A stretch of DNA of 64,000 bases from Leptolyngbya sp. FACHB-321 (GTDB lineage Bacteria; Cyanobacteriota; Cyanobacteriia; Leptolyngbyales; Leptolyngbyaceae): positions 186,001 to 250,000 of the forward strand of contig NZ_JACJPI010000083.1 of assembly GCF_014695975.1 (NCBI RefSeq), given 5' to 3'. Positions 1-64,000 of this stretch are shown here, piece after piece. Positions within the stretch are counted from its first letter, which is position 1. The number at the start of each line of letters is the position of its first letter. The notes beneath the pieces were generated by a model, which made no database searches, was not told the origin of the DNA, and was given only the letters and a program-made list of their open reading frames with translations. Made by a program: the position numbers and the translations under genes.

Positions 1-403
1 CTCGGTTACGGTAAAGTGCGTAGGCATCTTTGGTTTTACGAATGTAGGGACGTGCGAGCAACCCGCATTTATAGATAAATCCGGCGAGGCTTCTAGCGGT
101 GTAAGCCCCCCGACTGAAGCCAAAGAGATAAATTTCATCGCCTGCTTCATAGTTGAAACAGAGGAAGCGATAGGCGTTTTGAATCCGTCGATCGATGCCC
201 CAGCCAAAAGCACCTCCTAGCCAGCGATCGAATTTTTCTGGTCCTGTGCCAATGCCCTCGCTGTAATGCACGATTTGAGGAACGCCATCACTAGCGACTG
301 CTTTAACGGCTTGGGCGATTTTGACCACGTTCGTTGGGTATTTGCAGTCTAGGTCTTGCCAAGTGCCATCGCAGCACACAACCAAACGCTTGTTCGGCTT
401 CAT
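1..403 (-). CDS. DUF2235 (Tle1-like) alpha/beta hydrolase, 3' end cut by window
   Basis: The minus-strand reading frame starts at ATG 403 and runs off the window at base 1, giving the first 134 or so residues. It begins MKPNKRLVVCCDGTW, a hallmark N-terminus of DUF2235, and has the nucleophile elbow GFSRGAY at about residues 95-101 with Ser97 as probable nucleophile. DUF2235 is the catalytic domain also found in type VI phospholipase effectors of the Tle1 family, but many cyanobacterial members are stand-alone and of unknown substrate. No secretion genes are visible here, so an effector role is not supported. The family assignment rests on the two motifs; substrate is unknown. Confidence 0.85.
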   Translation of the reverse strand, partial: MKPNKRLVVCCDGTWQDLDCKYPTNVVKIAQAVKAVASDGVPQIVHYSEGIGTGPEKFDRWLGGAFGWGIDRRIQNAYRFLCFNYEAGDEIYLFGFSRGAYTARSLAGFIYKCGLLARPYIRKTKDAYALYRNR

Positions 404-680
404 CGTTCTACCTCTTAGATCTGTAGCTAGGGCTGGAAAAAGGAATTTTAGCGGTTAAGTGACATCAGAATTTATACCAATGCGGTAGCCTGAGAGCACT
501 TCTAGCTTGGTGCTTGGTTAGGCGATGATGCTAAGGATGATGGCGAAAGTTACATTCGCTAGCAGAATCGAGAATAATCACTCTATATAGAAGTTTGCCC
601 AGTAAAGCTCTCAGAATCGGGGTCTTTACCAACCTTTACGTTAATACCACGACGGTTCAAGATGATCGCTCGTTGCTTAC

Positions 681-2060
681 TTAATCCACTATCAAATCAC
701 GCAGAAAGTAAAAGCGATCGGTCTGCCAATCTAATCCTTTACTTCGCCCTAAATGACCTATTAAAGGTGAAGAAAGCTCAATCAAAATTTCATGCATCTC
801 TTTAGGTTGTAAAGGCAAAGGTGGAGTTGCGCTAAAGTATAATCCCATGAGCGTCTCTACTCCAATTGAATCAGAACTTGTGTCCTCCAAGTATTTCTTT
901 GTCAATTGAACTAGAAGCGATCTAACACTAATTTCCCTAAGCACTTTGTCAATGTATTTTTCGACCTCATCATTAGATTGACCTGGTTTTAAGTAATCTT
1001 TGAGTTTAAATAGATCAACCGAACCGTAATGGTTGTTCTGTAATTTGACAAGTTTTTCAAGTGTTTCAGGATTGATGATTGTCATACTGTGTACTCTTGC
1101 AGCATCTTTAAGTTGCTCAGTCAATTCACCAGGACCAATAATCAATTTAGTTGCCCTGCGGAATTGCACTTCATCTTTTAAACGTAACGTTCCTAAGTTT
1201 AATAGTTGAACTGCTGTATCGTTAGGAATTTTCTTGCCCGATTTACACTCTCCAACTAACGGATATGGCTTCGAGCAGAATAAATCTAAACCTCCTGCTC
1301 CTCCTTTGTGCGAGTAGTCGATTGTAAACCCCAAAAACTGAAGACTAGTCCGCACTATATTTTCAAAATCTGTTCCAGCTTGATAGTTGGTTTTACCTTG
1401 GTCACTTTCTTTGCTACGCTTACCCAAGTCTGAAATATTCTCAATCCAAGTTGAATCTGAGTTTTTAGCTTTTGACGATATAAATGTTTTCCAGCCTAAA
1501 AATAAGCTTATTTCTTCGCTAAGTCTTTTGGCTGTAGGCTCAACAAAAACTAGTTGAGAAACTATATTGTGAAGTTCTTCCAGTTCAGGATGTAATGGTG
1601 ATTCCAGATTTTCTAACTGCTGCTTGCGTCGGGCGAAGATACGATCATTGAAAACTGGAGTGTATTCATTAATGCTAAGGGAAGTTAAAAGTTTAACAAA
1701 CTGCCCTTTAGCACTGACAGAACCTTCAACTGGCTCAACTAATGAATATACTCTAAGATAAATTAAGAAGACGTACTGCTTTTCTTGAAAAAGTTCCTGT
1801 AATTCTTTTATAGGTATTGCTACTAGACGTGATAACGCGCCTAAGGAGTCAGATCTACTGATGGGCTGGCAAGCCGAGCACTTAGCCCAAGCCCTAATCG
1901 ATACCTTCTTCGGATCCAACTCATCATCAGGTGAACAAAGACCGAAGTTCTGTCCAGGGTAAATGTACGCTTTAGATATAGCCCCAATAGAGCGTCCTTG
2001 TATTAGAGATGCAGCTTCATTGTCAGATAAATGCAATGCGGACGCAATTGAAATTGACAT
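681..2060 (-). CDS. DUF1802-like protein with C-terminal PD-(D/E)XK nuclease-like domain
   Basis: The protein is 459 residues from ATG 2060; a TTG at 2069 would add three residues and overlap the TGA of the upstream ATPase gene. GAAAG lies just before the ATG. Residues 1-180 resemble cyanobacterial DUF1802 (pattern LIQGR, WAKC..C, LSRL, YLRVYSL), with a Cys pair at about 61 and 64. Residues 225-290 contain a restriction-nuclease-like core: Glu233 in GTDFEN, Asp259 in GGLD, and Glu271-x-Lys273 in GECKSGK, the arrangement seen in Mrr-type PD-(D/E)XK enzymes. The C-terminal third is helical and unrecognised. It is the last gene of a three-gene minus-strand cassette with the ATPase and the 222-residue protein. 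DNA cleavage is inferred from the motif only; it may also be a nuclease-fold protein with a structural role. Confidence 0.7.
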   Translation of the reverse strand: MSISIASALHLSDNEAASLIQGRSIGAISKAYIYPGQNFGLCSPDDELDPKKVSIRAWAKCSACQPISRSDSLGALSRLVAIPIKELQELFQEKQYVFLIYLRVYSLVEPVEGSVSAKGQFVKLLTSLSINEYTPVFNDRIFARRKQQLENLESPLHPELEELHNIVSQLVFVEPTAKRLSEEISLFLGWKTFISSKAKNSDSTWIENISDLGKRSKESDQGKTNYQAGTDFENIVRTSLQFLGFTIDYSHKGGAGGLDLFCSKPYPLVGECKSGKKIPNDTAVQLLNLGTLRLKDEVQFRRATKLIIGPGELTEQLKDAARVHSMTIINPETLEKLVKLQNNHYGSVDLFKLKDYLKPGQSNDEVEKYIDKVLREISVRSLLVQLTKKYLEDTSSDSIGVETLMGLYFSATPPLPLQPKEMHEILIELSSPLIGHLGRSKGLDWQTDRFYFLRDLIVD

Positions 2061-2065
2061 ATCTT

Positions 2066-3997
2066 TCAATCAATTGTAGTAACCAGCTCAAGTGAATCAT
2101 CAAGACTAGAGACACTTGCTGTAGTAGGAATACTGATTGGGAGCTCTTCATTCGGTATATTCTTAGGAATCCTGCCAGAAGGCTTACTCAAGATTTCTCG
2201 AATAAGGGGATTATCAATCACAAGCCTTTTCTGATCAAGGAATTCAAAGATTTGATTCTCGCTCACTTCATAATCAGCCATTCTATTGTAAACGAACAGT
2301 ATAGAAAGGAGTGGTTTGATATATTCACCAGCTAGCAAAACCCACTCACCTTGATGGGTAAGCAGTAAAGATCTCAAGTATTCTTGAGCTCTGGTAGCAC
2401 TGCTAGAAATAGGTTTAGATCGTACTAAGCAGCCACGAGTTAAATCAAATTTTTCGTATTCAATTAACCGTTTAAGAGCTGCGGAAACACCAACTCCACT
2501 TGACTGCTGAACAATTGAGACTCCAATCTTTACAGGTTTTCTCTTTTCTTTTCCAACTATTCTAAAGTCAATATAACCCCTATCATTACCTTTTGCCTCT
2601 ACCTCCTGAATATCCTTTATTTGGACTTCTTCAACGGTTTGACCAATCAGTGAACAGAAACTTAAGTGTAAAGCTTCAACCAGAGTAGTTTTGTCCTCTA
2701 GATAATTTTCTAATGCCCACTCTAGATCAGTAAATTCTTTCTCATACGCAGACTCTACAGGATTCTTAGGAGGAATCTTTAATAGTGTTTTTTCTGCAAA
2801 ACTTGGAACTTTAAACTCATTAGCACACCACTGTAAAACCTTTCTAAAAGTTGGTCTTTCTTGCTTGAATTCTTCTTTAAGCTTACTTTCTTCAAAGGGA
2901 TAAAGCGGGTCAGGTGGAATTAAGTCTTTGCTACAATAAAAATCTTTTAACCATTCAGAAATCAATGCAAAAACATCACTAACACTTAAATAATTCAAAT
3001 CAATTACTTTTTCCCCTATGCGATCTATAACAGCATCAGCCTGTGGCATAACTTTAACCTGATCACGCCAAGTTTCAGGATACATTGCTGTTAAGACAAC
3101 ACCACTTTTCAAGCTATTTGAGACATCCTTTGCAAGGCTAGCTACTACCATTGCCTTTGGAAGAGTTTGCTCATTATGTCCTATGCTGTCTAGCTCATCG
3201 AAGCAAACTACTAATGTTTTGTATTCTCCAATTAGATTTAGAATTTCACCCACTTTATCTAAAGATTCAGCTTCTGGCTCCTCAGAAGAGGAGGATGGGA
3301 AACCCATCTCTTCGGCGTGCAACTGTGATAAGCCTTTGCCAGCAAGCCAATTAATGGCAAACGTTGCATGTGGTTTTGAGAGTGTCCAAAGGATAGCTTG
3401 GATAAGGTAAGGATTGTCTATTTCTGGTTTTGTTTGCAGAACTCTGGTAACAATCTGGTTGATTAAAGAAACAGGTTTCTCGCCTTTAGCTAGCATTTCA
3501 GCCATCTTCTTTGGAAATGCTACATCCACAAGCTGTTTTGGTTGAAACTCCTTTTTGTAGGCATCGCTTACTAAAGCTGTTGCTAATTCTTGCCACTGCA
3601 TCACGCTTTGGCTACCAGTGCGCTTAAGGCTATACGCTAAATTCTGTAAAAACTCTTGCTTTATTCGATCTAAATTGCTGAATTCGCTCATGTAAACAAA
3701 TAAAGCACTACCTTCAAATTGAAGACGATGCCGAATTCGGCTAATGAGGTGGCTTTTCCCTAGTCCTTTTTCAGCCCTGATAGTGATACCAATGGATGAG
3801 CGCTGTCCTGTACGAACCTTATTGATAGCATCGAAAACCATGTCAGATGCATGAGCATTCAGACTTGGAACATCAGGAAACCCTTTTCCCCAAACGTCTT
3901 GCTGCTTTACAAACAAAGGTCGGTCGAATGGATTGTGACTGGCAATTGTATTATGAAGAACTTCAATGGAAGACGGGAAGATATTTGTAGTGCTCAT
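2066..3997 (-). CDS. P-loop ATPase of the nuclease-linked cassette
   Basis: This 643-residue protein has a Walker A site (AEKGLGKS, residues 75-82) and a Walker B site (VVCFDELD, Asp267-Glu268), with a sensor-like segment near residue 303 (VVLTAMYPETW). The arrangement is that of a STAND/AAA-type ATPase that loads or bridges DNA or proteins. Residues 455-560 form an alpha/beta region (YIDFRIVG, then a Lys-rich strand) that could be a degenerate nuclease-like or sensor domain; I cannot decide which. It lies 48 bases after the small first gene and its stop sits six bases before the ATG of the nuclease gene, so the three are very likely one transcript. I do not recognise a named family. The pairing suggests the ATPase powers or licenses the nuclease, which is inference. 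Confidence 0.75.
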   Translation of the reverse strand: MSTTNIFPSSIEVLHNTIASHNPFDRPLFVKQQDVWGKGFPDVPSLNAHASDMVFDAINKVRTGQRSSIGITIRAEKGLGKSHLISRIRHRLQFEGSALFVYMSEFSNLDRIKQEFLQNLAYSLKRTGSQSVMQWQELATALVSDAYKKEFQPKQLVDVAFPKKMAEMLAKGEKPVSLINQIVTRVLQTKPEIDNPYLIQAILWTLSKPHATFAINWLAGKGLSQLHAEEMGFPSSSSEEPEAESLDKVGEILNLIGEYKTLVVCFDELDSIGHNEQTLPKAMVVASLAKDVSNSLKSGVVLTAMYPETWRDQVKVMPQADAVIDRIGEKVIDLNYLSVSDVFALISEWLKDFYCSKDLIPPDPLYPFEESKLKEEFKQERPTFRKVLQWCANEFKVPSFAEKTLLKIPPKNPVESAYEKEFTDLEWALENYLEDKTTLVEALHLSFCSLIGQTVEEVQIKDIQEVEAKGNDRGYIDFRIVGKEKRKPVKIGVSIVQQSSGVGVSAALKRLIEYEKFDLTRGCLVRSKPISSSATRAQEYLRSLLLTHQGEWVLLAGEYIKPLLSILFVYNRMADYEVSENQIFEFLDQKRLVIDNPLIREILSKPSGRIPKNIPNEELPISIPTTASVSSLDDSLELVTTID

Positions 3998-4045
3998 GGC
4001 ATTAGGTTAGGGGAAAGCAATGAATAGGAGAGAGCTTTGGCTTGG

Positions 4046-4714
4046 TTAAGCTAATCGTTTCGCATAGAAGCGAAGACCGCTTACTTTTGACGTTATTGAG
4101 TCTTCGACCTTATCTGAAGAGCTATCCTCAACGCTGCCACCTTGAAGTTGAAGAATATCGTTAGCTTGCATTTCCAACACCCATTCATTAAATTCAGAAC
4201 GAGAAACTCGACCGCCAATCTCGCGACGAATACGATAAATCGGTACTAAGTTGTCCAGATTGTATTCACGATTGAGGCGATCGTAGACTTCAAGCGCAAC
4301 GGTCTTAAATTCGTCGTAGGACGCGATCGTGTCTTTTTTCGCTTTGCCATTTGTGGACGCGATCGTTGTTACAGTCTCCATCTGCTGAAGCCATTTCAAC
4401 AACCCTCTTACTAGCCAAGCTCCCGTTGTTGTACCGTCCAGCTTAAAATCAACCGTTTTAAGTTCTTCAGCCAGTTGTTCCACACCTTTCGCTTCCAGCG
4501 ATACTAGCGAGGATGACTTTTGCTTTTCGACCTTAATCGCGCCATCTTCTACTAACTGCTTGAAAGGTGCAGCTTTTTTGGCACGATCGGGCAGTTTCCC
4601 CTTTGGTAAGGCTGTCTTGTCTGCACCTAACTCCCACAAAGCCAGTAGCAAGCGAGTTGTCTCCTGGGTCTTCGTTTTAGACGATGTTTCTTTAGAAGGA
4701 GTCTGCACTGACAT
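4046..4714 (-). CDS. Unrecognised helical protein, first gene of ATPase-nuclease cassette
   Basis: The 222-residue product starts at ATG 4714. The first 25 residues are Ser/Thr/Lys-rich and probably disordered. Residues 25-80 look like a small winged-helix unit, and residues 130-200 form a second compact helical domain (VPIYRIRREIG, SRSEFNEWVLEMQANDILQLQGG) that resembles a winged helix. The C-terminus ends in a conserved-looking LRFYAKRL. I do not recognise a named family. As the first gene of the cassette it may be a DNA-binding specificity or regulatory subunit for the ATPase and nuclease. That role is inferred from position and predicted fold, not from any recognised catalytic motif. Confidence 0.7.
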   Translation of the reverse strand: MSVQTPSKETSSKTKTQETTRLLLALWELGADKTALPKGKLPDRAKKAAPFKQLVEDGAIKVEKQKSSSLVSLEAKGVEQLAEELKTVDFKLDGTTTGAWLVRGLLKWLQQMETVTTIASTNGKAKKDTIASYDEFKTVALEVYDRLNREYNLDNLVPIYRIRREIGGRVSRSEFNEWVLEMQANDILQLQGGSVEDSSSDKVEDSITSKVSGLRFYAKRLA

Positions 4715-5003
4715 ACGATCAATCCTGTTTTTATTAGGGTGAGTTGTTGCGCCTTACTCATGTTTCCCCTAAAAATCAGCAAGATCACGATCGCACACTA
4801 TGAACTTCATGAAATGCCTATAGTTTGACTGTTAGTTGTGTAGCGATGCCACTGAAAGTAGTCCAGGCTACATCTACTTACGCAAGCTGACTGCGATCGC
4901 TCAGTTTGCCATCCCAAATCCTCGGCTTCTTTATCAGGTTCAGCCAAACAATCAGGATTAAACAAAGAAGTCGGGGATCTTTATCGGTTTTGTGTGGCGA
5001 TTA

Positions 5004-5339
5004 TTAACTGACTGCAAACTCGCTAAACTGCCGCATATAGGGCGACTGATACGCCAACACAATATCCTGCTTAGGGATGCCGGACTCCACCAGTTCATTT
5101 GCGACCCCAATCTCAGTCCCGTCATACTGAATCCAGATCTTTTCGCCCTTAATGTCTACATGAATCAGGCAACCAAAGACTCGGCGACGGCTTTCCCAGC
5201 CTGCATTTACCACCTGATAATGATCGCGCTCCACATCAAAGAGCGTTTGACGCTCAACCTCACCATAGGCAGGCTTAATCTGAGCGTGTTGCGCTAATAC
5301 CTGTTGCACCGCTTGCCGATACTGGTCTAGTTTTGCCAT
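5004..5339 (-). CDS. xisI: XisI, fdxN element excision controlling factor
   Basis: The 111-residue protein (MAKLDQYRQAVQQVLAQH..., with DVERDHYQVVNAGW and HVDIKGEKIWIQYDGTEIG) matches the XisI family. In heterocyst-forming Anabaena, XisI and XisH are needed together with the recombinase XisF for excision of the fdxN element; most cyanobacterial homologues are found without such an element and their role is unknown. The gene overlaps the 3' end of xisH by 13 bases, so the two are translationally coupled. No xisF-like recombinase is visible in the window. The partner XisH has a nuclease fold, so a two-protein nuclease or toxin-like module is possible, by inference. Confidence 0.93.
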   Translation of the reverse strand: MAKLDQYRQAVQQVLAQHAQIKPAYGEVERQTLFDVERDHYQVVNAGWESRRRVFGCLIHVDIKGEKIWIQYDGTEIGVANELVESGIPKQDIVLAYQSPYMRQFSEFAVS

Positions 5340-5743
5340 TGCACAATCACCTCCGGCTCAGGATCAAACACCAGCAGCTTTAACTGATACTCTTGGATGC
5401 TCAGTTGCGGCAGTTGTCGTGAGAAAAAAGACTCATAGACCTCCAACGGCACCGCCAAATAGAGTCTTCGTTCCGGCTCCTTTATTTTAAGCGCTACCCG
5501 ATAGTTCAAAAACTGCCCTAACGCGGTATGAAACTCAGACACCGCAGATGGCGCAAGAAAACTTTTGACCTCGACTGCAATTTGTTCGCCCTCTCGCTGG
5601 GCACCCAGCAAGCGCTCTGCACCTAAATCAACCTGCAATTGCCCATCGACTAGATCGATTGACAGTGGATCATGGGTAATTGTCCACCCGTCTTTTTGCA
5701 AGGCTGCTTTAACTGCATCATGAAAAATATCCCTCGCAGACAT
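5327..5743 (-). CDS. xisH: XisH, fdxN element excision controlling factor (PD-(D/E)XK fold)
   Basis: This 138-residue protein starts MSARDIFHDAVKAALQKDGW and carries the XisH core: a conserved acidic strand (QVDLGAERLLGAQR, about residues 37-50), then IAVEVKSF (Glu58-x-Lys60) and a helix SEFHTALGQFLNYR. The E-x-K pair is the PD-(D/E)XK signature, in line with the nuclease-like fold known for the family. It is upstream of and overlaps xisI. The start ATG at 5743 gives the normal family length. Like xisI it sits next to the ATPase-nuclease cassette, on the same strand, about 600 bases upstream of it. Whether the protein cleaves DNA is not established. Confidence 0.93.
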   Translation of the reverse strand: MSARDIFHDAVKAALQKDGWTITHDPLSIDLVDGQLQVDLGAERLLGAQREGEQIAVEVKSFLAPSAVSEFHTALGQFLNYRVALKIKEPERRLYLAVPLEVYESFFSRQLPQLSIQEYQLKLLVFDPEPEVIVQWQN

Positions 5744-5819
5744 TGCTTAAGCCTAGACAGATTTCTTATTCGTTACTTTACGAGGAATAAACCGCGTATA
5801 TCTCGGCTCAATCCTAATT

Positions 5820-6581
5820 TCAACCTAACAACTCATCCTGGGATTCAGAACCATTTTCTGAGTTGTTTTTAGCATCACTTCCAGCTAGCAAAACGTCAGC
5901 TACTTCTGGGAAATGGCTTCGCATACAGCTATTACAAACACCGTGAGTAAACTCCACATCTGAATACTTTTCGATGAACTTCTCGACACTAGACCAATAG
6001 CCCTGATCGTCACGAATACCCTTACAGTACGAACAAATGGGAATCAGCCCTTCCATCAGTTCGATCGTGTCCAACGCTTTTGCCAGTTGCGAAGAGACGC
6101 GCCGTAGCTCTAGCTGCATCACTACTTGACGGGCAAGCGCTTCTAACGTTTTCTTCTGAGCCTCCGATAGCTCTCTGGGCTTATGGTCAATCACACACAA
6201 CGTACCGATTTCTTGCTCATCCGGCGTAGTAAGTGGTACGCCAGCATAGAAACGTACGTTTGGCGCACAGCTAACCAACGGATTAGTAGCGAAACGCTCA
6301 TCTTTAAGCGCATCGTTCACAACCATCGTGTCTTTGCTTAAAATCGCGTGGGCACAGAACGAAACATCACGAGGGGTTTCGTCAACACTTAGCCCGACTT
6401 TAGACTTAAACCACTGGCGATCGACATCGACTAAACTAATCAGGGCGATCGGTACATCACAGATAAAAGCAGCTAGCGTCGTGATGTCATCATAGACTTG
6501 CTCAGAAGGAGTATCCAGAATGTTGTATGCCCTGAGTGCTTCGAGCCTTTCAACTTCTTGGTTAGGGGTTCTTGCTTTCAT
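5820..6581 (-). CDS. GAF-domain sensor with C-terminal Cys-rich module
   Basis: The 253-residue protein opens with NQEVERLEALRAYNILDTPSE, the classic lead-in of stand-alone GAF proteins, followed by a GAF domain to about residue 160 (ISLVDVDRQWFKSKVG, FCAHAI, FYAGVPL, GTLCVID). A coiled segment links it to a C-terminal unit (LIPICSYCKGIRDDQGYW, then THGVCNSCM) with two CxxC pairs, a small probable metal-binding module often found at the end of bacterial response regulators and GAF proteins. No kinase or cyclase output domain is present, so it may act by protein contact. The last 25 residues are Ser/Glu/Asn-rich. Ligand unknown. Confidence 0.88.
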   Translation of the reverse strand: MKARTPNQEVERLEALRAYNILDTPSEQVYDDITTLAAFICDVPIALISLVDVDRQWFKSKVGLSVDETPRDVSFCAHAILSKDTMVVNDALKDERFATNPLVSCAPNVRFYAGVPLTTPDEQEIGTLCVIDHKPRELSEAQKKTLEALARQVVMQLELRRVSSQLAKALDTIELMEGLIPICSYCKGIRDDQGYWSSVEKFIEKYSDVEFTHGVCNSCMRSHFPEVADVLLAGSDAKNNSENGSESQDELLG

Positions 6582-6823
6582 GGCATGACCATACTGGAAT
6601 GCTTAACACTATTCTAGAGAGCAACCCGAAGCAAAGTTGTTGGGGAAAGAAAGAGTTGACAGCACTTAATATTAGGCTTGCCAAGTAATAATAGGCACTA
6701 AGAAACGCCAGTATGGGTCATGACTAAGCACAGATAACCTTAAAGATAACAACTAGAAAATAGAGTCCCCCTTAGGCAAGATAGAGTGATCAATCTAGAG
6801 TTATCACTTCTTAAGGTTCATCA

Positions 6824-8170
6824 TTAAGCGTCAAAGCGTAGAGCTTTTCCACGTACTTCAGCATTAATGGTGCCGCGATCGTAAACAACCTGACCACCCA
6901 CAATCGTCACCACTGGAAAGCCCGTCAGACTCCAACCTTCAAAGGGACTCCACTTGCACTTAGTTTGCAACTCCTCGCGCAATACGGGGCGGTAAGTATC
7001 TAGATCAACTAGCACCAAGTCGGCATCGTAGCCAGGGGCGATCGCACCCTTCTTCGGAATCCGATACGCTTTGGCGACCGCAGTAGACATCCAATTTGCT
7101 ACCTGGGCAACCGTGCAGCGTCCCTGCTTTGCCTGGGTTAGCATCAACGGCAACGACGTTTCTACACCGGGCATTCCAGACGGCGAGTTCGGGTAAGTCT
7201 GGGCTTTCTCCTCTAGCGTATGGGGCGCATGATCAGTCGCAATGAAGTCAATTACACCATCCAGGAGCGCTTGCCAGAGAACTTCGTTGTCATGGGGCGA
7301 TCGTAACGGTGGGTTCATTTGTGCCAACGTGCCGATCGTCTCGTAAGCGCTAGTGTTCAGCAACAAATGCTGCGGCGTGACTTCTGCCGTTACCCAAGCG
7401 GGTTTCTCCTGTCGCAACAGATCCGCTTCTTCGGCTGTAGACATATGTAGGATATGCAGCCGTCGCTGATATTTTTTAGAAAGCTTCAGCGCAAGCTGCG
7501 TCGCCTGGAGTGCTGCCAGATTGTCTTGAATTTGCGAGTGAACGGCTGGATCAGTGATGCCTGCAAACTGCTGTCGCCGTTCTGTAATCCGCGCTTGGTT
7601 TTCGGCATGGACGGCAATCAAGCGATCGCCATAGGCAAAGATCTTTTCTAGCCCTTCCTCTTGATCGTTCAGCAACGGACCATGCATCGACCCCATAAAG
7701 ATCTTGATGCCTGGAGTGGGGTTTGCCTCAAGCAAATCGGGCAGTACCTCTGGCGTTGCACCAATAAAAAAGCCGTAGTTCACCAACGCTTTCTGAGCCG
7801 CGAGTTGCAGTTTGCTGTCCAGCGTTGCCTGTGTGGTGGTCAGTGGCTTCGTATTTGGCATTTCCAAAAAGGAGGTCACGCCACCTTTCGCGCAAGCACT
7901 GCTAGCGGTAAACAAATCTTCTTTATGTTCCAGCCCTGGTTCGCGGAAGTGTACCTGCGGATCGATAACTCCTGGCAACAAAGTCAAGCCCTGTGCGTCA
8001 ATCTCTCTAACTGCCTCGTTAGTGGAGACGGGTGGCGGTGTGTCTGCATTGTGGGCATCGATAACTTGGACGATCGTGCCTTCTTGTATTTGCACATCGC
8101 CATTCATAAAGTCGCCATTAGGCAGCAAGATGTGAGCGTTTCGGATCAGAAGCGAAGAATTAGCTACCAT
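6824..8170 (-). CDS. pyrC: Dihydroorotase family amidohydrolase (paralogue 1)
   Basis: Cyclic amidohydrolase of 448 residues from ATG 8170; a GTG at 8179 would add three. Dihydroorotase converts carbamoyl-aspartate and dihydroorotate in pyrimidine synthesis. Visible motifs are DPQVHFREPG near residue 70 (first metal His of the usual HxH replaced by Gln), MPNTKP, KIFMGS (possible carboxylated Lys), AVHAEN, LHILHMST and the C-terminal DHAPHTLEEK. This set matches the KIFMG-type dihydroorotase subgroup of COG0044, where the QVH variant is usual, so activity is plausible. A second family member lies 0.9 kb downstream on the same strand, with lepB between them on the other strand. It could instead hydrolyse a related cyclic amide. 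Confidence 0.85.
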   Translation of the reverse strand: MVANSSLLIRNAHILLPNGDFMNGDVQIQEGTIVQVIDAHNADTPPPVSTNEAVREIDAQGLTLLPGVIDPQVHFREPGLEHKEDLFTASSACAKGGVTSFLEMPNTKPLTTTQATLDSKLQLAAQKALVNYGFFIGATPEVLPDLLEANPTPGIKIFMGSMHGPLLNDQEEGLEKIFAYGDRLIAVHAENQARITERRQQFAGITDPAVHSQIQDNLAALQATQLALKLSKKYQRRLHILHMSTAEEADLLRQEKPAWVTAEVTPQHLLLNTSAYETIGTLAQMNPPLRSPHDNEVLWQALLDGVIDFIATDHAPHTLEEKAQTYPNSPSGMPGVETSLPLMLTQAKQGRCTVAQVANWMSTAVAKAYRIPKKGAIAPGYDADLVLVDLDTYRPVLREELQTKCKWSPFEGWSLTGFPVVTIVGGQVVYDRGTINAEVRGKALRFDA

Positions 8171-8388
8171 GCTAGTCACAGTGATTTGTTTAGAGCGGAA
8201 TCGTTCAAGACAGAAAAATCACCGCCATAATGAGCTAGATGCCAAAATAAGCGATGAGATGGTTTACAGTTGCATTTATATTGTGATGGATTAACGACAC
8301 TGCCTCTACTGCACGGCAAGTATTAGATGCCATAACAAGCCAGCTACTTTTTTGCTCACATTTTTGATTTTTTTACATTTGACTCTCT

Positions 8389-8979
8389 ATGACACGCGTA
8401 CAAAGTAAGGTATCAGATGAAAAGCCACCTCAGAAAACCACTGAGAACCCCTGGTTAGAGGGACTCAAAACGATTGGACTAAGCGCTGTGCTAGCGTTTG
8501 GCATTCGGACGTTTGTAGCAGAGGCGCGGTATATTCCCTCTGGCTCGATGTTGCCGACGCTGCAAATCAACGACCGCCTCATTGTCGATAAGCTGGGCTA
8601 TCACTTCAAAAATCCCGAGCGCGGCGATGTGGTGGTGTTTTCACCCACTGATACGCTAGAAAAACAAAATTTTCACGATGCGTTTATTAAGCGTGTCATT
8701 GGCTTGCCAGGCGATAAGGTCGAGGTCAAGGGTGGACGGGTGTTCATCAACGACCAGGCTCTCAGAGAAAGCTATATCGCCGAAGACCCTCAGTATCAAT
8801 ATGGTCCTGTGACGGTGCCCCAGGACGCTTATCTGGTGCTGGGCGACAACCGCAACAATAGCTATGACAGCCATTATTGGGGCTTTGTCCCGCGTGATCG
8901 TATCATCGGGCGAGCGATCGTTCGCTTTTGGCCCATGAACCGTTTGGGCGAAATCACACCCGAACCCAACTATCAGTAA
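8389..8979 (+). CDS. lepB: Signal peptidase I
   Basis: This 196-residue membrane protease removes signal peptides from exported preproteins. A single N-terminal membrane segment (about residues 25-45) is followed by the catalytic Ser in PSGSMLPTL (about residue 53), the Lys-bearing [11 protein letters not shown] (near residue 101), and [14 protein letters not shown] and [12 protein letters not shown] boxes that complete the S26A family pattern. Start ATG 8389 gives a short cytosolic N-terminus normal for cyanobacterial LepB proteins. The gene is divergent from the first dihydroorotase gene and convergent with the second; an inverted repeat lies between its stop and the convergent gene. Confidence 0.97.
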
Positions 8980-8986
8980 GGCTAAG

Positions 8987-9022
8987 GGCTAAAGGATAAA
9001 AAATTTAGCCTTCATCCTTTAG
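8987..9022. terminator. Inverted repeat between convergent lepB and dihydroorotase genes
   Basis: CTAAAGGAT (8989-8997) and its reverse complement ATCCTTTAG (9014-9022) form a 9-bp stem; an alternative pairing is GGCTAAA (8987-8993) with TTTAGCC (9004-9010). It sits eight bases after the lepB stop and before the end of the convergent gene, so a bidirectional transcription stop is likely. It belongs to the GGCTAAA-type spacer repeats of this genome. Confidence 0.5.
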
Positions 9023-9037
9023 ACTTTCCAATAGCCT

Positions 9038-10387
9038 TTAGCCTTTTCCTACCCAGGTTCTCACCACCCGTCCAGTAATATCTTGCTGGAACCAGGGTGT
9101 GTTGACAGAAAGTGATTTGAGTGATCGGGCGTCTACTGTCCAAACCTGCTGCGGGTCGAAGAGCGTTAGTTCGGCAGGCTGTCCGGGGGCGATCGTGGCA
9201 GCTTTTTGCTGTAAGCATAGGGCTGGACGACTGCTGAGACTACGCCACAGATCCAGTGCTGTCCATTTGCCGGTAGCGACTAACGCTTGCCAGAGTAATG
9301 GCAATGCCACCTCTAAACCGATCGTGCCAGGAGGCGCTTCGGCAAAGGCAACGGTTTTTTCTTCGTAGGTGTAAGGTGTATGATCGATGGCGATCGCGTC
9401 GATCGTGCCGCTTTGTACGCCTTGAATCAGCGCGTCCTGATCGTCAGGGTTGCCTAGCGGTGGTGCAAGGTGCAAATTCGGGTCATAGCTGCCGATCGCC
9501 TCACTGTTGAGCAGCAGATGCATCCAGGTAGTACTGGCAGTGATAGGCAATCCCCGCGTCTTCGCTGCCTGGACGAGCGCTACACCCCGCGCGGTCGAAA
9601 GGCGCATCAGGTGAACAGGCGTGCCAGTCGTTTCAACGCATTCCAAAAGGGCTGACAAGGCAGTGGTTTCGGCGATCGTAGGAATCCCTGGCAAACCAAA
9701 GCGTAGCGCTGCCTGTCCTTCACGCATGACCCCGTTACCGCTCAAGGCTAGGTCAGAAGCCCAAAGTGCGATCGGTTTGGCGATCGGGTGCAAATATTCC
9801 AGCAGGCGACGAACCAGCAATAAACTGGTGAGCGATCGACTATCCGCAAAGCCAACAATCCCGGTCGCTGCCAGTTCACCCAACTCGGTCATTTGTTGTC
9901 CTTGTACAGCCAGGGTCAGCGCGCCCCAGCAGTAGAGGTGGGGAATGGGGAGCCGGGAGTTGGGAGTTGGGTCTGACGCTTGCATCCATGCTTCCCCTGC
10001 TCCATCGGCTCCCCTCACTCTCCCCTCTCCCTTCAGTTCTTGCCAGCGGTTCTGCACCCAGGCAACGCTACCTGGATGATCGATCGCGGGTTTAGTATCT
10101 GGCAGGATGGCGATACGGGTAAAACCACCCGCACTGGCAGCTTGCAAGAGTGATTGCAGCGTCTCACGTTCCTCAAAACCGGGTTCACCAGAGTGACTGT
10201 AAAGGTCAACTAAACCACTGCCCAGCACCAAACCACGACAATCCTGCACTTCAGTTGCGTCCGAGCTGTCTGCGATCGCATCACCAATCGCCTGCACAAT
10301 GCCGTCTGCAATGAGCACATTCGTAACGCGATCGGTATTTGAAATGGGATCAATTACTCGTACTTGTTGAAGTAGTTCAGTAGGCAT
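9038..10387 (-). CDS. pyrC: Dihydroorotase-like protein with altered metal site (paralogue 2)
   Basis: The 449-residue product resembles the cyanobacterial dihydroorotase subgroup with GLVDLYSHSGEPGFEERETL (near residue 58). The canonical DxHxHxREPG is changed: the first metal His is Tyr and the catalytic Arg position is Gly. Other boxes also deviate (LPDTKP for MPNTxP, AIAIDHTPYTYEEK for DHAPH). Such proteins can be non-catalytic partners of aspartate transcarbamoylase, as known for some PyrC homologues, or may have reduced or different activity. Residues of roughly 110-145 (genomic 9946-10040) form a low-complexity insert made of GGGAGTT-type heptamers that resembles the spacers of this genome. 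Start ATG 10387. The substrate assignment is uncertain. Confidence 0.75.
   Translation of the reverse strand: MPTELLQQVRVIDPISNTDRVTNVLIADGIVQAIGDAIADSSDATEVQDCRGLVLGSGLVDLYSHSGEPGFEERETLQSLLQAASAGGFTRIAILPDTKPAIDHPGSVAWVQNRWQELKGEGRVRGADGAGEAWMQASDPTPNSRLPIPHLYCWGALTLAVQGQQMTELGELAATGIVGFADSRSLTSLLLVRRLLEYLHPIAKPIALWASDLALSGNGVMREGQAALRFGLPGIPTIAETTALSALLECVETTGTPVHLMRLSTARGVALVQAAKTRGLPITASTTWMHLLLNSEAIGSYDPNLHLAPPLGNPDDQDALIQGVQSGTIDAIAIDHTPYTYEEKTVAFAEAPPGTIGLEVALPLLWQALVATGKWTALDLWRSLSSRPALCLQQKAATIAPGQPAELTLFDPQQVWTVDARSLKSLSVNTPWFQQDITGRVVRTWVGKG
9946..10040. repeat. Spacer-like heptamer repeat inside a dihydroorotase gene
   Basis: On the plus strand GGGAGTT occurs twice in tandem (9955-9968) inside a G-rich then C-rich stretch (to about 10035, CTCCCCT-like). 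The composition is that of the intergenic repeats at 10395-10553 and 42850-42990. The reading frame of the gene stays open through it. Confidence 0.6.
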
Positions 10388-10394
10388 GGGTAAG

Positions 10395-10553
10395 AGGAGA
10401 GGGGTGAGGAGAATGAGTGAGAAGAGTTTTGACTGAAAAGTGAAGAGTCTTGAGTTGATTGAGCAGTCAGCGGTCAGCCTTTAGCCTTTGGCTTTTAGCC
10501 TGACTCCCGACTCCCCCTTCTGCCCCCTACCCTCTGCTTTCTGCCTTCTGCCC
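10395..10553. repeat. Low-complexity heptamer-type spacer repeats
   Basis: The spacer between the two minus-strand genes contains a purine-rich run (GGAGAGGGGTGAGGAG), a CAGTCAGCGGTCAGCC motif, TTTAGCC repeats and a C/T-rich run. These are the short, tandem heptanucleotide-type repeats common in filamentous cyanobacteria. No gene is seen. Confidence 0.6.
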
Positions 10554-11906
10554 CTACAACGCTCCTGCCGCTGTTTGATCCAAAATGCCATCCGATAGAT
10601 GAACGGTAATATTCATTGCCATCAGAACAGGTTGAATGTCGGTTGTGGCGGCATAATCGATAACGCTGACCGCACCGTTGCCTTGCTTAAAGTTCCAGAA
10701 ATGCTCTGGACCAAGACCCAAAACGTAGCAGAGAATCGCTTTGTTTACGGCATCGTGGGCAACGACGAGGGTGGTGCCGGGTTCAGGTCTACTGGCAGCG
10801 GTTTGCACAATTTGATCCCAGGCTGCGATCGTCCGCTCCCACACTTGCTGGAGGTTCTCGCCTTCCGGCATCTGCACCGTTTCGGGCGATCGTTGCCATT
10901 GGTGCAACGTACCGGGATACCCCGCCTCAATTTCTGCTTCTAGCTTTCCTTCCCATAGCCCGTGGCTGATTTCTTTCAGGTTAGCTTCCAGTTCCAGCGA
11001 CACATCCGGATGGTGTTGGAGAATGACCTCAGCAGTTTCTTTGGGGCGCAGCATCGGGCTACTAACGGCATGGTGAATGGGGATCGCTTTAAGAAATGCC
11101 GCTGCCCGCTGCGACTGTGCCCGTCCGTTCTCGTTCAGCGGTACGTCGATGTGACCCTGAAACCGCTTTTGGCGGTTCCAATCTGTCTCGCCGTGACGCA
11201 CCAGCAAAAAACGCGCTCCCTGCTGCCCAGATTTAGGTTTTGGCAGCGGTTCGCCCAGATGAGCCGTTAAGTTAAGCGACTCGATTTGCACCGCGTCTCC
11301 GAACCCGCCTGCAAAGTTCAAAACGCTGATGCCGCAGTTAGATTGATGCACCGACTGATAGCGATCGCTCGGCAGCCCGATCGCGGTAGAAATTAACGCC
11401 CGATTGATGCCGCTATGTGCCACCACGAGAACAGTTTGCCCTTCGTGGCGCGGTAATAGCTCCCGCCAGAACGCTTCGGCTTGCTCAAACAGTGCTGGCA
11501 CTGGGTAATAGTCTGTTGCACCATCCGTATCGGGTGCAGCCATCTTTAACTTGTGGGGTCGCCTTTGCCAGTTGCGGTAGCCCTCGGGGTCTTGCTCGGC
11601 AATCTCGCTAAACAGCTTGCCTTCCCAATCGGTCAGGTTGATTTCCTTCAACTTATCAGTGGTTTGCAGTAATGCAACAGGCGGCGTTTTAAGACGAGAC
11701 AAAATGCGATCAGCGGTATCCTTTGCTCGTCGCAGAGGGCTGCTGTACACCGCATCAAAAGACAGAGCACTGAGGGCTACACCGACTTGATCAGCCGATC
11801 GCTGCCCTGCCTCTGTAAGGGTCGATTTATCACCATGACCCTGAACACGTCGTTCAACGTTAAAGCTACTCTCGCCGTGACGAACGAGGATGATGCGGGT
11901 AGTCAG
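10554..11906 (-). CDS. Tandem histidine phosphatase (phosphoglycerate mutase-like), CTG start
   Basis: Two histidine-phosphatase domains in tandem, 450 residues. The first contains RIILVRHGESSFN about residues 4-16 and the second FLLVRHGETDWN about residues 235-245, with downstream His motifs (VVAHSGINRALI, VVAHDAVNKAIL). The N-terminal RHGE motif is only reached if translation starts at CTG 11906, in place where homologues carry ATG-Thr-Thr-Arg; GGAGG lies eight bases upstream. There is no ATG, GTG or TTG in a suitable position between the SD and the RHGE motif. The first ordinary start in frame (GTG 11750) would remove the catalytic His. Tandem cyanobacterial homologues include metal-independent phosphoserine phosphatases, so that function is possible; phosphoglycerate mutase activity is less likely. 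Confidence 0.85.
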   Translation of the reverse strand: MTTRIILVRHGESSFNVERRVQGHGDKSTLTEAGQRSADQVGVALSALSFDAVYSSPLRRAKDTADRILSRLKTPPVALLQTTDKLKEINLTDWEGKLFSEIAEQDPEGYRNWQRRPHKLKMAAPDTDGATDYYPVPALFEQAEAFWRELLPRHEGQTVLVVAHSGINRALISTAIGLPSDRYQSVHQSNCGISVLNFAGGFGDAVQIESLNLTAHLGEPLPKPKSGQQGARFLLVRHGETDWNRQKRFQGHIDVPLNENGRAQSQRAAAFLKAIPIHHAVSSPMLRPKETAEVILQHHPDVSLELEANLKEISHGLWEGKLEAEIEAGYPGTLHQWQRSPETVQMPEGENLQQVWERTIAAWDQIVQTAASRPEPGTTLVVAHDAVNKAILCYVLGLGPEHFWNFKQGNGAVSVIDYAATTDIQPVLMAMNITVHLSDGILDQTAAGAL

Positions 11907-11919
11907 AAGTTTGTCCTCC
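11896..11919 (-). promoter_or_regulatory. Ribosome binding site deciding a CTG start
   Basis: Reading the minus strand, GGAGG is followed after eight bases by CTG at 11906-11904 and then the codons for Thr-Thr-Arg-Ile-Ile-Leu-Val-Arg-His-Gly-Glu. The spacing is good for initiation at CTG. Confidence 0.6.
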
Positions 11920-12211
11920 AGTAAATTGTTAGTTATTAGTTGTTTGCGGGAGCAGGGGAGGCAGAAGGCAGAGGACGGAGGGCAGAAAATGAAGACTTGT
12001 TTTTACCTTTTACCTTTTTACTTTTACCTTCCTCTCTCCTCTCTCCTGAAGAATTTTACCCCGTCTAGCGTACAGCCTTTGCCTATCTAAGCGACAATCG
12101 TTCTACAGGATCTGTGATCCTCATTCACAATGCAAAAGTGCAGTGCAAAGGTTCTAGCCGTTTTTAGTTGATAGCTAACGGCGAACGGCTAATCGTTACG
12201 TTGGAGAATGC
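11907..12211. other. Spacer without a gene
   Basis: About 305 bases between divergent genes. It holds a purine-rich stretch (GGGAGGCAGAAGGCAGAGG) then a pyrimidine run with TTTTACC heptamers (about 11950-12045), and the SD GGAG for the next gene. No reading frame here looks like a protein. Confidence 0.6.
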
Positions 12212-13726
12212 ATGACAATTAAGCGGATCGTTCTGGTGATCTTGACAGTGCTGGCGATCGCCCTCATTGGTCAAGATCTGCTGGCAAGCTGGAGTCAACC
12301 CCAGTTCCAAAGTCGGTTGGAGCTGTACCAAACTAATCTGGTGCTGCAGGCGACCGAGTGGCAGGGCGACGATCCAGGCTTAGTGTCGGTTCGCAAGGGC
12401 ATCATCGGTGCTGAACCCGTACAGGGAGCCACAAAGCAATACCAAGAGCTACGCCAATCTGCCCAGAAAAACCTGGAACGAACTCAGCTTTTGCTGGCTT
12501 CTCCGACTGCCGATCCATCCTTAAAGGTATCGACACCCAAACTAGAACGCCTGATTACCGAACTCGATCTCAGGCTGGGTGTCCTTCAGGTGCAGCAAGG
12601 GCAGACTGCGACAGCACAAAAAACCTGGGCAGGCGTAATTCAGCAAACAGACGGGAAAGCTAACCTTGAGCCACTGAGCAAAACGGCTGGCGTCCTGGCA
12701 GGGCTTTGGAGCGATCCACCCCGGTTGTTCCCTGATGCCGAACAAACGCTGAAGCAAAATCTGGATAGCTGGTTTCGCTATCGGTCGCTCGCCCAACTGT
12801 ACAAACTACAGCAACGACAGGACGCACTGACAGATCTTCAAGCAGCGCAACAGGCAACAGCAGAACGGGCGCTCACTAATTTGGCGATCGTCGGCGGCAT
12901 CCCCACCATCAGCGGTTTGCTTGGCACCGTTATTCTGCTTTTTTTGCTGGGGCAGTGGGTCGTGCGACGCAAGCAATCTCTACTTGCACCAGAAGGAATC
13001 GCTGCGTGGACAGTGCCGTGGGATGGCGAAATTGTCTGGCAGGTATTGATCTTTGGCTTCTTTCTGGTGGGGCAAATCCTGCTACCGCTAGGGCTTGGCG
13101 TGTTTCAGCAAGCAGTGGGCTTCAATCCGGCGACATTGAGCGAACGCGTCAGAGCGCTTTACATCCTGGTGAATTACCTACTGTTAGCGGCTGGCGGCTT
13201 AGCAGTACTGTACTTCTCGATTAAGACATTCTTGCCGCTACCCGATGGTTGGTTTCAGGTCAAGCTACGGAGCCGATGGTTCCTTTGGGGGCTTGGTGGT
13301 TATTTCGCAGCGCTACCACTGGTGATTCTCATCTCGCTGGTCAACCAAAAAATTTGGCAGGGGCAGGGCGGCAGTAATCCTATTTTGCCGATCGCCCTGG
13401 AAGGCAAAGACCAGGGTGCCTTTGTGCTCTTTTGCATCACCGCCGCGATCGCCGCTCCCATTTTTGAAGAACTTTTGTTTCGGGGTTTCTTGCTGCCTTC
13501 ACTCACTCGCTATATGCCTGTTTGGGGCGCGATCGTCTTGAGTAGCTTTATCTTTGCTCTCGCGCACCTCAGCCTCTCGGAAGTGCTGCCGCTAATGACA
13601 TTAGGGATTGTGCTGGGCTTTGTCTACTCGCGATCGCGCAACCTCCTCGCCTCTATGCTGCTGCATAGTCTCTGGAATAGCGGCACACTTCTCAGCCTGT
13701 TTGTCTTGGGCAGCAGCACGCAATAG
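12212..13726 (+). CDS. CPBP family intramembrane glutamic endopeptidase
   Basis: A 504-residue membrane protein. Residues 1-220 form an extracytoplasmic helical segment behind an N-terminal membrane helix (about residues 5-25). From about residue 225 there are six or more membrane spans. The CPBP (Abi, CAAX-protease-like) motifs are present near the C-terminus: EELLFRG (EExxxR, about residue 416), FALAHLS (the FxxxH box) and LLHSLWNS (HxxxN/S). Such proteases cleave within or near membranes; cyanobacterial substrates are mostly unknown. GGAG lies six bases before ATG 12212. The gene stands alone, with a 600-base spacer after it. Confidence 0.92.
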   Translation: MTIKRIVLVILTVLAIALIGQDLLASWSQPQFQSRLELYQTNLVLQATEWQGDDPGLVSVRKGIIGAEPVQGATKQYQELRQSAQKNLERTQLLLASPTADPSLKVSTPKLERLITELDLRLGVLQVQQGQTATAQKTWAGVIQQTDGKANLEPLSKTAGVLAGLWSDPPRLFPDAEQTLKQNLDSWFRYRSLAQLYKLQQRQDALTDLQAAQQATAERALTNLAIVGGIPTISGLLGTVILLFLLGQWVVRRKQSLLAPEGIAAWTVPWDGEIVWQVLIFGFFLVGQILLPLGLGVFQQAVGFNPATLSERVRALYILVNYLLLAAGGLAVLYFSIKTFLPLPDGWFQVKLRSRWFLWGLGGYFAALPLVILISLVNQKIWQGQGGSNPILPIALEGKDQGAFVLFCITAAIAAPIFEELLFRGFLLPSLTRYMPVWGAIVLSSFIFALAHLSLSEVLPLMTLGIVLGFVYSRSRNLLASMLLHSLWNSGTLLSLFVLGSSTQ

Positions 13727-14333
13727 CGATGAGGCACATCTGTGAAAGACTAAAGCGAAGATAAACTTTTGTTACTTGAAATCTTCCTGATGTCGTTTGT
13801 AGAGAGTCTGGGGGATGAATAGAGCAGAGCATTACGGCAAACGAATTGTGCCGCTTAGTTTCGTTTGTCTGTCAGAAGCTAATTAAGCTTGCTTTTGCAA
13901 GTTTGTATAACTCTGATGGCTCATTGCAGCACTCAATGATGGGTGCAGTTTATGGCGGTGAGATCGCGGTCAGCAGGAACGATAAGACGTAGGAACTGAG
14001 TACGAAGCAAGCCTTACATTAGGCTTTTTTGCAGAAGCACACATTATGTATGCCTTGATTGAGATGGCTTTAGATCCATCATTTGAGCCACTTTAGATTG
14101 CTGCATTGATGTTGCTTGATTGGCTGTGTTCTAAATTTTCTTTCCAGCTAGCCTTAATGAGTTAAGTTTTCTAGGGAATACTTTATTCCAATAATTCGGG
14201 GGAGTAGATTAAATATGACTTCAATCCGGGCGTGATTAAGTCGATCGAAAATCAGCCTCACAAAGTGCTGAAGTTGGTTTTTGGTATGGTCTGAGACGAG
14301 AGCATCAATTTTTGCATTTTGGAGAGAACGACT
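13727..14333. other. 607-base spacer with a possible terminator
   Basis: No reading frame looks coding. A weak hairpin (14009-14030) lies in it. The rest is AT-leaning sequence with no recognisable repeat; a GGAGAG SD for the next gene is at its end. Confidence 0.5.
14009..14030 (+). terminator. Candidate rho-independent terminator
   Basis: AAGCCT (14009-14014) pairs with AGGCTT (14021-14026) around a six-base loop, followed by TTTT. It lies 280 bases after the protease gene stop, so it may end that transcript or an unseen small RNA. Confidence 0.4.
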
Positions 14334-14990
14334 ATGGAAAGTTACGGGTCGACAGGGCTTGAAGGCTTACTTCATAAAAGCTACACAGTGAAGATTAGCG
14401 AGTACATTGGCAGCGGTTGGGCAACACTCAAGAAAAATCTAGGTGGGTTTGTTGGCTTTACACTTGTGGTTTTCTTGATTAACATTGCGATCGCTAAAAT
14501 TAACCAATCTGCCTCTCCTGTCGGTACATTGATCAGCCTTTTGATTTCTGGTCCTTTAAATGCAGGCTTTTTCATTGTGGCATTCAAGCTTTTGAGAAAT
14601 CGCGCTACAACGTTTGGTGATTTCTTTAGAGGTTTTAATAACTTCCTGCCGCTTTTTCTGGTTAGCCTTATTTCTAGCGTGATGATTGGCATTGGATTTG
14701 TGCTGATTATCATTCCTGGTATTTACCTGGCAGTTGCATACACCTTTGCGCTGCCTTTAGTGCTTGAAAAGAAGATGAACTTCTGGGATGGAATGGAGTT
14801 TAGCCGCAAGCTGATTTCCAAGAATTGGTTCTCCTTCTTTGGCTTTGCTTTTGTGTTGGTATTACTAAATCTGGCGGGTGCTTTGCTGCTGGGTATAGGT
14901 CTGCTAGTGACGATTCCGCTCAGTGTTTGCGCTATTGCTGCCGCCTATGCAGACATCGTAGGTTTACCCTCTTCCACCTCTGATTTTTAG
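14334..14990 (+). CDS. Multi-pass membrane protein of unknown function
   Basis: The 218-residue protein starts at ATG 14334 with GGAGAG nine bases upstream; a TTG at 14319 overlaps that SD and is unlikely. There are four to five strongly hydrophobic segments (about residues 40-55, 65-85, 105-140, 160-200), the third being a broken pair with IIIPGIYLAVAYTFALPLVLE. The pattern, including an amphipathic DGMEFSRKLISKNW segment, resembles bacterial membrane proteins of the DUF975/YciC-like kind. No catalytic motif is seen. Residues 1-25 are cytosolic. It is followed after 114 bases by the copper ATPase, same strand, but no functional link is visible. Confidence 0.8.
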   Translation: MESYGSTGLEGLLHKSYTVKISEYIGSGWATLKKNLGGFVGFTLVVFLINIAIAKINQSASPVGTLISLLISGPLNAGFFIVAFKLLRNRATTFGDFFRGFNNFLPLFLVSLISSVMIGIGFVLIIIPGIYLAVAYTFALPLVLEKKMNFWDGMEFSRKLISKNWFSFFGFAFVLVLLNLAGALLLGIGLLVTIPLSVCAIAAAYADIVGLPSSTSDF

Positions 14991-15104
14991 TGACGGCTTA
15001 CAGTAGAAGCGCCTCTACTAGTCAGATTTGCTTAAAGAAAGTGGATAGTTTTTGACCAATCGCCTTCTACTTCATCTACGCTCAAGAGAGAACCCCGTAG
15101 ATGC

Positions 15105-17885
<2,781 letters not shown>

Positions 17886-17971
17886 TTCGCTGTAGTTTCG
17901 GTCAGACTTGCTTTTGCACTACTTGTATCAAGACTGCCCGTGTCAAGTAAACCAACAGTCTCTTAGGTCTC

Positions 17972-18493
17972 ATGTCTTCAGAATCTTATCAAAGTCATTT
18001 GCTGATTGTTGAAGATGATAACGGACGGCGCAGTATTGCGCTGGACGGCTCCGAATACTCTATTGGCAGAGATCCATCCTGCGATATCTGCCTTGATTCG
18101 CTCTTTGTTTCTCGCCGTCATGCAACGCTGCTGCGCCTTCCAAATGGTGATGGCACCGTTAGCTATCGCATTGTTGATGGCGACCTTGAAGGCAGACCAA
18201 GTTCCAATGGGTTTTTGGTCAACGGCTATCGTCTTCGTACACACAACTTGCAAAACGAAGACGAGGTTGTGTTCGGACCGCGGGTGCGCATCATTTACTA
18301 TTTGTGTCAGCGCGATAGCGTAGTGACGATGCCAGTCGATGAGTTTGACATTACGCTGATTAGCCCAGGCATGATGGACGATGATGGTGGTATGTCTAAA
18401 CGTAAACGTCAGGTGTTGAGCCTCCTTAACGCTTGGCAAAAGCAACCACGACGATCAGTCTTAAAGCTTAAGCGCAAGCGATCGGAGCAGTAA
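17972..18493 (+). CDS. FHA-domain protein, copy 1
   Basis: A 173-residue protein with a forkhead-associated phosphothreonine-binding domain at about residues 25-105: SIGRDPSCDI (Gly-Arg), SRRHATL (Ser-Arg-x-His) and SSNGFLVNG (Asn-Gly). These are the residues that contact phosphopeptides, so binding is likely. The C-terminal tail from residue 130 is basic (KRKRQ, KLKRKRSEQ) and may contact nucleic acid or a partner. A close paralogue follows 400 bases downstream on the same strand. Partner kinases are not obvious here; a PP2C phosphatase lies elsewhere in the window. ATG 17972 has an AGG upstream. Confidence 0.93.
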   Translation: MSSESYQSHLLIVEDDNGRRSIALDGSEYSIGRDPSCDICLDSLFVSRRHATLLRLPNGDGTVSYRIVDGDLEGRPSSNGFLVNGYRLRTHNLQNEDEVVFGPRVRIIYYLCQRDSVVTMPVDEFDITLISPGMMDDDGGMSKRKRQVLSLLNAWQKQPRRSVLKLKRKRSEQ

Positions 18494-18893
18494 TTTCAGT
18501 TGCCATTAGCAGTCTAAGGCACGGAGCATGAACGGGGGCTGGGGGCGTTACCCCTAACCAGAGCTTTTACTGGTTGTTGCTCAGAATGATTTGCGCTATC
18601 TACACTCAGCGTCCCGTTCAAACTGCATTACTTTGCTACGGGCTTATCTAAGCTTTGTAAGCACCTGGGGCTGTGTTGCTCTTTGATTCAGAGGCAGTGC
18701 GTTTAGGTATCCGGCTTGGAATATTTTGATCAGCGGTAAATCTAGGCTGTGTTCTGCAACAGGCGCTATGATGGCGAAGTAGTGCTGTTAGCTTCCATCA
18801 CTTAAGCTAGGCTAGAAGTGTAGTGAGCTAGTTTAGAAAGCTTCAGGAAATCGGTCTAGCCAGCGCTTACCTCACCACGTCACGTATTGTTCA
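18494..18893. other. 400-base spacer between FHA paralogues
   Basis: No coding signal. It contains short pieces such as AGGCGCTATGATGGC (about 18760), which echoes GGCGCTATGATGGC in the end of the P-ATPase gene (about 17788), a possible duplication trace. No terminator with a T-run is seen. Confidence 0.4.
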
Positions 18894-19316
18894 ATGCCTT
18901 CAGAACCGCATCAAAACCATTTGCTGATTATTGAGGATGACAAAGGACGGCGAGAATTTGTCCTTGATGGTCCTGTTTATTCGATCGGGCGAGATCCAAA
19001 ATGTGATGTGCGGCTCGTTTCGCAGTTTGTCTCGCGCCGTCACGCGACCTTAGTGCAGCTCCTCAACGATAATGGCACCTATTATTACCGCATTGTGGAT
19101 GGCAATCTTAAAGGCAGAACAAGTGCCAATGGTCTGATGATCAACGGACGCAAGCTTCAGGCACACGATTTGCAAAATGAAGATGAAGTTGTCTTTGGAC
19201 CACAAGTACGCGCTATCTATTATTCTCTTAAGCGCGATGCCATCATGACAGTGCCACCCGACGAGTTTGACATTACGCTGATTAGCCCAAATATGATCGG
19301 CGATCCAGAAGATTAG
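18894..19316 (+). CDS. FHA-domain protein, copy 2
   Basis: A 140-residue FHA protein closely related to the gene 400 bases upstream: both begin M-S/P-S-E with QxHLL.IEDD.GRR, share SIGRDP, SRRHATL, the Asn-Gly motif (SANGLMINGRKL) and the same closing segment DEFDITLISP. The copy ends shortly after that segment, so it lacks the basic tail of the first copy. The pair is a tandem duplication followed by divergence of the C-terminus. Phosphothreonine-binding residues are conserved in both. Expression and partners unknown. Confidence 0.93.
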   Translation: MPSEPHQNHLLIIEDDKGRREFVLDGPVYSIGRDPKCDVRLVSQFVSRRHATLVQLLNDNGTYYYRIVDGNLKGRTSANGLMINGRKLQAHDLQNEDEVVFGPQVRAIYYSLKRDAIMTVPPDEFDITLISPNMIGDPED

Positions 19317-19358
19317 TGCATCGACCGCAGTGGTTGCCTAGTTCCATCAGTCATTGCC

Positions 19359-20744
19359 TTAAACGCTAGCGTTTACAGCGCTGGTGTTAATGCGGCGGGC
19401 GATCGCAGTCAGCCGAAAATTGCTGGAGGGCACGAATGTAATGCCACGGCGTTCTGGCTTGACGGTCCCCTGCGTGGTAGCAGTCAAGGTATAGCAAGAG
19501 AGGACAGTTGCCAGCACCAGCTTCATTTCGTACAGCGAAAAGGCTGCGCCAATGCAGCTTCGTGAACCGCCGCCAAAGGGCAGAAACTCATAGGGCGAAA
19601 ACTTTTGCTGCAAAAAGCGGTCTGGCTGAAATTGCTCTGGGGCAGGATAGGTCTGTGAGCGACGATGCGCCAGGTAAATGCAAGGAATTAGAATGGCTCC
19701 TGGGTCAAACGTATAGTCTCCAATCTGCACGGGTTCTTTGACCTTGCGCGGCTGGGAGATGAGCGCGATCGGGTAGATTCGCAGCGACTCTTTGCAGACA
19801 GCGGTTAAGTAGGGTAACTGAGCGAGGCGATCGGGGTCTGGTGCGTTGCCCAATGACTCAAGCTCTTGCTGTAATTTTGCTAATACTGATGGCTTTTCAT
19901 GCACCCAGTAAAACGCCCAGGAGAGAGCTGATGCAGTCGTTTCATGCCCCAGCAGCAAAAGAGTCATTAACTGATCGCGTAATTCTTCGTCGCTCATTGA
20001 TTGACCCGCTTCATCTTGAGCTGATAGCAGTAGCGTCAAGACATCGGCGCGATCAGGATCAAACTGAACGCGACGCTGCCGAATTTCGGCATAGATGAGC
20101 TTGTCAATCTGATACTGCTGCTTGAGGAACGCACCCCACGGACTCCAGCGCCCTAAATCTCGTTGCAGCATTGGGAAGAAAAATTGGCTGGAATACAGCG
20201 GCGATGTAACCGCTTCCAGCAGTGCGTTTAACAAATGTTTGAGCTGATAGTAGCGCGGTCCTGGCGTCATGCCAAAGACGACCCGCAAAATGATCTGAAG
20301 CGAAATTTCAGACGTAGATTCTCGAATCGAGAAGGGTTTATCTAAAGTCCAGTCTGCAATCACTTGACGGGTCAGATCGCAAATGAGCTGACCATAGGTG
20401 CGCATACGATCGCCATGGAGCGGTGGCATCAAAAGCTGTCGCTGTCGCTGGTGCCGCTCGCCATCTAGCATGATAAGAGAACGATCGCCCGTCAGCGGTC
20501 GAAACACATGGGTCACTTTACCCAACTCAAACTGACCGGCTGGAGCTGTGAAGATTTGCGCGATCGCCCCTGGATCGCCAAAAAATACGACAGGCGGCGA
20601 CTGCCAACCCAACACGCGCGTTGTGAACGTATCACCATAACGTTGGGCGCACTGCTCCAGAAAGCCAATTGGTTGGGCGACTAACGCCAGCGTTTGCAGC
20701 AGTGAGGGGGTGGTCAATCCATCGGGCAAAGTGCTTACACTCAT
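19359..20744 (-). CDS. Cytochrome P450, CYP110-like
   Basis: A 461-residue soluble P450. The heme Cys is at about 397 in FGGGSRSCIG; the I-helix oxygen-binding motif is LLLLGHETTAS (about 262-272); ExxR is KESLRIYP. The N-terminus (LPDGLTTPSLLQTL) and overall pattern fit the CYP110 family, which is widespread in filamentous cyanobacteria and includes fatty-acid and alkane hydroxylases in Anabaena. There is no redox partner gene beside it. Its start lies only 38 bases from the start of menH on the other strand, so the promoters must overlap. Substrate unknown. Confidence 0.92.
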   Translation of the reverse strand: MSVSTLPDGLTTPSLLQTLALVAQPIGFLEQCAQRYGDTFTTRVLGWQSPPVVFFGDPGAIAQIFTAPAGQFELGKVTHVFRPLTGDRSLIMLDGERHQRQRQLLMPPLHGDRMRTYGQLICDLTRQVIADWTLDKPFSIRESTSEISLQIILRVVFGMTPGPRYYQLKHLLNALLEAVTSPLYSSQFFFPMLQRDLGRWSPWGAFLKQQYQIDKLIYAEIRQRRVQFDPDRADVLTLLLSAQDEAGQSMSDEELRDQLMTLLLLGHETTASALSWAFYWVHEKPSVLAKLQQELESLGNAPDPDRLAQLPYLTAVCKESLRIYPIALISQPRKVKEPVQIGDYTFDPGAILIPCIYLAHRRSQTYPAPEQFQPDRFLQQKFSPYEFLPFGGGSRSCIGAAFSLYEMKLVLATVLSCYTLTATTQGTVKPERRGITFVPSSNFRLTAIARRINTSAVNASV

Positions 20745-20782
20745 CGCGAATTAAAGGTAGAAGGCAAAAGGTTAATCAATCA

Positions 20783-21568
20783 ATGGGCTATCGGTTTCAC
20801 TACACGGTACATGGGCAGCGTGAACTGCCAGTCGTGTTGTTTCTACATGGTTTTATGGGCAACAGCGCCGATTTTGACACAGTAATGACTTGTCTAGCCA
20901 ACCAGTTTTGCTGCCTCGCGGTTGACTTGCCTGGTCACGGCAACACGATCGTTGAGGGTGAAGATACTCTTTACACCATGCCGCAGACGGCTAACGCGAT
21001 CGTCTCCTGGCTCGATCATCTCAATATTTCTCAATGTTTTTTGGTTGGCTACTCAATGGGTGGTCGGTTGGCGCTGTACTTAGCGCTTCACTTTCCCCAG
21101 CGTTTTCCAAAAGTGGTGCTAGAGTCAGCCTCCCCTGGACTCAGAACAAAAGCTGAACGGGCAGCACGGTTGAAACACGATCGTGCCTTAGCAGACCAGA
21201 TCGAAGCCGCATTTCCTTCCTTTCTATCCTACTGGTACAGTCAGCCCTTGTTTCATGCCCTGCGTCATCATCCTGTGTTTATGCAGGTGCAAGAGCGGCG
21301 ATCGCACAATCATCCTGCTTTACTGGCAACATCGCTACGCTATCTCAGCACAGGGTTACAACCATCCTTATGGGAACGCTTGCAGCACCATACACAGCCC
21401 CTGCTGTTGCTAACTGGGGAGGACGATCGCAAGTTTTGTACAATCAATCAAGCGATGGCTGACTGCTGCCCTACCGCTCAACTACGGATGCTTCCTGCTT
21501 GTGGTCACGTCCCTCACCTCGAACAGCCTAATGCATTTACAGATGCCCTGCAAACATTTTTCAGCTAA
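20783..21568 (+). CDS. menH: MenH-like 2-succinyl-6-hydroxy-2,4-cyclohexadiene-1-carboxylate synthase
   Basis: An alpha/beta hydrolase of 261 residues. It has the oxyanion segment FLHGFMGNSADF near residue 20, nucleophile elbow GYSMGGR (Ser about 90), Asp in LTGEDDRKF and His in ACGHVPHLEQP near the C-terminus: a full Ser-Asp-His triad with the MenH pattern. MenH acts in menaquinone/phylloquinone synthesis, which supplies the photosystem I quinone in cyanobacteria. Start ATG 20783 matches the family N-terminus; an upstream in-frame start at 20669 would overlap the P450 gene. The last codons are part of a 40-base tandem duplication that spills past the stop. Confidence 0.85.
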   Translation: MGYRFHYTVHGQRELPVVLFLHGFMGNSADFDTVMTCLANQFCCLAVDLPGHGNTIVEGEDTLYTMPQTANAIVSWLDHLNISQCFLVGYSMGGRLALYLALHFPQRFPKVVLESASPGLRTKAERAARLKHDRALADQIEAAFPSFLSYWYSQPLFHALRHHPVFMQVQERRSHNHPALLATSLRYLSTGLQPSLWERLQHHTQPLLLLTGEDDRKFCTINQAMADCCPTAQLRMLPACGHVPHLEQPNAFTDALQTFFS

Positions 21569-21623
21569 CGCATGATGGCAGACTGCCCTGCAAACATTTT
21601 TCAGCTAACGCATGATGGCAGAC
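21544..21623 (+). repeat. 40-base perfect tandem duplication across the menH stop
   Basis: Bases 21544-21583 and 21584-21623 are identical. The first copy encodes the last residues (ALQTFFS) and stop of MenH; the second is non-coding. A recent replication-slippage duplication is the simplest explanation. Confidence 0.95.
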
Positions 21624-21788
21624 GTTTAAGGTTCCCTCTTGTCGCTTTGATCCTGCCTGTAAGTGCTACCAGAATTTTGTCTAAATGTCTGTCTGGTTCG
21701 GTGCGCTTTGGATAAAACAGTACAAAGTCAGGATGTGTCAGGCAGTTGGAACGATTATCCTGGTAATCATGAGACACCGCACAAACGC

Positions 21789-22331
21789 ATGAAGAAAGTT
21801 CTGTTCATTCTAGGCGAGCTGGACGACGATGATATTGATTGGGTGCTAGAAACCGCCGTCCGGCAAGAAGTCGTTGCTGGAACGGTGCTAATTCATGAAG
21901 GGCAACCGATCGACACCCTTTATATCTTGCTTGAAGGCGAACTTAGCGTTTCGGTAGCCGCTATGGACGATCGAGAAATTGCTATCCTGTCCAGTGGCGA
22001 GGTGGTGGGAGAAATGTCCTTCATTGATACCCGTCCCCCGTCTGCAACCGTCACCGCTGCCAAAAATTCTCTTGTTCTCTCTATTCCTAGAGAACAGCTT
22101 GCAACCAAACTGCGTCAAGACATTGGTTTTGCATCACGGTTTTACCGCGCTCTTGCCATTTTTCTTTCCAATCGGCTGCGTGTCACCGTCAATCAACTTG
22201 GCTATGGCAGCAATAATCAGTCTGAAGTCACTGACCTACCCAATGATGAGCTGGCACGAGACGCAAAAGACAATGTAGCGCTAGCAGAAACTCGGCTTGA
22301 TTGGCTACTGAGACGATTGAAGGGACGGTGA
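21789..22331 (+). CDS. Cyclic nucleotide-binding domain protein
   Basis: A 180-residue protein from ATG 21789 (MKKVLFILGELDDDDIDW). Residues 10-130 form a cyclic nucleotide-binding fold: VVAGTVLIHEGQPIDTLYILLEGELSV, then GEVVGEMSFIDTRPPSATVTA, the phosphate-binding cassette with Gly-Glu and Arg-Pro-Pro-Ser-Ala-Thr, which fits cAMP/cGMP binding. There is no helix-turn-helix C-terminus, so it is not a CRP-type transcription factor; the tail is helical. An extended frame up to 21663 is open but the added residues look like shadow sequence. Role unknown. Confidence 0.88.
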   Translation: MKKVLFILGELDDDDIDWVLETAVRQEVVAGTVLIHEGQPIDTLYILLEGELSVSVAAMDDREIAILSSGEVVGEMSFIDTRPPSATVTAAKNSLVLSIPREQLATKLRQDIGFASRFYRALAIFLSNRLRVTVNQLGYGSNNQSEVTDLPNDELARDAKDNVALAETRLDWLLRRLKGR

Positions 22332-22584
22332 AAGGCTGAAGGCTAAAACGGGCATGAGAAACTTAAAACGTTTTCTCCTGGCTCTACAGCATTGCCGCTC
22401 TCAGAAGCCAGGCTTTTCCCCACCCTCACTCTCCCATGCCATCACCCTTTCATTCTCCTAATCCTTTATTCTCCCACCCCTTCACTCTGTTATCCATCAG
22501 CAGCCCCTTTAAAGGTTTCTGTAACTCTAGACTCCCTTTGCCACTGGAACCTTTCAATCTTTTGCCAAGTCTTTAAACCATCTA
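22332..22584. repeat. Pyrimidine-rich spacer
   Basis: The sequence holds GGCTGAAGGCTAAA at its start and a C/T-rich run (CACCCTCACTCTCCC, TTCTCCCACCCCTTCACTC) to about 22490. It is the same low-complexity class as other spacers here. No gene. Confidence 0.5.
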
Positions 22585-22608
22585 ATGCGTATGTTTAGGT
22601 GGCGACTT

Positions 22609-23280
22609 ATGTTTAATTTCAGTCGATGGCAGTCTAAAACGGCGTTTGTAATTGCTTTAGGAATGACAGCACCGGCGATCGCGCCGCTGGCGATCGCCGC
22701 AACCGCACCTCCTGCTCCTTATACAGTGGCGCAGCTTTTTCCCTCGCAGCAAGCCCCCCGTCGAGTCGCGATTCCGGTTGGAACACGGCTGCCGATTCGG
22801 TATGATGGCGCTGAAAAAGTTGTCGTTTCACCAAACGAAACTACGCCTCTCACGTTGGTGCTTGACAGAAATATTCGCTCCTCTTCTGGCGAAATTCTGG
22901 TGCGATCGGGTAGTCAAATCAAAGGTGAATTAAGACCTGCTGACGGTGGTTCTCAGTTTTACGCCCAGCAGATCACCTTGACGGATGGTACGGTATTGCC
23001 GATCAACGCAACCTCTGAAGTTGTCACCAGAACTCAAGAAATTGTGCCAGGAACAAATACCGGCGCTGTACTTAAGGGAGCCGCTATCGGTGCTGGTGCC
23101 GCTACCATCATCTCTGGCGTCACTGGCAGACGACGTATTACCCTTGGCAAAATCCTTGTTGGCGCGGGTGCTGGCGCTTTGGGTGGCTTAGTCTTCGGCA
23201 AAAAACGAGCTGATGTCATTGTGGTTGAACCGAACACTGACCTTACGCTGATCTTGAATGATTCGCTGGTGCTGCGCTAG
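22609..23280 (+). CDS. Secreted or membrane-associated glycine-zipper protein
   Basis: A 223-residue protein from ATG 22609, chosen because AGGTGG lies six bases upstream; ATG 22585 would add eight residues. A signal peptide covers about residues 10-35 (FVIALGMTAPAIAPLAIAATA). The middle is a beta-rich domain (PVGTRLPIRYD, LDRNIRSSSGEILVRSGSQIKGEL) and residues 150-195 form a glycine zipper (GAAIGAGAATIISG, ILVGAGAGALGGLVFG) as in outer-membrane lipoprotein-like proteins. Cyanobacterial homologues are sometimes labelled TrbI-like, but no conjugation genes are present. Likely an envelope protein; function unknown. Confidence 0.82.
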   Translation: MFNFSRWQSKTAFVIALGMTAPAIAPLAIAATAPPAPYTVAQLFPSQQAPRRVAIPVGTRLPIRYDGAEKVVVSPNETTPLTLVLDRNIRSSSGEILVRSGSQIKGELRPADGGSQFYAQQITLTDGTVLPINATSEVVTRTQEIVPGTNTGAVLKGAAIGAGAATIISGVTGRRRITLGKILVGAGAGALGGLVFGKKRADVIVVEPNTDLTLILNDSLVLR

Positions 23281-23429
23281 CACTACCGTCCTCAAAATAG
23301 GTTGCAACCCAGTCCACCGAGAAGACGTTAGACCTGAATAAAGCAGTGTTTTTTGAGCGGCTTTAATCTTTCAAAAAACACTTTGCTATCACCCCTACAG
23401 CTATTGAAGAAAAATTAATTGACTTTTAA

Positions 23430-23487
23430 GTAGGAGGGCTAAATTAAGCACCATTTAGAGACCGGGTTTCGGCTGTGCTTAACCCAC
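23430..23487 (+). repeat. Dispersed repeat, copy A
   Basis: These 58 bases match, with few changes, the reverse complement of 45442-45498 (shared GTAGGAG, CTAAATTAAGCAC, TTAGAGACC, GTTTCG, CAACCCAC-like segments). Both copies are in spacers. Confidence 0.75.
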
Positions 23488-23731
23488 TGACATCTAGGGC
23501 TGAGGTCACTTCGACTTCACTCAGTGCCTCTTGCGAAGAATTCCGCCTAGCTACTTAGAAGTCCCAGACATTAATTGTAGAAGACGAGACTTTGTAATTC
23601 TAGGTGTGAACGGTAAGAAAGCTTGTTTTCTCTCTATCTTCAGGTTTTGTGGAGTGTGTTGAGTTACATCTAGAGGGAGATAGAAAAATAGGTTGCTCCC
23701 TGTAGATTAGTAACTGTACTCAAAGTTTTGA

Positions 23732-23755
23732 AGTGAATGAATCAATACATTCACT
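23732..23755 (+). promoter_or_regulatory. Inverted repeat upstream of CsbD-like gene
   Basis: AGTGAATG (23732-23739) and CATTCACT (23748-23755) are perfect 8-base arms with an 8-base spacer, about 45 bases before the ATG of the CsbD-like gene. It has the form of an operator for a dimeric regulator; stress induction of CsbD genes makes that reasonable, but the protein is unknown. Confidence 0.4.
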
Positions 23756-23798
23756 GAGATGGAAAGTACATTTCTTAACGCAAAATACGGAGATCATT

Positions 23799-23981
23799 AT
23801 GAGCTTAGAAGATAGAGTTAAGGCAACTGCCAAAAATGTTGAAGGGAAAATTCAAGAAGGTGTTGGTAATGTGACTGGCGATCCTCAGACTAAGGCTGAA
23901 GGTCAAGCAAAACAAGCTGAAGCCGAGGGTCGTCACACAGTTGAAGATGTAAAAGATAACGTCAAAAGGATGATTGACTAG
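23799..23981 (+). CDS. CsbD-like stress protein
   Basis: A 60-residue hydrophilic protein starting MSLEDRVKATAKNVEGKIQEG at ATG 23799, with GGAG seven bases upstream. The pattern (KATAKNVEGKIQEGVGNVTGDPQTKAEGQAKQ) is the CsbD family, small stress-induced proteins of unknown molecular role in bacteria. A longer in-frame start at 23733 lies inside an inverted repeat and is unlikely. A strong palindromic terminator follows 35 bases after the stop. Confidence 0.95.
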   Translation: MSLEDRVKATAKNVEGKIQEGVGNVTGDPQTKAEGQAKQAEAEGRHTVEDVKDNVKRMID

Positions 23982-24015
23982 TCTATAACCTGGTCGCTAC
24001 TCAGGTATGACATCT

Positions 24016-24051
24016 AAAAGCGTAGGCAGCAAATTTGCTGCCTACGCTTTT
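24016..24051. terminator. 36-base perfect palindrome, bidirectional terminator
   Basis: The sequence from 24016 to 24051 is a perfect palindrome centred on AAATTT, with A4 at its left end and T4 at its right end. It follows the CsbD-like gene and would terminate in both directions. Confidence 0.85.
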
Positions 24052-24077
24052 ACGTTTCTATCTACAGGTATCGTCAA

Positions 24078-24233
24078 TTGGAATCCAACTTAGACAAAGA
24101 TGTGGAAGAGAAGATTCAAGACATCTTCTTTTACTTGGAATCCAACTTAGACAAAGATGTGGAAGAGAAGATTCAAGATATCTTCTTTTACTTAACTGAT
24201 CAAGGTTTGGCAGGCAGTGTTGCAAATTCCTGA
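24078..24233 (+). CDS. Possible 51-residue protein made of a 19-residue tandem repeat
   Basis: An open frame from TTG 24078 (CAGG SD-like, nine bases upstream) to TGA 24233 encodes two copies of a 19-residue unit beginning LESNLDKDVEEK and closing with IFFY, followed by LTDQGLAGSVANS. The two 57-base copies differ by one base, which is silent (GAC/GAT), and 57 is a multiple of three. I do not recognise the family. It could be a small protein or a remnant of a longer gene whose 5' part is lost, since no ATG is present and the gene follows a terminator. The unit predicts an amphipathic helix. Confidence 0.45.
   Translation: MESNLDKDVEEKIQDIFFYLESNLDKDVEEKIQDIFFYLTDQGLAGSVANS
24080..24193 (+). 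repeat. 57-base tandem duplication
   Basis: Bases 24080-24136 and 24137-24193 are identical except for one C/T change (GACATC versus GATATC). Confidence 0.95.
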
Positions 24234-24260
24234 TTTCTTTACGAACTTGGGAGTTTTGCT

Positions 24261-25865
24261 TTAAAGCAATTTTGGCTCTGCATCCAGTATTTCCATACTG
24301 CTCATTTCTAACGGCAAAAAGACGGTCATTACTTCGCCCTGTTGTGGCCGATCGCGCACAATAAGCTTGCCACCTAGTGCTTGAAATAAGCTTTTTGTCA
24401 CCGCCAGATTAAGGCTAAGGGTGCCCGTTTCTGGTTGAAACATTAGTAGTTGCCCAAGCGATCGTAACAATGGTCGATGCTGCTTTTGAGCTGCCATTGC
24501 TGAGTCTGTTTCAGACTGAAGCTGCACCTTAAGCTGATTGCCTGCGGGTACCACCTCTACTTGAATATGGCTACCCACGGGCAGGCTGCGCGTAAAGCGT
24601 TCGATTAAGCTGGTCAGCGCCTGGTCTAACATCATTGGATCGCTTACAACGGTCGGCATCTTCTGAGGCAGCACAATGTCGAGGGTAAGCTGTCGTTGGC
24701 TTGCCTGTTGTTGCCAACGCGGAATGCTTTGCTTAAACATTTCGGCTAAGGGCGTCCGCGTGAGCGACATCTTACTGGGGCGCGACGATGAGGTTTGCAG
24801 CTCAACGGCACGAAAGATTAAGCCAAAGCGATCGATTTGTTCGCTACATTCACGATCGATAATGCTCAGACGCTTCACTACATCAGGAGGAAGATCAATT
24901 CGCTTTAGCAGCGATCGCGTGAGGGTGCGAATGGTTGTAAGAGGTGTACGAATTTCATGAGCCAGGGCTTGCAGCAATTCAACATCCAGACTGGCAGCAT
25001 CAGGCAACGGCATCGTCTGGTAATGCGATGGCGCAGGGTGTTTACGAACGTTTTGACGATCGCCTTGACGCTTGCTGGTTGTCTCTTGACGCTGTGCAAC
25101 GGACTGCCCCTCGGTTTTTTCGCTGCGTGTTTCTTCTAGCGGCTCTGGTAAATGCGCCAACATCAAGCGGCTAAACCGCATTACAGTTGCATAGTCTGGC
25201 GCTACAGGAGCAAATTGCGCTGCTAAGGCATCTAACTGTTCGATCTGCTCAGAATTCATGAGCAAAATGCGCGGGCGAATCGCATTCCACGCTTGTTCGA
25301 CAACCGTTGGCATAAACGAAAACATGAACGCTGGTTCGCCCAGCAGCGATTCGCCCAAAACCACAACCAGGCTGAAACGGGACGTTAAGACCAGGCAAAA
25401 TTGCTCGGCTGCCAGTGGATCGCCGGGTAACAAAGGTAAGGCGGACGTTGTTTCTAGCTGGGAAGCGACGGACGTTTGTTGATCACTTGCTGGAAGCAGT
25501 TGTAACGGCAACCAGGCTGCAACATTCAGCGGATTTGCCGTTAGCGACCAGGTAGAAAAATTGCAGACTAAGGCGGGATGACTAATAACTGGGAGCGGTC
25601 CCGACAGCACAAAACCTTGCGTCGTTGGTTCAGTGTCACTCGCTTCAGCCGTTGCCACCACGTTTTGCAGCAGTAGACTTAAGGCGGCGATCGCCCCAGA
25701 CCATTCTCGCTCTGCTCGCACGCGCTGTAGCGCCGAACGGTGTGATCGAAATGTTGCGATCGACTCCATTGTTGCTGCTGGCGCTGAATAGTCCATCCAG
25801 GTTGGATCGTTCAACGCCAGAATTTCACTTAAAGTTGGTAGTAACCATTTAGGCACAATGTTCAC
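24261..25865 (-). CDS. Sensor histidine kinase-like protein with degenerate ATP domain
   Basis: A 534-residue protein (GTG start 25865). The C-terminal third has an intact H-box, ALAHEIRTPL (about residue 307), in a dimerisation helix pair. The catalytic domain is odd: the N-box region reads LTSLIERFTRS, lacking the usual Asn, the G1 DxG motif is replaced by ETDSAM, and the G2 GxGLGL box reads TGTLSLNL. ATP binding is therefore doubtful. Residues 1-240 are an alpha/beta region without a known sensor motif; 240-290 is a polar linker. Such proteins may be pseudo-kinases or phosphotransfer/regulatory partners. No response regulator is adjacent. Confidence 0.78.
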   Translation of the reverse strand: MNIVPKWLLPTLSEILALNDPTWMDYSAPAATMESIATFRSHRSALQRVRAEREWSGAIAALSLLLQNVVATAEASDTEPTTQGFVLSGPLPVISHPALVCNFSTWSLTANPLNVAAWLPLQLLPASDQQTSVASQLETTSALPLLPGDPLAAEQFCLVLTSRFSLVVVLGESLLGEPAFMFSFMPTVVEQAWNAIRPRILLMNSEQIEQLDALAAQFAPVAPDYATVMRFSRLMLAHLPEPLEETRSEKTEGQSVAQRQETTSKRQGDRQNVRKHPAPSHYQTMPLPDAASLDVELLQALAHEIRTPLTTIRTLTRSLLKRIDLPPDVVKRLSIIDRECSEQIDRFGLIFRAVELQTSSSRPSKMSLTRTPLAEMFKQSIPRWQQQASQRQLTLDIVLPQKMPTVVSDPMMLDQALTSLIERFTRSLPVGSHIQVEVVPAGNQLKVQLQSETDSAMAAQKQHRPLLRSLGQLLMFQPETGTLSLNLAVTKSLFQALGGKLIVRDRPQQGEVMTVFLPLEMSSMEILDAEPKLL

Positions 25866-25993
25866 TTCTACTTAGGGATAACCGTCGTTGGAATACCCTT
25901 CTGCATAACTCCTACTATGACCATATCTGGATTATTGATCAAAGAGGAGCCGTGGAACCGAACAATGAGGTGGCGATGTCCGGTGAGTGAGCG

Positions 25994-27277
25994 TTAAGAG
26001 TCAGGTTGAGGCAGCAGCCCTATACGTCGATAAATGAGTCGCATTGAGCGCCGCATTTCCGGTAGCTGTTTGGTAAACAGAAGGGAGCCACTAATGCAGA
26101 GGATGCCGCCAAGCAGGAGCGTGTTAGGCGCGCCAATGTGTGTGGCAAGACTGCCTGCTACTAAATTACCGAAGGTGACGGTGCTGGTAAACGCCATCAT
26201 GTAGAAGCTCATCACTCTGCCGCGCTTATCATCATCAACGATCGTTTGCAGCACGGTATTACCGGAGGTGTGTTGCAAGACGAGACCCATACCAATGAGC
26301 AACACTGCTAGCATAGACAACCACAGCACGCGAGAAAGGGCAAAGACAATCAGCGCACTGCCAAAAATGGCTGGGGCGATCGCAATCAGCTTACTTAGCC
26401 CTAATGCATTCGGTCGAGCGCTTAGATAAACAGCAGCAATCAGCGCCCCTAGCCCAGACGATGCCATCAAAAAGCCCAGCGTTTCGGGTCCGCCGTGGAG
26501 TATTTCGGAGGCAAAAATGGGTGCCAGCGTCATGTAGGGCATTCCTACCAAACTTACCAAGGCAATCAGCAGGAGAATGGAACGAATTGGCTGCAACCCG
26601 AAGGCGTAATCGAACCCTTCTTTCAAGCTGTACCAGATGGTTTCTGCTGGTTTGCTCGCTACTGGTGGTTCGGGCGGCAGGCGCATAGCTAACAAGCCAG
26701 CAATCACGGCAATGTAGCTCACGCCATCAATCAGAAAGCAAACGCCTGTATTTGTTGCAGCGATGATTAAACCCGCGATCGCAGGACCCACCAACCGTGC
26801 ACTGCTAAACATGGATGAATTGAGGGCGATCGCATTGCTTAAGTCGTCTCGCCGATCGACCATCTTCACAACAAACGACTGGCGCGCTGGCATATCAAAC
26901 GCATTGATGCTGCCCTGAAATGCCGCCAACACCACAATCTGCCAGACTTCGATCGTGCCGGTCAAAGCCAGAAACGCCAGCGATAGCGACTGCATCATGG
27001 CAAGAACTTGTGTGATGATGATCGTCCGACGACGATCCCACCGATCGACCCACACGCCTGCAAAGGGAGTCAACACAAAGTTGGGAAACTGATTGGCAAA
27101 ACCAACTAATCCCAGCATTAGTGCCGAACCTGTTAAATGATAAACCAGCCAGATCGTGGCAGTTTGTGTCATCCAGGTGCCAATAAGCGATGCACCCTGT
27201 CCTAAGAAAAAAAGCCGATAATTGCGCGATCGTAGGGCGCGTAACATCGGCTTTAAACGTTCAATTCCGAAATTCAT
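25994..27277 (-). CDS. MFS exporter
   Basis: A 427-residue major-facilitator protein with about 12 membrane spans. It has the loop 2-3 motif (GVWVDRWDRRRTIII) and the pattern of the EntS/DHA3-like drug or siderophore exporters (NYRLFFLGQGASLIGTWMTQTA at the N-terminus). It would move a small molecule out across the cytoplasmic membrane by proton antiport. A MarR regulator gene lies 295 bases upstream on the same strand and is a likely controller. Substrate unknown. Confidence 0.93.
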   Translation of the reverse strand: MNFGIERLKPMLRALRSRNYRLFFLGQGASLIGTWMTQTATIWLVYHLTGSALMLGLVGFANQFPNFVLTPFAGVWVDRWDRRRTIIITQVLAMMQSLSLAFLALTGTIEVWQIVVLAAFQGSINAFDMPARQSFVVKMVDRRDDLSNAIALNSSMFSSARLVGPAIAGLIIAATNTGVCFLIDGVSYIAVIAGLLAMRLPPEPPVASKPAETIWYSLKEGFDYAFGLQPIRSILLLIALVSLVGMPYMTLAPIFASEILHGGPETLGFLMASSGLGALIAAVYLSARPNALGLSKLIAIAPAIFGSALIVFALSRVLWLSMLAVLLIGMGLVLQHTSGNTVLQTIVDDDKRGRVMSFYMMAFTSTVTFGNLVAGSLATHIGAPNTLLLGGILCISGSLLFTKQLPEMRRSMRLIYRRIGLLPQPDS

Positions 27278-27572
27278 TGCGTTTCATTTAATAGAAGGAA
27301 GTAAGAAATGAGGAAGGACGAGAGCACGTTTTGAGTTGAACGCTCATGCTTGATCAATCCTTTCAATTTCTCCATCACCGTTATTTCGTATGCGTAGTTT
27401 CTGCTTACGAATAAACTAGCAAACTTTGATTAAGGGTTTGTAACACTTGAGGATGAATTGAGGTGTTTACTTCAACGCACTTTTCTAGCCAGAGGAAATC
27501 CATTCGCTGGACTTTTCCCGATAGACTCCCTGCTTAAGTAGAGACGCATTTAGACAACAGCAGAAGTACTGC

Positions 27573-28040
27573 CTACGAGAGATTGGCGATCGCGCGGTTC
27601 AGCAACTCAGAAAAGTGTTCACGTTCGCTGTGAGACATATCTTGCATCGCTTGTTCACGCAATTCCATTGCGATCGGCGGCAAAATGGTTTCAAACTTGT
27701 GACCGTCTTCAGTTAGCCAGATGCGCCAGATGCGTCGATCGTGAGGGTCGCGTTCTCGCCGAATCAAGCCTCGGCTTTCCATCCGATCGAGTACCCCCGT
27801 AAGCGTGCCACCGACCTGCTGTAACTTTTCGCCGAGGCTAGAAATAGCTAAACCATCTTCTTTCCAGAGGCAGCAAAGCACGACCCAGTGAAAGATGGTC
27901 AGATCAAACTGATCCAATCGCTCTTGAAAGCGACGTGCCAAAAGCTGCGACAAGAGCTTGATCCGGTAGCCAATGCCGTGTGGTGCTAGGACTGCATGGA
28001 ACGGCTCTGACGTGGGTGGTTCCGTTGATGGCAGGACCAT
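27573..28040 (-). CDS. MarR-family transcriptional regulator
   Basis: A 155-residue winged-helix regulator. The recognition part includes LAISSLGEKLQQVGGTLTGVLDRMESRGLIRRERDPHDRRIWRIW, with the wing DPHDRR that is the MarR signature. MarR proteins usually repress exporters and are released by a phenolic or other ligand. Its position directly upstream of the MFS gene, same strand, suggests it controls that exporter and perhaps itself. ATG 28040. Confidence 0.95.
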   Translation of the reverse strand: MVLPSTEPPTSEPFHAVLAPHGIGYRIKLLSQLLARRFQERLDQFDLTIFHWVVLCCLWKEDGLAISSLGEKLQQVGGTLTGVLDRMESRGLIRRERDPHDRRIWRIWLTEDGHKFETILPPIAMELREQAMQDMSHSEREHFSELLNRAIANLS

Positions 28041-28136
28041 CTGGCTGCACCTTATTTACTTAGCGTGCTTACTATTTAGCATACTGCGTCTGCATGGCAC
28101 TAGCAATGACCTACTGAAGCTGTTTGCCCTACGCCA

Positions 28137-28634
28137 TTACAGTAAAAATCGAGGTGGGGTTAGCCAAAAGAGAGTACTGTTACCGATCGGTGTTTGTTCC
28201 GGTAAGGTTAGCCCCAGCACACCCGCTTTTTTAAGTGTTAACACGCCATTCGTTTTTCCCCAGAGCAGTGTTTCTGCCCAAAGACTCAGGTTTGGTTCGT
28301 GCCCTACTAATGCCAGCGCTTTGGTTTCGAGCGATCGCCAGCTCTCTAACCAGGCTAACCACTCATGCAAACTACCATCCGGTGCTAGTGCAGGTGTTAC
28401 TTGCAAGGTCGGAGCCAGCTTTGCCTCTAGCAAAAGGTCTGCCGTTTGTCGCGCTCGCACTAGTGGGCTAGTCAGGATGATATTAAACTGGAGTGACAGC
28501 GCATGAAGCCGCTTTGCTACCTGTCGTGTCTTCCGGAACCCTTCGTCAGTTAGGGGTCGCTCATCGTCATTAGCATGGGTTCCGTGCTCTCCAGCAAGAC
28601 CGTGACGGATAAGGTAAAGATCGAGTGCTGGCAT
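28137..28634 (-). CDS. sixA: SixA-like phosphohistidine phosphatase
   Basis: A 165-residue histidine phosphatase: LYLIRHGLAGEHG at the N-terminus (phospho-accepting His), DDERPLTDEGFRKTRQVAKRL, TSPLVRARQTADLL, and LALVGHEPNLS (second catalytic His). This is the SixA pattern, short-form histidine phosphatases that remove phosphate from His in phosphotransfer proteins. It may act on a kinase or Hpt protein; none is beside it. ATG 28634. Confidence 0.9.
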   Translation of the reverse strand: MPALDLYLIRHGLAGEHGTHANDDERPLTDEGFRKTRQVAKRLHALSLQFNIILTSPLVRARQTADLLLEAKLAPTLQVTPALAPDGSLHEWLAWLESWRSLETKALALVGHEPNLSLWAETLLWGKTNGVLTLKKAGVLGLTLPEQTPIGNSTLFWLTPPRFLL

Positions 28635-28639
28635 AGAAG

Positions 28640-28700
28640 GCGGGAGGCTAAGGGATGAGGGATGAAGGCTAAGGGATGAAAGGGATGAAGGACACGCTCG
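28640..28700. repeat. GGCTAAGGGATGA-type repeats
   Basis: Several imperfect GGGATGA and GGCTAAGG heptamers precede the sixA-like gene, the same class as the other spacer repeats. Confidence 0.5.
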
Positions 28701-28803
28701 TTGCTTGTGATGAAAGCCTATCCTTAAGGCTACAGAGGGAAAGTAGAACTATGACTAAAAAAGCAAAGCTCTAGAGAATGTTTAGCCTTCTCCTCTGCCT
28801 CAC

Positions 28804-30120
28804 TTAACCATTTGGATAGTGCTGATCGGGGTTAACTAACCGCAGCAGCTTTTGCTTCACCTGGGCATCAAAAACACCCCATTTCATCTTGGCGTATTCA
28901 GAGCTTTCGGTAAAACCAGACAGAAAGCCAAGGGGGATTTCAAACCCACCTGCCTGCGATCGTCCGCCGCCAAAGAAACGTCCTTGTGCATCTTGACCAA
29001 AGGCTTCTTTGATAAACTCGTCTGGGTCAAGCGTCAGTTTGTCAGTACGAAGTGAGCCAACGACGACTTCTAACTCTTCATCCTCATCGTGGACAATGCC
29101 ATAAACAACCGCCGTGTGAACGTTTTCTTCAGTAACGAGAAAGTCTGCTGCCTGGGGAATGGCATCACGATCGTCATAGCGAAGATAGCCAACCCCCGCG
29201 ATCGAAAAGTTGTTTTGCACGATACGGTTCTTCAACGCGCGCTCGATCACATCCATCACTTGGCGCGACCGAGACGACTGCAGGACGGCATTCAGCAGTT
29301 GAGCGTCGTAAAAGCGGCTCAAGTATGCGGCTGCCAGAAAATCTTCTTCGCCCGCCTGCCGTAGCGCATTAGTATCAGACCGCAACCCATGCATCAGTGC
29401 CGTTGCACATTTAACGTGTTCACTAGTATTGCTATCCAGCTTGAGCAGTCCTGCCTGGAGGTATTGCGTCAGGATGGTGGCTGTGGCACGGGTGTAGGGA
29501 CGAATATCGACAAACTCAGCGTTAAGGTCTCCTTGCATACTGTGGTGATCAATCACAACCGTAATGGGAATGCCCGCTTGCTGCACAGACGGCAATAGTT
29601 GGCTGGTGGTTCCCTGGTTGTCGAGCAAAGCACAGCCTTGATATTTCGATAAATCTCGGCTCTTTAAAACTTGCGGCGTGAGGCGCTGCACCGGTAAATT
29701 GGTCAGCTTGACGAGAGCAACATTTTCCTGGTGGCTAAGGGTGCCCGCATAAACCATCTCGCACTGAATGTCGTATTTCTGAGCAATCAGCTTGTAAGTC
29801 CAGGCAGATGAGAGCGCATCTGGATCAGGAAAATCTTGAAGAATCAGGAGTTGACGATCGCCCCGATGCCGCTCTAAAGTTTGGTGAAGTTCTTCTACCT
29901 TCTGACTTTGCTCTGAAGACCGAGGCACGTCATAGGCAAACGGCTGAACTATTTGGTTCGCTCCTGAATGGTTAGATGATTGACTGCGTAGAGATGGCTG
30001 AAGCGGTCTTGCAGCAAACTGGTCTGTCTGCTCGACAGTATTTGGAGCCACCTGGACGCTCAAGGGATGTGTTTCCGTGAGCAATAACAGACTGTCGAGG
30101 GAGGGAGACGAATCGTGCAT
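28804..30120 (-). CDS. DHH-family phosphoesterase (NrnA-like)
   Basis: A 438-residue protein. After about 85 polar residues it has the DHH domain: DFPDPDAL (motif I, DxD), ALLDNQGT (motif II), VIDHHSM (motif III, the DHH), then a DHHA1-type C-terminus with GGGRSQAGGFEIPLG (GGGH-like, the final His replaced by Arg-Ser). Members of the NrnA/GdpP branch degrade short RNA, pAp or cyclic dinucleotides with Mn2+. The changed GGGH motif is worth noting. The long N-terminal part is unique to cyanobacterial forms as far as I can tell. ATG 30120. Confidence 0.87.
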   Translation of the reverse strand: MHDSSPSLDSLLLLTETHPLSVQVAPNTVEQTDQFAARPLQPSLRSQSSNHSGANQIVQPFAYDVPRSSEQSQKVEELHQTLERHRGDRQLLILQDFPDPDALSSAWTYKLIAQKYDIQCEMVYAGTLSHQENVALVKLTNLPVQRLTPQVLKSRDLSKYQGCALLDNQGTTSQLLPSVQQAGIPITVVIDHHSMQGDLNAEFVDIRPYTRATATILTQYLQAGLLKLDSNTSEHVKCATALMHGLRSDTNALRQAGEEDFLAAAYLSRFYDAQLLNAVLQSSRSRQVMDVIERALKNRIVQNNFSIAGVGYLRYDDRDAIPQAADFLVTEENVHTAVVYGIVHDEDEELEVVVGSLRTDKLTLDPDEFIKEAFGQDAQGRFFGGGRSQAGGFEIPLGFLSGFTESSEYAKMKWGVFDAQVKQKLLRLVNPDQHYPNG

Positions 30121-30412
30121 ATGGGGTTAAAAGGTGAGTGAAGCTTTGCTTCGGCGCGTACTCTACGACCCTTACAGAGATTGGCAAGGGTCAAACTATG
30201 GGTACTGTTTCGATCTTCGCAAAAAAAAGGTGAAACGTCATAAGCCAAACGCTATATCTCTCGACTGGCCAACCTGATCCCAGGTCAGCCCAATGAGCTA
30301 GATTGTGGCTGGGATAACATTAAGCGTTTTGATGCCGTTTTCTGAGTCTACTGCTACAGCGCTACTTCTAACGACTTGCTTCGACAAGAGCACACTCTTG
30401 AAGGGTCGATCG

Positions 30413-30910
30413 TTAGATACCGATTACGTACTTGCGCCACTCTTGATTGACTCCGTTCTTGAGATGCTTGGTTACTTCAAAATATAAACCGCTGTAAGGT
30501 TTGCGTGGTGCCACATCGAGCAACATATTAGCTTCTTTGGGAGTACGATTGCCCTTTCTAACGTTGCAACGCACGCACGCCGTAACGATGTTTTCCCAAG
30601 AATCGCCGCCGCCTCGCGATCGCGGAATCACATGATCAAGCGTTAAATCATCGCCAATATAGCCACAGTATTGGCAGGAATGGCTGTCTCGGTGAAGGAG
30701 GTTGCGGCGGGTTAGCGGAATTTCTTTATAGGGCACGCGGACGTAGTGGCGCAGCCGGATTACCGTTGGCAGTGGAAAGCCAGAATAAATGTACTTGCCG
30801 TTGTGTTCAACCTGCTCGGCTTTGCCTTTAATGAGCAAAACCACTGCCCTACGCCAGCTCGTAATGTTGAGCGGTTCGTAAGACGCATTCAGCACCAGAA
30901 CCTTGCCCAT
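30413..30910 (-). CDS. HNH endonuclease
   Basis: A 165-residue protein with the HNH core at about residues 75-125: CQYCGYIGDDLTLDHVIPRSRGGGDSWENIVTACVRCNVRKGNR. It has both CxxC pairs for structural zinc and the DHV-N-H pattern of catalytic HNH. The N-terminal MGKVLVLNASYEPLNITSWRRAVVLL is the cyanobacterial/plant-conserved leader of this family. These small HNH proteins are widely conserved outside mobile elements, and their role (possibly DNA repair or defence) is unknown. ATG 30910. Confidence 0.95.
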   Translation of the reverse strand: MGKVLVLNASYEPLNITSWRRAVVLLIKGKAEQVEHNGKYIYSGFPLPTVIRLRHYVRVPYKEIPLTRRNLLHRDSHSCQYCGYIGDDLTLDHVIPRSRGGGDSWENIVTACVRCNVRKGNRTPKEANMLLDVAPRKPYSGLYFEVTKHLKNGVNQEWRKYVIGI

Positions 30911-31063
30911 TGATAATTCTGTTGAAACAAGAGTTTCACAAATGGTAACACATGTGATAGAGGAGCGTAGCAGTCCCGCTAGGAGCAGGTGATCGGTCAG
31001 CAGGTGCGCGTTTAGTGTAGATTGCGATTAAGCAACCAGCCCCCTATCAAGCTCTCTCAGTTT

Positions 31064-31912
31064 ATGTCTCAACTACTCACGCCCTTGAACACCTATGCCT
31101 GCTTTAACGGCACCGTTAGTTTTTATAGCCATCCATCCACTACTTGCAAGGGGGAGATGAAGTTTACAGTTTATTTGCCGCCACGATCGCAGTCTGAACC
31201 TTTGCCCGTACTGTACTTTTTGTCAGGACTGACCTGTACTGAAGAAAACTTTATAGTGAAGGCGGGAGCGCAGCAATTTGCAGCAAAATATGGCGTAATT
31301 CTGGTGGCACCCGATACCAGCCCACGTGGTGCAAACATTCCTGGTGAAGAGGACGACTGGGATTTTGGCACTGGCGCTGGCTTTTACGTTGATGCTACGC
31401 AAGAACCGTGGCGATCGCACTACCAGATGTACAGCTACGTGACCCAAGAACTACCTGCAATTATTGCTGCTCATTTCCCTATAAAAACAGACCGTCAAGG
31501 CATCTTTGGTCATTCTATGGGCGGGCATGGAGCATTAGTCTGTGCGTTGCGAAACCCGGAGCAGTATCGATCAGTGTCTGCCTTTGCGCCGATCGTTGCT
31601 CCTATGCGTGTGCCCTGGGGACAAAAAGCCTTTACTAACTATCTCGGAGTCGATGAGGAAACGTGGCGATCGTACGATGCCAGCGAACTTGTGCTAACAA
31701 CTCAACTCAAACACTCAATTTTGATTGACCAGGGTACGGCTGATACGTTTTTAGAAAAACAGTTAATGCCACAGGTGTTTGAGCAAGCATGCGCGAAGTC
31801 AGGACAACCACTAACGCTACGAATGCAAGACGGCTACGACCACAGCTATTACTTCATCTCCACCTTTGTCGAAGACCACATTCGCCATCATGCCGAGATT
31901 CTTTGGAGTTAA
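31064..31912 (+). CDS. fghA: S-formylglutathione hydrolase
   Basis: An alpha/beta hydrolase of 282 residues from ATG 31064; an in-frame start at 31022 would add 14. The esterase-D pattern is clear: FLSGLTCTEENF, APDTSPRGANIPGE, GHSMGGHGAL (nucleophile Ser about 148) and GYDHSYYFISTFVEDHIRHH near the C-terminus. It hydrolyses S-formylglutathione to formate and glutathione in formaldehyde detoxification. The glutathione-dependent dehydrogenase partner is not in the window. The gene is divergent from the HNH gene. Confidence 0.95.
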   Translation: MSQLLTPLNTYACFNGTVSFYSHPSTTCKGEMKFTVYLPPRSQSEPLPVLYFLSGLTCTEENFIVKAGAQQFAAKYGVILVAPDTSPRGANIPGEEDDWDFGTGAGFYVDATQEPWRSHYQMYSYVTQELPAIIAAHFPIKTDRQGIFGHSMGGHGALVCALRNPEQYRSVSAFAPIVAPMRVPWGQKAFTNYLGVDEETWRSYDASELVLTTQLKHSILIDQGTADTFLEKQLMPQVFEQACAKSGQPLTLRMQDGYDHSYYFISTFVEDHIRHHAEILWS

Positions 31913-31999
31913 TGAAAGCTCGTGTTTTGCAACAGTAGAGAGCTTAGAGAACTGTTAGAAGTGCTACAAGTTTGAGACATCTAGCTCATAGAAAGCAAC

Positions 32000-32410
32000 A
32001 TGAAAACGCCAAAACAAGTGCTTCAAGACTGGGTTGCTGCTTACAATGCTCGCGACCCTTATGCCCTGGTTGAGCTTTATCACGAAGACGCGGTGAACCA
32101 TCAGGTTGCTTTTGGCGATCCTCTTAAAGGACGCGAAGCACTACTTGAGAGTTTTGTCGCTTTCTTTGGTGCCTTTCCTGATAATTACACTCATGTTGAA
32201 AATCTCTTTGCAGATGATGAGTGGGGAATAGTCGAGTGGAGTGGTGGTGGTACCTTTCTGGGCGAACTTGATGGCAGCCCACCTACTGGTAAGCGATATA
32301 CCCTGCAAGGCTGTGGCTTCTTTCATATTCTTGATGGCAAAATTCATTTTCAGCGTGGGTACATCGACAAATACACCTGGTTTACTCAAATTGGGCTACC
32401 GGTTTCATAA
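32000..32410 (+). CDS. NTF2-like (SnoaL-type) protein
   Basis: A 136-residue protein with the cone-shaped NTF2/SnoaL fold pattern: VLQDWVAAYNARDPYALVELYHEDAVNHQVAFGDPLKGREALLESFVAFFGAFPDNYTHVENLFADDEWG. This fold covers ketosteroid-isomerase-like enzymes, cyclases and non-enzymatic small-molecule binders. No residues here fix an activity. The gene follows fghA by 87 bases on the same strand, possibly one transcript. ATG 32000. Confidence 0.9.
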   Translation: MKTPKQVLQDWVAAYNARDPYALVELYHEDAVNHQVAFGDPLKGREALLESFVAFFGAFPDNYTHVENLFADDEWGIVEWSGGGTFLGELDGSPPTGKRYTLQGCGFFHILDGKIHFQRGYIDKYTWFTQIGLPVS

Positions 32411-32482
32411 GCGTGCAACGGTTGCACTGACGATCTTAGGATGAAGCTCCCTACTTGAAGAAGTCGGGGCTCTGATGCCTAC

Positions 32483-32524
32483 AAAAAAGGCTGATCGATT
32501 AGCATTTGCTATCTCGATCAGCCT
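32483..32524 (-). terminator. Rho-independent terminator of dnaK
   Basis: An 11-base stem (AGGCTGATCGA 32488-32498 with TCGATCAGCCT 32514-32524) encloses a smaller TAGCA/TGCTA stem; reading the minus strand it is followed by T6. It lies 41 bases after the dnaK stop. Confidence 0.9.
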
Positions 32525-32564
32525 AGAAGTTAAGGAGCGGTCAACTTAGCAATAGTCACTAAGA

Positions 32565-34478
32565 CTATTTGGATTCAGTAAAGTCAGCGTCGATCACATC
32601 ATCGTCAGCGCCACCAGAGGGAGGGGTAGGACCACCCATGTCAGGACCACCTGGAGGAGGCGAACCTGCATCACCACCGGCTTGCTGATAGAGGTTGCTG
32701 CTGATGCTGTAAAGCGATTGTTGCAGTTCGCCAGTCAGCGTCTTGATTTGGTCAAAGTCTTCTTTAGCGATCGCGTCGCGCAGATCCTTAATTAGACCTT
32801 CAACTTTGGTCTTATCCGCCGCAGGCACCTTATCACCCAGTTCGTTGATTTGCTTCTCAGCTTGGTAGGTCAACGAATCCGCCTGGTTTTTCAGGTCGAT
32901 CTTTTCACGCCGCTCTTTATCAGCAGTGGCATTTTGCTCGGCTTCGCGCACCATGCGTTCCACATCGTCCTTCGGCAGGGTCGAGGCACCCGTAATGCTG
33001 ATGGACTGTTCCTTGCCAGTGCCCTTGTCCTTAGCGGTGACGTTAAGAATACCGTTTGCGTCGATGTCAAAGGTGACTTCGATTTGCGGTACGCCACGTG
33101 GTGCAGAGGGAATGCCATCAAGACGAAAGACACCCAAGTCTTTGTTGTCGTTCGCCATTTCGCGCTCACCCTGGAGAATGTGGATTTCCACATTGCTTTG
33201 ACCATCGACCGCCGTTGAGAAGACTTCTGACTTCTTGGTGGGGATAGTGGTGTTGCGAGGAATAATCTTGGTCATCACGCCGCCCAAGGTTTCGACACCA
33301 AGAGACAGTGGGGTGACATCCAGCAGCAGAATGTCTTTGACTTCGCCTGACAGCACACCTGCTTGTACAGCAGCACCAACAGCAACCACTTCGTCAGGAT
33401 TTACAGTTTGGTTAGGGTCTTTGCCCAGAACTCGCTTCACCAGTTCTTGTACAGCCGGAATCCGGGTGGAACCACCGACCAATACCACTTCTTCAATGCT
33501 GCTTTTATCGAGCTTGGCATCACGGAGTGCGTTTTCAACAGGGATACGGCAGCGATCGATCAGGTCAGCGCAGAGTTCTTCAAACTTCTGACGAGTCAGG
33601 GTTGTATCCAAATGCTTGGGTCCGTCCTGAGTCGCAGTGATGAAGGGAAGGTTGACTTCTGCCTGCGTCACGCTAGAGAGTTCGATCTTGGCTTTTTCTG
33701 CTGCTTCAGTCAGACGTTGCAGCGCTTGCTTGTCTTTGCGAAGGTCAATACCTTCTGCTTTGCGGAACTCTTCTGCAAGATAGTCCACAATTTTCTTGTC
33801 AAAGTCGTCGCCACCTAAGTGGGTATCACCAGAGGTTGACAACACTTCAAACACGCCATCGCCGACTTCCAGGATCGATACGTCAAATGTACCGCCGCCC
33901 AAGTCAAAGACGATGATGGTTTCGTTGCTCTTCTTATCCAAGCCGTATGCCAGCGAGGCAGCAGTCGGCTCGTTGATAATCCGTAGCACTTCAACACCTG
34001 CAATCTTGCCTGCGTCTTTTGTTGCTTGACGCTGCGAGTCGTTGAAGTAAGCGGGAACCGTGATGACTGCTTGAGTCACCGTTTCGCCGAGATACTTGCT
34101 TGCATCTTCGACCAGCTTCCGCAACACTTGTGCAGAGATTTCTTCGGGTGCAAACTGCTTGCTAGCAGCGGGACAGTCCAGCTTCACGTTGTTGTTAACG
34201 TTGAGAACTTTGTAAGCAACCTCGGTCGCTTCGTGCGTAATCTCGTCGTAGCGACGACCAATGAAACGCTTCACTGAATAGAACGTGTTTTCGGGGTTCA
34301 TGACCGCCTGACGCTTGGCGATTTGCCCGACGAGACGATCGCCATTCTTCGCAAAGGCGACCACAGAAGGAGTAGTACGGAACCCTTCAGCATTGGCAAT
34401 GACAGTGGGCTTACCACCCTCCATCACTGCGACGCATGAGTTGGTTGTACCTAAGTCAATTCCAACAACTTTTGCCAT
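32565..34478 (-). CDS. dnaK: Chaperone DnaK (Hsp70)
   Basis: A 637-residue Hsp70 from ATG 34478 ([21 protein letters not shown]); an upstream start at 34535 would add a non-homologous leader. Motifs: nucleotide-binding [21 protein letters not shown], hinge segment [17 protein letters not shown], substrate-binding domain, and a Gly/Pro-rich C-terminus ending [13 protein letters not shown]. It folds and refolds proteins with DnaJ and GrpE, neither of which is present. Cyanobacteria usually have two or three DnaK forms; the EEVD-like tail and length suit the main DnaK2 type, by inference. hsp20 lies 293 bases upstream on the same strand. Confidence 0.97.
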
Positions 34479-34702
34479 GAGTGCTTCGGCTCCATCAAAT
34501 TTACAAAAACAATTACGGGGGTGGCAGCTAGCCAATCAAGCCAGAGCAGGTAAGCGCCATCAGTTAAAGTCAGGCGGTCAGCAAGAACGCTCTTGATATT
34601 ACTAAGAGGCACACAACGCGCCTTCTACTCTCTCTATACTGATTGCGATTGATGCTCTGATGAAGGCGTATTTACCGAACCTACGGTTGGACGGTTGAGA
34701 AG

Positions 34703-34763
34703 AAAGGATAAAAGATGAAGGCTAAAGGCTTAATTGCTTTTTATACTTCATCCCTTATCCTTT
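34703..34763 (-). terminator. Large hairpin between hsp20 and dnaK
   Basis: AAAGGATAA (34703-34711) pairs with TTATCCTTT (34755-34763) and, further in, GATGAAG (34714-34720) with CTTCATC (34746-34752). It is downstream of hsp20 and may end its transcript or protect the 3' end. It belongs to the spacer-repeat class. Confidence 0.6.
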
Positions 34764-34771
34764 AGCCTTTC

Positions 34772-35314
34772 CTATGCAGCTTTCTCAGCCCAAACGTCAT
34801 CAGTGTGTGTCGTTTGCGTTTCAGCAGGCATGTGATTGCTGTCGGCTTCTAGCTTGGGTTCGGTGATCGCGTCAGCCAAGTTAACCTTCACAACTTTGGG
34901 GCGATCGCTCACTACTTTGGGTAGCGTCAGGGTCAGAATGCCATCAGTAAAGTCAGCTTTAACCTGATCGTTTTGGATGGCAACTGGTAGGGGCACTACA
35001 CGGCGGAAACTACCGTAGCGGAACTCAGACCGGAAAAACTTGCCGTCTTCATTCTTAGTTTCAGAGCGATACTCACCAGTGATAGAAACGCCTGCGCGAG
35101 TTACCTGAATATCTAGATCTTTGGCAGCAATGCCGGGAAGTTCAGCACGAAGCACAAACGCTGCATCAGTCGCTTTGAGTTCGATCGCGGGTGTCCAAGT
35201 GTGAGCAGCAGGAGCAGCCGTGCGATTAGCTGGAGTGAAATCGTCAAACAGTCGATCGAGTTGACGACTCAAGGTTTCGATTTCTTGCCAAGGTTGCCAG
35301 CGAATGAGTGACAT
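34772..35314 (-). CDS. hspA: Small heat-shock protein Hsp20
   Basis: A 180-residue alpha-crystallin protein from ATG 35314 (MSLIRWQPWQEIETLSRQLDRLFDD), with AGAGGTCC upstream. The alpha-crystallin domain spans about residues 45-140 (WTPAIELKATDAAFVLRAELPGIAAKDLDIQV, FRSEFRYGSFRRVVPLP, ADFTDGILTLTLPK) and has a C-terminal tail of about 40 residues. It is an ATP-independent holdase, in cyanobacteria associated with thylakoid and phycobilisome stability. A start at 35398 adds a leader that looks non-coding. It precedes dnaK and is on the same strand; I saw no CIRCE element. Confidence 0.96.
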   Translation of the reverse strand: MSLIRWQPWQEIETLSRQLDRLFDDFTPANRTAAPAAHTWTPAIELKATDAAFVLRAELPGIAAKDLDIQVTRAGVSITGEYRSETKNEDGKFFRSEFRYGSFRRVVPLPVAIQNDQVKADFTDGILTLTLPKVVSDRPKVVKVNLADAITEPKLEADSNHMPAETQTTHTDDVWAEKAA

Positions 35315-36007
35315 GGTGGAAGGACCTCTTGAAAGCGATGGGACTTGAGAAAGAGTGCGCTGCGGTAAGCGAGGCGAAAATCTATAACGTTGCAACATTA
35401 ATCGTTGAGATAGTGAGAAAGGCTGGCAATGTTGTTAGTAAAACGATGTCTTTAGCAGTCAGCTTTACTAATAGCGCCAATGAATCTAATGTAGGGCAGC
35501 AAGGGCGTTACAACATTGGGGTAAACCGTCAAGGCACAGTTGTAGTTACCGATAAAGACTTATTTTCGAACCATTTTATACAGCGGAGAACCGTCTTTTT
35601 AGTTGGGTTTTCCGTCGCTTTTCGTAGAGTAGCTTTGGCGACTGAAGTCGCAGTTACACGGACACTAGCGTAGCCATGCCCGAAGGGCTATAAACTGCCC
35701 CTAGCTTGACAGCATGCAAGAAACGCAGGTTCTAAAACCCTTAACTTTCCGTAGTCCGTGTCGGTGAGCTTTATCTATGTAATCGCGGTTTTAACCGCCA
35801 GACATTTTTCAAACAACCTCTTCATTGAAGGGCAAGGACAGTTCAAGTTCGGTAGTAGCTAGTAACCAGAATGATGAAAGCCGAACAATCTGTAGGAGTA
35901 ATCGTCTTTGGCATGGCTACGCCAAGGCAATGCCGTGCCTTCAAATGAAAAGCTCGACTTGATTTAGTCCTTTAATCTGTGCCCTTTCGTAGCGTTCTCT
36001 AACGGTA
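35315..36007. other. 693-base spacer with small hairpins
   Basis: No coding signal I trust. It contains small inverted repeats of the cyanobacterial spacer type: GCGACT-GA-AGTCGC (35638-35651), GCGGTT-TT-AACCGC (35785-35798), TTGGC/GCCAA (35908-35925). A promoter for hsp20 must lie in its left part. Confidence 0.5.
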
Positions 36008-37105
36008 TTAGCTCTGGCTGCCCGGAAATGTTATCTGTACCGTAGTTTGCTGCTCTGGGATACTGTCGATCGTAATGTCGCCGCCGTGCAACTCGATCAG
36101 TCGTTTGGCAATAGCAAAGCCCAACCCCGACCCTTGCTGCTCGTAAAACTTGCGTTCAAACTGCATATAGGCACCCAGGCTAGCAAGCTGTTCTGCGGTC
36201 ATGCCCCGCCCACGATCGGTAATTGTCAGCTTCAAGCCTTCGTCAACGATTCTGGCTGACAGATGAATGGGAGTACCTGCCGCCGAAAATTTGAAAGCAT
36301 TGCCAATTAGCTCTTCCAGCACTTTTTTGAGCTTTAGATCCGAGATCTGGATTTTGGTATCTTGCAAATCTAAATGCAAATCGGCTTCACGTCCTTCTTG
36401 TTTGGCGATCGCCGTTGCCACAGCCATGATCAGCGCCGCAGGAATGCGCGTCTCACCACTACGCAGCAACGCGAGGCGCTCGTCATCACGGGCGGTAATT
36501 TCCAGCTCAGAGTAGAGCAAAAAGTTTTGGATGAGCCGATAGAGCCGCTCGGCAGCGCTATGGATACCTTGCGTTAGTTCGAGTATTTCCTGCCGCTCAA
36601 TGTTTTTGTAATCGTCAATAATCACCTCGGCAAGCCCCAAAATGCCGTTTAGAGGCGTTCGTAGTTCGTGGGGCAATGACAGTGCAATACTGCTTCTCAA
36701 ACTTTCGAGCTGTTGCTGGGACTGTTCAACTAACACTGCCTGTTTAGTAAAGCGGCTGTTGATCGCAGTCAGCAATTCTTTTGCATCACAAGGCTTGGTT
36801 AAATAGTCATCTGCACCCAATGCCATACCGTGACGAAAATCGGTCTTTGCGCCTCGTGCTGTCAGAAAAATGAATGGAATGGCAGCCGTAGCAGTGTCCT
36901 GCCGCAAAGCTTTCAGTACCTCATAGCCATCAAGCTGCGGCATGGTCACATCACACAGAATCAAATCGGGCAAATGCTCCTGTGCCTGTTCAACACCAAT
37001 TTTGCCGTTCTCAGCACCTAGGACGCTGAAGCCTTCAATCTCCAGTAACTCTAGAAGCGGTTCCCGAATGAAGCGATCATCTTCAATGACTAGAATTCTT
37101 TTCAT
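36008..37105 (-). CDS. Hybrid response regulator-histidine kinase
   Basis: A 365-residue protein with an N-terminal receiver domain (LVIEDDRFIREPL, phospho-acceptor in DLILCDVTMPQLDGYE, Lys in LTKPCDAKE) and C-terminal kinase domains: SLPHELRTPLNGILGL (H-box), LEELIGNAFKFS (N-box), DRGRGM (G1), GSGLGFAIAKRLIELHGGDI (G2). The order REC-then-HK means it accepts a phosphate from another kinase and in turn acts as a kinase, a common design in cyanobacterial multistep relays. All catalytic residues seem intact. No membrane span, so it is soluble. Partner unknown. ATG 37105. Confidence 0.93.
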   Translation of the reverse strand: MKRILVIEDDRFIREPLLELLEIEGFSVLGAENGKIGVEQAQEHLPDLILCDVTMPQLDGYEVLKALRQDTATAAIPFIFLTARGAKTDFRHGMALGADDYLTKPCDAKELLTAINSRFTKQAVLVEQSQQQLESLRSSIALSLPHELRTPLNGILGLAEVIIDDYKNIERQEILELTQGIHSAAERLYRLIQNFLLYSELEITARDDERLALLRSGETRIPAALIMAVATAIAKQEGREADLHLDLQDTKIQISDLKLKKVLEELIGNAFKFSAAGTPIHLSARIVDEGLKLTITDRGRGMTAEQLASLGAYMQFERKFYEQQGSGLGFAIAKRLIELHGGDITIDSIPEQQTTVQITFPGSQS

Positions 37106-37321
37106 CGCTTGCTCTCAATGTCACGATTCATGTAGGGGCATACCAAAATCCGACATTGCTGCAATATTCCTGTACTTAAATAATTTGTCAACCGTACTTA
37201 GTGATTGAACGATCGACAGCAAACTGTTCAGCCATGTTTAACCACGTGCGCGATTTGGTTTTGCCTACTCAACCACTATCAGCGGTTCTATCTTCTATTG
37301 TGTGTTGATTTTGAATGCTTC

Positions 37322-37362
37322 GTCGTCCGTGTATTTAGCTGATTCACAATTGTCGTCCGTGT
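37322..37362 (+). promoter_or_regulatory. Direct repeat upstream of glcE
   Basis: GTCGTCCGTGT occurs at 37322-37332 and 37352-37362, 30 bases apart (about three helical turns), the second ending 17 bases before the glcE ATG. Spacing and position suit an operator or activator site; the binding protein is unknown. Confidence 0.35.
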
Positions 37363-37379
37363 GACTGTTAGAGTAGGCT

Positions 37380-38804
37380 ATGAGCCTTCAGTTGATGCAA
37401 CGCATGGGGATACATTCCGCAGAAAACCGCGCCGATCGCCAAACCTTTGAGAGCCTGACTGAAGCGGTAGAGGTGCAGGCTTGGGAGACATTGCCTGCGG
37501 CTCAACAGGCGTTGATCGCTCAGGCAGTTGCTCCTGACATTACCATCAGTGGTATTGCTTATCCTGATACGCCAGCAGCTCTGGCTACTCTGGTGCAGGC
37601 AGATGATCGCCAGCCGCTTTTACCCTGTGGTACGGGTAGCAAATTGGCATGGGGCGGTCTGGTAGGAGGGCAGAGGGCAGAGGGCAGAGGGCTGAAGGCT
37701 GAAGAGAAGAGGGTACCGCTGCTGCTGGTGAGTACAGAGCGGTTAAAGCGACTGATTGACCACGCGATCGGCGACTTAACCGTAACGGTAGAAGCAGGAA
37801 TGCGCTTTGCAGATGTGCAGGCAACGCTGGCAACCGCAGGACAGTACTTACCAATCGACCCTGCCTATCCAGACCACGCTACGATCGGCGGTATCATCGC
37901 GACAGCCGATACAGGTTCGCTCCGTCAACGCTACAACGGTGTGCGCGATCTGTTGCTGGGCGTGTCGATCGTCCGAGCCGATGGGCAGGTTGCCAAAGCG
38001 GGTGGACGCGTCGTGAAAAACGTTGCAGGCTACGACTTGATGAAGCTTTTTACTGGCTCTTACGGTACGTTAGGCATCATCACTCAGGCGACGTTGCGGG
38101 TATATCCCTTGCCCGAAGCATCGCAAACGGTTGTGCTAAGTGGAGAGGCTGCTGCGATCGCGCACGCCACCCAACTGTTGCTCAGTTCGTCTTTAACCCC
38201 TACCAGTGCTGATCTCTTGTCTGAATCGCTCGTCGCTGCAATGGATATAGGAAAGGGCACTGCGCTTGCCGTCCGCTTTCAAAGTATGCTGCCGAGCGTA
38301 CAGGAACAAACCAATCGGATGGTTGAGGTCAGCAAGGCACTAGGTCTGACGATCGCCTCTTTCTTGGGCACTGATGATGCGGCTTTATGGCAACGCTTAC
38401 GAGAACGGATGACTGCGGCTCCCCCGATCGATGCTATAACCTGCAAAATAGGGATACGCCCCTCCGCAACGGTGGCATTGTTAGCCATTCTTACTAAGCA
38501 TCACAATGAGCTAGCGATCGCACCGCCGTCTGGGCTGCTGCCTTCTGCACAGATCCATGCTGCTAGCGGGCTGGGGCTGCTGCTGCTCGATGCTGCTACG
38601 CCTCCAGAAACCCTTTTAAACATTCGCTCATGCTGCCAGGAAAATGGCGGGTTTCTCTCTATCCTTCAGGCTCCAGTGGCGCTTAAACAGGCGATCGATG
38701 TCTGGGGTTACAACGGCAATGCACTGTACCTGATGCGCCAACTAAAACAGCAATTTGATCCATACAACCGTTTGAGTCCCCACCGATTTGTAGGCGGAAT
38801 TTAA
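37380..38804 (+). CDS. glcE: Glycolate dehydrogenase subunit GlcE (FAD-binding)
   Basis: A 474-residue FAD-binding subunit of glycolate dehydrogenase, which oxidises the photorespiratory product glycolate to glyoxylate. The FAD-binding PCMH-type pattern is visible: PCGTGSKLAWGG, then ATIGGIIATADTGSLRQRYNGVRDLLLGVSIVRADGQVAKAGGRVVKNVAGYDLMKLFTGSYGTLGIITQATLRVYP. A Gln/Arg/Glu-rich insert at about residues 97-110 is encoded by five GGGCAGA-type heptamers (37668-37702) and replaces a short loop. The gene overlaps nothing and is followed after three bases by glcF, an operon. ATG 37380; ATG 37395 is an alternative. The catalytic GlcD subunit is not in the window. Confidence 0.93.
   Translation: MSLQLMQRMGIHSAENRADRQTFESLTEAVEVQAWETLPAAQQALIAQAVAPDITISGIAYPDTPAALATLVQADDRQPLLPCGTGSKLAWGGLVGGQRAEGRGLKAEEKRVPLLLVSTERLKRLIDHAIGDLTVTVEAGMRFADVQATLATAGQYLPIDPAYPDHATIGGIIATADTGSLRQRYNGVRDLLLGVSIVRADGQVAKAGGRVVKNVAGYDLMKLFTGSYGTLGIITQATLRVYPLPEASQTVVLSGEAAAIAHATQLLLSSSLTPTSADLLSESLVAAMDIGKGTALAVRFQSMLPSVQEQTNRMVEVSKALGLTIASFLGTDDAALWQRLRERMTAAPPIDAITCKIGIRPSATVALLAILTKHHNELAIAPPSGLLPSAQIHAASGLGLLLLDAATPPETLLNIRSCCQENGGFLSILQAPVALKQAIDVWGYNGNALYLMRQLKQQFDPYNRLSPHRFVGGI
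37668..37702 (+). repeat. Five heptamers inside glcE
   Basis: GGGCAGA occurs three times in tandem (37668-37688), then GGGCTGA and AGGCTGA. The same heptamers occur in spacers, for example GGCAGAAGGCAGAGG near 11960. Confidence 0.85.
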
Positions 38805-38807
38805 GTC

Positions 38808-40268
38808 ATGAGTGCTAGTTACGAAAAGTTTGAGTCTGAGACTAAGGACGCTGAGGGAACAGATAAAGGATCAAGGTTGAAAGGGGATGAGCTAGGCTCG
38901 AATTTAGACTTTAGCCCTTCTCTGTTAGCCTTTGATGCGCACAATCCCCCTGATCCTACCCTGATCGACGCTTGCGTTCACTGTGGATTTTGCCTCTCTA
39001 CGTGCCCTAGCTATCGGGTGCTTGGCAAAGAGATGGATTCGCCGAGAGGACGGATTTACCTCATGGATGGGGTGAATGAGGGACAAATTCCCCTGTCTAC
39101 TGCAACGACGCAGCATTTTGATTCGTGCCTGGGCTGTCTTGCCTGTGTGACCACCTGCCCTTCGGGGGTGCGCTACGACAAGCTCATTGAGTCGACCCGA
39201 TCGCAGGTCGAACGCAACCAGACACGATCGCTCCCTGAAACTCTCTTGCGTCGTCTCATCTTCTCCACCTTTCCGTATCCCGATCGGCTACGGCTCATGC
39301 TGCGTCCCCTCGGTCTATATCAGAAAACAGGCTTGCAGCGCTTGGTGCGATCGTTAGGCTTCCTGAAGTCGCTTTCACCCCAACTGGCAGCGATGGAGGC
39401 GATGTTACCACCTATTTCTGCCCAAGCGTTTCAAGATCCTTTACCTGAGGTGATTCCAGCGCAGGGCAAGCAGCGCTATCGAGTAGGCTTGCTGCTTGGC
39501 TGTGTCCAACGGCTCTTCAACCCCGAAGTGAATGACGCGACTGTGCGCGTGCTAACTGCTAACGGTTGCGAAGTGATTGTGCCACCGACCCAAGGCTGTT
39601 GCGGTGCGCTCACCCATCACCAGGGGCAAGAAGACCAAACTAAAACGCTGGCACGTCAGCTCATTGACAGCTTTGCCGGTACAAACCTAGATGCCATTAT
39701 CATCAATGCGTCTGGTTGTGGGCATACGCTTAAGGAGTACGGCAGCATTTTGCAGGATGACCCTGAGTACCGAGAGCGAGCCAAAGACTTTGCTGCGAAA
39801 GTGAAGGATGTGCAGGAATTTCTTGCTGATGTCGGGCTGACTGCCCACCTCTCGCCGTTGCAGGACGAGCCGCTAACGTTAGTCTACCAGGATGCTTGCC
39901 ATATGCTGCACGGGCAAAAGATTAGCGTCCAGCCGCGCCAGCTGCTCAAGCAAATTCCAGGTGTGCGGCTACGAGAACCAGTGGATGCTGCACTGTGCTG
40001 TGGCAGTGCCGGTGTTTACAATATCTTGCAGCCAGAGGTGGCAGCAGAACTCGGTCGGCAAAAGGTCGAAAATTTGCTTCAGACAGGTGCCTCGCTCATT
40101 GCCTCAGCTAACATTGGCTGCTTTGTGCAAATTAGCAGGCACCTACAGCTTCAGGGCAAAACGGTACCTGTGCTGCATCCGATGCAATTGCTAGATTACT
40201 CGATTCGGGGCATTCAATTGACGGCTTCCCCATCCGAAGCGATCGCCGTTTCATCAAGCCGCACTTGA
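38808..40268 (+). CDS. glcF: Glycolate dehydrogenase iron-sulfur subunit GlcF
   Basis: A 486-residue iron-sulfur protein. Two 4Fe-4S clusters: CVHCGFCLSTCPSYRVLG (about residues 57-74) and CLGCLACVTTCPSG (about 108-121). Two CCG-type domains follow: GCVQRLFNPEVNDATVRV, TQGCCGALTHHQGQ and DACHMLHGQ, ALCCGSAGVYN. It carries electrons from GlcE/GlcD to the membrane quinone pool. The first 45 residues are a polar leader (SETKDAEGTDKGSRLKG) encoded by sequence that resembles spacer heptamers. ATG 38808 follows the glcE stop by three bases. The last 55 bases overlap, tail to tail, the Uma2 pseudogene. Confidence 0.95.
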   Translation: MSASYEKFESETKDAEGTDKGSRLKGDELGSNLDFSPSLLAFDAHNPPDPTLIDACVHCGFCLSTCPSYRVLGKEMDSPRGRIYLMDGVNEGQIPLSTATTQHFDSCLGCLACVTTCPSGVRYDKLIESTRSQVERNQTRSLPETLLRRLIFSTFPYPDRLRLMLRPLGLYQKTGLQRLVRSLGFLKSLSPQLAAMEAMLPPISAQAFQDPLPEVIPAQGKQRYRVGLLLGCVQRLFNPEVNDATVRVLTANGCEVIVPPTQGCCGALTHHQGQEDQTKTLARQLIDSFAGTNLDAIIINASGCGHTLKEYGSILQDDPEYRERAKDFAAKVKDVQEFLADVGLTAHLSPLQDEPLTLVYQDACHMLHGQKISVQPRQLLKQIPGVRLREPVDAALCCGSAGVYNILQPEVAAELGRQKVENLLQTGASLIASANIGCFVQISRHLQLQGKTVPVLHPMQLLDYSIRGIQLTASPSEAIAVSSSRT

Positions 40269-40816
40269 CGATAGAGCGTGTCGATCGCCAGCGAGAAGCC
40301 GATGCTTTTTAAGGTTGTAGTGTCGCCTGCTTCATAGGGATGCAGTACCCAAAAGCCTTCAGCGTTGCGCCGAAAGCACTCTACGTTGATCGCCGTTGAC
40401 TCAATCAGCACATATTCTTGCAGGGTTTCTAGCTTACGGTAGCGGGCAAACTTGCTGCCCCAGTCATATGCTTCGGTGGATGGCGACAGCACCTCGATGA
40501 TCAGGCAAGGATATTGCACGAATTGATTGGAGTTCTGATCGCGGCGATCGCACGTCACTACCAAATCTGGGTAATGGTAGGCGCTGGTTGGCGATGCCTG
40601 TACTTTGACATCCGCCATGTAAAGCTCACAGCCCTTGTCTTGCAGATAGCCATCTAATGCCGTTGCCAGGTTAAGCGCAATCCGATTATGAGGCTTCGAG
40701 CCTCCTGTCATCGCAAAGACTTCTCCATCCACATACTCGTACCGATCTTCCTGTGTGGGTTCCCACTCCAGCTATTCTGCGGGTGTCATCTGGTATGACT
40801 TAATTTGAGCAATCAT
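40214..40816 (-). pseudogene. Uma2-family endonuclease gene with amber stop
   Basis: The minus strand from ATG 40816 reads MIAQIKSYQMTPAE-stop-LEWEPTQEDRYEYVDGEVFAMTGGSKPHN and continues to a normal C-terminus. Uma2 proteins (PD-(D/E)XK fold) normally have Tyr at the stop position (MTPEEYLEWE), so TAG at 40774-40772 looks like a Tyr codon lost by one base change. The rest has the family core: YHYPDLVVTCD, PCLIIEVLSPSTEAYDWGSKFARYRKLETLQEYVLIES with the Glu-Val-Leu-Ser motif. A GTG at 40732 could restart translation, giving 172 residues that lack only the N-terminal strand. Uma2 genes are extremely common in cyanobacterial genomes. Overlaps the glcF 3' end by 55 bases. Confidence 0.85.
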
Positions 40817-41022
40817 GATCGTTACCACTGTGGGTTAATTGAAATTGGAAGTACTGCTAAATCTCAGCAGCAGACCAGGATGAAACAGTTGTAGCAGGCC
40901 TACCTTACAGAGGAAAGCGTCTATAGCAAGTGAGAGTTCAGGAACGATCATTGTTCAGTATGTAGACAGAAGTAGGTCAGGATACTGCCAGAACCTTTAT
41001 GTCCTGAAGAGGAAAATTAACC

Positions 41023-41424
41023 ATGTTGCTGTTTGAAAAAGCTAAAGAACTACTACATTATTCTGAAAATGAGCAAGCGCAGGATGAAGCAATTATTGAC
41101 CTGCTGTATCTTGTTATGCTGAGTGATAAAGCAATTAAGCTGAGTGAACAAGACTTCGTGACAGATTACGTTTCATCGCTCGATCTACCTTCCAAACATT
41201 CTTGGGAGTTTTATATCAATGCGGCGCTGCCAAAAGTTCGTACTGCGCTTCAAAGTCAGGAAAAAACCGAAGCACTACTCCTTGATATAAGCGATCGCCT
41301 CAAACACCACAATTTGCGGAATCTAGCTTTGGAGGTTGTTCAAGAACTGATACAAGTGGACTCAACTATAGCGGTAGAAGAAAGTGCCCTTGTCGAAAAA
41401 ATTAGACAACGATTTGGTTTCTAA
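41023..41424 (+). CDS. TerB-like small protein
   Basis: A 133-residue all-helical protein with the pattern of TerB-type domains: IIDLLYLVMLSDKAIKLSEQDFVTDYV, an acidic segment, and LEVVQELIQVDSTIAVEESALVEKIRQRFGF near the end. GAAGAGGAAAA precedes ATG 41023. TerB domains bind metal and occur in stress (tellurite-type) operons and many cyanobacterial single genes; no ter operon is here. The function is unknown. Confidence 0.75.
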   Translation: MLLFEKAKELLHYSENEQAQDEAIIDLLYLVMLSDKAIKLSEQDFVTDYVSSLDLPSKHSWEFYINAALPKVRTALQSQEKTEALLLDISDRLKHHNLRNLALEVVQELIQVDSTIAVEESALVEKIRQRFGF

Positions 41425-41475
41425 TAGCTTCAATTTTAAGAGCGCAATGATCTGGCGCAATCATCAGGGTACTTG

Positions 41476-42813
41476 CTAAAGCACCCGCAACGTACTGGCA
41501 ATGCTACTGACTGCTTCCATGACCCGAATTTCGTCTAGCGCCGTGCGGAAGTTGCCCTCGCGGACATGGTGAGTGACGACGACGATTTCTGCCAGGTCAT
41601 CGCGCAAACCTGTCTGCACGATCGACTCTAGGCTGACGTTGTGGTTGCCAAAGCAAGTGCCCAGTTTGCCAATCACACCAGGGAAGTCTTTCGTGAGAAA
41701 ACGGACATAAAAGCGCGTCACCAGGTCTGCCATGGGGGCGATCGTGCAATAGTCTTGATGCGAACAGGCAAGTAAAGGATCGAGCAAGGGCAGCCCGTTC
41801 GATCGTGTAGTAGTGCCCCGCTCTACTTTAAGAATGGCAGCAATATTCAGGATGTCGGCAACCACTGCACTGGCAGTTGGACCCGCCCCCGCACCAGGAC
41901 CAAAGAACATTACCTGTCCGATCGGCTCGCCCTCAATCACGATCGCATTGTAAACACCGCTAACACTTGCAAGCGGATGGCTGGTGTGTACTAACGTTGG
42001 ATGCACTCGTACCTGTAGGGTCGCCGTTTCTGTGGTTGGGGTTTCAGTCGTAAGATCCTCCCGCTTTGCCACTGCCAACAGCTTGATCACGAAGCCTAGT
42101 TTCTCTGCATAGGCAATATCAGCAGCGCTCACTTGCCGGATACCCTCACAATGCACGTCCGGTAACTTAATGCGACCACCAAACGCTAGGGATGCCAGAA
42201 TTGCAATTTTGTCGGCTGCATCTAAACCATCGACATCGGCAGTTGGGTCAGCTTCGGCATACCCCAGCCGTTGAGCATCGGCTAGAATGCTGGCAAAATC
42301 GCCTCCCTCGGTCTGCATCCGCGACAGAATGTAGTTGGTTGTGCCATTAATAATGCCAGTGACGGTATGCAGGCGATTGGCGCAAAGCGATTGTTTGAGC
42401 GGCTCAATGACCGGAATACCACCGCCGACTGCGGCTTCTAGCAGCACATATACGCCTGCTTTTTCTGCTGCTGTAAAGATTTCGGCTCCGTATCGCGCGA
42501 TCGCTGCCTTGTTTGCCGTGACTACGTGCTTGCCGTGGGCGATCGCTTTCAGGATGAGCGATCGGGCTGGTTCCAGTCCACCCATGACCTCGACCACAAT
42601 GTCTATGTCTGGGTCAGTAACGATCGCGTCTAGGTCAGTGGTGATGATACTTGGCGGCAGATCAACAGCACGAGACTTTTCGAGCGATCGAACTCCCACC
42701 CGATACAGCTCTAGCTCTTGCACTAAGGGATGACGCTGGGACGGGTTAAGCAAAATCTGCACAGTTCCCGTTCCAACTGTTCCCAAACCCAATAGACCAA
42801 TTTTGAAGCCCAC
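41476..42813 (-). CDS. hom: Homoserine dehydrogenase
   Basis: A 445-residue enzyme (GTG start 42813) with a Rossmann NAD(P)-binding N-terminus (IGLLGLGTVGTGTVQIL), the catalytic region INGTTNYILSRM, YAEADPTADVDGLDAADKIAILA, and a C-terminal ACT domain (YVRFLTKDFPGVIGKLGTCFGNHNVSLESIVQ). It reduces aspartate semialdehyde to homoserine for threonine and methionine. The ACT domain implies feedback by threonine. The downstream neighbour on the left is the convergent TerB-like gene. Confidence 0.97.
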   Translation of the reverse strand: MGFKIGLLGLGTVGTGTVQILLNPSQRHPLVQELELYRVGVRSLEKSRAVDLPPSIITTDLDAIVTDPDIDIVVEVMGGLEPARSLILKAIAHGKHVVTANKAAIARYGAEIFTAAEKAGVYVLLEAAVGGGIPVIEPLKQSLCANRLHTVTGIINGTTNYILSRMQTEGGDFASILADAQRLGYAEADPTADVDGLDAADKIAILASLAFGGRIKLPDVHCEGIRQVSAADIAYAEKLGFVIKLLAVAKREDLTTETPTTETATLQVRVHPTLVHTSHPLASVSGVYNAIVIEGEPIGQVMFFGPGAGAGPTASAVVADILNIAAILKVERGTTTRSNGLPLLDPLLACSHQDYCTIAPMADLVTRFYVRFLTKDFPGVIGKLGTCFGNHNVSLESIVQTGLRDDLAEIVVVTHHVREGNFRTALDEIRVMEAVSSIASTLRVL

Positions 42814-42849
42814 AGTCTCAACCTGCCGTGCAAGAGTTCACACTTATTG

Positions 42850-42990
42850 TAAAGGAGAGGGGAGAGGAGTGAGGTGTAAGGGAAGTAGGAGAGGCAGGGG
42901 AGTCGGGGAGTAGGAGAGGCAGGGGAGGCAGAGTTTTAAGTTGATTCCAACCACAGCCTTTTGCCTTTTGCCTTTTGCCTTTTGCCTTTA
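42850..42990. repeat. Heptamer repeats between hom and cphA2
   Basis: A purine-rich part (two copies of GTAGGAGAGGCAGGGGAG-like) is followed by four perfect tandem TTTTGCC heptamers (42959-42986), the model case of the short repeats in this window. Confidence 0.9.
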
Positions 42991-43014
42991 CACCCCCCTC
43001 TCTCTTCACTTGCC

Positions 43015-44925
43015 CTACAACAGCGTTGCGATTTCTTTCAAGTAAACTCGGCTAAACGGCTCGTCTTCGCCTAATTGATACTGCTCAATCAATCCATTGC
43101 GATGAATGGAAACGGTGTCCTCTTGTTTAATCACAACGACAGAGTCCTCGAAGACATCGCGTGCTAGCATCTTTTCTACCTCAGTAGGCTCGTCTAAAAC
43201 AACGATGTTGCTGCCGTAGTAAAACATTCCATCGCGCTCAAGGACATCTTCGCGGTATTCGGCAATGAGCAAATCGAGCCGAGGGTTGCGTAGCAAGTTT
43301 TGGACGTTGGTGTTGTAGTCTATATGCTGGTGTTTTTCAGAGCGATTGATGAAAACACCTTTGGCACAAACGGCACCGATCGTCCAATCCGGCTGGTGAC
43401 GCAGAATGTAATCCGCGATCTCTTGCAGTTCTGGTACAGAAATGCGGTTGCAGCTAATGATCGGAATACGAGCCGCTTTGCCTGTTTCAAAAAAGGTTTT
43501 GAGAAGGTAAGCGGGAACATCAACACTTTCGCCGATCGCAGGTTTCAGGTGCATATTGATGCCAGGAGCCGCATTAATCTCGATAATGCCAAAGTTGCCT
43601 TTCTTCCAGGACTCCGAAAGGTCTTGGGCGATCACATCAATACCCAGACAGGTCAGGCGAAAATGTTGGGCAATATCTTGCGCCAGAATGATGGTATCGG
43701 GATGCATCTGACGGGTGGCATCAATGCTTAAGCCACCTGCCGAAAGGTTAGCAACCTTGCGAAGATAAATGGTGCGATCGGCTTCCAAAACCGAATTGAG
43801 CGACAAACCTTGCTCGTCTAGATAGCGCTCCATTGCCTCATCGCACTTAATTTTGCCCAGTGGTGAGGTGGGTGTATCAACTCTGGCTGGTGTGCGGTTT
43901 TCGCGGTCGATCAGTTCGTTGATGGTTGACTTGCCATCCCCTGTTACTGATGCAGGACGGCGCTCAGTTGCGGCTACAAATTTACCAGCGACACAAAGCA
44001 AGCGAAAATCTTTACCTGCAATGCTTTTTTCAACAATGATGCGAATGGACTGATCTTCGGGAACGGCTGCAACAGCCCGCTCGAACGCTTGCACTAGCTC
44101 CGTTTCGTCCATAATGCCCGCCGTGACACCAATGCCCTTGTGCCCAACGACTGGCTTCACTGCAACGGGATAGCCAATGCGATCAGCGGCGGTCAACGCT
44201 TCTGCCTCAGTGTAGACGATGCTACCGTGAGGTACAGGAAAGCCTAGCGTATGCAGGAAGGCTTTGCAGTCATCCTTGCCTGTGGTGAAATCTGAATCAA
44301 TGTGGCTGTCATGGTCAAAGGTCGTAGCAATGCCTCGTACCTGCTTTCTGCCATAGCCGTACTGCATTAACCGCTCATCCCACAGATAAAAGGTAGGAAT
44401 GCCGAGATCATAGGCAGTTTGAAGCAGTGCATAAACAGTAGGACCACCAAAAACGGAGTCGCGGAAGGTCTCTTGCAGTACCTCAATTTGGTCTTCGATC
44501 CAAAAACGTCGATCGCGTGTAATCGCTTCAAACCAGTCCCACACGCAGTAAACGATCGCCCGACTCGTCCGTGCATGTACTGCCTGTACCGCAATCCGGG
44601 TACGACTGCCCTGCTGCTTAACAGCCCACTGAGTTATGTGCAGATCCATCTCTAGCTTGCTAACTTCAGCAACCGTGCGGGCAAACAGATGCGCGTAAGA
44701 TTTGTGTGTTTCTTTAAGCAAAAGGGGATAACGATTGCCAATCACTGCAACATATTCTTCCAGCGATCGAGGCGGGTTTGCTTCTACCAGAGCAAAATCG
44801 AACGCTGCTGCTGCTGTGCCAAGATCGGGATTAGGACCGATGTAGTGCCTGAGATTGAAGATGTCAAAGGCATCTGTCGTACGGGCATTCACGCGAACCA
44901 GATCAACACTTTGATCCACAACCAT
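43015..44925 (-). CDS. cphA2: Cyanophycin synthetase, CphA2-like short form
   Basis: A 636-residue protein. The N-terminal domain (DAFDIFNLRHYIGPNPDLG) is that of cyanophycin synthetases, followed by an ATP-grasp domain at about 215-480 (YPVAVKPVVGHKGIGVTAG, EKSIAGKDFRLLCVAGKFVAATERRPASVTGDG, GIIEINAAPGINMH). The C-terminal part is a truncated Mur-ligase remnant without the GTNGKTT nucleotide loop of full CphA1 proteins (about 870 residues). This is the CphA2 architecture, known to polymerise beta-aspartyl-arginine dipeptides rather than free amino acids in some nitrogen-fixing cyanobacteria. The cyanophycinase gene lies 0.8 kb away, divergent. No cphA1 is in the window. Confidence 0.88.
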   Translation of the reverse strand: MVVDQSVDLVRVNARTTDAFDIFNLRHYIGPNPDLGTAAAAFDFALVEANPPRSLEEYVAVIGNRYPLLLKETHKSYAHLFARTVAEVSKLEMDLHITQWAVKQQGSRTRIAVQAVHARTSRAIVYCVWDWFEAITRDRRFWIEDQIEVLQETFRDSVFGGPTVYALLQTAYDLGIPTFYLWDERLMQYGYGRKQVRGIATTFDHDSHIDSDFTTGKDDCKAFLHTLGFPVPHGSIVYTEAEALTAADRIGYPVAVKPVVGHKGIGVTAGIMDETELVQAFERAVAAVPEDQSIRIIVEKSIAGKDFRLLCVAGKFVAATERRPASVTGDGKSTINELIDRENRTPARVDTPTSPLGKIKCDEAMERYLDEQGLSLNSVLEADRTIYLRKVANLSAGGLSIDATRQMHPDTIILAQDIAQHFRLTCLGIDVIAQDLSESWKKGNFGIIEINAAPGINMHLKPAIGESVDVPAYLLKTFFETGKAARIPIISCNRISVPELQEIADYILRHQPDWTIGAVCAKGVFINRSEKHQHIDYNTNVQNLLRNPRLDLLIAEYREDVLERDGMFYYGSNIVVLDEPTEVEKMLARDVFEDSVVVIKQEDTVSIHRNGLIEQYQLGEDEPFSRVYLKEIATLL

Positions 44926-45133
44926 AATAAGTATCTCCAGTAGACCGTTACTACCCTAGTCCTATCGTTCTCACACGTTCTTCTATCGCAGGTTACGATC
45001 TGTAGCAGTTTTGTAAAGCATTAACAGCAAACCATTTAAAGGTACATCTTAGGAAATACCACTTTTGAAGGGTGAAACAATAGCGTTCAATGTATAGAAC
45101 AGAAGGATCGCTTTGTTATTCAGTCATGATTTT

Positions 45134-45346
45134 ATGAACAAGACAGCCACGAGCGAAACAGTGTTGAATCTAAGAATGGAAGTGCATAATCTTGCTGAGG
45201 CTGCCTTCCATCGACACTTAATTTCAGGATATGGTGACAGTGAATATCCTGATTCGTATCAGATTGTGTATGAAGGAAAGCCCAAGCATTTAACCCTCAA
45301 TCAGGCACGTACTTTTCTATCTCGCTTAATGCAGCAACCCGTTTAG
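45134..45346 (+). CDS. Small conserved-looking protein
   Basis: A 70-residue protein from ATG 45134 (a TTG at 45113 is in frame but less likely). It reads MNKTATSETVLNLRMEVHNLAEAAFHRHL, then a segment GYGDSEYPDSYQIVYEGKPKHLTLNQARTFLSRLMQQ. It looks like a compact alpha/beta protein with a conserved Gly-Tyr-Gly and basic C-terminal helix. I do not recognise a family. A terminator at 45504-45530 follows, so it is probably transcribed alone. Real-gene evidence is codon-like composition and the terminator. Confidence 0.65.
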   Translation: MNKTATSETVLNLRMEVHNLAEAAFHRHLISGYGDSEYPDSYQIVYEGKPKHLTLNQARTFLSRLMQQPV

Positions 45347-45441
45347 TAAGTAGCTGGGTGTAATTGTTTGTAAGCTGCATTTCGACTTCGCGTTCAACTG
45401 AGTGCTTACGCCCAAGTTTCAATGCTCTCAGTCTTGTATAA

Positions 45442-45498
45442 GTGGGTTGAGTGCAGTCGAAACTTGGTCTCTAAGTAGTGCTTAATTTAGCTCCTACG
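45442..45498 (-). repeat. Dispersed repeat, copy B
   Basis: The reverse complement matches 23430-23487 over nearly its full length (GTAGGAG.CTAAATTAAGCAC..TTAGAGACC..GTTTCG). It sits immediately before a terminator, downstream of the 70-residue gene. Confidence 0.75.
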
Positions 45499-45503
45499 TG
45501 CTT

Positions 45504-45530
45504 CCGGTTCATTTACTGAGCCGGTTTTTT
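45504..45530 (+). terminator. Rho-independent terminator
   Basis: CCGGTTC (45504-45510) pairs with GAGCCGG (45518-45524), one G-T pair included, around ATTTACT, followed by T6. It would stop transcription of the 70-residue gene. Confidence 0.85.
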
Positions 45531-45730
45531 ATTATTTACTTTTTCTCGATCAACCCTAGTGTGACGATCGACTCGTAAACCTACTGCCTTTAGAAATATC
45601 AGAGAGATAAAGTTAGGTCGCTAGAGCGATTTTCCATCGGAAAAGTATCAAAATCTACCGAACGGTGAAGGCAACTGTGCAGAGCACTGTGTTTTATTAA
45701 AAGACCACCTCAACACAACGCGGAGACACT

Positions 45731-46612
45731 ATGACAGGACACGAGGCTCAAGGATCGGCGGTGATGGCGTCTCAGGAAGATGCTGCCGAAGCGCAGGAGA
45801 GTGTTGCACTTCCAGAAACGCATGGGCAACTAGTCATTATTGGTGGAGCAGAAGATAAAGAAGGCGATTGCACTATTCTGCGCGAATTTGTACGTCGGTC
45901 TGGTGGGTTACAGGCACGTATTGTTGTGATGACCGTTGCTACAGGGTTACCCGGAGAGGTTGGAGAAACGTACCTTAATGTCTTTGAGCGTCTGGGTGTG
46001 GAATCAGTTCGGGTGGTTGACACTGCCAGACGAGAAGATGCTGATGATCCCAAAGGTCTAGAGTTGATTCAGCAGGCGACAGGCGTCTTCTTTACAGGTG
46101 GCAACCAGGCCCGCATCACAGAATGTCTGAAGGACACACAACTGGATGCAATGCTGCACAAGCGGTTTGCTGATGGTGTTGTCATTGCTGGGACGAGTGC
46201 TGGTGCAGCAATGATGCCCGACATGATGATTGTGGAAGGCGAGTCTGAAACGAACCCACGGATGGAAGTGGTTAGCATGGATCGGGGTATGGGCTTCTTA
46301 CCGGGCGTTGTAATCGATCAGCATTTTGCCCAACGTGGTCGCTTAGGACGGTTGCTATCTGCGATCGCCCAGCAGCCTGTCAATCTGGGTTTTGGCATTG
46401 ATGAAAACACCGCGATCGCGATCAATGGCAAAGAGCTAGAAGTGATTGGTGCAGGCGCAATCACTATTGTGGATGTGGCAAACCTTACCCACAATAATGT
46501 GGAAGAACTCTTACGAGACGAACCCTTGGCTTTGTGTAACGCAACGCTGCACATTCTTCCCCACGGGTACAAGTTTGATCTAGAAACGCGCTCGCCAATG
46601 GAGCTTAAATAA
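45731..46612 (+). CDS. cphB: Cyanophycinase
   Basis: A 293-residue serine exopeptidase that releases beta-aspartyl-arginine from cyanophycin. The nucleophile elbow is GTSAGAA with Ser156; supporting motifs are LVIIGGAEDKEGDC, FTGGNQARIT, RGMGFLPGVVIDQHFAQRGRLGRL and GIDENTAI, all family hallmarks. GGAG lies upstream of ATG 45731. It is divergent from cphA2, with the small gene and a dispersed repeat between. In many cyanobacteria cphB is next to and co-directional with cphA1, so the arrangement here suggests a separate cphA1-bearing locus. Confidence 0.96.
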   Translation: MTGHEAQGSAVMASQEDAAEAQESVALPETHGQLVIIGGAEDKEGDCTILREFVRRSGGLQARIVVMTVATGLPGEVGETYLNVFERLGVESVRVVDTARREDADDPKGLELIQQATGVFFTGGNQARITECLKDTQLDAMLHKRFADGVVIAGTSAGAAMMPDMMIVEGESETNPRMEVVSMDRGMGFLPGVVIDQHFAQRGRLGRLLSAIAQQPVNLGFGIDENTAIAINGKELEVIGAGAITIVDVANLTHNNVEELLRDEPLALCNATLHILPHGYKFDLETRSPMELK

Positions 46613-46650
46613 GCTGCTAGCTGAAATGCGATCGTCCAAGTAAGTGATTC

Positions 46651-46690
46651 TGACGGCATCTGGTTTGACCAAGAACACCAAATGCCGTCA
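46651..46690. terminator. Hairpin between convergent cphB and pentapeptide gene
   Basis: TGACGGCAT (46651-46659) pairs with ATGCCGTCA (46682-46690), with a further GGT/ACC pairing inside. There is no T-run on either side, so it may be a weak or factor-assisted stop. Confidence 0.45.
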
Positions 46691-46788
46691 GTCATAGCGC
46701 CACCCAAGCGCGAAAGCTACTTGGCTAAGCTTTGCCTTATTACAAGTTTTTGGTCAAGGTATCAATACAGAGGCTAAGGCAATCCATC

Positions 46789-47364
46789 CTACGTTTTGCA
46801 GTTCAGCGTGTCGCGCGTATTGCGTCCAGTGACGGGGTTTTTCCCTTTTGCTGATTGGCATAGGAGAGTTTGAGCATCCTGCCGCACATCAACATCAGTG
46901 AAGTCAGCACCGTCTACGATCGCCCCGCCAAATTTGGCATTGAAGGCAAACGCCCCCTCTAGATTGGCATTGGTCAGGTTAGCGCCTGTAAACCGTGCAG
47001 CATCTAAGGTAGCGTTTCGTAAGTCGGCACCCTCAAAGTTTACGTCCTCCAAGTTGGCACCAAAAAAACTTACGCCATGTAGGTCACTATGGCTAAAGTT
47101 ACTGCCCCGGAGATTTGCTTTTGTAAAGCTAGAGTCGGTTAAATCTTTGCCAGAAAAATCAGCGCCGACCAAAAAATCTCGGTTGTAGTCATCTGCCAAC
47201 GCAGCCATAGGGCTAACGAGCCAGAGACTAATCACGATCGCGCTCCAACAGATGAGGCTTACCGTAATTGTCCGTCGCTGCTGCCATATCTGTTGCTTAA
47301 CCAGTGCTGCAAGCCATCGTTTAACGTGCTGACCGATTGCCGTGCCCAATCGTTTGATGCTCAT
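46789..47364 (-). CDS. Lumenal-type pentapeptide-repeat protein
   Basis: A 191-residue protein. Residues 1-55 hold a basic N-terminus and a hydrophobic signal (VSLICWSAIVISLWLVSPMAALADD), suggesting export to the thylakoid lumen or periplasm. Residues 65-150 carry about 15 pentapeptide repeats (A/N-L/F-x-x-G/A pattern, for example FSGKDLTDSSF), which fold as a right-handed beta-helix. The last 30 residues contain LLCQSAKGKNPVTGRNTRDTLNCK, the two-Cys terminal motif of cyanobacterial and chloroplast lumenal pentapeptide proteins (likely a disulfide). Function is not established. Confidence 0.92.
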   Translation of the reverse strand: MSIKRLGTAIGQHVKRWLAALVKQQIWQQRRTITVSLICWSAIVISLWLVSPMAALADDYNRDFLVGADFSGKDLTDSSFTKANLRGSNFSHSDLHGVSFFGANLEDVNFEGADLRNATLDAARFTGANLTNANLEGAFAFNAKFGGAIVDGADFTDVDVRQDAQTLLCQSAKGKNPVTGRNTRDTLNCKT

Positions 47365-47621
47365 TGTTGCTGCTTACTACCGAACCCAACTGCGATCGCA
47401 GTAGCGCCTTCATCTTTGCTCACCGCCCTAAGCAGACGCTTTGTTACTGGGTGAGTGAATACGATCGCTACTCCTTCGATCCTACCTGAATCCGTTGCGC
47501 TTCTAGTCTGGCAGCAGTAAACCGAAACAGTAGAGCGCTTCAGCAACGTGAGTTTAGCGCCGGGATTGTCGATATTAAAGTATTGAAGAAAGACTTAGTA
47601 TCTCGTTCTGTTCCACCGCTC

Positions 47622-48122
47622 ATGCCTCAAAAGCCAAAGCTTCAAATAAGTCGCAAGCGCAGTACTAACGCAGAAGCCTCAGATATTGGTTCCTTAGGAG
47701 AAGCTTTGGTAGCTCAATGGTTGTGCGATCGTGGCTGGCTTCTGTTGCAGAAACGCTGGCACTGTCGATGGGGCGAACTCGATTTAGTCGTTGGTCAGCC
47801 CTCAGCACAACTACCAACACAGCCGATCGCCCTAGCGTTTGTGGAGGTTAAAACCCGCAGTCGAGGCAACTGGGACAGTGATGGTGCGCTGGCAATCACC
47901 GCTCAGAAGCAGTCAAAACTTTGGAAAACGGCACAACTCTTTTTAGCAGATCATCCCGACTGGGCAGAATTACCTTGTCAATTTGATGTGGCGCTGGTCT
48001 GCTGTCGGTATCAGCCTCAACCAACCGTGCTGTCAGATGATGTAAGCCAAGCGAGGAAGGCAATCGCTGATTACAGCCTGACGCTTCAAGACTATATTCC
48101 TGCTGCCTTCACGCTCGATTAG
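47622..48122 (+). CDS. yraN: YraN family (UPF0102) nuclease-fold protein
   Basis: A 166-residue protein from ATG 47622 (TTG 47583 would add 13 residues). The UPF0102 core is clear: [72 protein letters not shown], and [10 protein letters not shown]. It has the PD-(D/E)XK residues Asp (GELD) and Glu-Val-Lys. The family is conserved in most bacteria, with unclear function; a role in Holliday-junction or DNA processing is proposed from its fold. No start SD is obvious. Confidence 0.92.
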
Positions 48123-48186
48123 GATGTATCAAATAGGACGTATCAAAACAGTAGAATCTCTAGCGATACGTCCGCTTCTCTACGCA

Positions 48187-48486
48187 TTACGCCAACGTTT
48201 CTGGGCAGTAGCCTAACCCCTGCACAAACTGCTGACGAAACGCTTCAATCTCCTCGCGCTCTGGTGTGCCATGCGAGACGACTGCAACCTGATAACGATG
48301 CATCACCTCAACTGGTGACTGCCCCGTTTCCAAACCCCATAGTGCCATTTGGACGCGAATACCTGGGTCACATGGAATGCCCAGTTCATGCATCAAAGCT
48401 CGGAAGTCGCCATGCTCATGAGGCTCCAGGCAACGGCTCATTTTCACCTTTACAATCCACCCGTCAATTTGGTGGATCACGGTCAT
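48187..48486 (-). CDS. Conserved-looking hypothetical protein
   Basis: A 99-residue protein starting MTVIHQIDGWIVKVKMSRCLEPHEHGDF at ATG 48486; the frame is open up to 48579 but the extra residues look unconserved. It has alpha/beta character, a Cys-x6-Gly-Asp-Phe segment and a C-terminal helix with CPETLA. I do not recognise the family. The codon use and length suggest a real gene; no SD is clear. Confidence 0.6.
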   Translation of the reverse strand: MTVIHQIDGWIVKVKMSRCLEPHEHGDFRALMHELGIPCDPGIRVQMALWGLETGQSPVEVMHRYQVAVVSHGTPEREEIEAFRQQFVQGLGYCPETLA

Positions 48487-48885
48487 AAAGCTGACTGGAA
48501 GCCGACTTGAGCAGTGTAGATACTCTACAACCCTTAATGTAAGGGACGCATTTGCAAGATAATACAGATAGTCCACCACAGTTTTTGACCAGCAACCGCT
48601 TACACCATCTATAGTCGCTAAACGTATCAGTAAATACCAGGGGAGAACCCCCCGAAGTGGAGCGTGTTATCACCCAATCCGAAAGGAGGAGGGGTAGGGA
48701 GTTAGGGCTAAAGGCTGAAGGATTAACTGGTGGTTAAAGCCACGTCTACAAACCAAAAAATCTACGTAGGTGGATTACACCAAACCAGCTTGCAGTCTCT
48801 GTAAGCAGACTTATAGGTGTAGCCGAAATGATAAGTGTACTAAGCGTTACTTCTGACTACTTCTACTAAAACTAACTTGCCTGTA
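48487..48885. other. 399-base spacer
   Basis: No reading frame looks coding. It contains GGCTAAAGGCTGAAGGATTAA (a spacer heptamer piece) at about 48705 and otherwise unremarkable sequence before queA. Confidence 0.45.
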
Positions 48886-50013
48886 ATGAGTTCTGACCGC
48901 CTGCTGACTGCTTATGACTATACGTTGCCTGAAGGATTGATTGCTCAAGCGCCGTGCGTTCCTCGTGATCAGTCACGGTTGCTGGTGGTACAGGATACCG
49001 TGCAGCATTGCCATACGATCGTGCAGACGTTGCCAGATTGGTTGCGATCGGGCGATTTGTTGGTGTTGAATAACACTCGCGTGATTCCAGCTCGGCTGCA
49101 CGGGCACAAAACAAGCGGGATGCCTGTAGAGGTGCTGCTGCTGGAGTCACAGGCTGTCGACCCATCCAAGGGCACTGTGCACGGTACGAGCGATCGCTGG
49201 TTGGCACTGGTAAAACCGGGTCGGCGGCTTAAGCCGGGTGCGACGATCGTGTTTGGGGGGCAGGAGCCAGCAGACCAACAGCAAGAGGCAGGCAGCTTAA
49301 GTGCCACGGTTCTGTCGATTGATGCGGCTACGGGTGGACGCCTTTTGCAATTTAACGTGCCACCGGAAACCACGCTCGACGAGTGGATTGAGCGGCTTGG
49401 GCAAGTACCGCTACCACCCTACATCACTGAGTCCGAGGCACAGCCAGAGCAGTATCAGACGGTCTATGCCGATCGCCCTGGTGCGATCGCGGCACCGACA
49501 GCAGGGTTACACTTTACGCCTGCTTTACTAGAACGCTTGCAAGCACACGGTATTAAGCAGGCTTTTGTGACGTTGCACGTTGGCGTGGGCACCTTTCGTC
49601 CAGTGGAGGCAGCGGCAATCACTGACCATACAATGCATGCTGAATGGGTAGACGTGCCACCAGAAACAGTAGCGAAGATTCAGGAAACCAAAGCAAGCGG
49701 TGGACGCATCATTGCAGTTGGGACAACCGTTGTGCGATCGCTCGAAGCAGCAGCACAAAGCGGCACGATACAGACCTTTTGCGGCAAGACTAATTTGTTC
49801 ATTTACCCCGGTTACAAATGGCGAGTCGTTGATGGATTGATGACAAATTTTCACCTACCGAAGTCGAGCTTGCTCATGCTGGTCAGCGCCCTGATCGGAC
49901 GACAGCGCTTGTTAGATCTGTACCAGGTGGCGATTGCAGAGCAGTATCGCTTTTACTCCTTTGGGGATGCGATGTTAATTTTGCCAGAGGCAGGAGTGGG
50001 GAGTAGGGAATAG
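48886..50013 (+). CDS. queA: S-adenosylmethionine:tRNA ribosyltransferase-isomerase QueA
   Basis: A 375-residue enzyme from ATG 48886 (TTG 48877 is alternative). It transfers the ribose of S-adenosylmethionine to preQ1 tRNA to make epoxyqueuosine. Motifs: [14 protein letters not shown] near the N-terminus, PPYI then ERYQTVYA-type segment (here [24 protein letters not shown]), [55 protein letters not shown]. All are hallmark QueA boxes. The murD gene lies convergent 80 bases downstream. Confidence 0.97.
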
Positions 50014-50093
50014 GGGATGGGGATTAGGGAGAGTTTTGAGTTTTGAGTTCCACTGACTCTTCACCCTTTCACCCTTTCACTCTTTCACCTCTT

Positions 50094-51476
50094 TCACTCT
50101 GGCAACGCATGACAAAGCTGACGGAAGTGTTCACCGCGTTGTTCAAAGTTTGGGTACTGGTCAAAGCTCGCGCAGGCGGGAGAGAGGAGTACGACGGGTG
50201 TCTGGTGCTGTTTGGCAAGTGCTGCCGATCGCTCGACGGCTCGTTCCATTGTTTCCACAATCTCAACGCTGGAGTAATTTGCCTGCTGTAAGCGTTCGGC
50301 AAAGGCAGGGGCAGCGTTACCAATCAAAAGTACCGCAGTCACGTTGGCTTGAATGGCAGCGATCCAGGCAGCATCGTCGCCCTGTTTTGCTTCGCCGCCT
50401 GCAATGAGGATAGTGGGATGCTTGACGGCAGTGAGTCCCACTTCGGCGGCATCGTAATTAGTTGCTTTGCTGTCATTAATGAAGTCAATGCCGTGCCAGG
50501 TGCGAATATGTTCTAGGCGATGGGGTACGCCAGAGAAGTTAGCAATAGCATGGGCGATCGCGCTTTTATCAATGCCTGCCAGTTTTGCGGCGGCGACTGC
50601 CATCAAGAGGTTCTGTCGATTGTGCGCTCCCGGCATTCGTAGCAGACTGATCGGCAAAATTAGTTCGGTAGCCGTTCGTACCCAGGCATCTTCAATGTAG
50701 ACGCTGTGAGGGGAGTTGCCAATTAATGCAGCCTTGCCGTTAACGCTTGTCCAGCAGGCGGTTTCGCGCACTGGATAAGACGCTTGTTTACCTAAGTTCC
50801 GCAAGTACGGATCATCGCCGTTGAAGACCTGATGGTGAGACTGGTTGAGTAACTGAGCTTTAATAGCGCAGTAGCGTTCCAGCGTTTTGTGGCGACTCAG
50901 ATGGTCGGGTGTGAAGGTTGTCCATACACCGATGCGGGGTGCGATCGATGGCGATGATTCGATCTGATAGCTACTGAGTTCAGCGATCGCCCAGTCTGGC
51001 TTTTTGTCACTGAGCGCCACTTCACAGGCGGCAAGCCCAATATTGCCAAAAGCCGGAGCAGCTAATCCTGCGGTTTGAAAAATAGCGGCAATGAGTGTGG
51101 TTGTGGTTGTTTTGCCATTAGTGCCTGTAATGCCAATCCAGGGGCAAGGCTTCAGATGTTGCCACGCTAGCTCTGTTTCGCCGATCGTTTCAATGCCTAG
51201 CTCTCTGGCACGTACTAGCCCTGGTAGATCCCAGGGCACACCAGGGCTAACGACAAGCCGCTGGACAGATTCTGTGTGCAATACTTCCACACGTGCCGGA
51301 GTGAGGGATTCGCCCAACTGTCCCGTGATGCCTTCAGCGGTCAATACCTGCTGCTGTTGCTGTAACCCATCGGAACTGCCGGAATCACTGACCGCTACCT
51401 GCCACCCCTCACGCTTGAGTAGTCGGGCGGCTGCGAGTCCCGATTTTCCCAGACCGATCACATAGGCTTTGGGCAT
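50094..51476 (-). CDS. murD: UDP-N-acetylmuramoylalanine-D-glutamate ligase MurD
   Basis: A 460-residue Mur ligase from ATG 51476 ([20 protein letters not shown], the family N-terminus); an upstream start at 51509 would add 11. The ATP loop is [16 protein letters not shown], with central-domain boxes and [17 protein letters not shown], the substrate-binding loop. It adds D-glutamate to UDP-MurNAc-Ala in peptidoglycan synthesis. It stands alone, outside a dcw cluster, as is usual in cyanobacteria. Confidence 0.97.
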
Positions 51477-51667
51477 AGCTTGCGGTGTTCCTGCGTTTGC
51501 ATCCCTCATGGTACCGCTTAACGGACAGCAAGCCGCTGGTTAGGAGTGAAGGCAAGCGATCGATAGCAACACATCACTCGCGATCGCTCACCTTTACTAA
51601 CGTACGAGCTAACGATACATTCGTACTTACCATGAGCAGTGCGATCGTTAACTGCTACGAACGATCG

Positions 51668-52033
51668 TTAGCCTACAGTTACTTCAGCCGTGGTGACATC
51701 GGTTGCGCCACTCACGCTTCTGGCAATCTGGACTGCTTTGTTAAGGACATCCTGACTGGGCACTTTCCCCTTCAACACAACATTTGTACCAAGTTGCGCG
51801 ACCCAGAGTGTTTCCACGTCGTCTAGCGTAGAATCTTCATCAAAAGCGAGGGCAACCCGCTTGGCAAGACCGCTCTGGTCGTATTCGCCGTTTAACCCCA
51901 CGCGCTCAGGTGCGATCGTACCAGTTGCGGTTTGTTCTGCTGCTGGCACCTCTGGCGTTACAGGAGCCGGAGCTGGATTGACTTGAGCGCCCGCAGGCTT
52001 TTCCTTACCAAAAATTCGTTGTAACCAACCCAT
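51668..52033 (-). CDS. BON-domain protein
   Basis: A 121-residue protein from ATG 52033 (MGWLQRIFGKEK), with GGGAGG six bases upstream. A Pro/Ala-rich linker (residues 15-45) leads to a BON domain (LAKRVALAFDEDSTLDDVETLWVAQLGTNVVLKGKVPSQDVLNKAVQIARSVSGATDVTTAEV). BON domains bind phospholipid or the cell envelope in osmotic-shock proteins such as OsmY. There is no signal peptide; the protein may sit on the inner side of the membrane. Role unknown. Confidence 0.93.
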   Translation of the reverse strand: MGWLQRIFGKEKPAGAQVNPAPAPVTPEVPAAEQTATGTIAPERVGLNGEYDQSGLAKRVALAFDEDSTLDDVETLWVAQLGTNVVLKGKVPSQDVLNKAVQIARSVSGATDVTTAEVTVG

Positions 52034-52314
52034 AGTTTTCCTCCCAAAAAAATGCCTTCTCAACCGCAGGTAACTAACTGATACCAATTAAGTTAAGAAC
52101 ACACACATTCTGTCGGTGTACAGCGTTGATACGCCCCTACCCAACGAGTGATCTATAGCGATCCCGCTCTAAACCCACTAGGAGTATGTCTTGCTGAAGG
52201 AAGGATTTTCTCTAAATAGACGAATGGTTAGTTGCTTAATTAAGGTGAGAGACGGAATTTCGAGGGAAAACCTGTCAACACGGGGCACAAAAGTTGGCAG
52301 TGATAGGGCTGTCT

Positions 52315-54474
52315 TCAGCTTTTGACGATCGCCCCAAAGTCCGCCAGGACTCTTGCATGATTGCGGAGTACACCCAGTAAGTACAGCCGATTTTGCTTAA
52401 TGGCTGGGTCATTATCCATCACCAGAACGCTATCAGCACCGTCAAAGAAGCGACTCAGCGTGGGTGTGGTCTTGCTAAGGGTTACGACCAGGGTTTGGTA
52501 GTCTTGCGGTTGCGCTGCCATAGCGGTGTGTAGTTGGCACAAGGCATCGTAAAATGCTTGCTCCGACTGCTTTTGAAATAGCTTTGGCTGAATGACGGCA
52601 GTGGGGTCAAGGTGTTTGGTTGCCAGGTCGCTTTGAGCAGCGAGGCGAGAGGCTCGGTTGACCACCTCGTAAATCGTTGCCAGGGTGCCATCTTGCCGAC
52701 GAGCTTGTAGGAAGAGGGCACGATCGCGCACGTCCAGCAAATCTTGCAGCGCCCGCTCCGTGTATTCAGCATCGTTTTCGCCCAGCACTGCACTTACTAA
52801 GTCATAGTCTACGTGCTCGTCTTCTTGTAGCAAGGTGCGGGTGCGCTGAAGCAAGAAATCTCGCAACTGCTGCCTCAGCTCGTCCAAACTTGGCTTCATG
52901 ACTGCAGCAAACGAGGTCTTGAATGCCTCAGTGACGGCTTCGACCAGAGTGGACAAATTGAGGGGCAGCTTGGCATCCCAAATAATTTTGACGATCGCGT
53001 TAGCGGCACGGCGCAGCGCAAAGGGATCAGAGGAACCAGTTGGCACCAAACCCAGCCCAAAAATGCTGACTAATGTATCAACGCGATCGGCAAGCCCAAC
53101 GATTTGTCCTGTCAGGGTTTGAGGCAGTGTGTCTCCAGCACCTTTAGGCAGATAATGCTCGAAGATGGCAGTGGCAACTGCTTCTGTCTCGCCACTGGCG
53201 ATCGCGTATTTTTGCCCCATCACGCCTTGCAGTTCGGGGAATTCGCCCACCATTTGCGTTACCAGATCCGCTTTACAGAGCAAGGCTGCACGCTGGATAT
53301 CTTGCTGCTGTTGCGTATCCTGCTGTAAGCGTAGCTGGTCGGTAATTAAAGCAGCGTTTTTGCTAATGCGATCGACCTTTGCCCGTACCGATCCCAGGCT
53401 TTCCTGAAAGGTAACGGTTTCGAGCTTGGGTAGGTAGTTTTCAAGGGGAATGGCGCGATCGGCATCAAAAAAGAATTTGCCATCCGACAGACGGGCACGG
53501 ATGACGCGCTCATTGCCAGCCGCAATAATGTCAGACTTGGCGGGATCGCCATTAGAAATAGTGATGAAGTAGGGCAGCAGCTCGATCCCATCTGCTTGCT
53601 TAAGCACTGGGAAGTAGCGCTGATGGCTCTCCATCTCGGTCGTGATAACTTCGGGCGGCAACTCTAGAAAGTCTGGCTCGAAGGTGCCAACGACAGCGCT
53701 GGGCCACTCTACTAGATTGGTGACTTCGCGCAGCAGCCCAGGAGTGATAACGGCAGTCCCACCAATTTCGGCAGCGGCAGCTTGTACCTGGTGTTGAATT
53801 GTTTCTTGCCGTTGGGCTAGGTCTACCGTAACAAACGCAGACGCAAGGGCAGCTACATAGGTATCAGCATGAGAGAGGGCGATCGGTTGGGGATGGAGCA
53901 CGCGATGCCCCCAGGACTGTCGATCGCTGGTGCAAGTTTCGGAACCACTAACCAGGGCGATCGGCAGTACGGCATCATCTAGCAGTGCCACTAGCCAACG
54001 GATTGGGCGCGAAAACCGTAGGTCGCCATCGCCCCAAACCATAAACCGCTTGCCCTGAAGTGCAGTAATCCATGCGGGTACAAGCTGTTGCAAAATGTCG
54101 GCGGTGGGTTGCCCGGCGATCGTTTTACGCACAAAGGTAAACTCCCCTTTTTCCGTCGGGCGAATTTCTAGAGACGAGAGCGGTACGCCTTGCTTCTGGG
54201 CGAAACCGATGGCAGCTTTCGTGGGCTCACCGTCTTTGAAGGCAGCTTGTGCCGGGGGACCTTTGACTTCTTCTTCTTGATCAGGCTGCTGTAAGGGCAA
54301 CCCTTTAATCAGCACTGCCAGCCGTCGCGGGGTGCCATAAAACTCGATCGCCGTTGGAGTCAGGTAATGGTCTTGCAGCGTTTGCGGCAGGCGCGATCGC
54401 CACTGCGCTAGCGCTTCATCTACAAAACTGGCGGGCAATTCTTCAGTTCCAACCTCGAGCAAAAACGTTGCCAT
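52315..54474 (-). CDS. glyS: Glycine-tRNA ligase beta subunit
   Basis: A 719-residue beta chain from ATG 54474 ([22 protein letters not shown], the family start; six residues upstream are not conserved). Motifs include [21 protein letters not shown], the HD-type box [59 protein letters not shown]. It charges tRNA-Gly with the alpha subunit GlyQ, which is encoded elsewhere as is common in cyanobacteria. Confidence 0.97.
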
Positions 54475-54572
54475 AACTCCCGAACCTAGCACCAGACAGC
54501 TTTTAATTTCATCAGTTTACCGTGCTAAGAGACGGCTGGGCGGTTTGTTGACCGACACGACTTGACCGCTCA

Positions 54573-57071
54573 CTACTTTGTCGGCTGCACCGTTGGCAGG
54601 GGCGATGCGTTTGCTCCAGGTAGCAATGTGGCGCATGCTCCTAGCTGCGAGGCTTTGAGACCAAGGTTTGAGGTCACAAGCGGCGCGATCGTGTCTTGCT
54701 CAATCCAGCCGCTGACTCCTGGCTTGAGTGTGGCGGCAACTGGGGCTGTAGCTGGCGTATTTACACTGGTAGGCGCAGGTGAAACGGATGTGGGTGCAGA
54801 AGCGGATGCGGGTGTGGAAGGCAAAGAGCAAACTTTGAGCTTGAGCCAATAGCCGCGATCGGGTACTGCCTGTCGGCTTGAGATTTGCAGCACAGCTCCA
54901 ACGGGAAGCGTTCCTAAGCGCACACTGGCACTCTTTGGTAATGTCGATTGCCCTGGCTGGCTCCACAGCGTCAGCGGTGTTTCGGTCGCTGTAAGTGTAA
55001 GTGTTTCGGCAGTCGTGGGTGTTGCCTCAGCTGTAGGTGTTGCCTCAGCCGTGGGTGTTGCTTCAACTGTATTGCGCTGTACCTGAATCAGTGCCCCAAC
55101 CGTTAACGTCTCTACGTTAGGTGCTGGACTTTCTGGTGAACTTGTAGGCGCTGGTGTTGTAGCGATCGGCTCTGGTGAGGGGCGCGTTCGTGATCCCAGT
55201 AGCACCTCTGTCCACAGTCGCAAGCCTGGAAAAGCAGCATAAGCGATCGCGCCTCCTATCCCCAGCACCACTAGCAAAGACAGTAAGGCTAAAAAGGGGT
55301 TGGTTCTTGGCTTGCGGGTTGGTAGAATTTGCGTTCTGGCTTGCGTTTGGGCAGCAGCAGAGACCTTCTGTGTTCTACCTGTTGTTGTATCTATGGTGGG
55401 GTCCATGTTTCCGCCCCCATTGGCACCCAAGTCAGGCACATCCATAGCTAGATTGAGCGGCGCGTTGGTACCAGCAAGTTTGCTAGGGCTGACCTGGCAG
55501 TGCAACAGCCCAATCGTGACGTTGTCATGTCCATTCACATGATTGGCGATCGCTAGCAAGCGCTGACTTGCTGTAGCGACATTGACCTTGCCGTCTAGCA
55601 GCGGTAGCAATTCGCTCTGCCAGTATTCATCGACGCGATCATAGTCACTCAAGCCATCAGAGCACAACAAAAACACGCAGTCCTCATCCAGCACAAAGCG
55701 CTGCACAGTCGGGTGCAGCAGAGTTGAGGCATTCATCCCCAACGCCTGCACCAATGAGCCAGATCCCGGTTGTTGGAGCGCTTGACGGTACAACGCATAG
55801 CCCAACCGTACCTCCCGCGATGCCAAATCATCATCCAGCGTGACCTGATGGCAGCCAGAACGGCTTATACGGTAGATACGGCTATCGCCAACGTGGGTGA
55901 GATACAGTTCGTGGTCACGAGCCAGGGCTGCCACCAATGTTGTGCCCATGCGCTGTCGTTCTTGCCGCTGTTCGCTGTCGTTGCGCTGGCTGATGATATC
56001 GTTGGCTTGCAGTGCGACCCGCTCCAATTGCACCATTAAGACTGTCGGTGCTGTTGTGCTGCCTTGTAGTACAGACTGTAACTGGTGTTGTACGGTGTCG
56101 ATCGCCAGGTTAGAGGCAACATTGCCACCTTCATGCCCACCAATACCATCGCAAACCACGACTAACGGCTGCGTTTGCGTTGGATCAACATCTGCCCAAA
56201 GCGTGCCACTGGGGGGATAGCAAGCATCCTCATTGCGTTGTCGGCTGGGTCCTTGGTCGGTCACAGTGGCGATGTGCAGCTGACGAGACTGCGATCGCCC
56301 TCGGTCAGCTAGGGCGCGATCGAGCAGTGCTACAAGCTGTTCTGCATTCCGTATGTCCCCCTGCTGCATCAACTGGCAGAGCTTGCCCACGAATGCCGCA
56401 ATGTCTGGTTTCGCTGTGGGTTGCCACCGCTGCCAGAGTTGCCCTAATGCTGCCAGTGTAGCTGGTGTTCGACCCTCTGGCTGCAATGATAAGAGTCGTA
56501 CTAACGATCCCTCTACTCGTAGCAGTGTTGGCTGCAACAGCGACGCTGCCACGCCTTCGCCTGCAAGCGGTTCCCAAAGCTGTGCGATTTGCCAGAGCCA
56601 GTGAAGCTGACGCAAGGCGCTAGCCTGCTGCCAAACAGCCGTTAGCTCGGGCATCAGTTGTCCTTCAAGCGGCTCTAACGATGCACTCATCACCCCTTCT
56701 GGGTAAAGTGGCGCTTGCTCCAGCAGCCAAATGCCACTATTGCGTTTTTGCGGTAAGGTCACTACCCCATAAACCTGCGGCACATGCAGTTGATACGACA
56801 CTAACCGCAGGTAGGGTTCGAGGTCAGGTGAAATTTCAGTCGGTGCCTCTGGTAATAGCCCAGGTTTTGTATCCAGCACAATACGAGGCTGTTTGACGCT
56901 ATAGCGTTCCGCCAACAGTTCACCCAATCGACAGGACTCTATGCCTTTACCGATCGCCCACAAGTAACGCTTGGGCAGAAAAGTATGGCACTGCTGGCAA
57001 GACCGTTGGCGCTCCGAATTGGGAGCCTGGCAGGCGTGATTGGGGCAGTAGATTGTTGTATCGCTGTGCAT
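54573..57071 (-). CDS. Membrane-anchored PP2C phosphatase with zinc ribbon and C-terminal repeats
   Basis: An 832-residue protein. Residues 1-40 are a zinc-ribbon-like start (CPNHAC, CQQC). Residues 60-260 form an unrecognised, Leu-rich region. The PP2C core spans about 270-530: DQGPSRQRNEDACY, VVVCDGIGGHEGGNVAS, HVGDSRIYRI, LLCSDGLSDYDR, GHDNVTIGLL, which carry the metal-binding Asp residues. A membrane helix at about 595-620 (LLSLLVVLGIGGAIAYAAFPGL) follows. The exterior part has a TPTAEA repeat (four copies) and an SH3b-like end with cysteines. It would remove phosphate from Ser/Thr proteins in the cytosol while sensing outside. Possible counterpart of the FHA proteins. ATG 57071. Confidence 0.9.
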   Translation of the reverse strand: MHSDTTIYCPNHACQAPNSERQRSCQQCHTFLPKRYLWAIGKGIESCRLGELLAERYSVKQPRIVLDTKPGLLPEAPTEISPDLEPYLRLVSYQLHVPQVYGVVTLPQKRNSGIWLLEQAPLYPEGVMSASLEPLEGQLMPELTAVWQQASALRQLHWLWQIAQLWEPLAGEGVAASLLQPTLLRVEGSLVRLLSLQPEGRTPATLAALGQLWQRWQPTAKPDIAAFVGKLCQLMQQGDIRNAEQLVALLDRALADRGRSQSRQLHIATVTDQGPSRQRNEDACYPPSGTLWADVDPTQTQPLVVVCDGIGGHEGGNVASNLAIDTVQHQLQSVLQGSTTAPTVLMVQLERVALQANDIISQRNDSEQRQERQRMGTTLVAALARDHELYLTHVGDSRIYRISRSGCHQVTLDDDLASREVRLGYALYRQALQQPGSGSLVQALGMNASTLLHPTVQRFVLDEDCVFLLCSDGLSDYDRVDEYWQSELLPLLDGKVNVATASQRLLAIANHVNGHDNVTIGLLHCQVSPSKLAGTNAPLNLAMDVPDLGANGGGNMDPTIDTTTGRTQKVSAAAQTQARTQILPTRKPRTNPFLALLSLLVVLGIGGAIAYAAFPGLRLWTEVLLGSRTRPSPEPIATTPAPTSSPESPAPNVETLTVGALIQVQRNTVEATPTAEATPTAEATPTTAETLTLTATETPLTLWSQPGQSTLPKSASVRLGTLPVGAVLQISSRQAVPDRGYWLKLKVCSLPSTPASASAPTSVSPAPTSVNTPATAPVAATLKPGVSGWIEQDTIAPLVTSNLGLKASQLGACATLLPGANASPLPTVQPTK

Positions 57072-57586
57072 GAAGCGTCCTTGCCAGGTCTATTTACGCC
57101 TATTACAGCGTTTCTTCAATGGATCAGCCATAGTCTATGCCAGACATGACTGCGGCTCTCCCCATGTTAAACCCAGTCGGGAAGTCGGTGTTACTTAAGT
57201 ATGTCGGTAGTGTTGTTCAGCGCATCGGTGACCCTAAGGACATTGCCATGATCGTCATCAGCAAACCGAGTTTGTGTTCTTTGGCATCAACAGCTTGTAA
57301 CTTCTGCTTTGTGCGATCGCACTGGGGCTGATGTATTAAATAGGCAAGGCAACAGGGTTTAATGAAGATTTATTGATGCGTTACGCTATCGCTAACGCAT
57401 CCTACAAGATCGGGCGATTGCTCTTGAGCAGATATACAGCAAGGCTGCTGTTAATTCACCTAAAACCGGGAGATAAACAGCTAAACTCTGTACGATAAAT
57501 TGTTGGGCTGCTTCTCGTATCTGTTAAGACAGTGGTTTGAAAGTTGCCTGTTAAAGTTGATATTTTACTAAATTGCAAGGTTGTCA
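57072..57586. other. 515-base spacer with inverted-repeat copy
   Basis: No gene seen. It contains a repeat copy (57373-57418) and the AAGG SD of the next gene at its end. The frame 57137-57331 lacks any protein-like pattern. Confidence 0.5.
57373..57418 (+). repeat. Hairpin repeat, left copy
   Basis: The 46 bases contain GATGCGTTA...TAACGCATC (a hairpin) followed by CTACAAGATCGGGCGAT. The same sequence occurs inverted at 58243-58287 with two or three changes. GATGCGTTA..TAACGCATC hairpins are common dispersed repeats in cyanobacteria. Confidence 0.85.
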
Positions 57587-58123
57587 GTGAGGTCTGATGA
57601 ATTGGCTGAGTTTGCAGAAGCGCTTATTCAACTTGACCCAACCCAAGAGAGTGGCAGAAAAGTACCGCTCAAAATTGGTTCACTTCTTTACACCCTACAT
57701 TTTCGAGTCTCCAAAGATTCGGTTTCAAGTGCTGTTGAGCCTATTGGAGGATCACCAGAAATTGAACCAGGGCATAGCGGTTTAGTTCAGGTTGTATTTC
57801 TCGATCGTGTTCTAGACCCTGCTTTAGAAGTCGGATGCCAGTTCTACCTGTATGAAGGTTCAGTGTTGATAGGTAAAGGTGAATTAACCCGAAGATGGCA
57901 AGGTGAATTTGAAAGAAAACCAAATAATCTAAATCCAACAATCGATGAGGTGAGAGCTTGGGCATATGATGAAGAGGCTTGGCTAATGGATCAGGATGAG
58001 GACGTAATCCTGTGCAGACCGCGATACATTTCCGTTCTCAAAGAGTTGGTTTTGGATCAAGGTTGTGCTGAAAATAAAAGGAAAGAGATTCTTAAGATGC
58101 TCAAGCTTCACGGCATCTCCTAA
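57587..58123 (+). CDS. Hypothetical protein, EF-Tu domain-like beta-barrel
   Basis: A 178-residue protein from GTG 57587 with AAGG six bases upstream (TTG 57581 is an alternative). Residues 30-105 (GSLLYTLHFRV, IEPGHSGLVQVVFLDRVLDPALEVGCQFYLYEGSVLIGKGELTRRW) resemble the C-terminal beta-barrel of EF-Tu, which also occurs in stand-alone proteins. The C-terminal part is acidic with a Trp-rich motif (WAYDEEAWLMDQDED). It sits between two inverted copies of a dispersed hairpin repeat, which could have brought it in. Codon use does not look different from neighbours. Function unknown. Confidence 0.65.
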   Translation: MRSDELAEFAEALIQLDPTQESGRKVPLKIGSLLYTLHFRVSKDSVSSAVEPIGGSPEIEPGHSGLVQVVFLDRVLDPALEVGCQFYLYEGSVLIGKGELTRRWQGEFERKPNNLNPTIDEVRAWAYDEEAWLMDQDEDVILCRPRYISVLKELVLDQGCAENKRKEILKMLKLHGIS

Positions 58124-58242
58124 ATATCCTGAACATACTACATGCATCCCAACACTACGTTGGAGCCGAATGAAGAGAGTTTATCGGTTAGAGTTGAAGA
58201 ATACTGCATCGGCTCAACTCTGCCGTTGTGTTGCTTAGCGCG

Positions 58243-58287
58243 ATCGCCGATCTTGTAGGATGTGTTAGCGCTAGCGTAACGCATCAA
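58243..58287 (-). repeat. Hairpin repeat, right copy
   Basis: Inverted copy of 57373-57418 (ATCGCCGATCTTGTAGGATGTGTTAGCGCTAGCGTAACGCATCAA on this strand, given here by its ends ATCGCC and GCATCAA). Confidence 0.85.
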
Positions 58288-58386
58288 CGAATCGTCATAA
58301 AAACCCCTGTGAAATCGTCTCTCATCGTCATGTGATCGCCCCAAAAAGTAGAGCGATCGCAGTTCTTGTGACTGGAGGAGCGATCG

Positions 58387-58623
58387 CTATTCACCTTGTG
58401 GCGGCGTTGCATCCGGTAGTGCGCCACTCTCCTGCATCAAGCGAGGATAAATCAATAGAAAAAAGACCATCCAGACCACCACTGGCACTGCTACCAGCAC
58501 GGTCAACCAGATCGTGTGCATCAAGCCCCAGCTGCCACCAATCAACACCGCACCCGTTAACAAAATTGACCAGGGTTGGCACCACCACGGTTTGTACGCC
58601 CAGACACTGCCTGCTTTAGACAT
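58387..58623 (-). CDS. Small membrane protein, conserved cyanobacterial type
   Basis: A 78-residue protein from ATG 58623 (MSKAGSVWAYKPWWCQPWSILLTG). It has two membrane helices (about residues 20-38 and 42-62: VVVWMVFFLLIYP) and a conserved KPWWCQPW motif. It matches a small conserved cyanobacterial membrane family (possibly DUF6737) of unknown function. Frames extending upstream to 58773 run through heptamer repeats (TTTGCC, CTTCTACC) and are unlikely. Confidence 0.75.
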   Translation of the reverse strand: MSKAGSVWAYKPWWCQPWSILLTGAVLIGGSWGLMHTIWLTVLVAVPVVVWMVFFLLIYPRLMQESGALPDATPPQGE

Positions 58624-58679
58624 GGTGATCGATTTTTTAGAAAGGTCACATTTATCGTAGTGCGTGATGGAGAGGAGGA

Positions 58680-58765
58680 AGTTCTGAGTTTTAAGTTTTG
58701 AATTGCGTTTCTGCCTTCTACCTTTTGCCCTTTGCCTTCTACCCTTTGCCTTTTGCCTTTCCCCT
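58680..58765. repeat. TTTTGCC-type heptamers
   Basis: About eight imperfect CTTCTAC/CTTTTGC heptamers in a row on the plus strand, the same class as those at 42959-42986. Confidence 0.75.
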
Positions 58766-58838
58766 TCCGTCATGAGTATTTTTGCTAACTTACCCTAAAA
58801 TGGTGGGTGGTAAGTAGATATACACAGACGGGAAAGCT

Positions 58839-59129
58839 ATGGCTGCTGGCGAATCTCAAGTGCAAGGTCCTCTTTCAGACCGCGAACTCCAGGTGATTGA
58901 ACTGGTTGCCTCTGGCTTAACCAACCAGGAAATTGCCGAAAAGCTAGAAATTAGCAAACGTACCGTCGATAACCACATCAGCAACATCCTGACGAAAACC
59001 GAAACTGACAACCGTGTGGCGTTAGTGCGGTGGGCGTTGCAGTGGGGTAAGGTCTGTATTGATGAGGTTAATTGCTGCGCGTTGCCAAACGCCAATTTGC
59101 CTAAGCTTGGTAATGAAGCTGTGTCGTGA
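58839..59129 (+). CDS. Stand-alone LuxR-type regulator, PedR-like
   Basis: A 96-residue protein with a LuxR/FixJ helix-turn-helix (LSDRELQVIELVASGLTNQEIAEKLEISKRTVDNHISNILTKT). It has no sensor domain, but a conserved Cys-rich tail: VCIDEVNCCALP. Small cyanobacterial regulators of this type include PedR, whose activity depends on photosynthetic electron transport through a Cys and thioredoxin. The Cys-containing tail suggests a similar redox role here; that is inference. ATG 58839 with GGAAAG upstream. Confidence 0.87.
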   Translation: MAAGESQVQGPLSDRELQVIELVASGLTNQEIAEKLEISKRTVDNHISNILTKTETDNRVALVRWALQWGKVCIDEVNCCALPNANLPKLGNEAVS

Positions 59130-59272
59130 TCGCATGCTTTAGCTGACCTGCTAAGACGAGAGATTAGGGATGAAGGTAAACGCTTCTCTCTTTGGTCGAT
59201 CGTGCAGCGTTAGTGCTTATGCTCGTAGGCAGTGCTAGTAAAGCTTAGTTTTGAATCATTGGGAGAGATGGA

Positions 59273-59545
59273 TTGGACGATCGCCTTCGTTGCCCAGGGC
59301 TGCCGCTGGCTGTCTATCGTGAAGTGGCTGCCCATCTTTGCCAGGTGGATGGCATTACCGTAGACCTGCTACCGCAGCAGTCGCAGCAGTTTGACTATCG
59401 CCTGAGTCAGATTGATAGTCTGCGGATTCAAAGCATTGCGGATGCAGACTCGATCGATTCTGAGCAGGTGAAACGAATTTTGGCGTACTATAGCGATCGC
59501 TATGGTGCTTGGGAAGCAGTCAATTTAGACAACACATGGGTTTAA
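59273..59545 (+). CDS. Conserved-looking hypothetical protein upstream of hisS
   Basis: A 90-residue protein from TTG 59273; GGGAGAG lies five bases upstream, which decides the start. It reads [53 protein letters not shown] and ends in a helix [20 protein letters not shown]. The gene overlaps hisS by 10 bases (its stop TAA is inside the hisS start region), so translation is coupled. I do not recognise a family; the operon position is a sign of a real gene. Confidence 0.7.
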
Positions 59546-60828
59546 TTCAAGCGCAACGGGGCACGCGAGATATTCTGCCGAGTGAGATTGCCTACTGGCA
59601 ACAGGTCGAGGCAGCGGCTCGAACAATTTTGCATCAAGCAGCGTTTGAGGAGATTCGCACCCCTATTTTTGAGCAGACCGATCTGTTTGAGCGCGGCATT
59701 GGTGAAGCAACCGATGTTGTGGGCAAGGAGATGTATACCTTTCAGGACAAGGGCGACCGATCGCTGACCCTTCGTCCTGAAGGCACGGCTGGCGTTGTGC
59801 GTGCGTTTATCGAGCATGGCTTGCACGCGCAAGGAGGCGTACAGCGTCTCTGGTATATAGGTCCGATGTTTCGTTATGAGCGTCCGGGGACAGGACGACA
59901 GCGACAGTTTCATCAGTTGGGTGTGGAGTTGCTGGGTAGCGGTGATGTCCGGGCGGATGCCGAAGTCATTGCGATCGCGGTCGATCTGCTGCAAGCGGTT
60001 GGACTCAATGATCTACAGCTAGAGCTAAATTCGCTCGGCACTCGCGACGATCGCATCCAGTACCGCAGTTTGCTGGTGGATTACCTGATGCCTTACAAAG
60101 CGGATCTTGATCCAGATTCTCAAGATCGTCTCACGCGCAATCCGCTGCGAATTCTGGATAGCAAAGATGCTAAAACGCAGACAATCCTGCAAGGGGCTCC
60201 GCTGTTGGGTCACAGCCTTAGCGTTGCGTCTCAGGAGCGGTTCGCAAAAGTGCAGCAGCTCTTGACCAATTTGGGCATTGGCTACACGCTGAATCCGAAG
60301 CTAGTACGAGGGCTAGATTACTACAGCCACACCGCGTTTGAGTTTCAGTCTAAGCAGTTTGGCACTGTTGGTGGTGGTGGACGCTATGACGGCTTAATCG
60401 CTGAATTGGGCGGTCCCGAAACGCTCGCGATCGGCTGGGCGATCGGGCTGGAACGACTGATTGGGCTTTTGCAGCAGCTTGCACCGAGCCAACCAACCGC
60501 GATCGATTTTTACATCGTTTCCAGAGGCGAGGCGGCTGAGGCACAGGCTTTGAAGCTGGCGCAAACGCTGCGTCATGCAGGCTTCGTCACGGAGCTTGAT
60601 CTCAGCAGCAGTGCCTTTGGTAAACAGTTTAAGCGTGCCGATCGCAGTGGTGCAGCGGCTTGCTTTATCTTGGGCGATGCCGAAGCCGCCAATCAGACGG
60701 TGCAGCTTAAGTGGCTGGCAACCGGAGAGCAACAGGCAATCGCTCAGGCTGATCTACCAGCGCTTGCCGACACACTCCATGAGCAAATTGCCCGTAGCCG
60801 CAATGACCGATCCACCACCACAGTTTAG
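59536..60828 (+). CDS. hisS: Histidine-tRNA ligase
   Basis: A 430-residue class II synthetase from ATG 59536 ([17 protein letters not shown]). Motif 2 is visible in [22 protein letters not shown], the histidine loop in [15 protein letters not shown], and motif 3 in [13 protein letters not shown] then [15 protein letters not shown]. It charges tRNA-His. The frame is open up to 59509 but that start would lie inside the upstream gene and is not homologous. A small zinc-ribbon gene overlaps its 3' end. Confidence 0.97.
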
Positions 60829-61000
60829 TCCAGCTGAACTGCTCGCATGGCAGCAGGGCATCGACGAAGCTAACAAAAACAATATTCTCTGTCACTGTCG
60901 GCAGTGCGATCGTGAATGGATTGCTTCGACTAACGAATCCTGTTCCTGCGGGAGCGATCGCGTGGAGCATATTGCCTGCTGGCAATTTCCCGATGATTAA
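60803..61000 (+). CDS. Small cysteine-rich (zinc-ribbon-like) protein
   Basis: A 65-residue protein from ATG 60803 ([27 protein letters not shown]). It has two Cys pairs, LCHCRQCD and SCSCGSD, about 20 residues apart, a probable metal-binding ribbon. The first 26 bases overlap hisS in another frame; the longer frame back to 60575 is a shadow of hisS. Family and function unknown; the protein is likely nucleic-acid- or metal-linked by composition only. Confidence 0.65.
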
Positions 61001-61145
61001 GACCAGCTTCCTTTCTCCACGCTGTTAAGATCCCCTGCCTACGGCTTCCCACTTTGTAAAGGGGATTGAGGGGTCTCTCAAGCTAGTGCGTCAATAAGGG
61101 TATCAAGCGCGATCTCAGTCTCTTTCGGCTCAGACTCTTCTAGGC
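61001..61145. other. Spacer with GC-rich repeat piece
   Basis: Short spacer with a stretch CTACGGCTTCCCACTTTGTAAAGGGGATTGAGGGG, a piece that looks like spacer repeats of cyanobacteria. No gene. Confidence 0.4.
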
Positions 61146-64000
61146 TCAAAAACGCGCTTCGTATTCCACCAAAGCACGACTATCACCAGAGAAATCGCTA
61201 GAACCGCGCAACAAGATTTGATCGTTGAGACGGTAGCGGATGCCAAACTGGGTGGGTTCGTTAGACGTAAGAACTTTCAAGGCAGAGAGGGAGAAACTGG
61301 GGGTAATGTCGATCGCGGCTTCGGCACCTAGACCAAGAGCGGACGTACCACGGCTTGAACCACGTGCTCGATCGGGGCGAGTCACAGTAGGAAAGAGCCG
61401 AAATTCGCTAAGTCCCAGCGCATTGCCAATTACACCCTGAATATTGCTCAACAGAGCAGACCCAGCCAGGTTAGCGATCCCCAGAGCCGTGTCGCCTCGC
61501 CCTAAAGTATTCACGAAGCCAGCACCCAGCAGGGACACAATCTCAGTTTCACTACGAGCGGGACTGCTGGTGAGCGTAAGATTGTCTGACAGGCGGCTAG
61601 CGGGACCCTCTACCTGTGCCTGAACCCGCACCGTTTGCAAGGAGCCGTAGGCAGAGGCTGTAATCGTTGAGTCGTTGATTTCGGACGACAGCGTTGATGT
61701 GGGCAGGCGGCTACTGGTCACCTCTGCCACAGATGTAATAAGACGCACATTCAGGTTGGGATCAAGCCCCTGATTCTCGACAAACTCAGCAGTTTGGGGG
61801 TAGCCACGCGCCAGCGTGAACTGAGTTGTGAAGAGATTAACTTGACCCGATCGAAGACTAATCAGCCCCTTTGGTTTTAGCTCGTCCAATGTGCCGTTGA
61901 TCGTGAGATCTCCAGTCGCGACGAAACTTAGTAGGGGGGCACTTACAACCCGGACGCGATCGCCCAACGAAATCAGCAAGTTGTTAAACGCAATGACAGT
62001 CGCGTTATCACCTGACGCAGCATTTCTGCTAGTAGCATTCCCGCTGGTGGCATTCCCGTTAGTAGTCGCGCCATCATTATTGGTAGCTTCAGTGCCCTCC
62101 GAACTCGCCAAAAGTACCTGCCCATTTGACAGTTGAATCGTGCCACCAATGACAGGACTCAGCGCAGTGCCTGTGACTTGAACATCACCACCAACGCCGC
62201 CCTGATATAACCCTTTCAAATTTAGAGAAACCTGATCGAGAGAGACGTTGAGAGGCGTTTGCTGATCGGGATCGTTCGGCGACAGAGTGGCAAAAATCGG
62301 CAGCACGCCAGCCGCAGTGACCTCGCCCCGCGTGAACTGCCCCGTTACTTTATCTACCCGCAGGCGATCGCGGTCAAAGCGAATGGTACCCGTTACATTT
62401 GTCAGCGGTTCGGGGAGTGCTCGTGCTTGTAGCGTCGCTTTTTCAAAGCTGGCAGTACCAGTGGCGATCGGCTGCTGAAGCGTGCCCTGCACTTCTACAT
62501 TGACTTGCCCAGCGCCATCAACCCAAGCAACTTGATTATTCAGCAAGTTGAGCAACGCCAGCCCTTCGTCTTTCACATTGATGCTGAGTTGAATCTGGTC
62601 GTTATCCGGTTCCACAGAGGCAAAGGGTAGCTTTTGAGGCACGCTACCCGTGAGTGTGACTGGCTCGGTGCCGCTAATCAACAGACGACTGCCAAAGTTG
62701 AGACGAGCATTGCTATAGCCAAAGTTACCCTGTGCCTCCTGAACATCAGTCCCATTAAGTACACCGTTAGCTAAACTTAGGAGTCCAATCACCTGCGGAT
62801 TACTTTGGCTACCCGAAATCGTTGCAGTGGCATTCAGGTTGCCTTGCACATCTAGCGGCAGGTTAAGTAACTCCGTTACGCGATCGACCGGAATATTTTC
62901 CATGCGGAACTGCCCCGACTGCGTTGCGCCGCCTACTTGCCCCGAAAACGCAACTAGTGAGTCATCTGATTGAAAACGTAAGGGCAGCAGCGTCAGGACA
63001 CCATTCTCGAACGTGCCGCTTGCCACAACCTGTTTCGCTGACAGGTCACTGCCCCACTGCCAGTCTTGTCCACTTAGGTTGAACTGGGCATTGATGCCAG
63101 TCCGTAACGAACCTGTGGCTGTGACTTCGCCGCTAAATGCCCCTTTCAGCTCACTAAGTTCTGGTAAGGGTGATGCCTCACGGGTCGCTTGTGCTTGTGC
63201 TTGCAGCGTCTGAATTTCAGCGATGCGGCGGATTCGATTGAGCAGAGCGGTACGGGATAGTTCAACTGGTACAGTCTGGAGGTCAGCAGCCGTACCATAA
63301 GCAGGCGAGTCTGCGCCCCGTGCAAGGTCAGATAAATCGAAGAGCTGAAGCAATTCCAGCACATCCTGAAGTTGCCCTTGCGCGACTGTTAACTTCGTCT
63401 TGAACTGCGGATTGGCACTAGCAATGTTGGCACTGGCATCCAACTGAAAGATGCTTTGCCCGCGTCGCAATTCGGCTCCGCTTAACGTCGCGACACCATT
63501 GTTCAGGCTAATCCGCCCACCAAATTGGCTTGCCCGGTAGGTGCCGATCGCCGGATTAGTAATTGTCAGCTGCCCATTAGCGTTCAACTGGCTGAGATCT
63601 CCGGTTCGTAGTCGGCTCCGACTCAGCGCTACAGTGCCGTTTAGCTCACCCCCTAAAGGGAAAAAGACGGCTGTAGCAGACGTGTTGAGGAACGAAAGCG
63701 GAAAGTTTTTCGCGTCCACCAGCAGTAAATCGCCCTGAGTTCTGCCTGTTGCAATGGCTTGATCGCGCTTGATGTCAAAGGCAACAATCTGGTAGTCAGA
63801 ACCAAGCGTGAGTGCAATGCGGTCACGCTGCCCGGTCAGGTTTAAGTTCACACCTTGCGCCACCCGCAAACTGCCCCGCAGTGGCGATTCAAAGGCGGTG
63901 CCATTTAAGACAAACTGGCGTAGCGTTAAGCCTCCGTTAATGTTGGGGCTGGCAGGGCTACCAACTAGCCGCCCTGCAAAGTCTACGCGCCCAGAGTAAT
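61146..64000 (-). CDS. tamB: TamB-like translocation protein, C-terminal part (5' cut by window)
   Basis: The frame runs from beyond base 64000 to the stop at 61146, so at least 950 residues are seen. Long beta-rich repeats (GQLTITNPAIGTYRASQFGGRISLNNG, GNLNATATISGSQSNPQVIGLLSLANG) and the C-terminal DUF490/TamB domain (LVEYEARF end, VSLLGAGFVNTLGRGDTALGIANLAGSALLSNIQGVIGNALGLSEFRLFPTVTRP) identify TamB-type proteins. They span the periplasm and carry lipids or proteins to the outer membrane. A short Asn/Ala/Thr/Ser-rich repeat (GNATSGNATSRNAAS, about 62005-62075) sits in the middle as a probable flexible loop. The N-terminus is outside the window. Confidence 0.93.
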   Translation of the reverse strand, partial: YSGRVDFAGRLVGSPASPNINGGLTLRQFVLNGTAFESPLRGSLRVAQGVNLNLTGQRDRIALTLGSDYQIVAFDIKRDQAIATGRTQGDLLLVDAKNFPLSFLNTSATAVFFPLGGELNGTVALSRSRLRTGDLSQLNANGQLTITNPAIGTYRASQFGGRISLNNGVATLSGAELRRGQSIFQLDASANIASANPQFKTKLTVAQGQLQDVLELLQLFDLSDLARGADSPAYGTAADLQTVPVELSRTALLNRIRRIAEIQTLQAQAQATREASPLPELSELKGAFSGEVTATGSLRTGINAQFNLSGQDWQWGSDLSAKQVVASGTFENGVLTLLPLRFQSDDSLVAFSGQVGGATQSGQFRMENIPVDRVTELLNLPLDVQGNLNATATISGSQSNPQVIGLLSLANGVLNGTDVQEAQGNFGYSNARLNFGSRLLISGTEPVTLTGSVPQKLPFASVEPDNDQIQLSINVKDEGLALLNLLNNQVAWVDGAGQVNVEVQGTLQQPIATGTASFEKATLQARALPEPLTNVTGTIRFDRDRLRVDKVTGQFTRGEVTAAGVLPIFATLSPNDPDQQTPLNVSLDQVSLNLKGLYQGGVGGDVQVTGTALSPVIGGTIQLSNGQVLLASSEGTEATNNDGATTNGNATSGNATSRNAASGDNATVIAFNNLLISLGDRVRVVSAPLLSFVATGDLTINGTLDELKPKGLISLRSGQVNLFTTQFTLARGYPQTAEFVENQGLDPNLNVRLITSVAEVTSSRLPTSTLSSEINDSTITASAYGSLQTVRVQAQVEGPASRLSDNLTLTSSPARSETEIVSLLGAGFVNTLGRGDTALGIANLAGSALLSNIQGVIGNALGLSEFRLFPTVTRPDRARGSSRGTSALGLGAEAAIDITPSFSLSALKVLTSNEPTQFGIRYRLNDQILLRGSSDFSGDSRALVEYEARF

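What the first reader, a model, noticed from the sequence alone, without database searches (positions are those of the whole stretch)
681..4714. Compact three-gene ATPase-nuclease cassette of no known system
Three minus-strand genes with spacers of 48 and five bases encode a helical/winged-helix-like protein (222 residues), a P-loop ATPase (643) and a DUF1802-like protein with a C-terminal PD-(D/E)XK core (459). The Walker A, Walker B and E-D-ExK residues are directly visible. ATPase plus nuclease plus possible DNA-binding partner is the form of many phage-defence or DNA-processing modules, yet I cannot match it to BREX, McrBC, Gabija, Septu or other named systems. DUF1802 fused to a nuclease domain is itself unusual. 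Function is inference.
Basis: partly seen in the sequence, partly recalled or inferred. Interest (0 to 1): 0.65.

Follow-up and report, generated by a model that had tools for sequence, protein, structure and literature searches.

The report
Cyanobacterial ATPase–ASCH-nuclease defence cassette
Three neighbouring genes, kept together in many cyanobacteria, look like an immune module that recognises and cuts foreign DNA; the gene combination was already predicted in print in one clause, but the way it seems to diversify by swapping parts was not in the papers found.

Summary
In detail: three minus-strand genes, A (222 aa), B (643 aa) and C (459 aa), spacers 48 and 5 bases. They are a real unit: B lies beside C in 79 of the 80 best C loci. 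B models as an ORC/Cdc6- or TnsC-type AAA+ ATPase with a nuclease-like tail lacking ExK. C models as an ASCH (PUA-fold) domain, which is what DUF1802 is here, then a FokI/HindIII-like nuclease with E-D-ExK in 54 of 55, then a winged helix. 'No known system' needs correcting: PMC10853773 (2024) predicts, in one clause, operons of an Orc/Cdc6 ATPase, an ASCH-REase fusion and a triple-wHTH protein as counter-invader systems. I found no name or experiment. New here: 42 of 106 trios share one chromosomal site, where other genomes carry a retron-type RT, a NACHT NTPase or a listed defence candidate; the cassette's ends follow the host genome while its interior largely does not; the nuclease domain is reshuffled independently; tandem arrays and a catalytically dead extra copy exist. 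Best reading: an ATPase-controlled, modification-sensing (type IV-like) restriction module that diversifies by recombination. Defence is well supported; modification-dependence is inferred.

The parts
4046..4714 (-). gene A, 222 aa, probable winged-helix protein (DndG-like wHTH of PMC10853773 by position and size; not modelled)
   Evidence: weak winged-helix matches of its family; conserved beside B and C
2066..3997 (-). gene B, 643 aa, AAA+ ATPase
2783..3967 (-). B residues 11-405: AAA+ module of ORC/Cdc6-TnsC fold
   Evidence: Drosophila Cdc6 Z 15.2, rmsd 3.4, 242 aligned; ShTnsC Z 14.7, tied
3749..3775 (-). B residues 75-83: Walker A (AEKGLGKSH)
   Evidence: G78, G80, K81 in 61 of 61
3194..3211 (-). 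B residues 263-268: Walker B (VVCFDE)
   Evidence: D267 in 61 of 61, E268 in 56 of 61
2333..2692 (-). B residues 436-555: nuclease-like alpha/beta domain without ExK (proposed inactive REase)
   Evidence: element order in the model, I-G-V at the ExK position; fold not searched alone
681..2060 (-). gene C, 459 aa (ATG start; TTG at 2069 also possible), ASCH-nuclease-winged helix
1656..2060 (-). C residues 1-135: ASCH/PUA-fold domain (Pfam DUF1802 matches 48-148)
   Evidence: ZmASCH E 3.2e-4, probability 1.00; ZmASCH 5gus Z 10.2, rmsd 3.0, 124 aligned
936..1466 (-). C residues 199-375: PD-(D/E)XK nuclease domain
   Evidence: N.BspD6I Z 14.0, FokI Z 13.1, HindIII Z 10.9; Mrr_cat in 42 of 55 homologues
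1242..1364 (-). C catalytic residues E233, D259, E271-x-K273
   Evidence: 54 of 55
684..932 (-). C residues 377-459: winged helix
   Evidence: Cdc6 winged helix Z 10.3, rmsd 1.8, 81 aligned

Best explanation
The cassette is a chromosomal counter-invader restriction module. C is the effector: its ASCH domain reads a base modification or another feature of invading DNA, its winged helix helps it dock on DNA, and its PD-(D/E)XK domain cuts. B, an AAA+ ATPase of ORC/Cdc6-TnsC type, is proposed to assemble on DNA, with A (winged-helix adaptor) and its own nuclease-like, probably dead tail as DNA contacts, and to license or recruit C by ATP binding or hydrolysis, much as the AAA+ McrB ring controls the nuclease McrC. 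Shown: the gene unit, the kept ATPase and nuclease residues, the shared site and the block-wise inheritance. Shown as models only: the folds of B and C. Inferred: foreign DNA as target, modified bases as trigger (about even odds), the ATPase as licensing switch. The locus appears to diversify by homologous recombination between conserved ends, exchanging the A(C-terminal half)-B-ASCH core together and the nuclease and terminal winged helix as separate blocks.
For: Conserved three-gene unit. ASCH-nuclease-wH architecture with catalytic residues kept; PUA-superfamily sensor plus nuclease is the design of many modification-dependent restriction enzymes (PMC7897488, abstract start in the listing; PMC12707154, passages). 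Shared site: 42 of 106 trios have the same MDH-like gene within 9 kb, 50 of 106 have the PGI gene in the stretch. Of 19 stretches from genomes with MDH but no C, 5 keep PGI: 2 hold only small genes between (L175, L179), 3 hold defence-type genes: NACHT NTPase (L171), SLFN/AlbA protein and an RT matching PADLOC retron-type models (L172), helicase matching PADLOC candidate PDC-S28 at E 2.3e-276 (L183); L184 (no PGI seen) holds a SNF2/ResIII helicase, L186 trio remnants. Allele replacement: MDH 97% and PGI 98% identical while B is 44% and C 57% identical (L049/L082). Host signal: rank correlation with MDH distance 0.61-0.70 in the first two thirds of A, -0.09 to 0.18 through B, 0.00-0.11 in the nuclease, 0.31 at C's end. 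B is split in 4 of 60 stretches, as for a dispensable gene. PMC10853773 independently predicts a counter-invader role.
Against: No experiment. B has no match in phages, C none in plasmids or confirmed in viral contigs, whereas PMC10853773 calls such neighbourhoods mobile. The window's own copy is not at the MDH-PGI site, and of its neighbours I scanned only XisI, XisH and a GAF protein, none a known defence gene. The NACHT gene at the site has no PADLOC match, and the genes of 12 of the 19 trio-less stretches were not scanned. ASCH as a DNA 6mA reader is predicted but unproven (PMC11037411, passages), and solved ASCH relatives include the YqfB amidohydrolase and a reported ssRNA ribonuclease (reference title). 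B is tied between ORC/Cdc6 and TnsC. C is in 65 of 89 genomes of one family, a spread that a chromosomal upkeep role could also give. Broken B genes may be sequencing errors.
Confidence: 0.7

Rival explanations
1. Abortive or RNA-directed defence: the ASCH domain binds RNA or a small ligand, and the nuclease is released by B to damage host nucleic acid and stop the phage by killing the cell.
For: PUA/ASCH domains are generally RNA-associated (PMC7641849, passages), and ZmASCH, among the Foldseek matches, has a reported ssRNA ribonuclease activity (reference title seen). STAND-like NTPase plus nuclease is a common suicide design (recalled). The site also hosts a NACHT NTPase and a retron-type RT in other genomes.
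Against: The nuclease domain resembles DNA restriction enzymes (FokI, BspD6I, HindIII), winged helices flank the system, and no separate toxin or antitoxin gene is conserved beside it.
Confidence: 0.13
2. Chromosome upkeep: an ORC/Cdc6-like loader with a structure-specific nuclease for replication, repair or recombination in large cyanobacterial genomes.
For: The B fold is closest to ORC/Cdc6; C matches the mismatch nuclease EndoMS (Z 8.7); C is in 65 of 89 genomes of one family.
Against: Patchy even within that family (24 of 89 without C at E 1e-20), alternative defence-type occupants of the site, allele replacement, tandem arrays, broken copies and a catalytically dead duplicate.
Confidence: 0.1
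3. Part of a Tn7-like transposition or targeting machine: B as TnsC, C as a TnsA-like nuclease, A as target binder.
For: B is tied with TnsC structures (Z 14.7); C is nuclease plus winged helix.
Against: No conserved further gene partner; no long terminal inverted repeats around the window copy (region 300-5000); cassette ends follow the host chromosome; no match in the plasmid (C) or phage (B) collections. Neighbours were not each scanned for transposases.
Confidence: 0.05

Closest known systems
Orc/Cdc6 - ASCH-REase - DndG-like wHTH operons (Rakesh, Aravind, Krishnan 2024, PMC10853773, section 22)
   Same: Same three components in an operon; inactive REase behind the AAA+ core; predicted counter-invader role
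   Different: There one clause without name or experiment in the section read; here tied to KAP/DUF1802-annotated cyanobacterial genes, with shared site, tandem arrays and block-wise inheritance. Its supplement, which may list these genes, was not readable
HerA/FtsK capture systems (same paper); DndFGH/SspFGH
   Same: Sister module in the same phylum: A'-B'-(DEDD exonuclease + PD-(D/E)XK + FtsK/HerA) in L078, L079, L081, L085
   Different: The trio has no HerA/FtsK translocase; its effector is the ASCH-nuclease
McrBC and other type IV, modification-dependent restriction (EVE-HNH VcaM4I, YTH-McrB)
   Same: PUA-superfamily-type reader, nuclease and, in McrBC, an AAA+ partner
   Different: Reader fused to the nuclease, not to the ATPase; ATPase of ORC/Cdc6-TnsC type; no AAA_5 or McrC profile match
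BREX (BrxC/BrxB/PglZ)
   Same: ORC/Cdc6-type ATPase with winged helices (PMC12839542, passages); BrxC chain 9zll_B among Foldseek matches of B, E 5.6e-3
   Different: B is half the length of BrxC and has no BrxC match in PADLOC; an ASCH-nuclease instead of PglZ in the operon

Membership tests
Orc/Cdc6 - ASCH-REase - wHTH operon (PMC10853773) | Operonic coupling of ATPase, REase-ASCH and small wHTH protein | tested here: met
   A in 56 and C in 52 of 60 stretches around B; B beside 79 and A beside 75 of 80 C; same strand. That A is a wHTH protein rests on weak matches
Orc/Cdc6 - ASCH-REase - wHTH operon (PMC10853773) | REase domain fused to an ASCH domain | tested here: met
   Model of C with ASCH matches at residues 1-135 and FokI/HindIII-type matches at 199-375; catalytic residues 54 of 55
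Orc/Cdc6 - ASCH-REase - wHTH operon (PMC10853773) | AAA+ ATPase of the Orc/Cdc6 clade | tested here: inconclusive
   Cdc6/ORC Z up to 15.2, but TnsC Z 14.7 is tied; plain Foldseek lists FtsH first with low TM-scores; Walker motifs kept
Orc/Cdc6 - ASCH-REase - wHTH operon (PMC10853773) | Inactive REase between AAA+ core and C-terminal wHTH of the ATPase | tested here: inconclusive
   Fitting element order at 436-555 and no ExK; this part was not folded or searched alone
Orc/Cdc6 - ASCH-REase - wHTH operon (PMC10853773) | DndG-like triple-wHTH protein | tested here: inconclusive
   Weak winged-helix matches of A's family (eS10 E 0.0085; SelB-wing_2 in 11 and DUF6293_C in 9 of 54); no model of A, no DndG comparison
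McrBC | McrB-type AAA_5 domain and McrC profile | tested here: not met
   No PF07728 for B and no McrC for C at E <= 1; no McrC among the 25 families shown for 55 C proteins
HerA/FtsK capture, DndFGH, SspFGH | HerA/FtsK translocase | tested here: not met
   No such Pfam match in A, B or C; found only in the A'B' sister module
BREX | BrxC ATPase profile | tested here: not met
   No BrxC model for B in PADLOC at E <= 1
BREX | PglZ and methyltransferase in the locus | not tested
   Neighbours were clustered but not each scanned
Tn7-like transposition (TnsA/TnsC) | DDE transposase partner and element ends | tested here: inconclusive
   No conserved further partner, no long terminal inverted repeats in window 300-5000; transposases not searched

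The most novel reading that the evidence does not exclude
The trio is a recombination-driven, modification-sensing immune locus: the cassette ends (start of A, end of C) stay with the host chromosome while the interior is replaced from a shared gene pool, and the nuclease domain is exchanged independently of the co-inherited A-B-ASCH recognition core. It would be an hsd-like diversity generator for a type IV-like system, with an ASCH domain as the DNA-modification reader that has been predicted but not shown.
Probability: 0.4. Interest if true: 0.75.

Novelty: new member of a known kind. Interest (0 to 1): 0.5.

Why it matters
ASCH domains have been predicted to read N6-methyladenine in DNA without experimental proof (PMC11037411, passages). 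Here an ASCH domain is fused to a nuclease with kept active residues beside a dedicated ATPase, with 253 genome stretches encoding a relative of C, so the prediction can be tested with one expression plasmid and a few modified DNAs. The block-wise inheritance suggests which parts must match (A C-terminal half, B, ASCH) and which can be swapped (nuclease, terminal winged helix), and it marks a chromosomal site in heterocystous-type genomes that can be mined for other defence genes.

Tried and rejected
Chance gene cluster: rejected. Nuclease with lost catalytic residues: rejected for the window copy. Named systems by profile: PADLOC gave only weak matches (DarT E 0.024 for B; PDC-S02 0.0066 and ZorD 0.029 for C); NCBIfam gave ATPase_Sll1717 at 31.3 bits against a cut-off of 75 and an anti-phage ATPase model (DS41_1) at 18.5 against 370. 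By sequence the PDB held no match for B alone or the C profile and only weak P-loop matches for the B profile (best E 0.0075). B in phages, C in plasmids and C in viral contigs (14 pattern matches, none confirmed) gave nothing; the other pairings were not run.

A physical-contact reading of the covariation between A's N-terminal part and C's last 41 residues (rho 0.48 over 106 trios) was set aside, because both ends also follow the host genes and within trios near MDH or PGI it falls to 0.22 or 0.32; it is 0.40 in the 42 trios with neither in the stretch, so contact is not excluded. Where the other 173 of 253 C relatives occur was not seen; only the best 80 are listed.

Literature: DUF1802 occurs in one paper of the held library, on soil gene networks (listing only). 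Searches for ASCH/Cdc6/REase/FtsK/anti-phage/wHTH (7 papers) and for papers that hold the DOI string of PMC10853773 (7 papers) showed no name for this trio; of these, passages were read in PMC12839542, PMC12707154 and PMC8195603 and section 22 of PMC10853773; the rest are known from the listing only.

Against my reading: host signal inside the cassette is small but not nil everywhere (B 11-90 rho 0.18, p 0.005; B 251-330 0.13, p 0.036; C 71-150 0.19, p 0.011; C 376-420 0.18, p 0.002); ASCH-nuclease and nuclease-winged-helix covariation is low but not zero (0.11, p 0.02; 0.09, p 0.034); one close pair keeps fairly similar cassettes (L038/L082: MDH 96, A 83, B 65, C 68%). Of 19 trio-less MDH stretches, 12 show no PGI and their genes were not scanned; L178 among them has a 74-aa A-like piece.

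Full report
What is there. Spacers are 48 bases (A-B) and 5 bases (B-C, ATG start), or a 4-base overlap (TTG start). Pfam gives KAP_NTPase for B above its cut-off, DUF1802 and a sub-threshold Mrr_cat for C, and nothing credible for A. Among 55 aligned C proteins DUF1802 matches 55 and Mrr_cat 42 at E <= 1. The window's genome has one match to B.

It is a unit. B has a match at E <= 1e-5 in 68 of 386 cyanobacterial genomes, distant paralogues included. Sixty stretches of 5-18 kb around matches of different depth, the window's own included, were fetched: A is in 56 and C in 52 of them, on B's strand. Starting from C, a scan of the species-genome collection found 253 stretches encoding a relative; the best 80, all with cyanobacterial record titles, were kept. 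B lies beside C in 79 of these 80 and A in 75; the one without B and 4 of the 5 without A begin at a contig end. The plain order A-B-C stands alone in 65 of 80. Some loci carry tandem copies: L106 (Oscillatoria sp. PCC 10802) reads B-ABC-AABC-AB and L165 (Calothrix sp. NIES-4105) ABC-ABC-C. In L142 an extra C follows a normal one and has lost all four catalytic residues.

Folds. B was modelled on 61 sequences (pLDDT 89.0, pTM 0.77). Residues within 11-405 align with ORC/Cdc6 ATPases (Drosophila Cdc6 Z 15.2, rmsd 3.4, 242 aligned) and, tied, with TnsC (Z 14.7, rmsd 4.2, 236 aligned); the RADAR ATPase RdrA scores 13.9. Plain Foldseek ranks FtsH first (E 2.4e-4) with low TM-scores throughout, and lists a BrxC chain at E 5.6e-3. 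Residues 436-555 have the helix-strand order of a PD-(D/E)XK fold (my reading), but the ExK position reads I-G-V (I in 61, G in 55, V in 57 of 61), which fits the inactive REase that PMC10853773 places between AAA+ core and wHTH. C was modelled on 55 sequences (pLDDT 85.1, pTM 0.58). Its start matches ASCH structures (Foldseek E 3.2e-4, probability 1.00; ZmASCH 5gus Z 10.2, rmsd 3.0, 124 aligned, residues 6-134), residues 199-374 match N.BspD6I (Z 14.0), FokI (13.1) and HindIII (10.9), and residues 377-459 the winged helix of Cdc6 (Z 10.3, rmsd 1.8, 81 aligned). So DUF1802 in this family is an ASCH/PUA-fold domain by model; the held library has one paper with the word DUF1802, seen as a listing. 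A was not modelled; its family shows weak winged-helix matches.

Where it sits. In many genomes of one family (f7; Nostocales by the names, an inference) the trio lies between an MDH-like gene (Pfam Ldh_1) and a PGI gene. Of 106 distinct trios 42 have MDH within 9 kb and 50 have PGI in the stretch. In 89 genomes of that family MDH is found in 70 (E <= 1e-90) and C in 65 (E <= 1e-20). Twenty have MDH but no C; 19 were fetched (one with MDH at a contig end was left out). Five keep PGI: L175 and L179 have only small genes between; L171 has a NACHT NTPase (no PADLOC match); L172 an SLFN_AlbA-TPR protein and a reverse transcriptase matching PADLOC RT models XI, XII and I-C (best E 1.1e-137; that these are retron types is recalled, an Ec107-like retron model matches at 1.1e-67); L183 a helicase matching PADLOC candidate PDC-S28 (E 2.3e-276). 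L184 has a SNF2/ResIII helicase (PADLOC DpdE/DrmD models, E 4e-17 and weaker) beside the usual small genes, and L186 trio remnants. The other 12 show no PGI; their genes were not scanned. I read this as a hotspot with defence-type alternative cargo.

How it evolves. In the 14 of 60 stretches with the MDH cluster, flanks and cassette disagree: L049 and L082 have MDH 97 and PGI 98% identical but A 80, B 44, C 57%; L053 and L073 have MDH 96% but A 57, B 33, C 61%; a milder pair is L038/L082 (MDH 96, A 83, B 65, C 68%). Over the 42 trios near MDH, the rank correlation with MDH distance is 0.61 and 0.70 in the first two thirds of A, 0.29 in its last third, -0.09 to 0.18 in seven windows of B, -0.02 and 0.19 in C 1-150, 0.00 and 0.11 in the nuclease, and 0.18 then 0.31 at C's end (Mantel tests). 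The window C 205-290 is more conserved (mean distance 0.30) than A (0.33-0.38) yet shows no host signal, so fast change alone does not explain it. Over all 106 trios, A's C-terminal half, B and ASCH covary (0.47-0.77 between proteins), while the nuclease covaries with itself (halves 0.79) and at most 0.13 with any other part (0.20 within the main nuclease subtype); C's winged helix is a third block (halves 0.56) tied, in its last part, to A's N-terminal part (0.48). Two nuclease subtypes, told apart by a motif (88 and 18 of 106), change at least 15 times on the B tree; 200 label shuffles give a mean of 16.9 and a minimum of 13, so no phylogenetic signal is seen. B is split in 4 of 60 stretches (L070, L076, L083, L089), some of which could be sequencing errors.

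What is known. [quoted passage not shown] That describes this trio. The same section describes Orc/Cdc6 systems with a HerA/FtsK and, in some, a fused 3'-5' exonuclease, which fits the sister module A'-B'-c28 in L078, L079, L081 and L085. I found no name and no experiment. The supplement was not readable, so these cyanobacterial genes may be listed there.

Mechanism. PUA-superfamily sensors fused to nucleases are a common design of modification-dependent restriction enzymes (PMC7897488, abstract start; PMC12707154, passages). By that logic C is reader plus cutter, and B with A the ATP-driven platform that loads or licenses it. Shown: gene unit, kept active residues, shared site, block-wise inheritance; folds by prediction. 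Inferred: DNA as target, modified base as signal, ATPase as switch. The independent exchange of nuclease variants on one A-B-ASCH core suggests that recognition and licensing are matched while the cutting module is interchangeable.

Verdict.

Noticed in passing
window 5004-5743(-): XisI (PF08869, 4e-46) and XisH (PF08814, 7e-57) genes, overlapping by 13 bases, lie 289 bases upstream of gene A.
   Followed up: no
L078, L079, L081, L085 (e.g. L079:3109-8710, minus strand): Sister module: A'(267-313 aa)-B'(680-699 aa)-a 860-885 aa protein; the L079 copy of the last has DEDD exonuclease, PD-(D/E)XK and FtsK domains and matches an SspH model at E 8.7e-70; a ParA-like gene follows (L078 copy scanned). 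Fits the published HerA/FtsK capture class.
   Followed up: partly
L067, L068 (and L065): B homologue without recognisable A or C; in L067 and L068 it lies after a pterin-binding-enzyme gene and a 221-224 aa protein without Pfam match and before a von Willebrand A protein and a formyltransferase: a possible branch with another role.
   Followed up: no
L040:5441-6481, L190 and others beside the trio: Repeated pairs of a 105-aa protein and a 120-aa clan AA aspartic-protease-like protein (TIGR03698, E 2.5e-10, below its cut-off), often with 4-base overlaps, sit beside the trio in 11-13 of 60 stretches.
   Followed up: partly
L061:4237-6690, L066:6545-8998: B with a C-terminal extension to 817 aa that shares a conserved block in both.
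   Followed up: no
L190:7980-9827(-): C of 615 aa with a long extra stretch between the ASCH and nuclease parts.
   Followed up: no
L142:9848-11293(+): Extra C downstream of a normal C with all four catalytic residues replaced (Q, N, T, P): a decaying duplicate or a dead regulator.
   Followed up: no
L035:6386-7360 (also L096:3882-4856): A second, longer A-like protein (324 aa) 568 bases upstream of the normal A; no PADLOC match.
   Followed up: no
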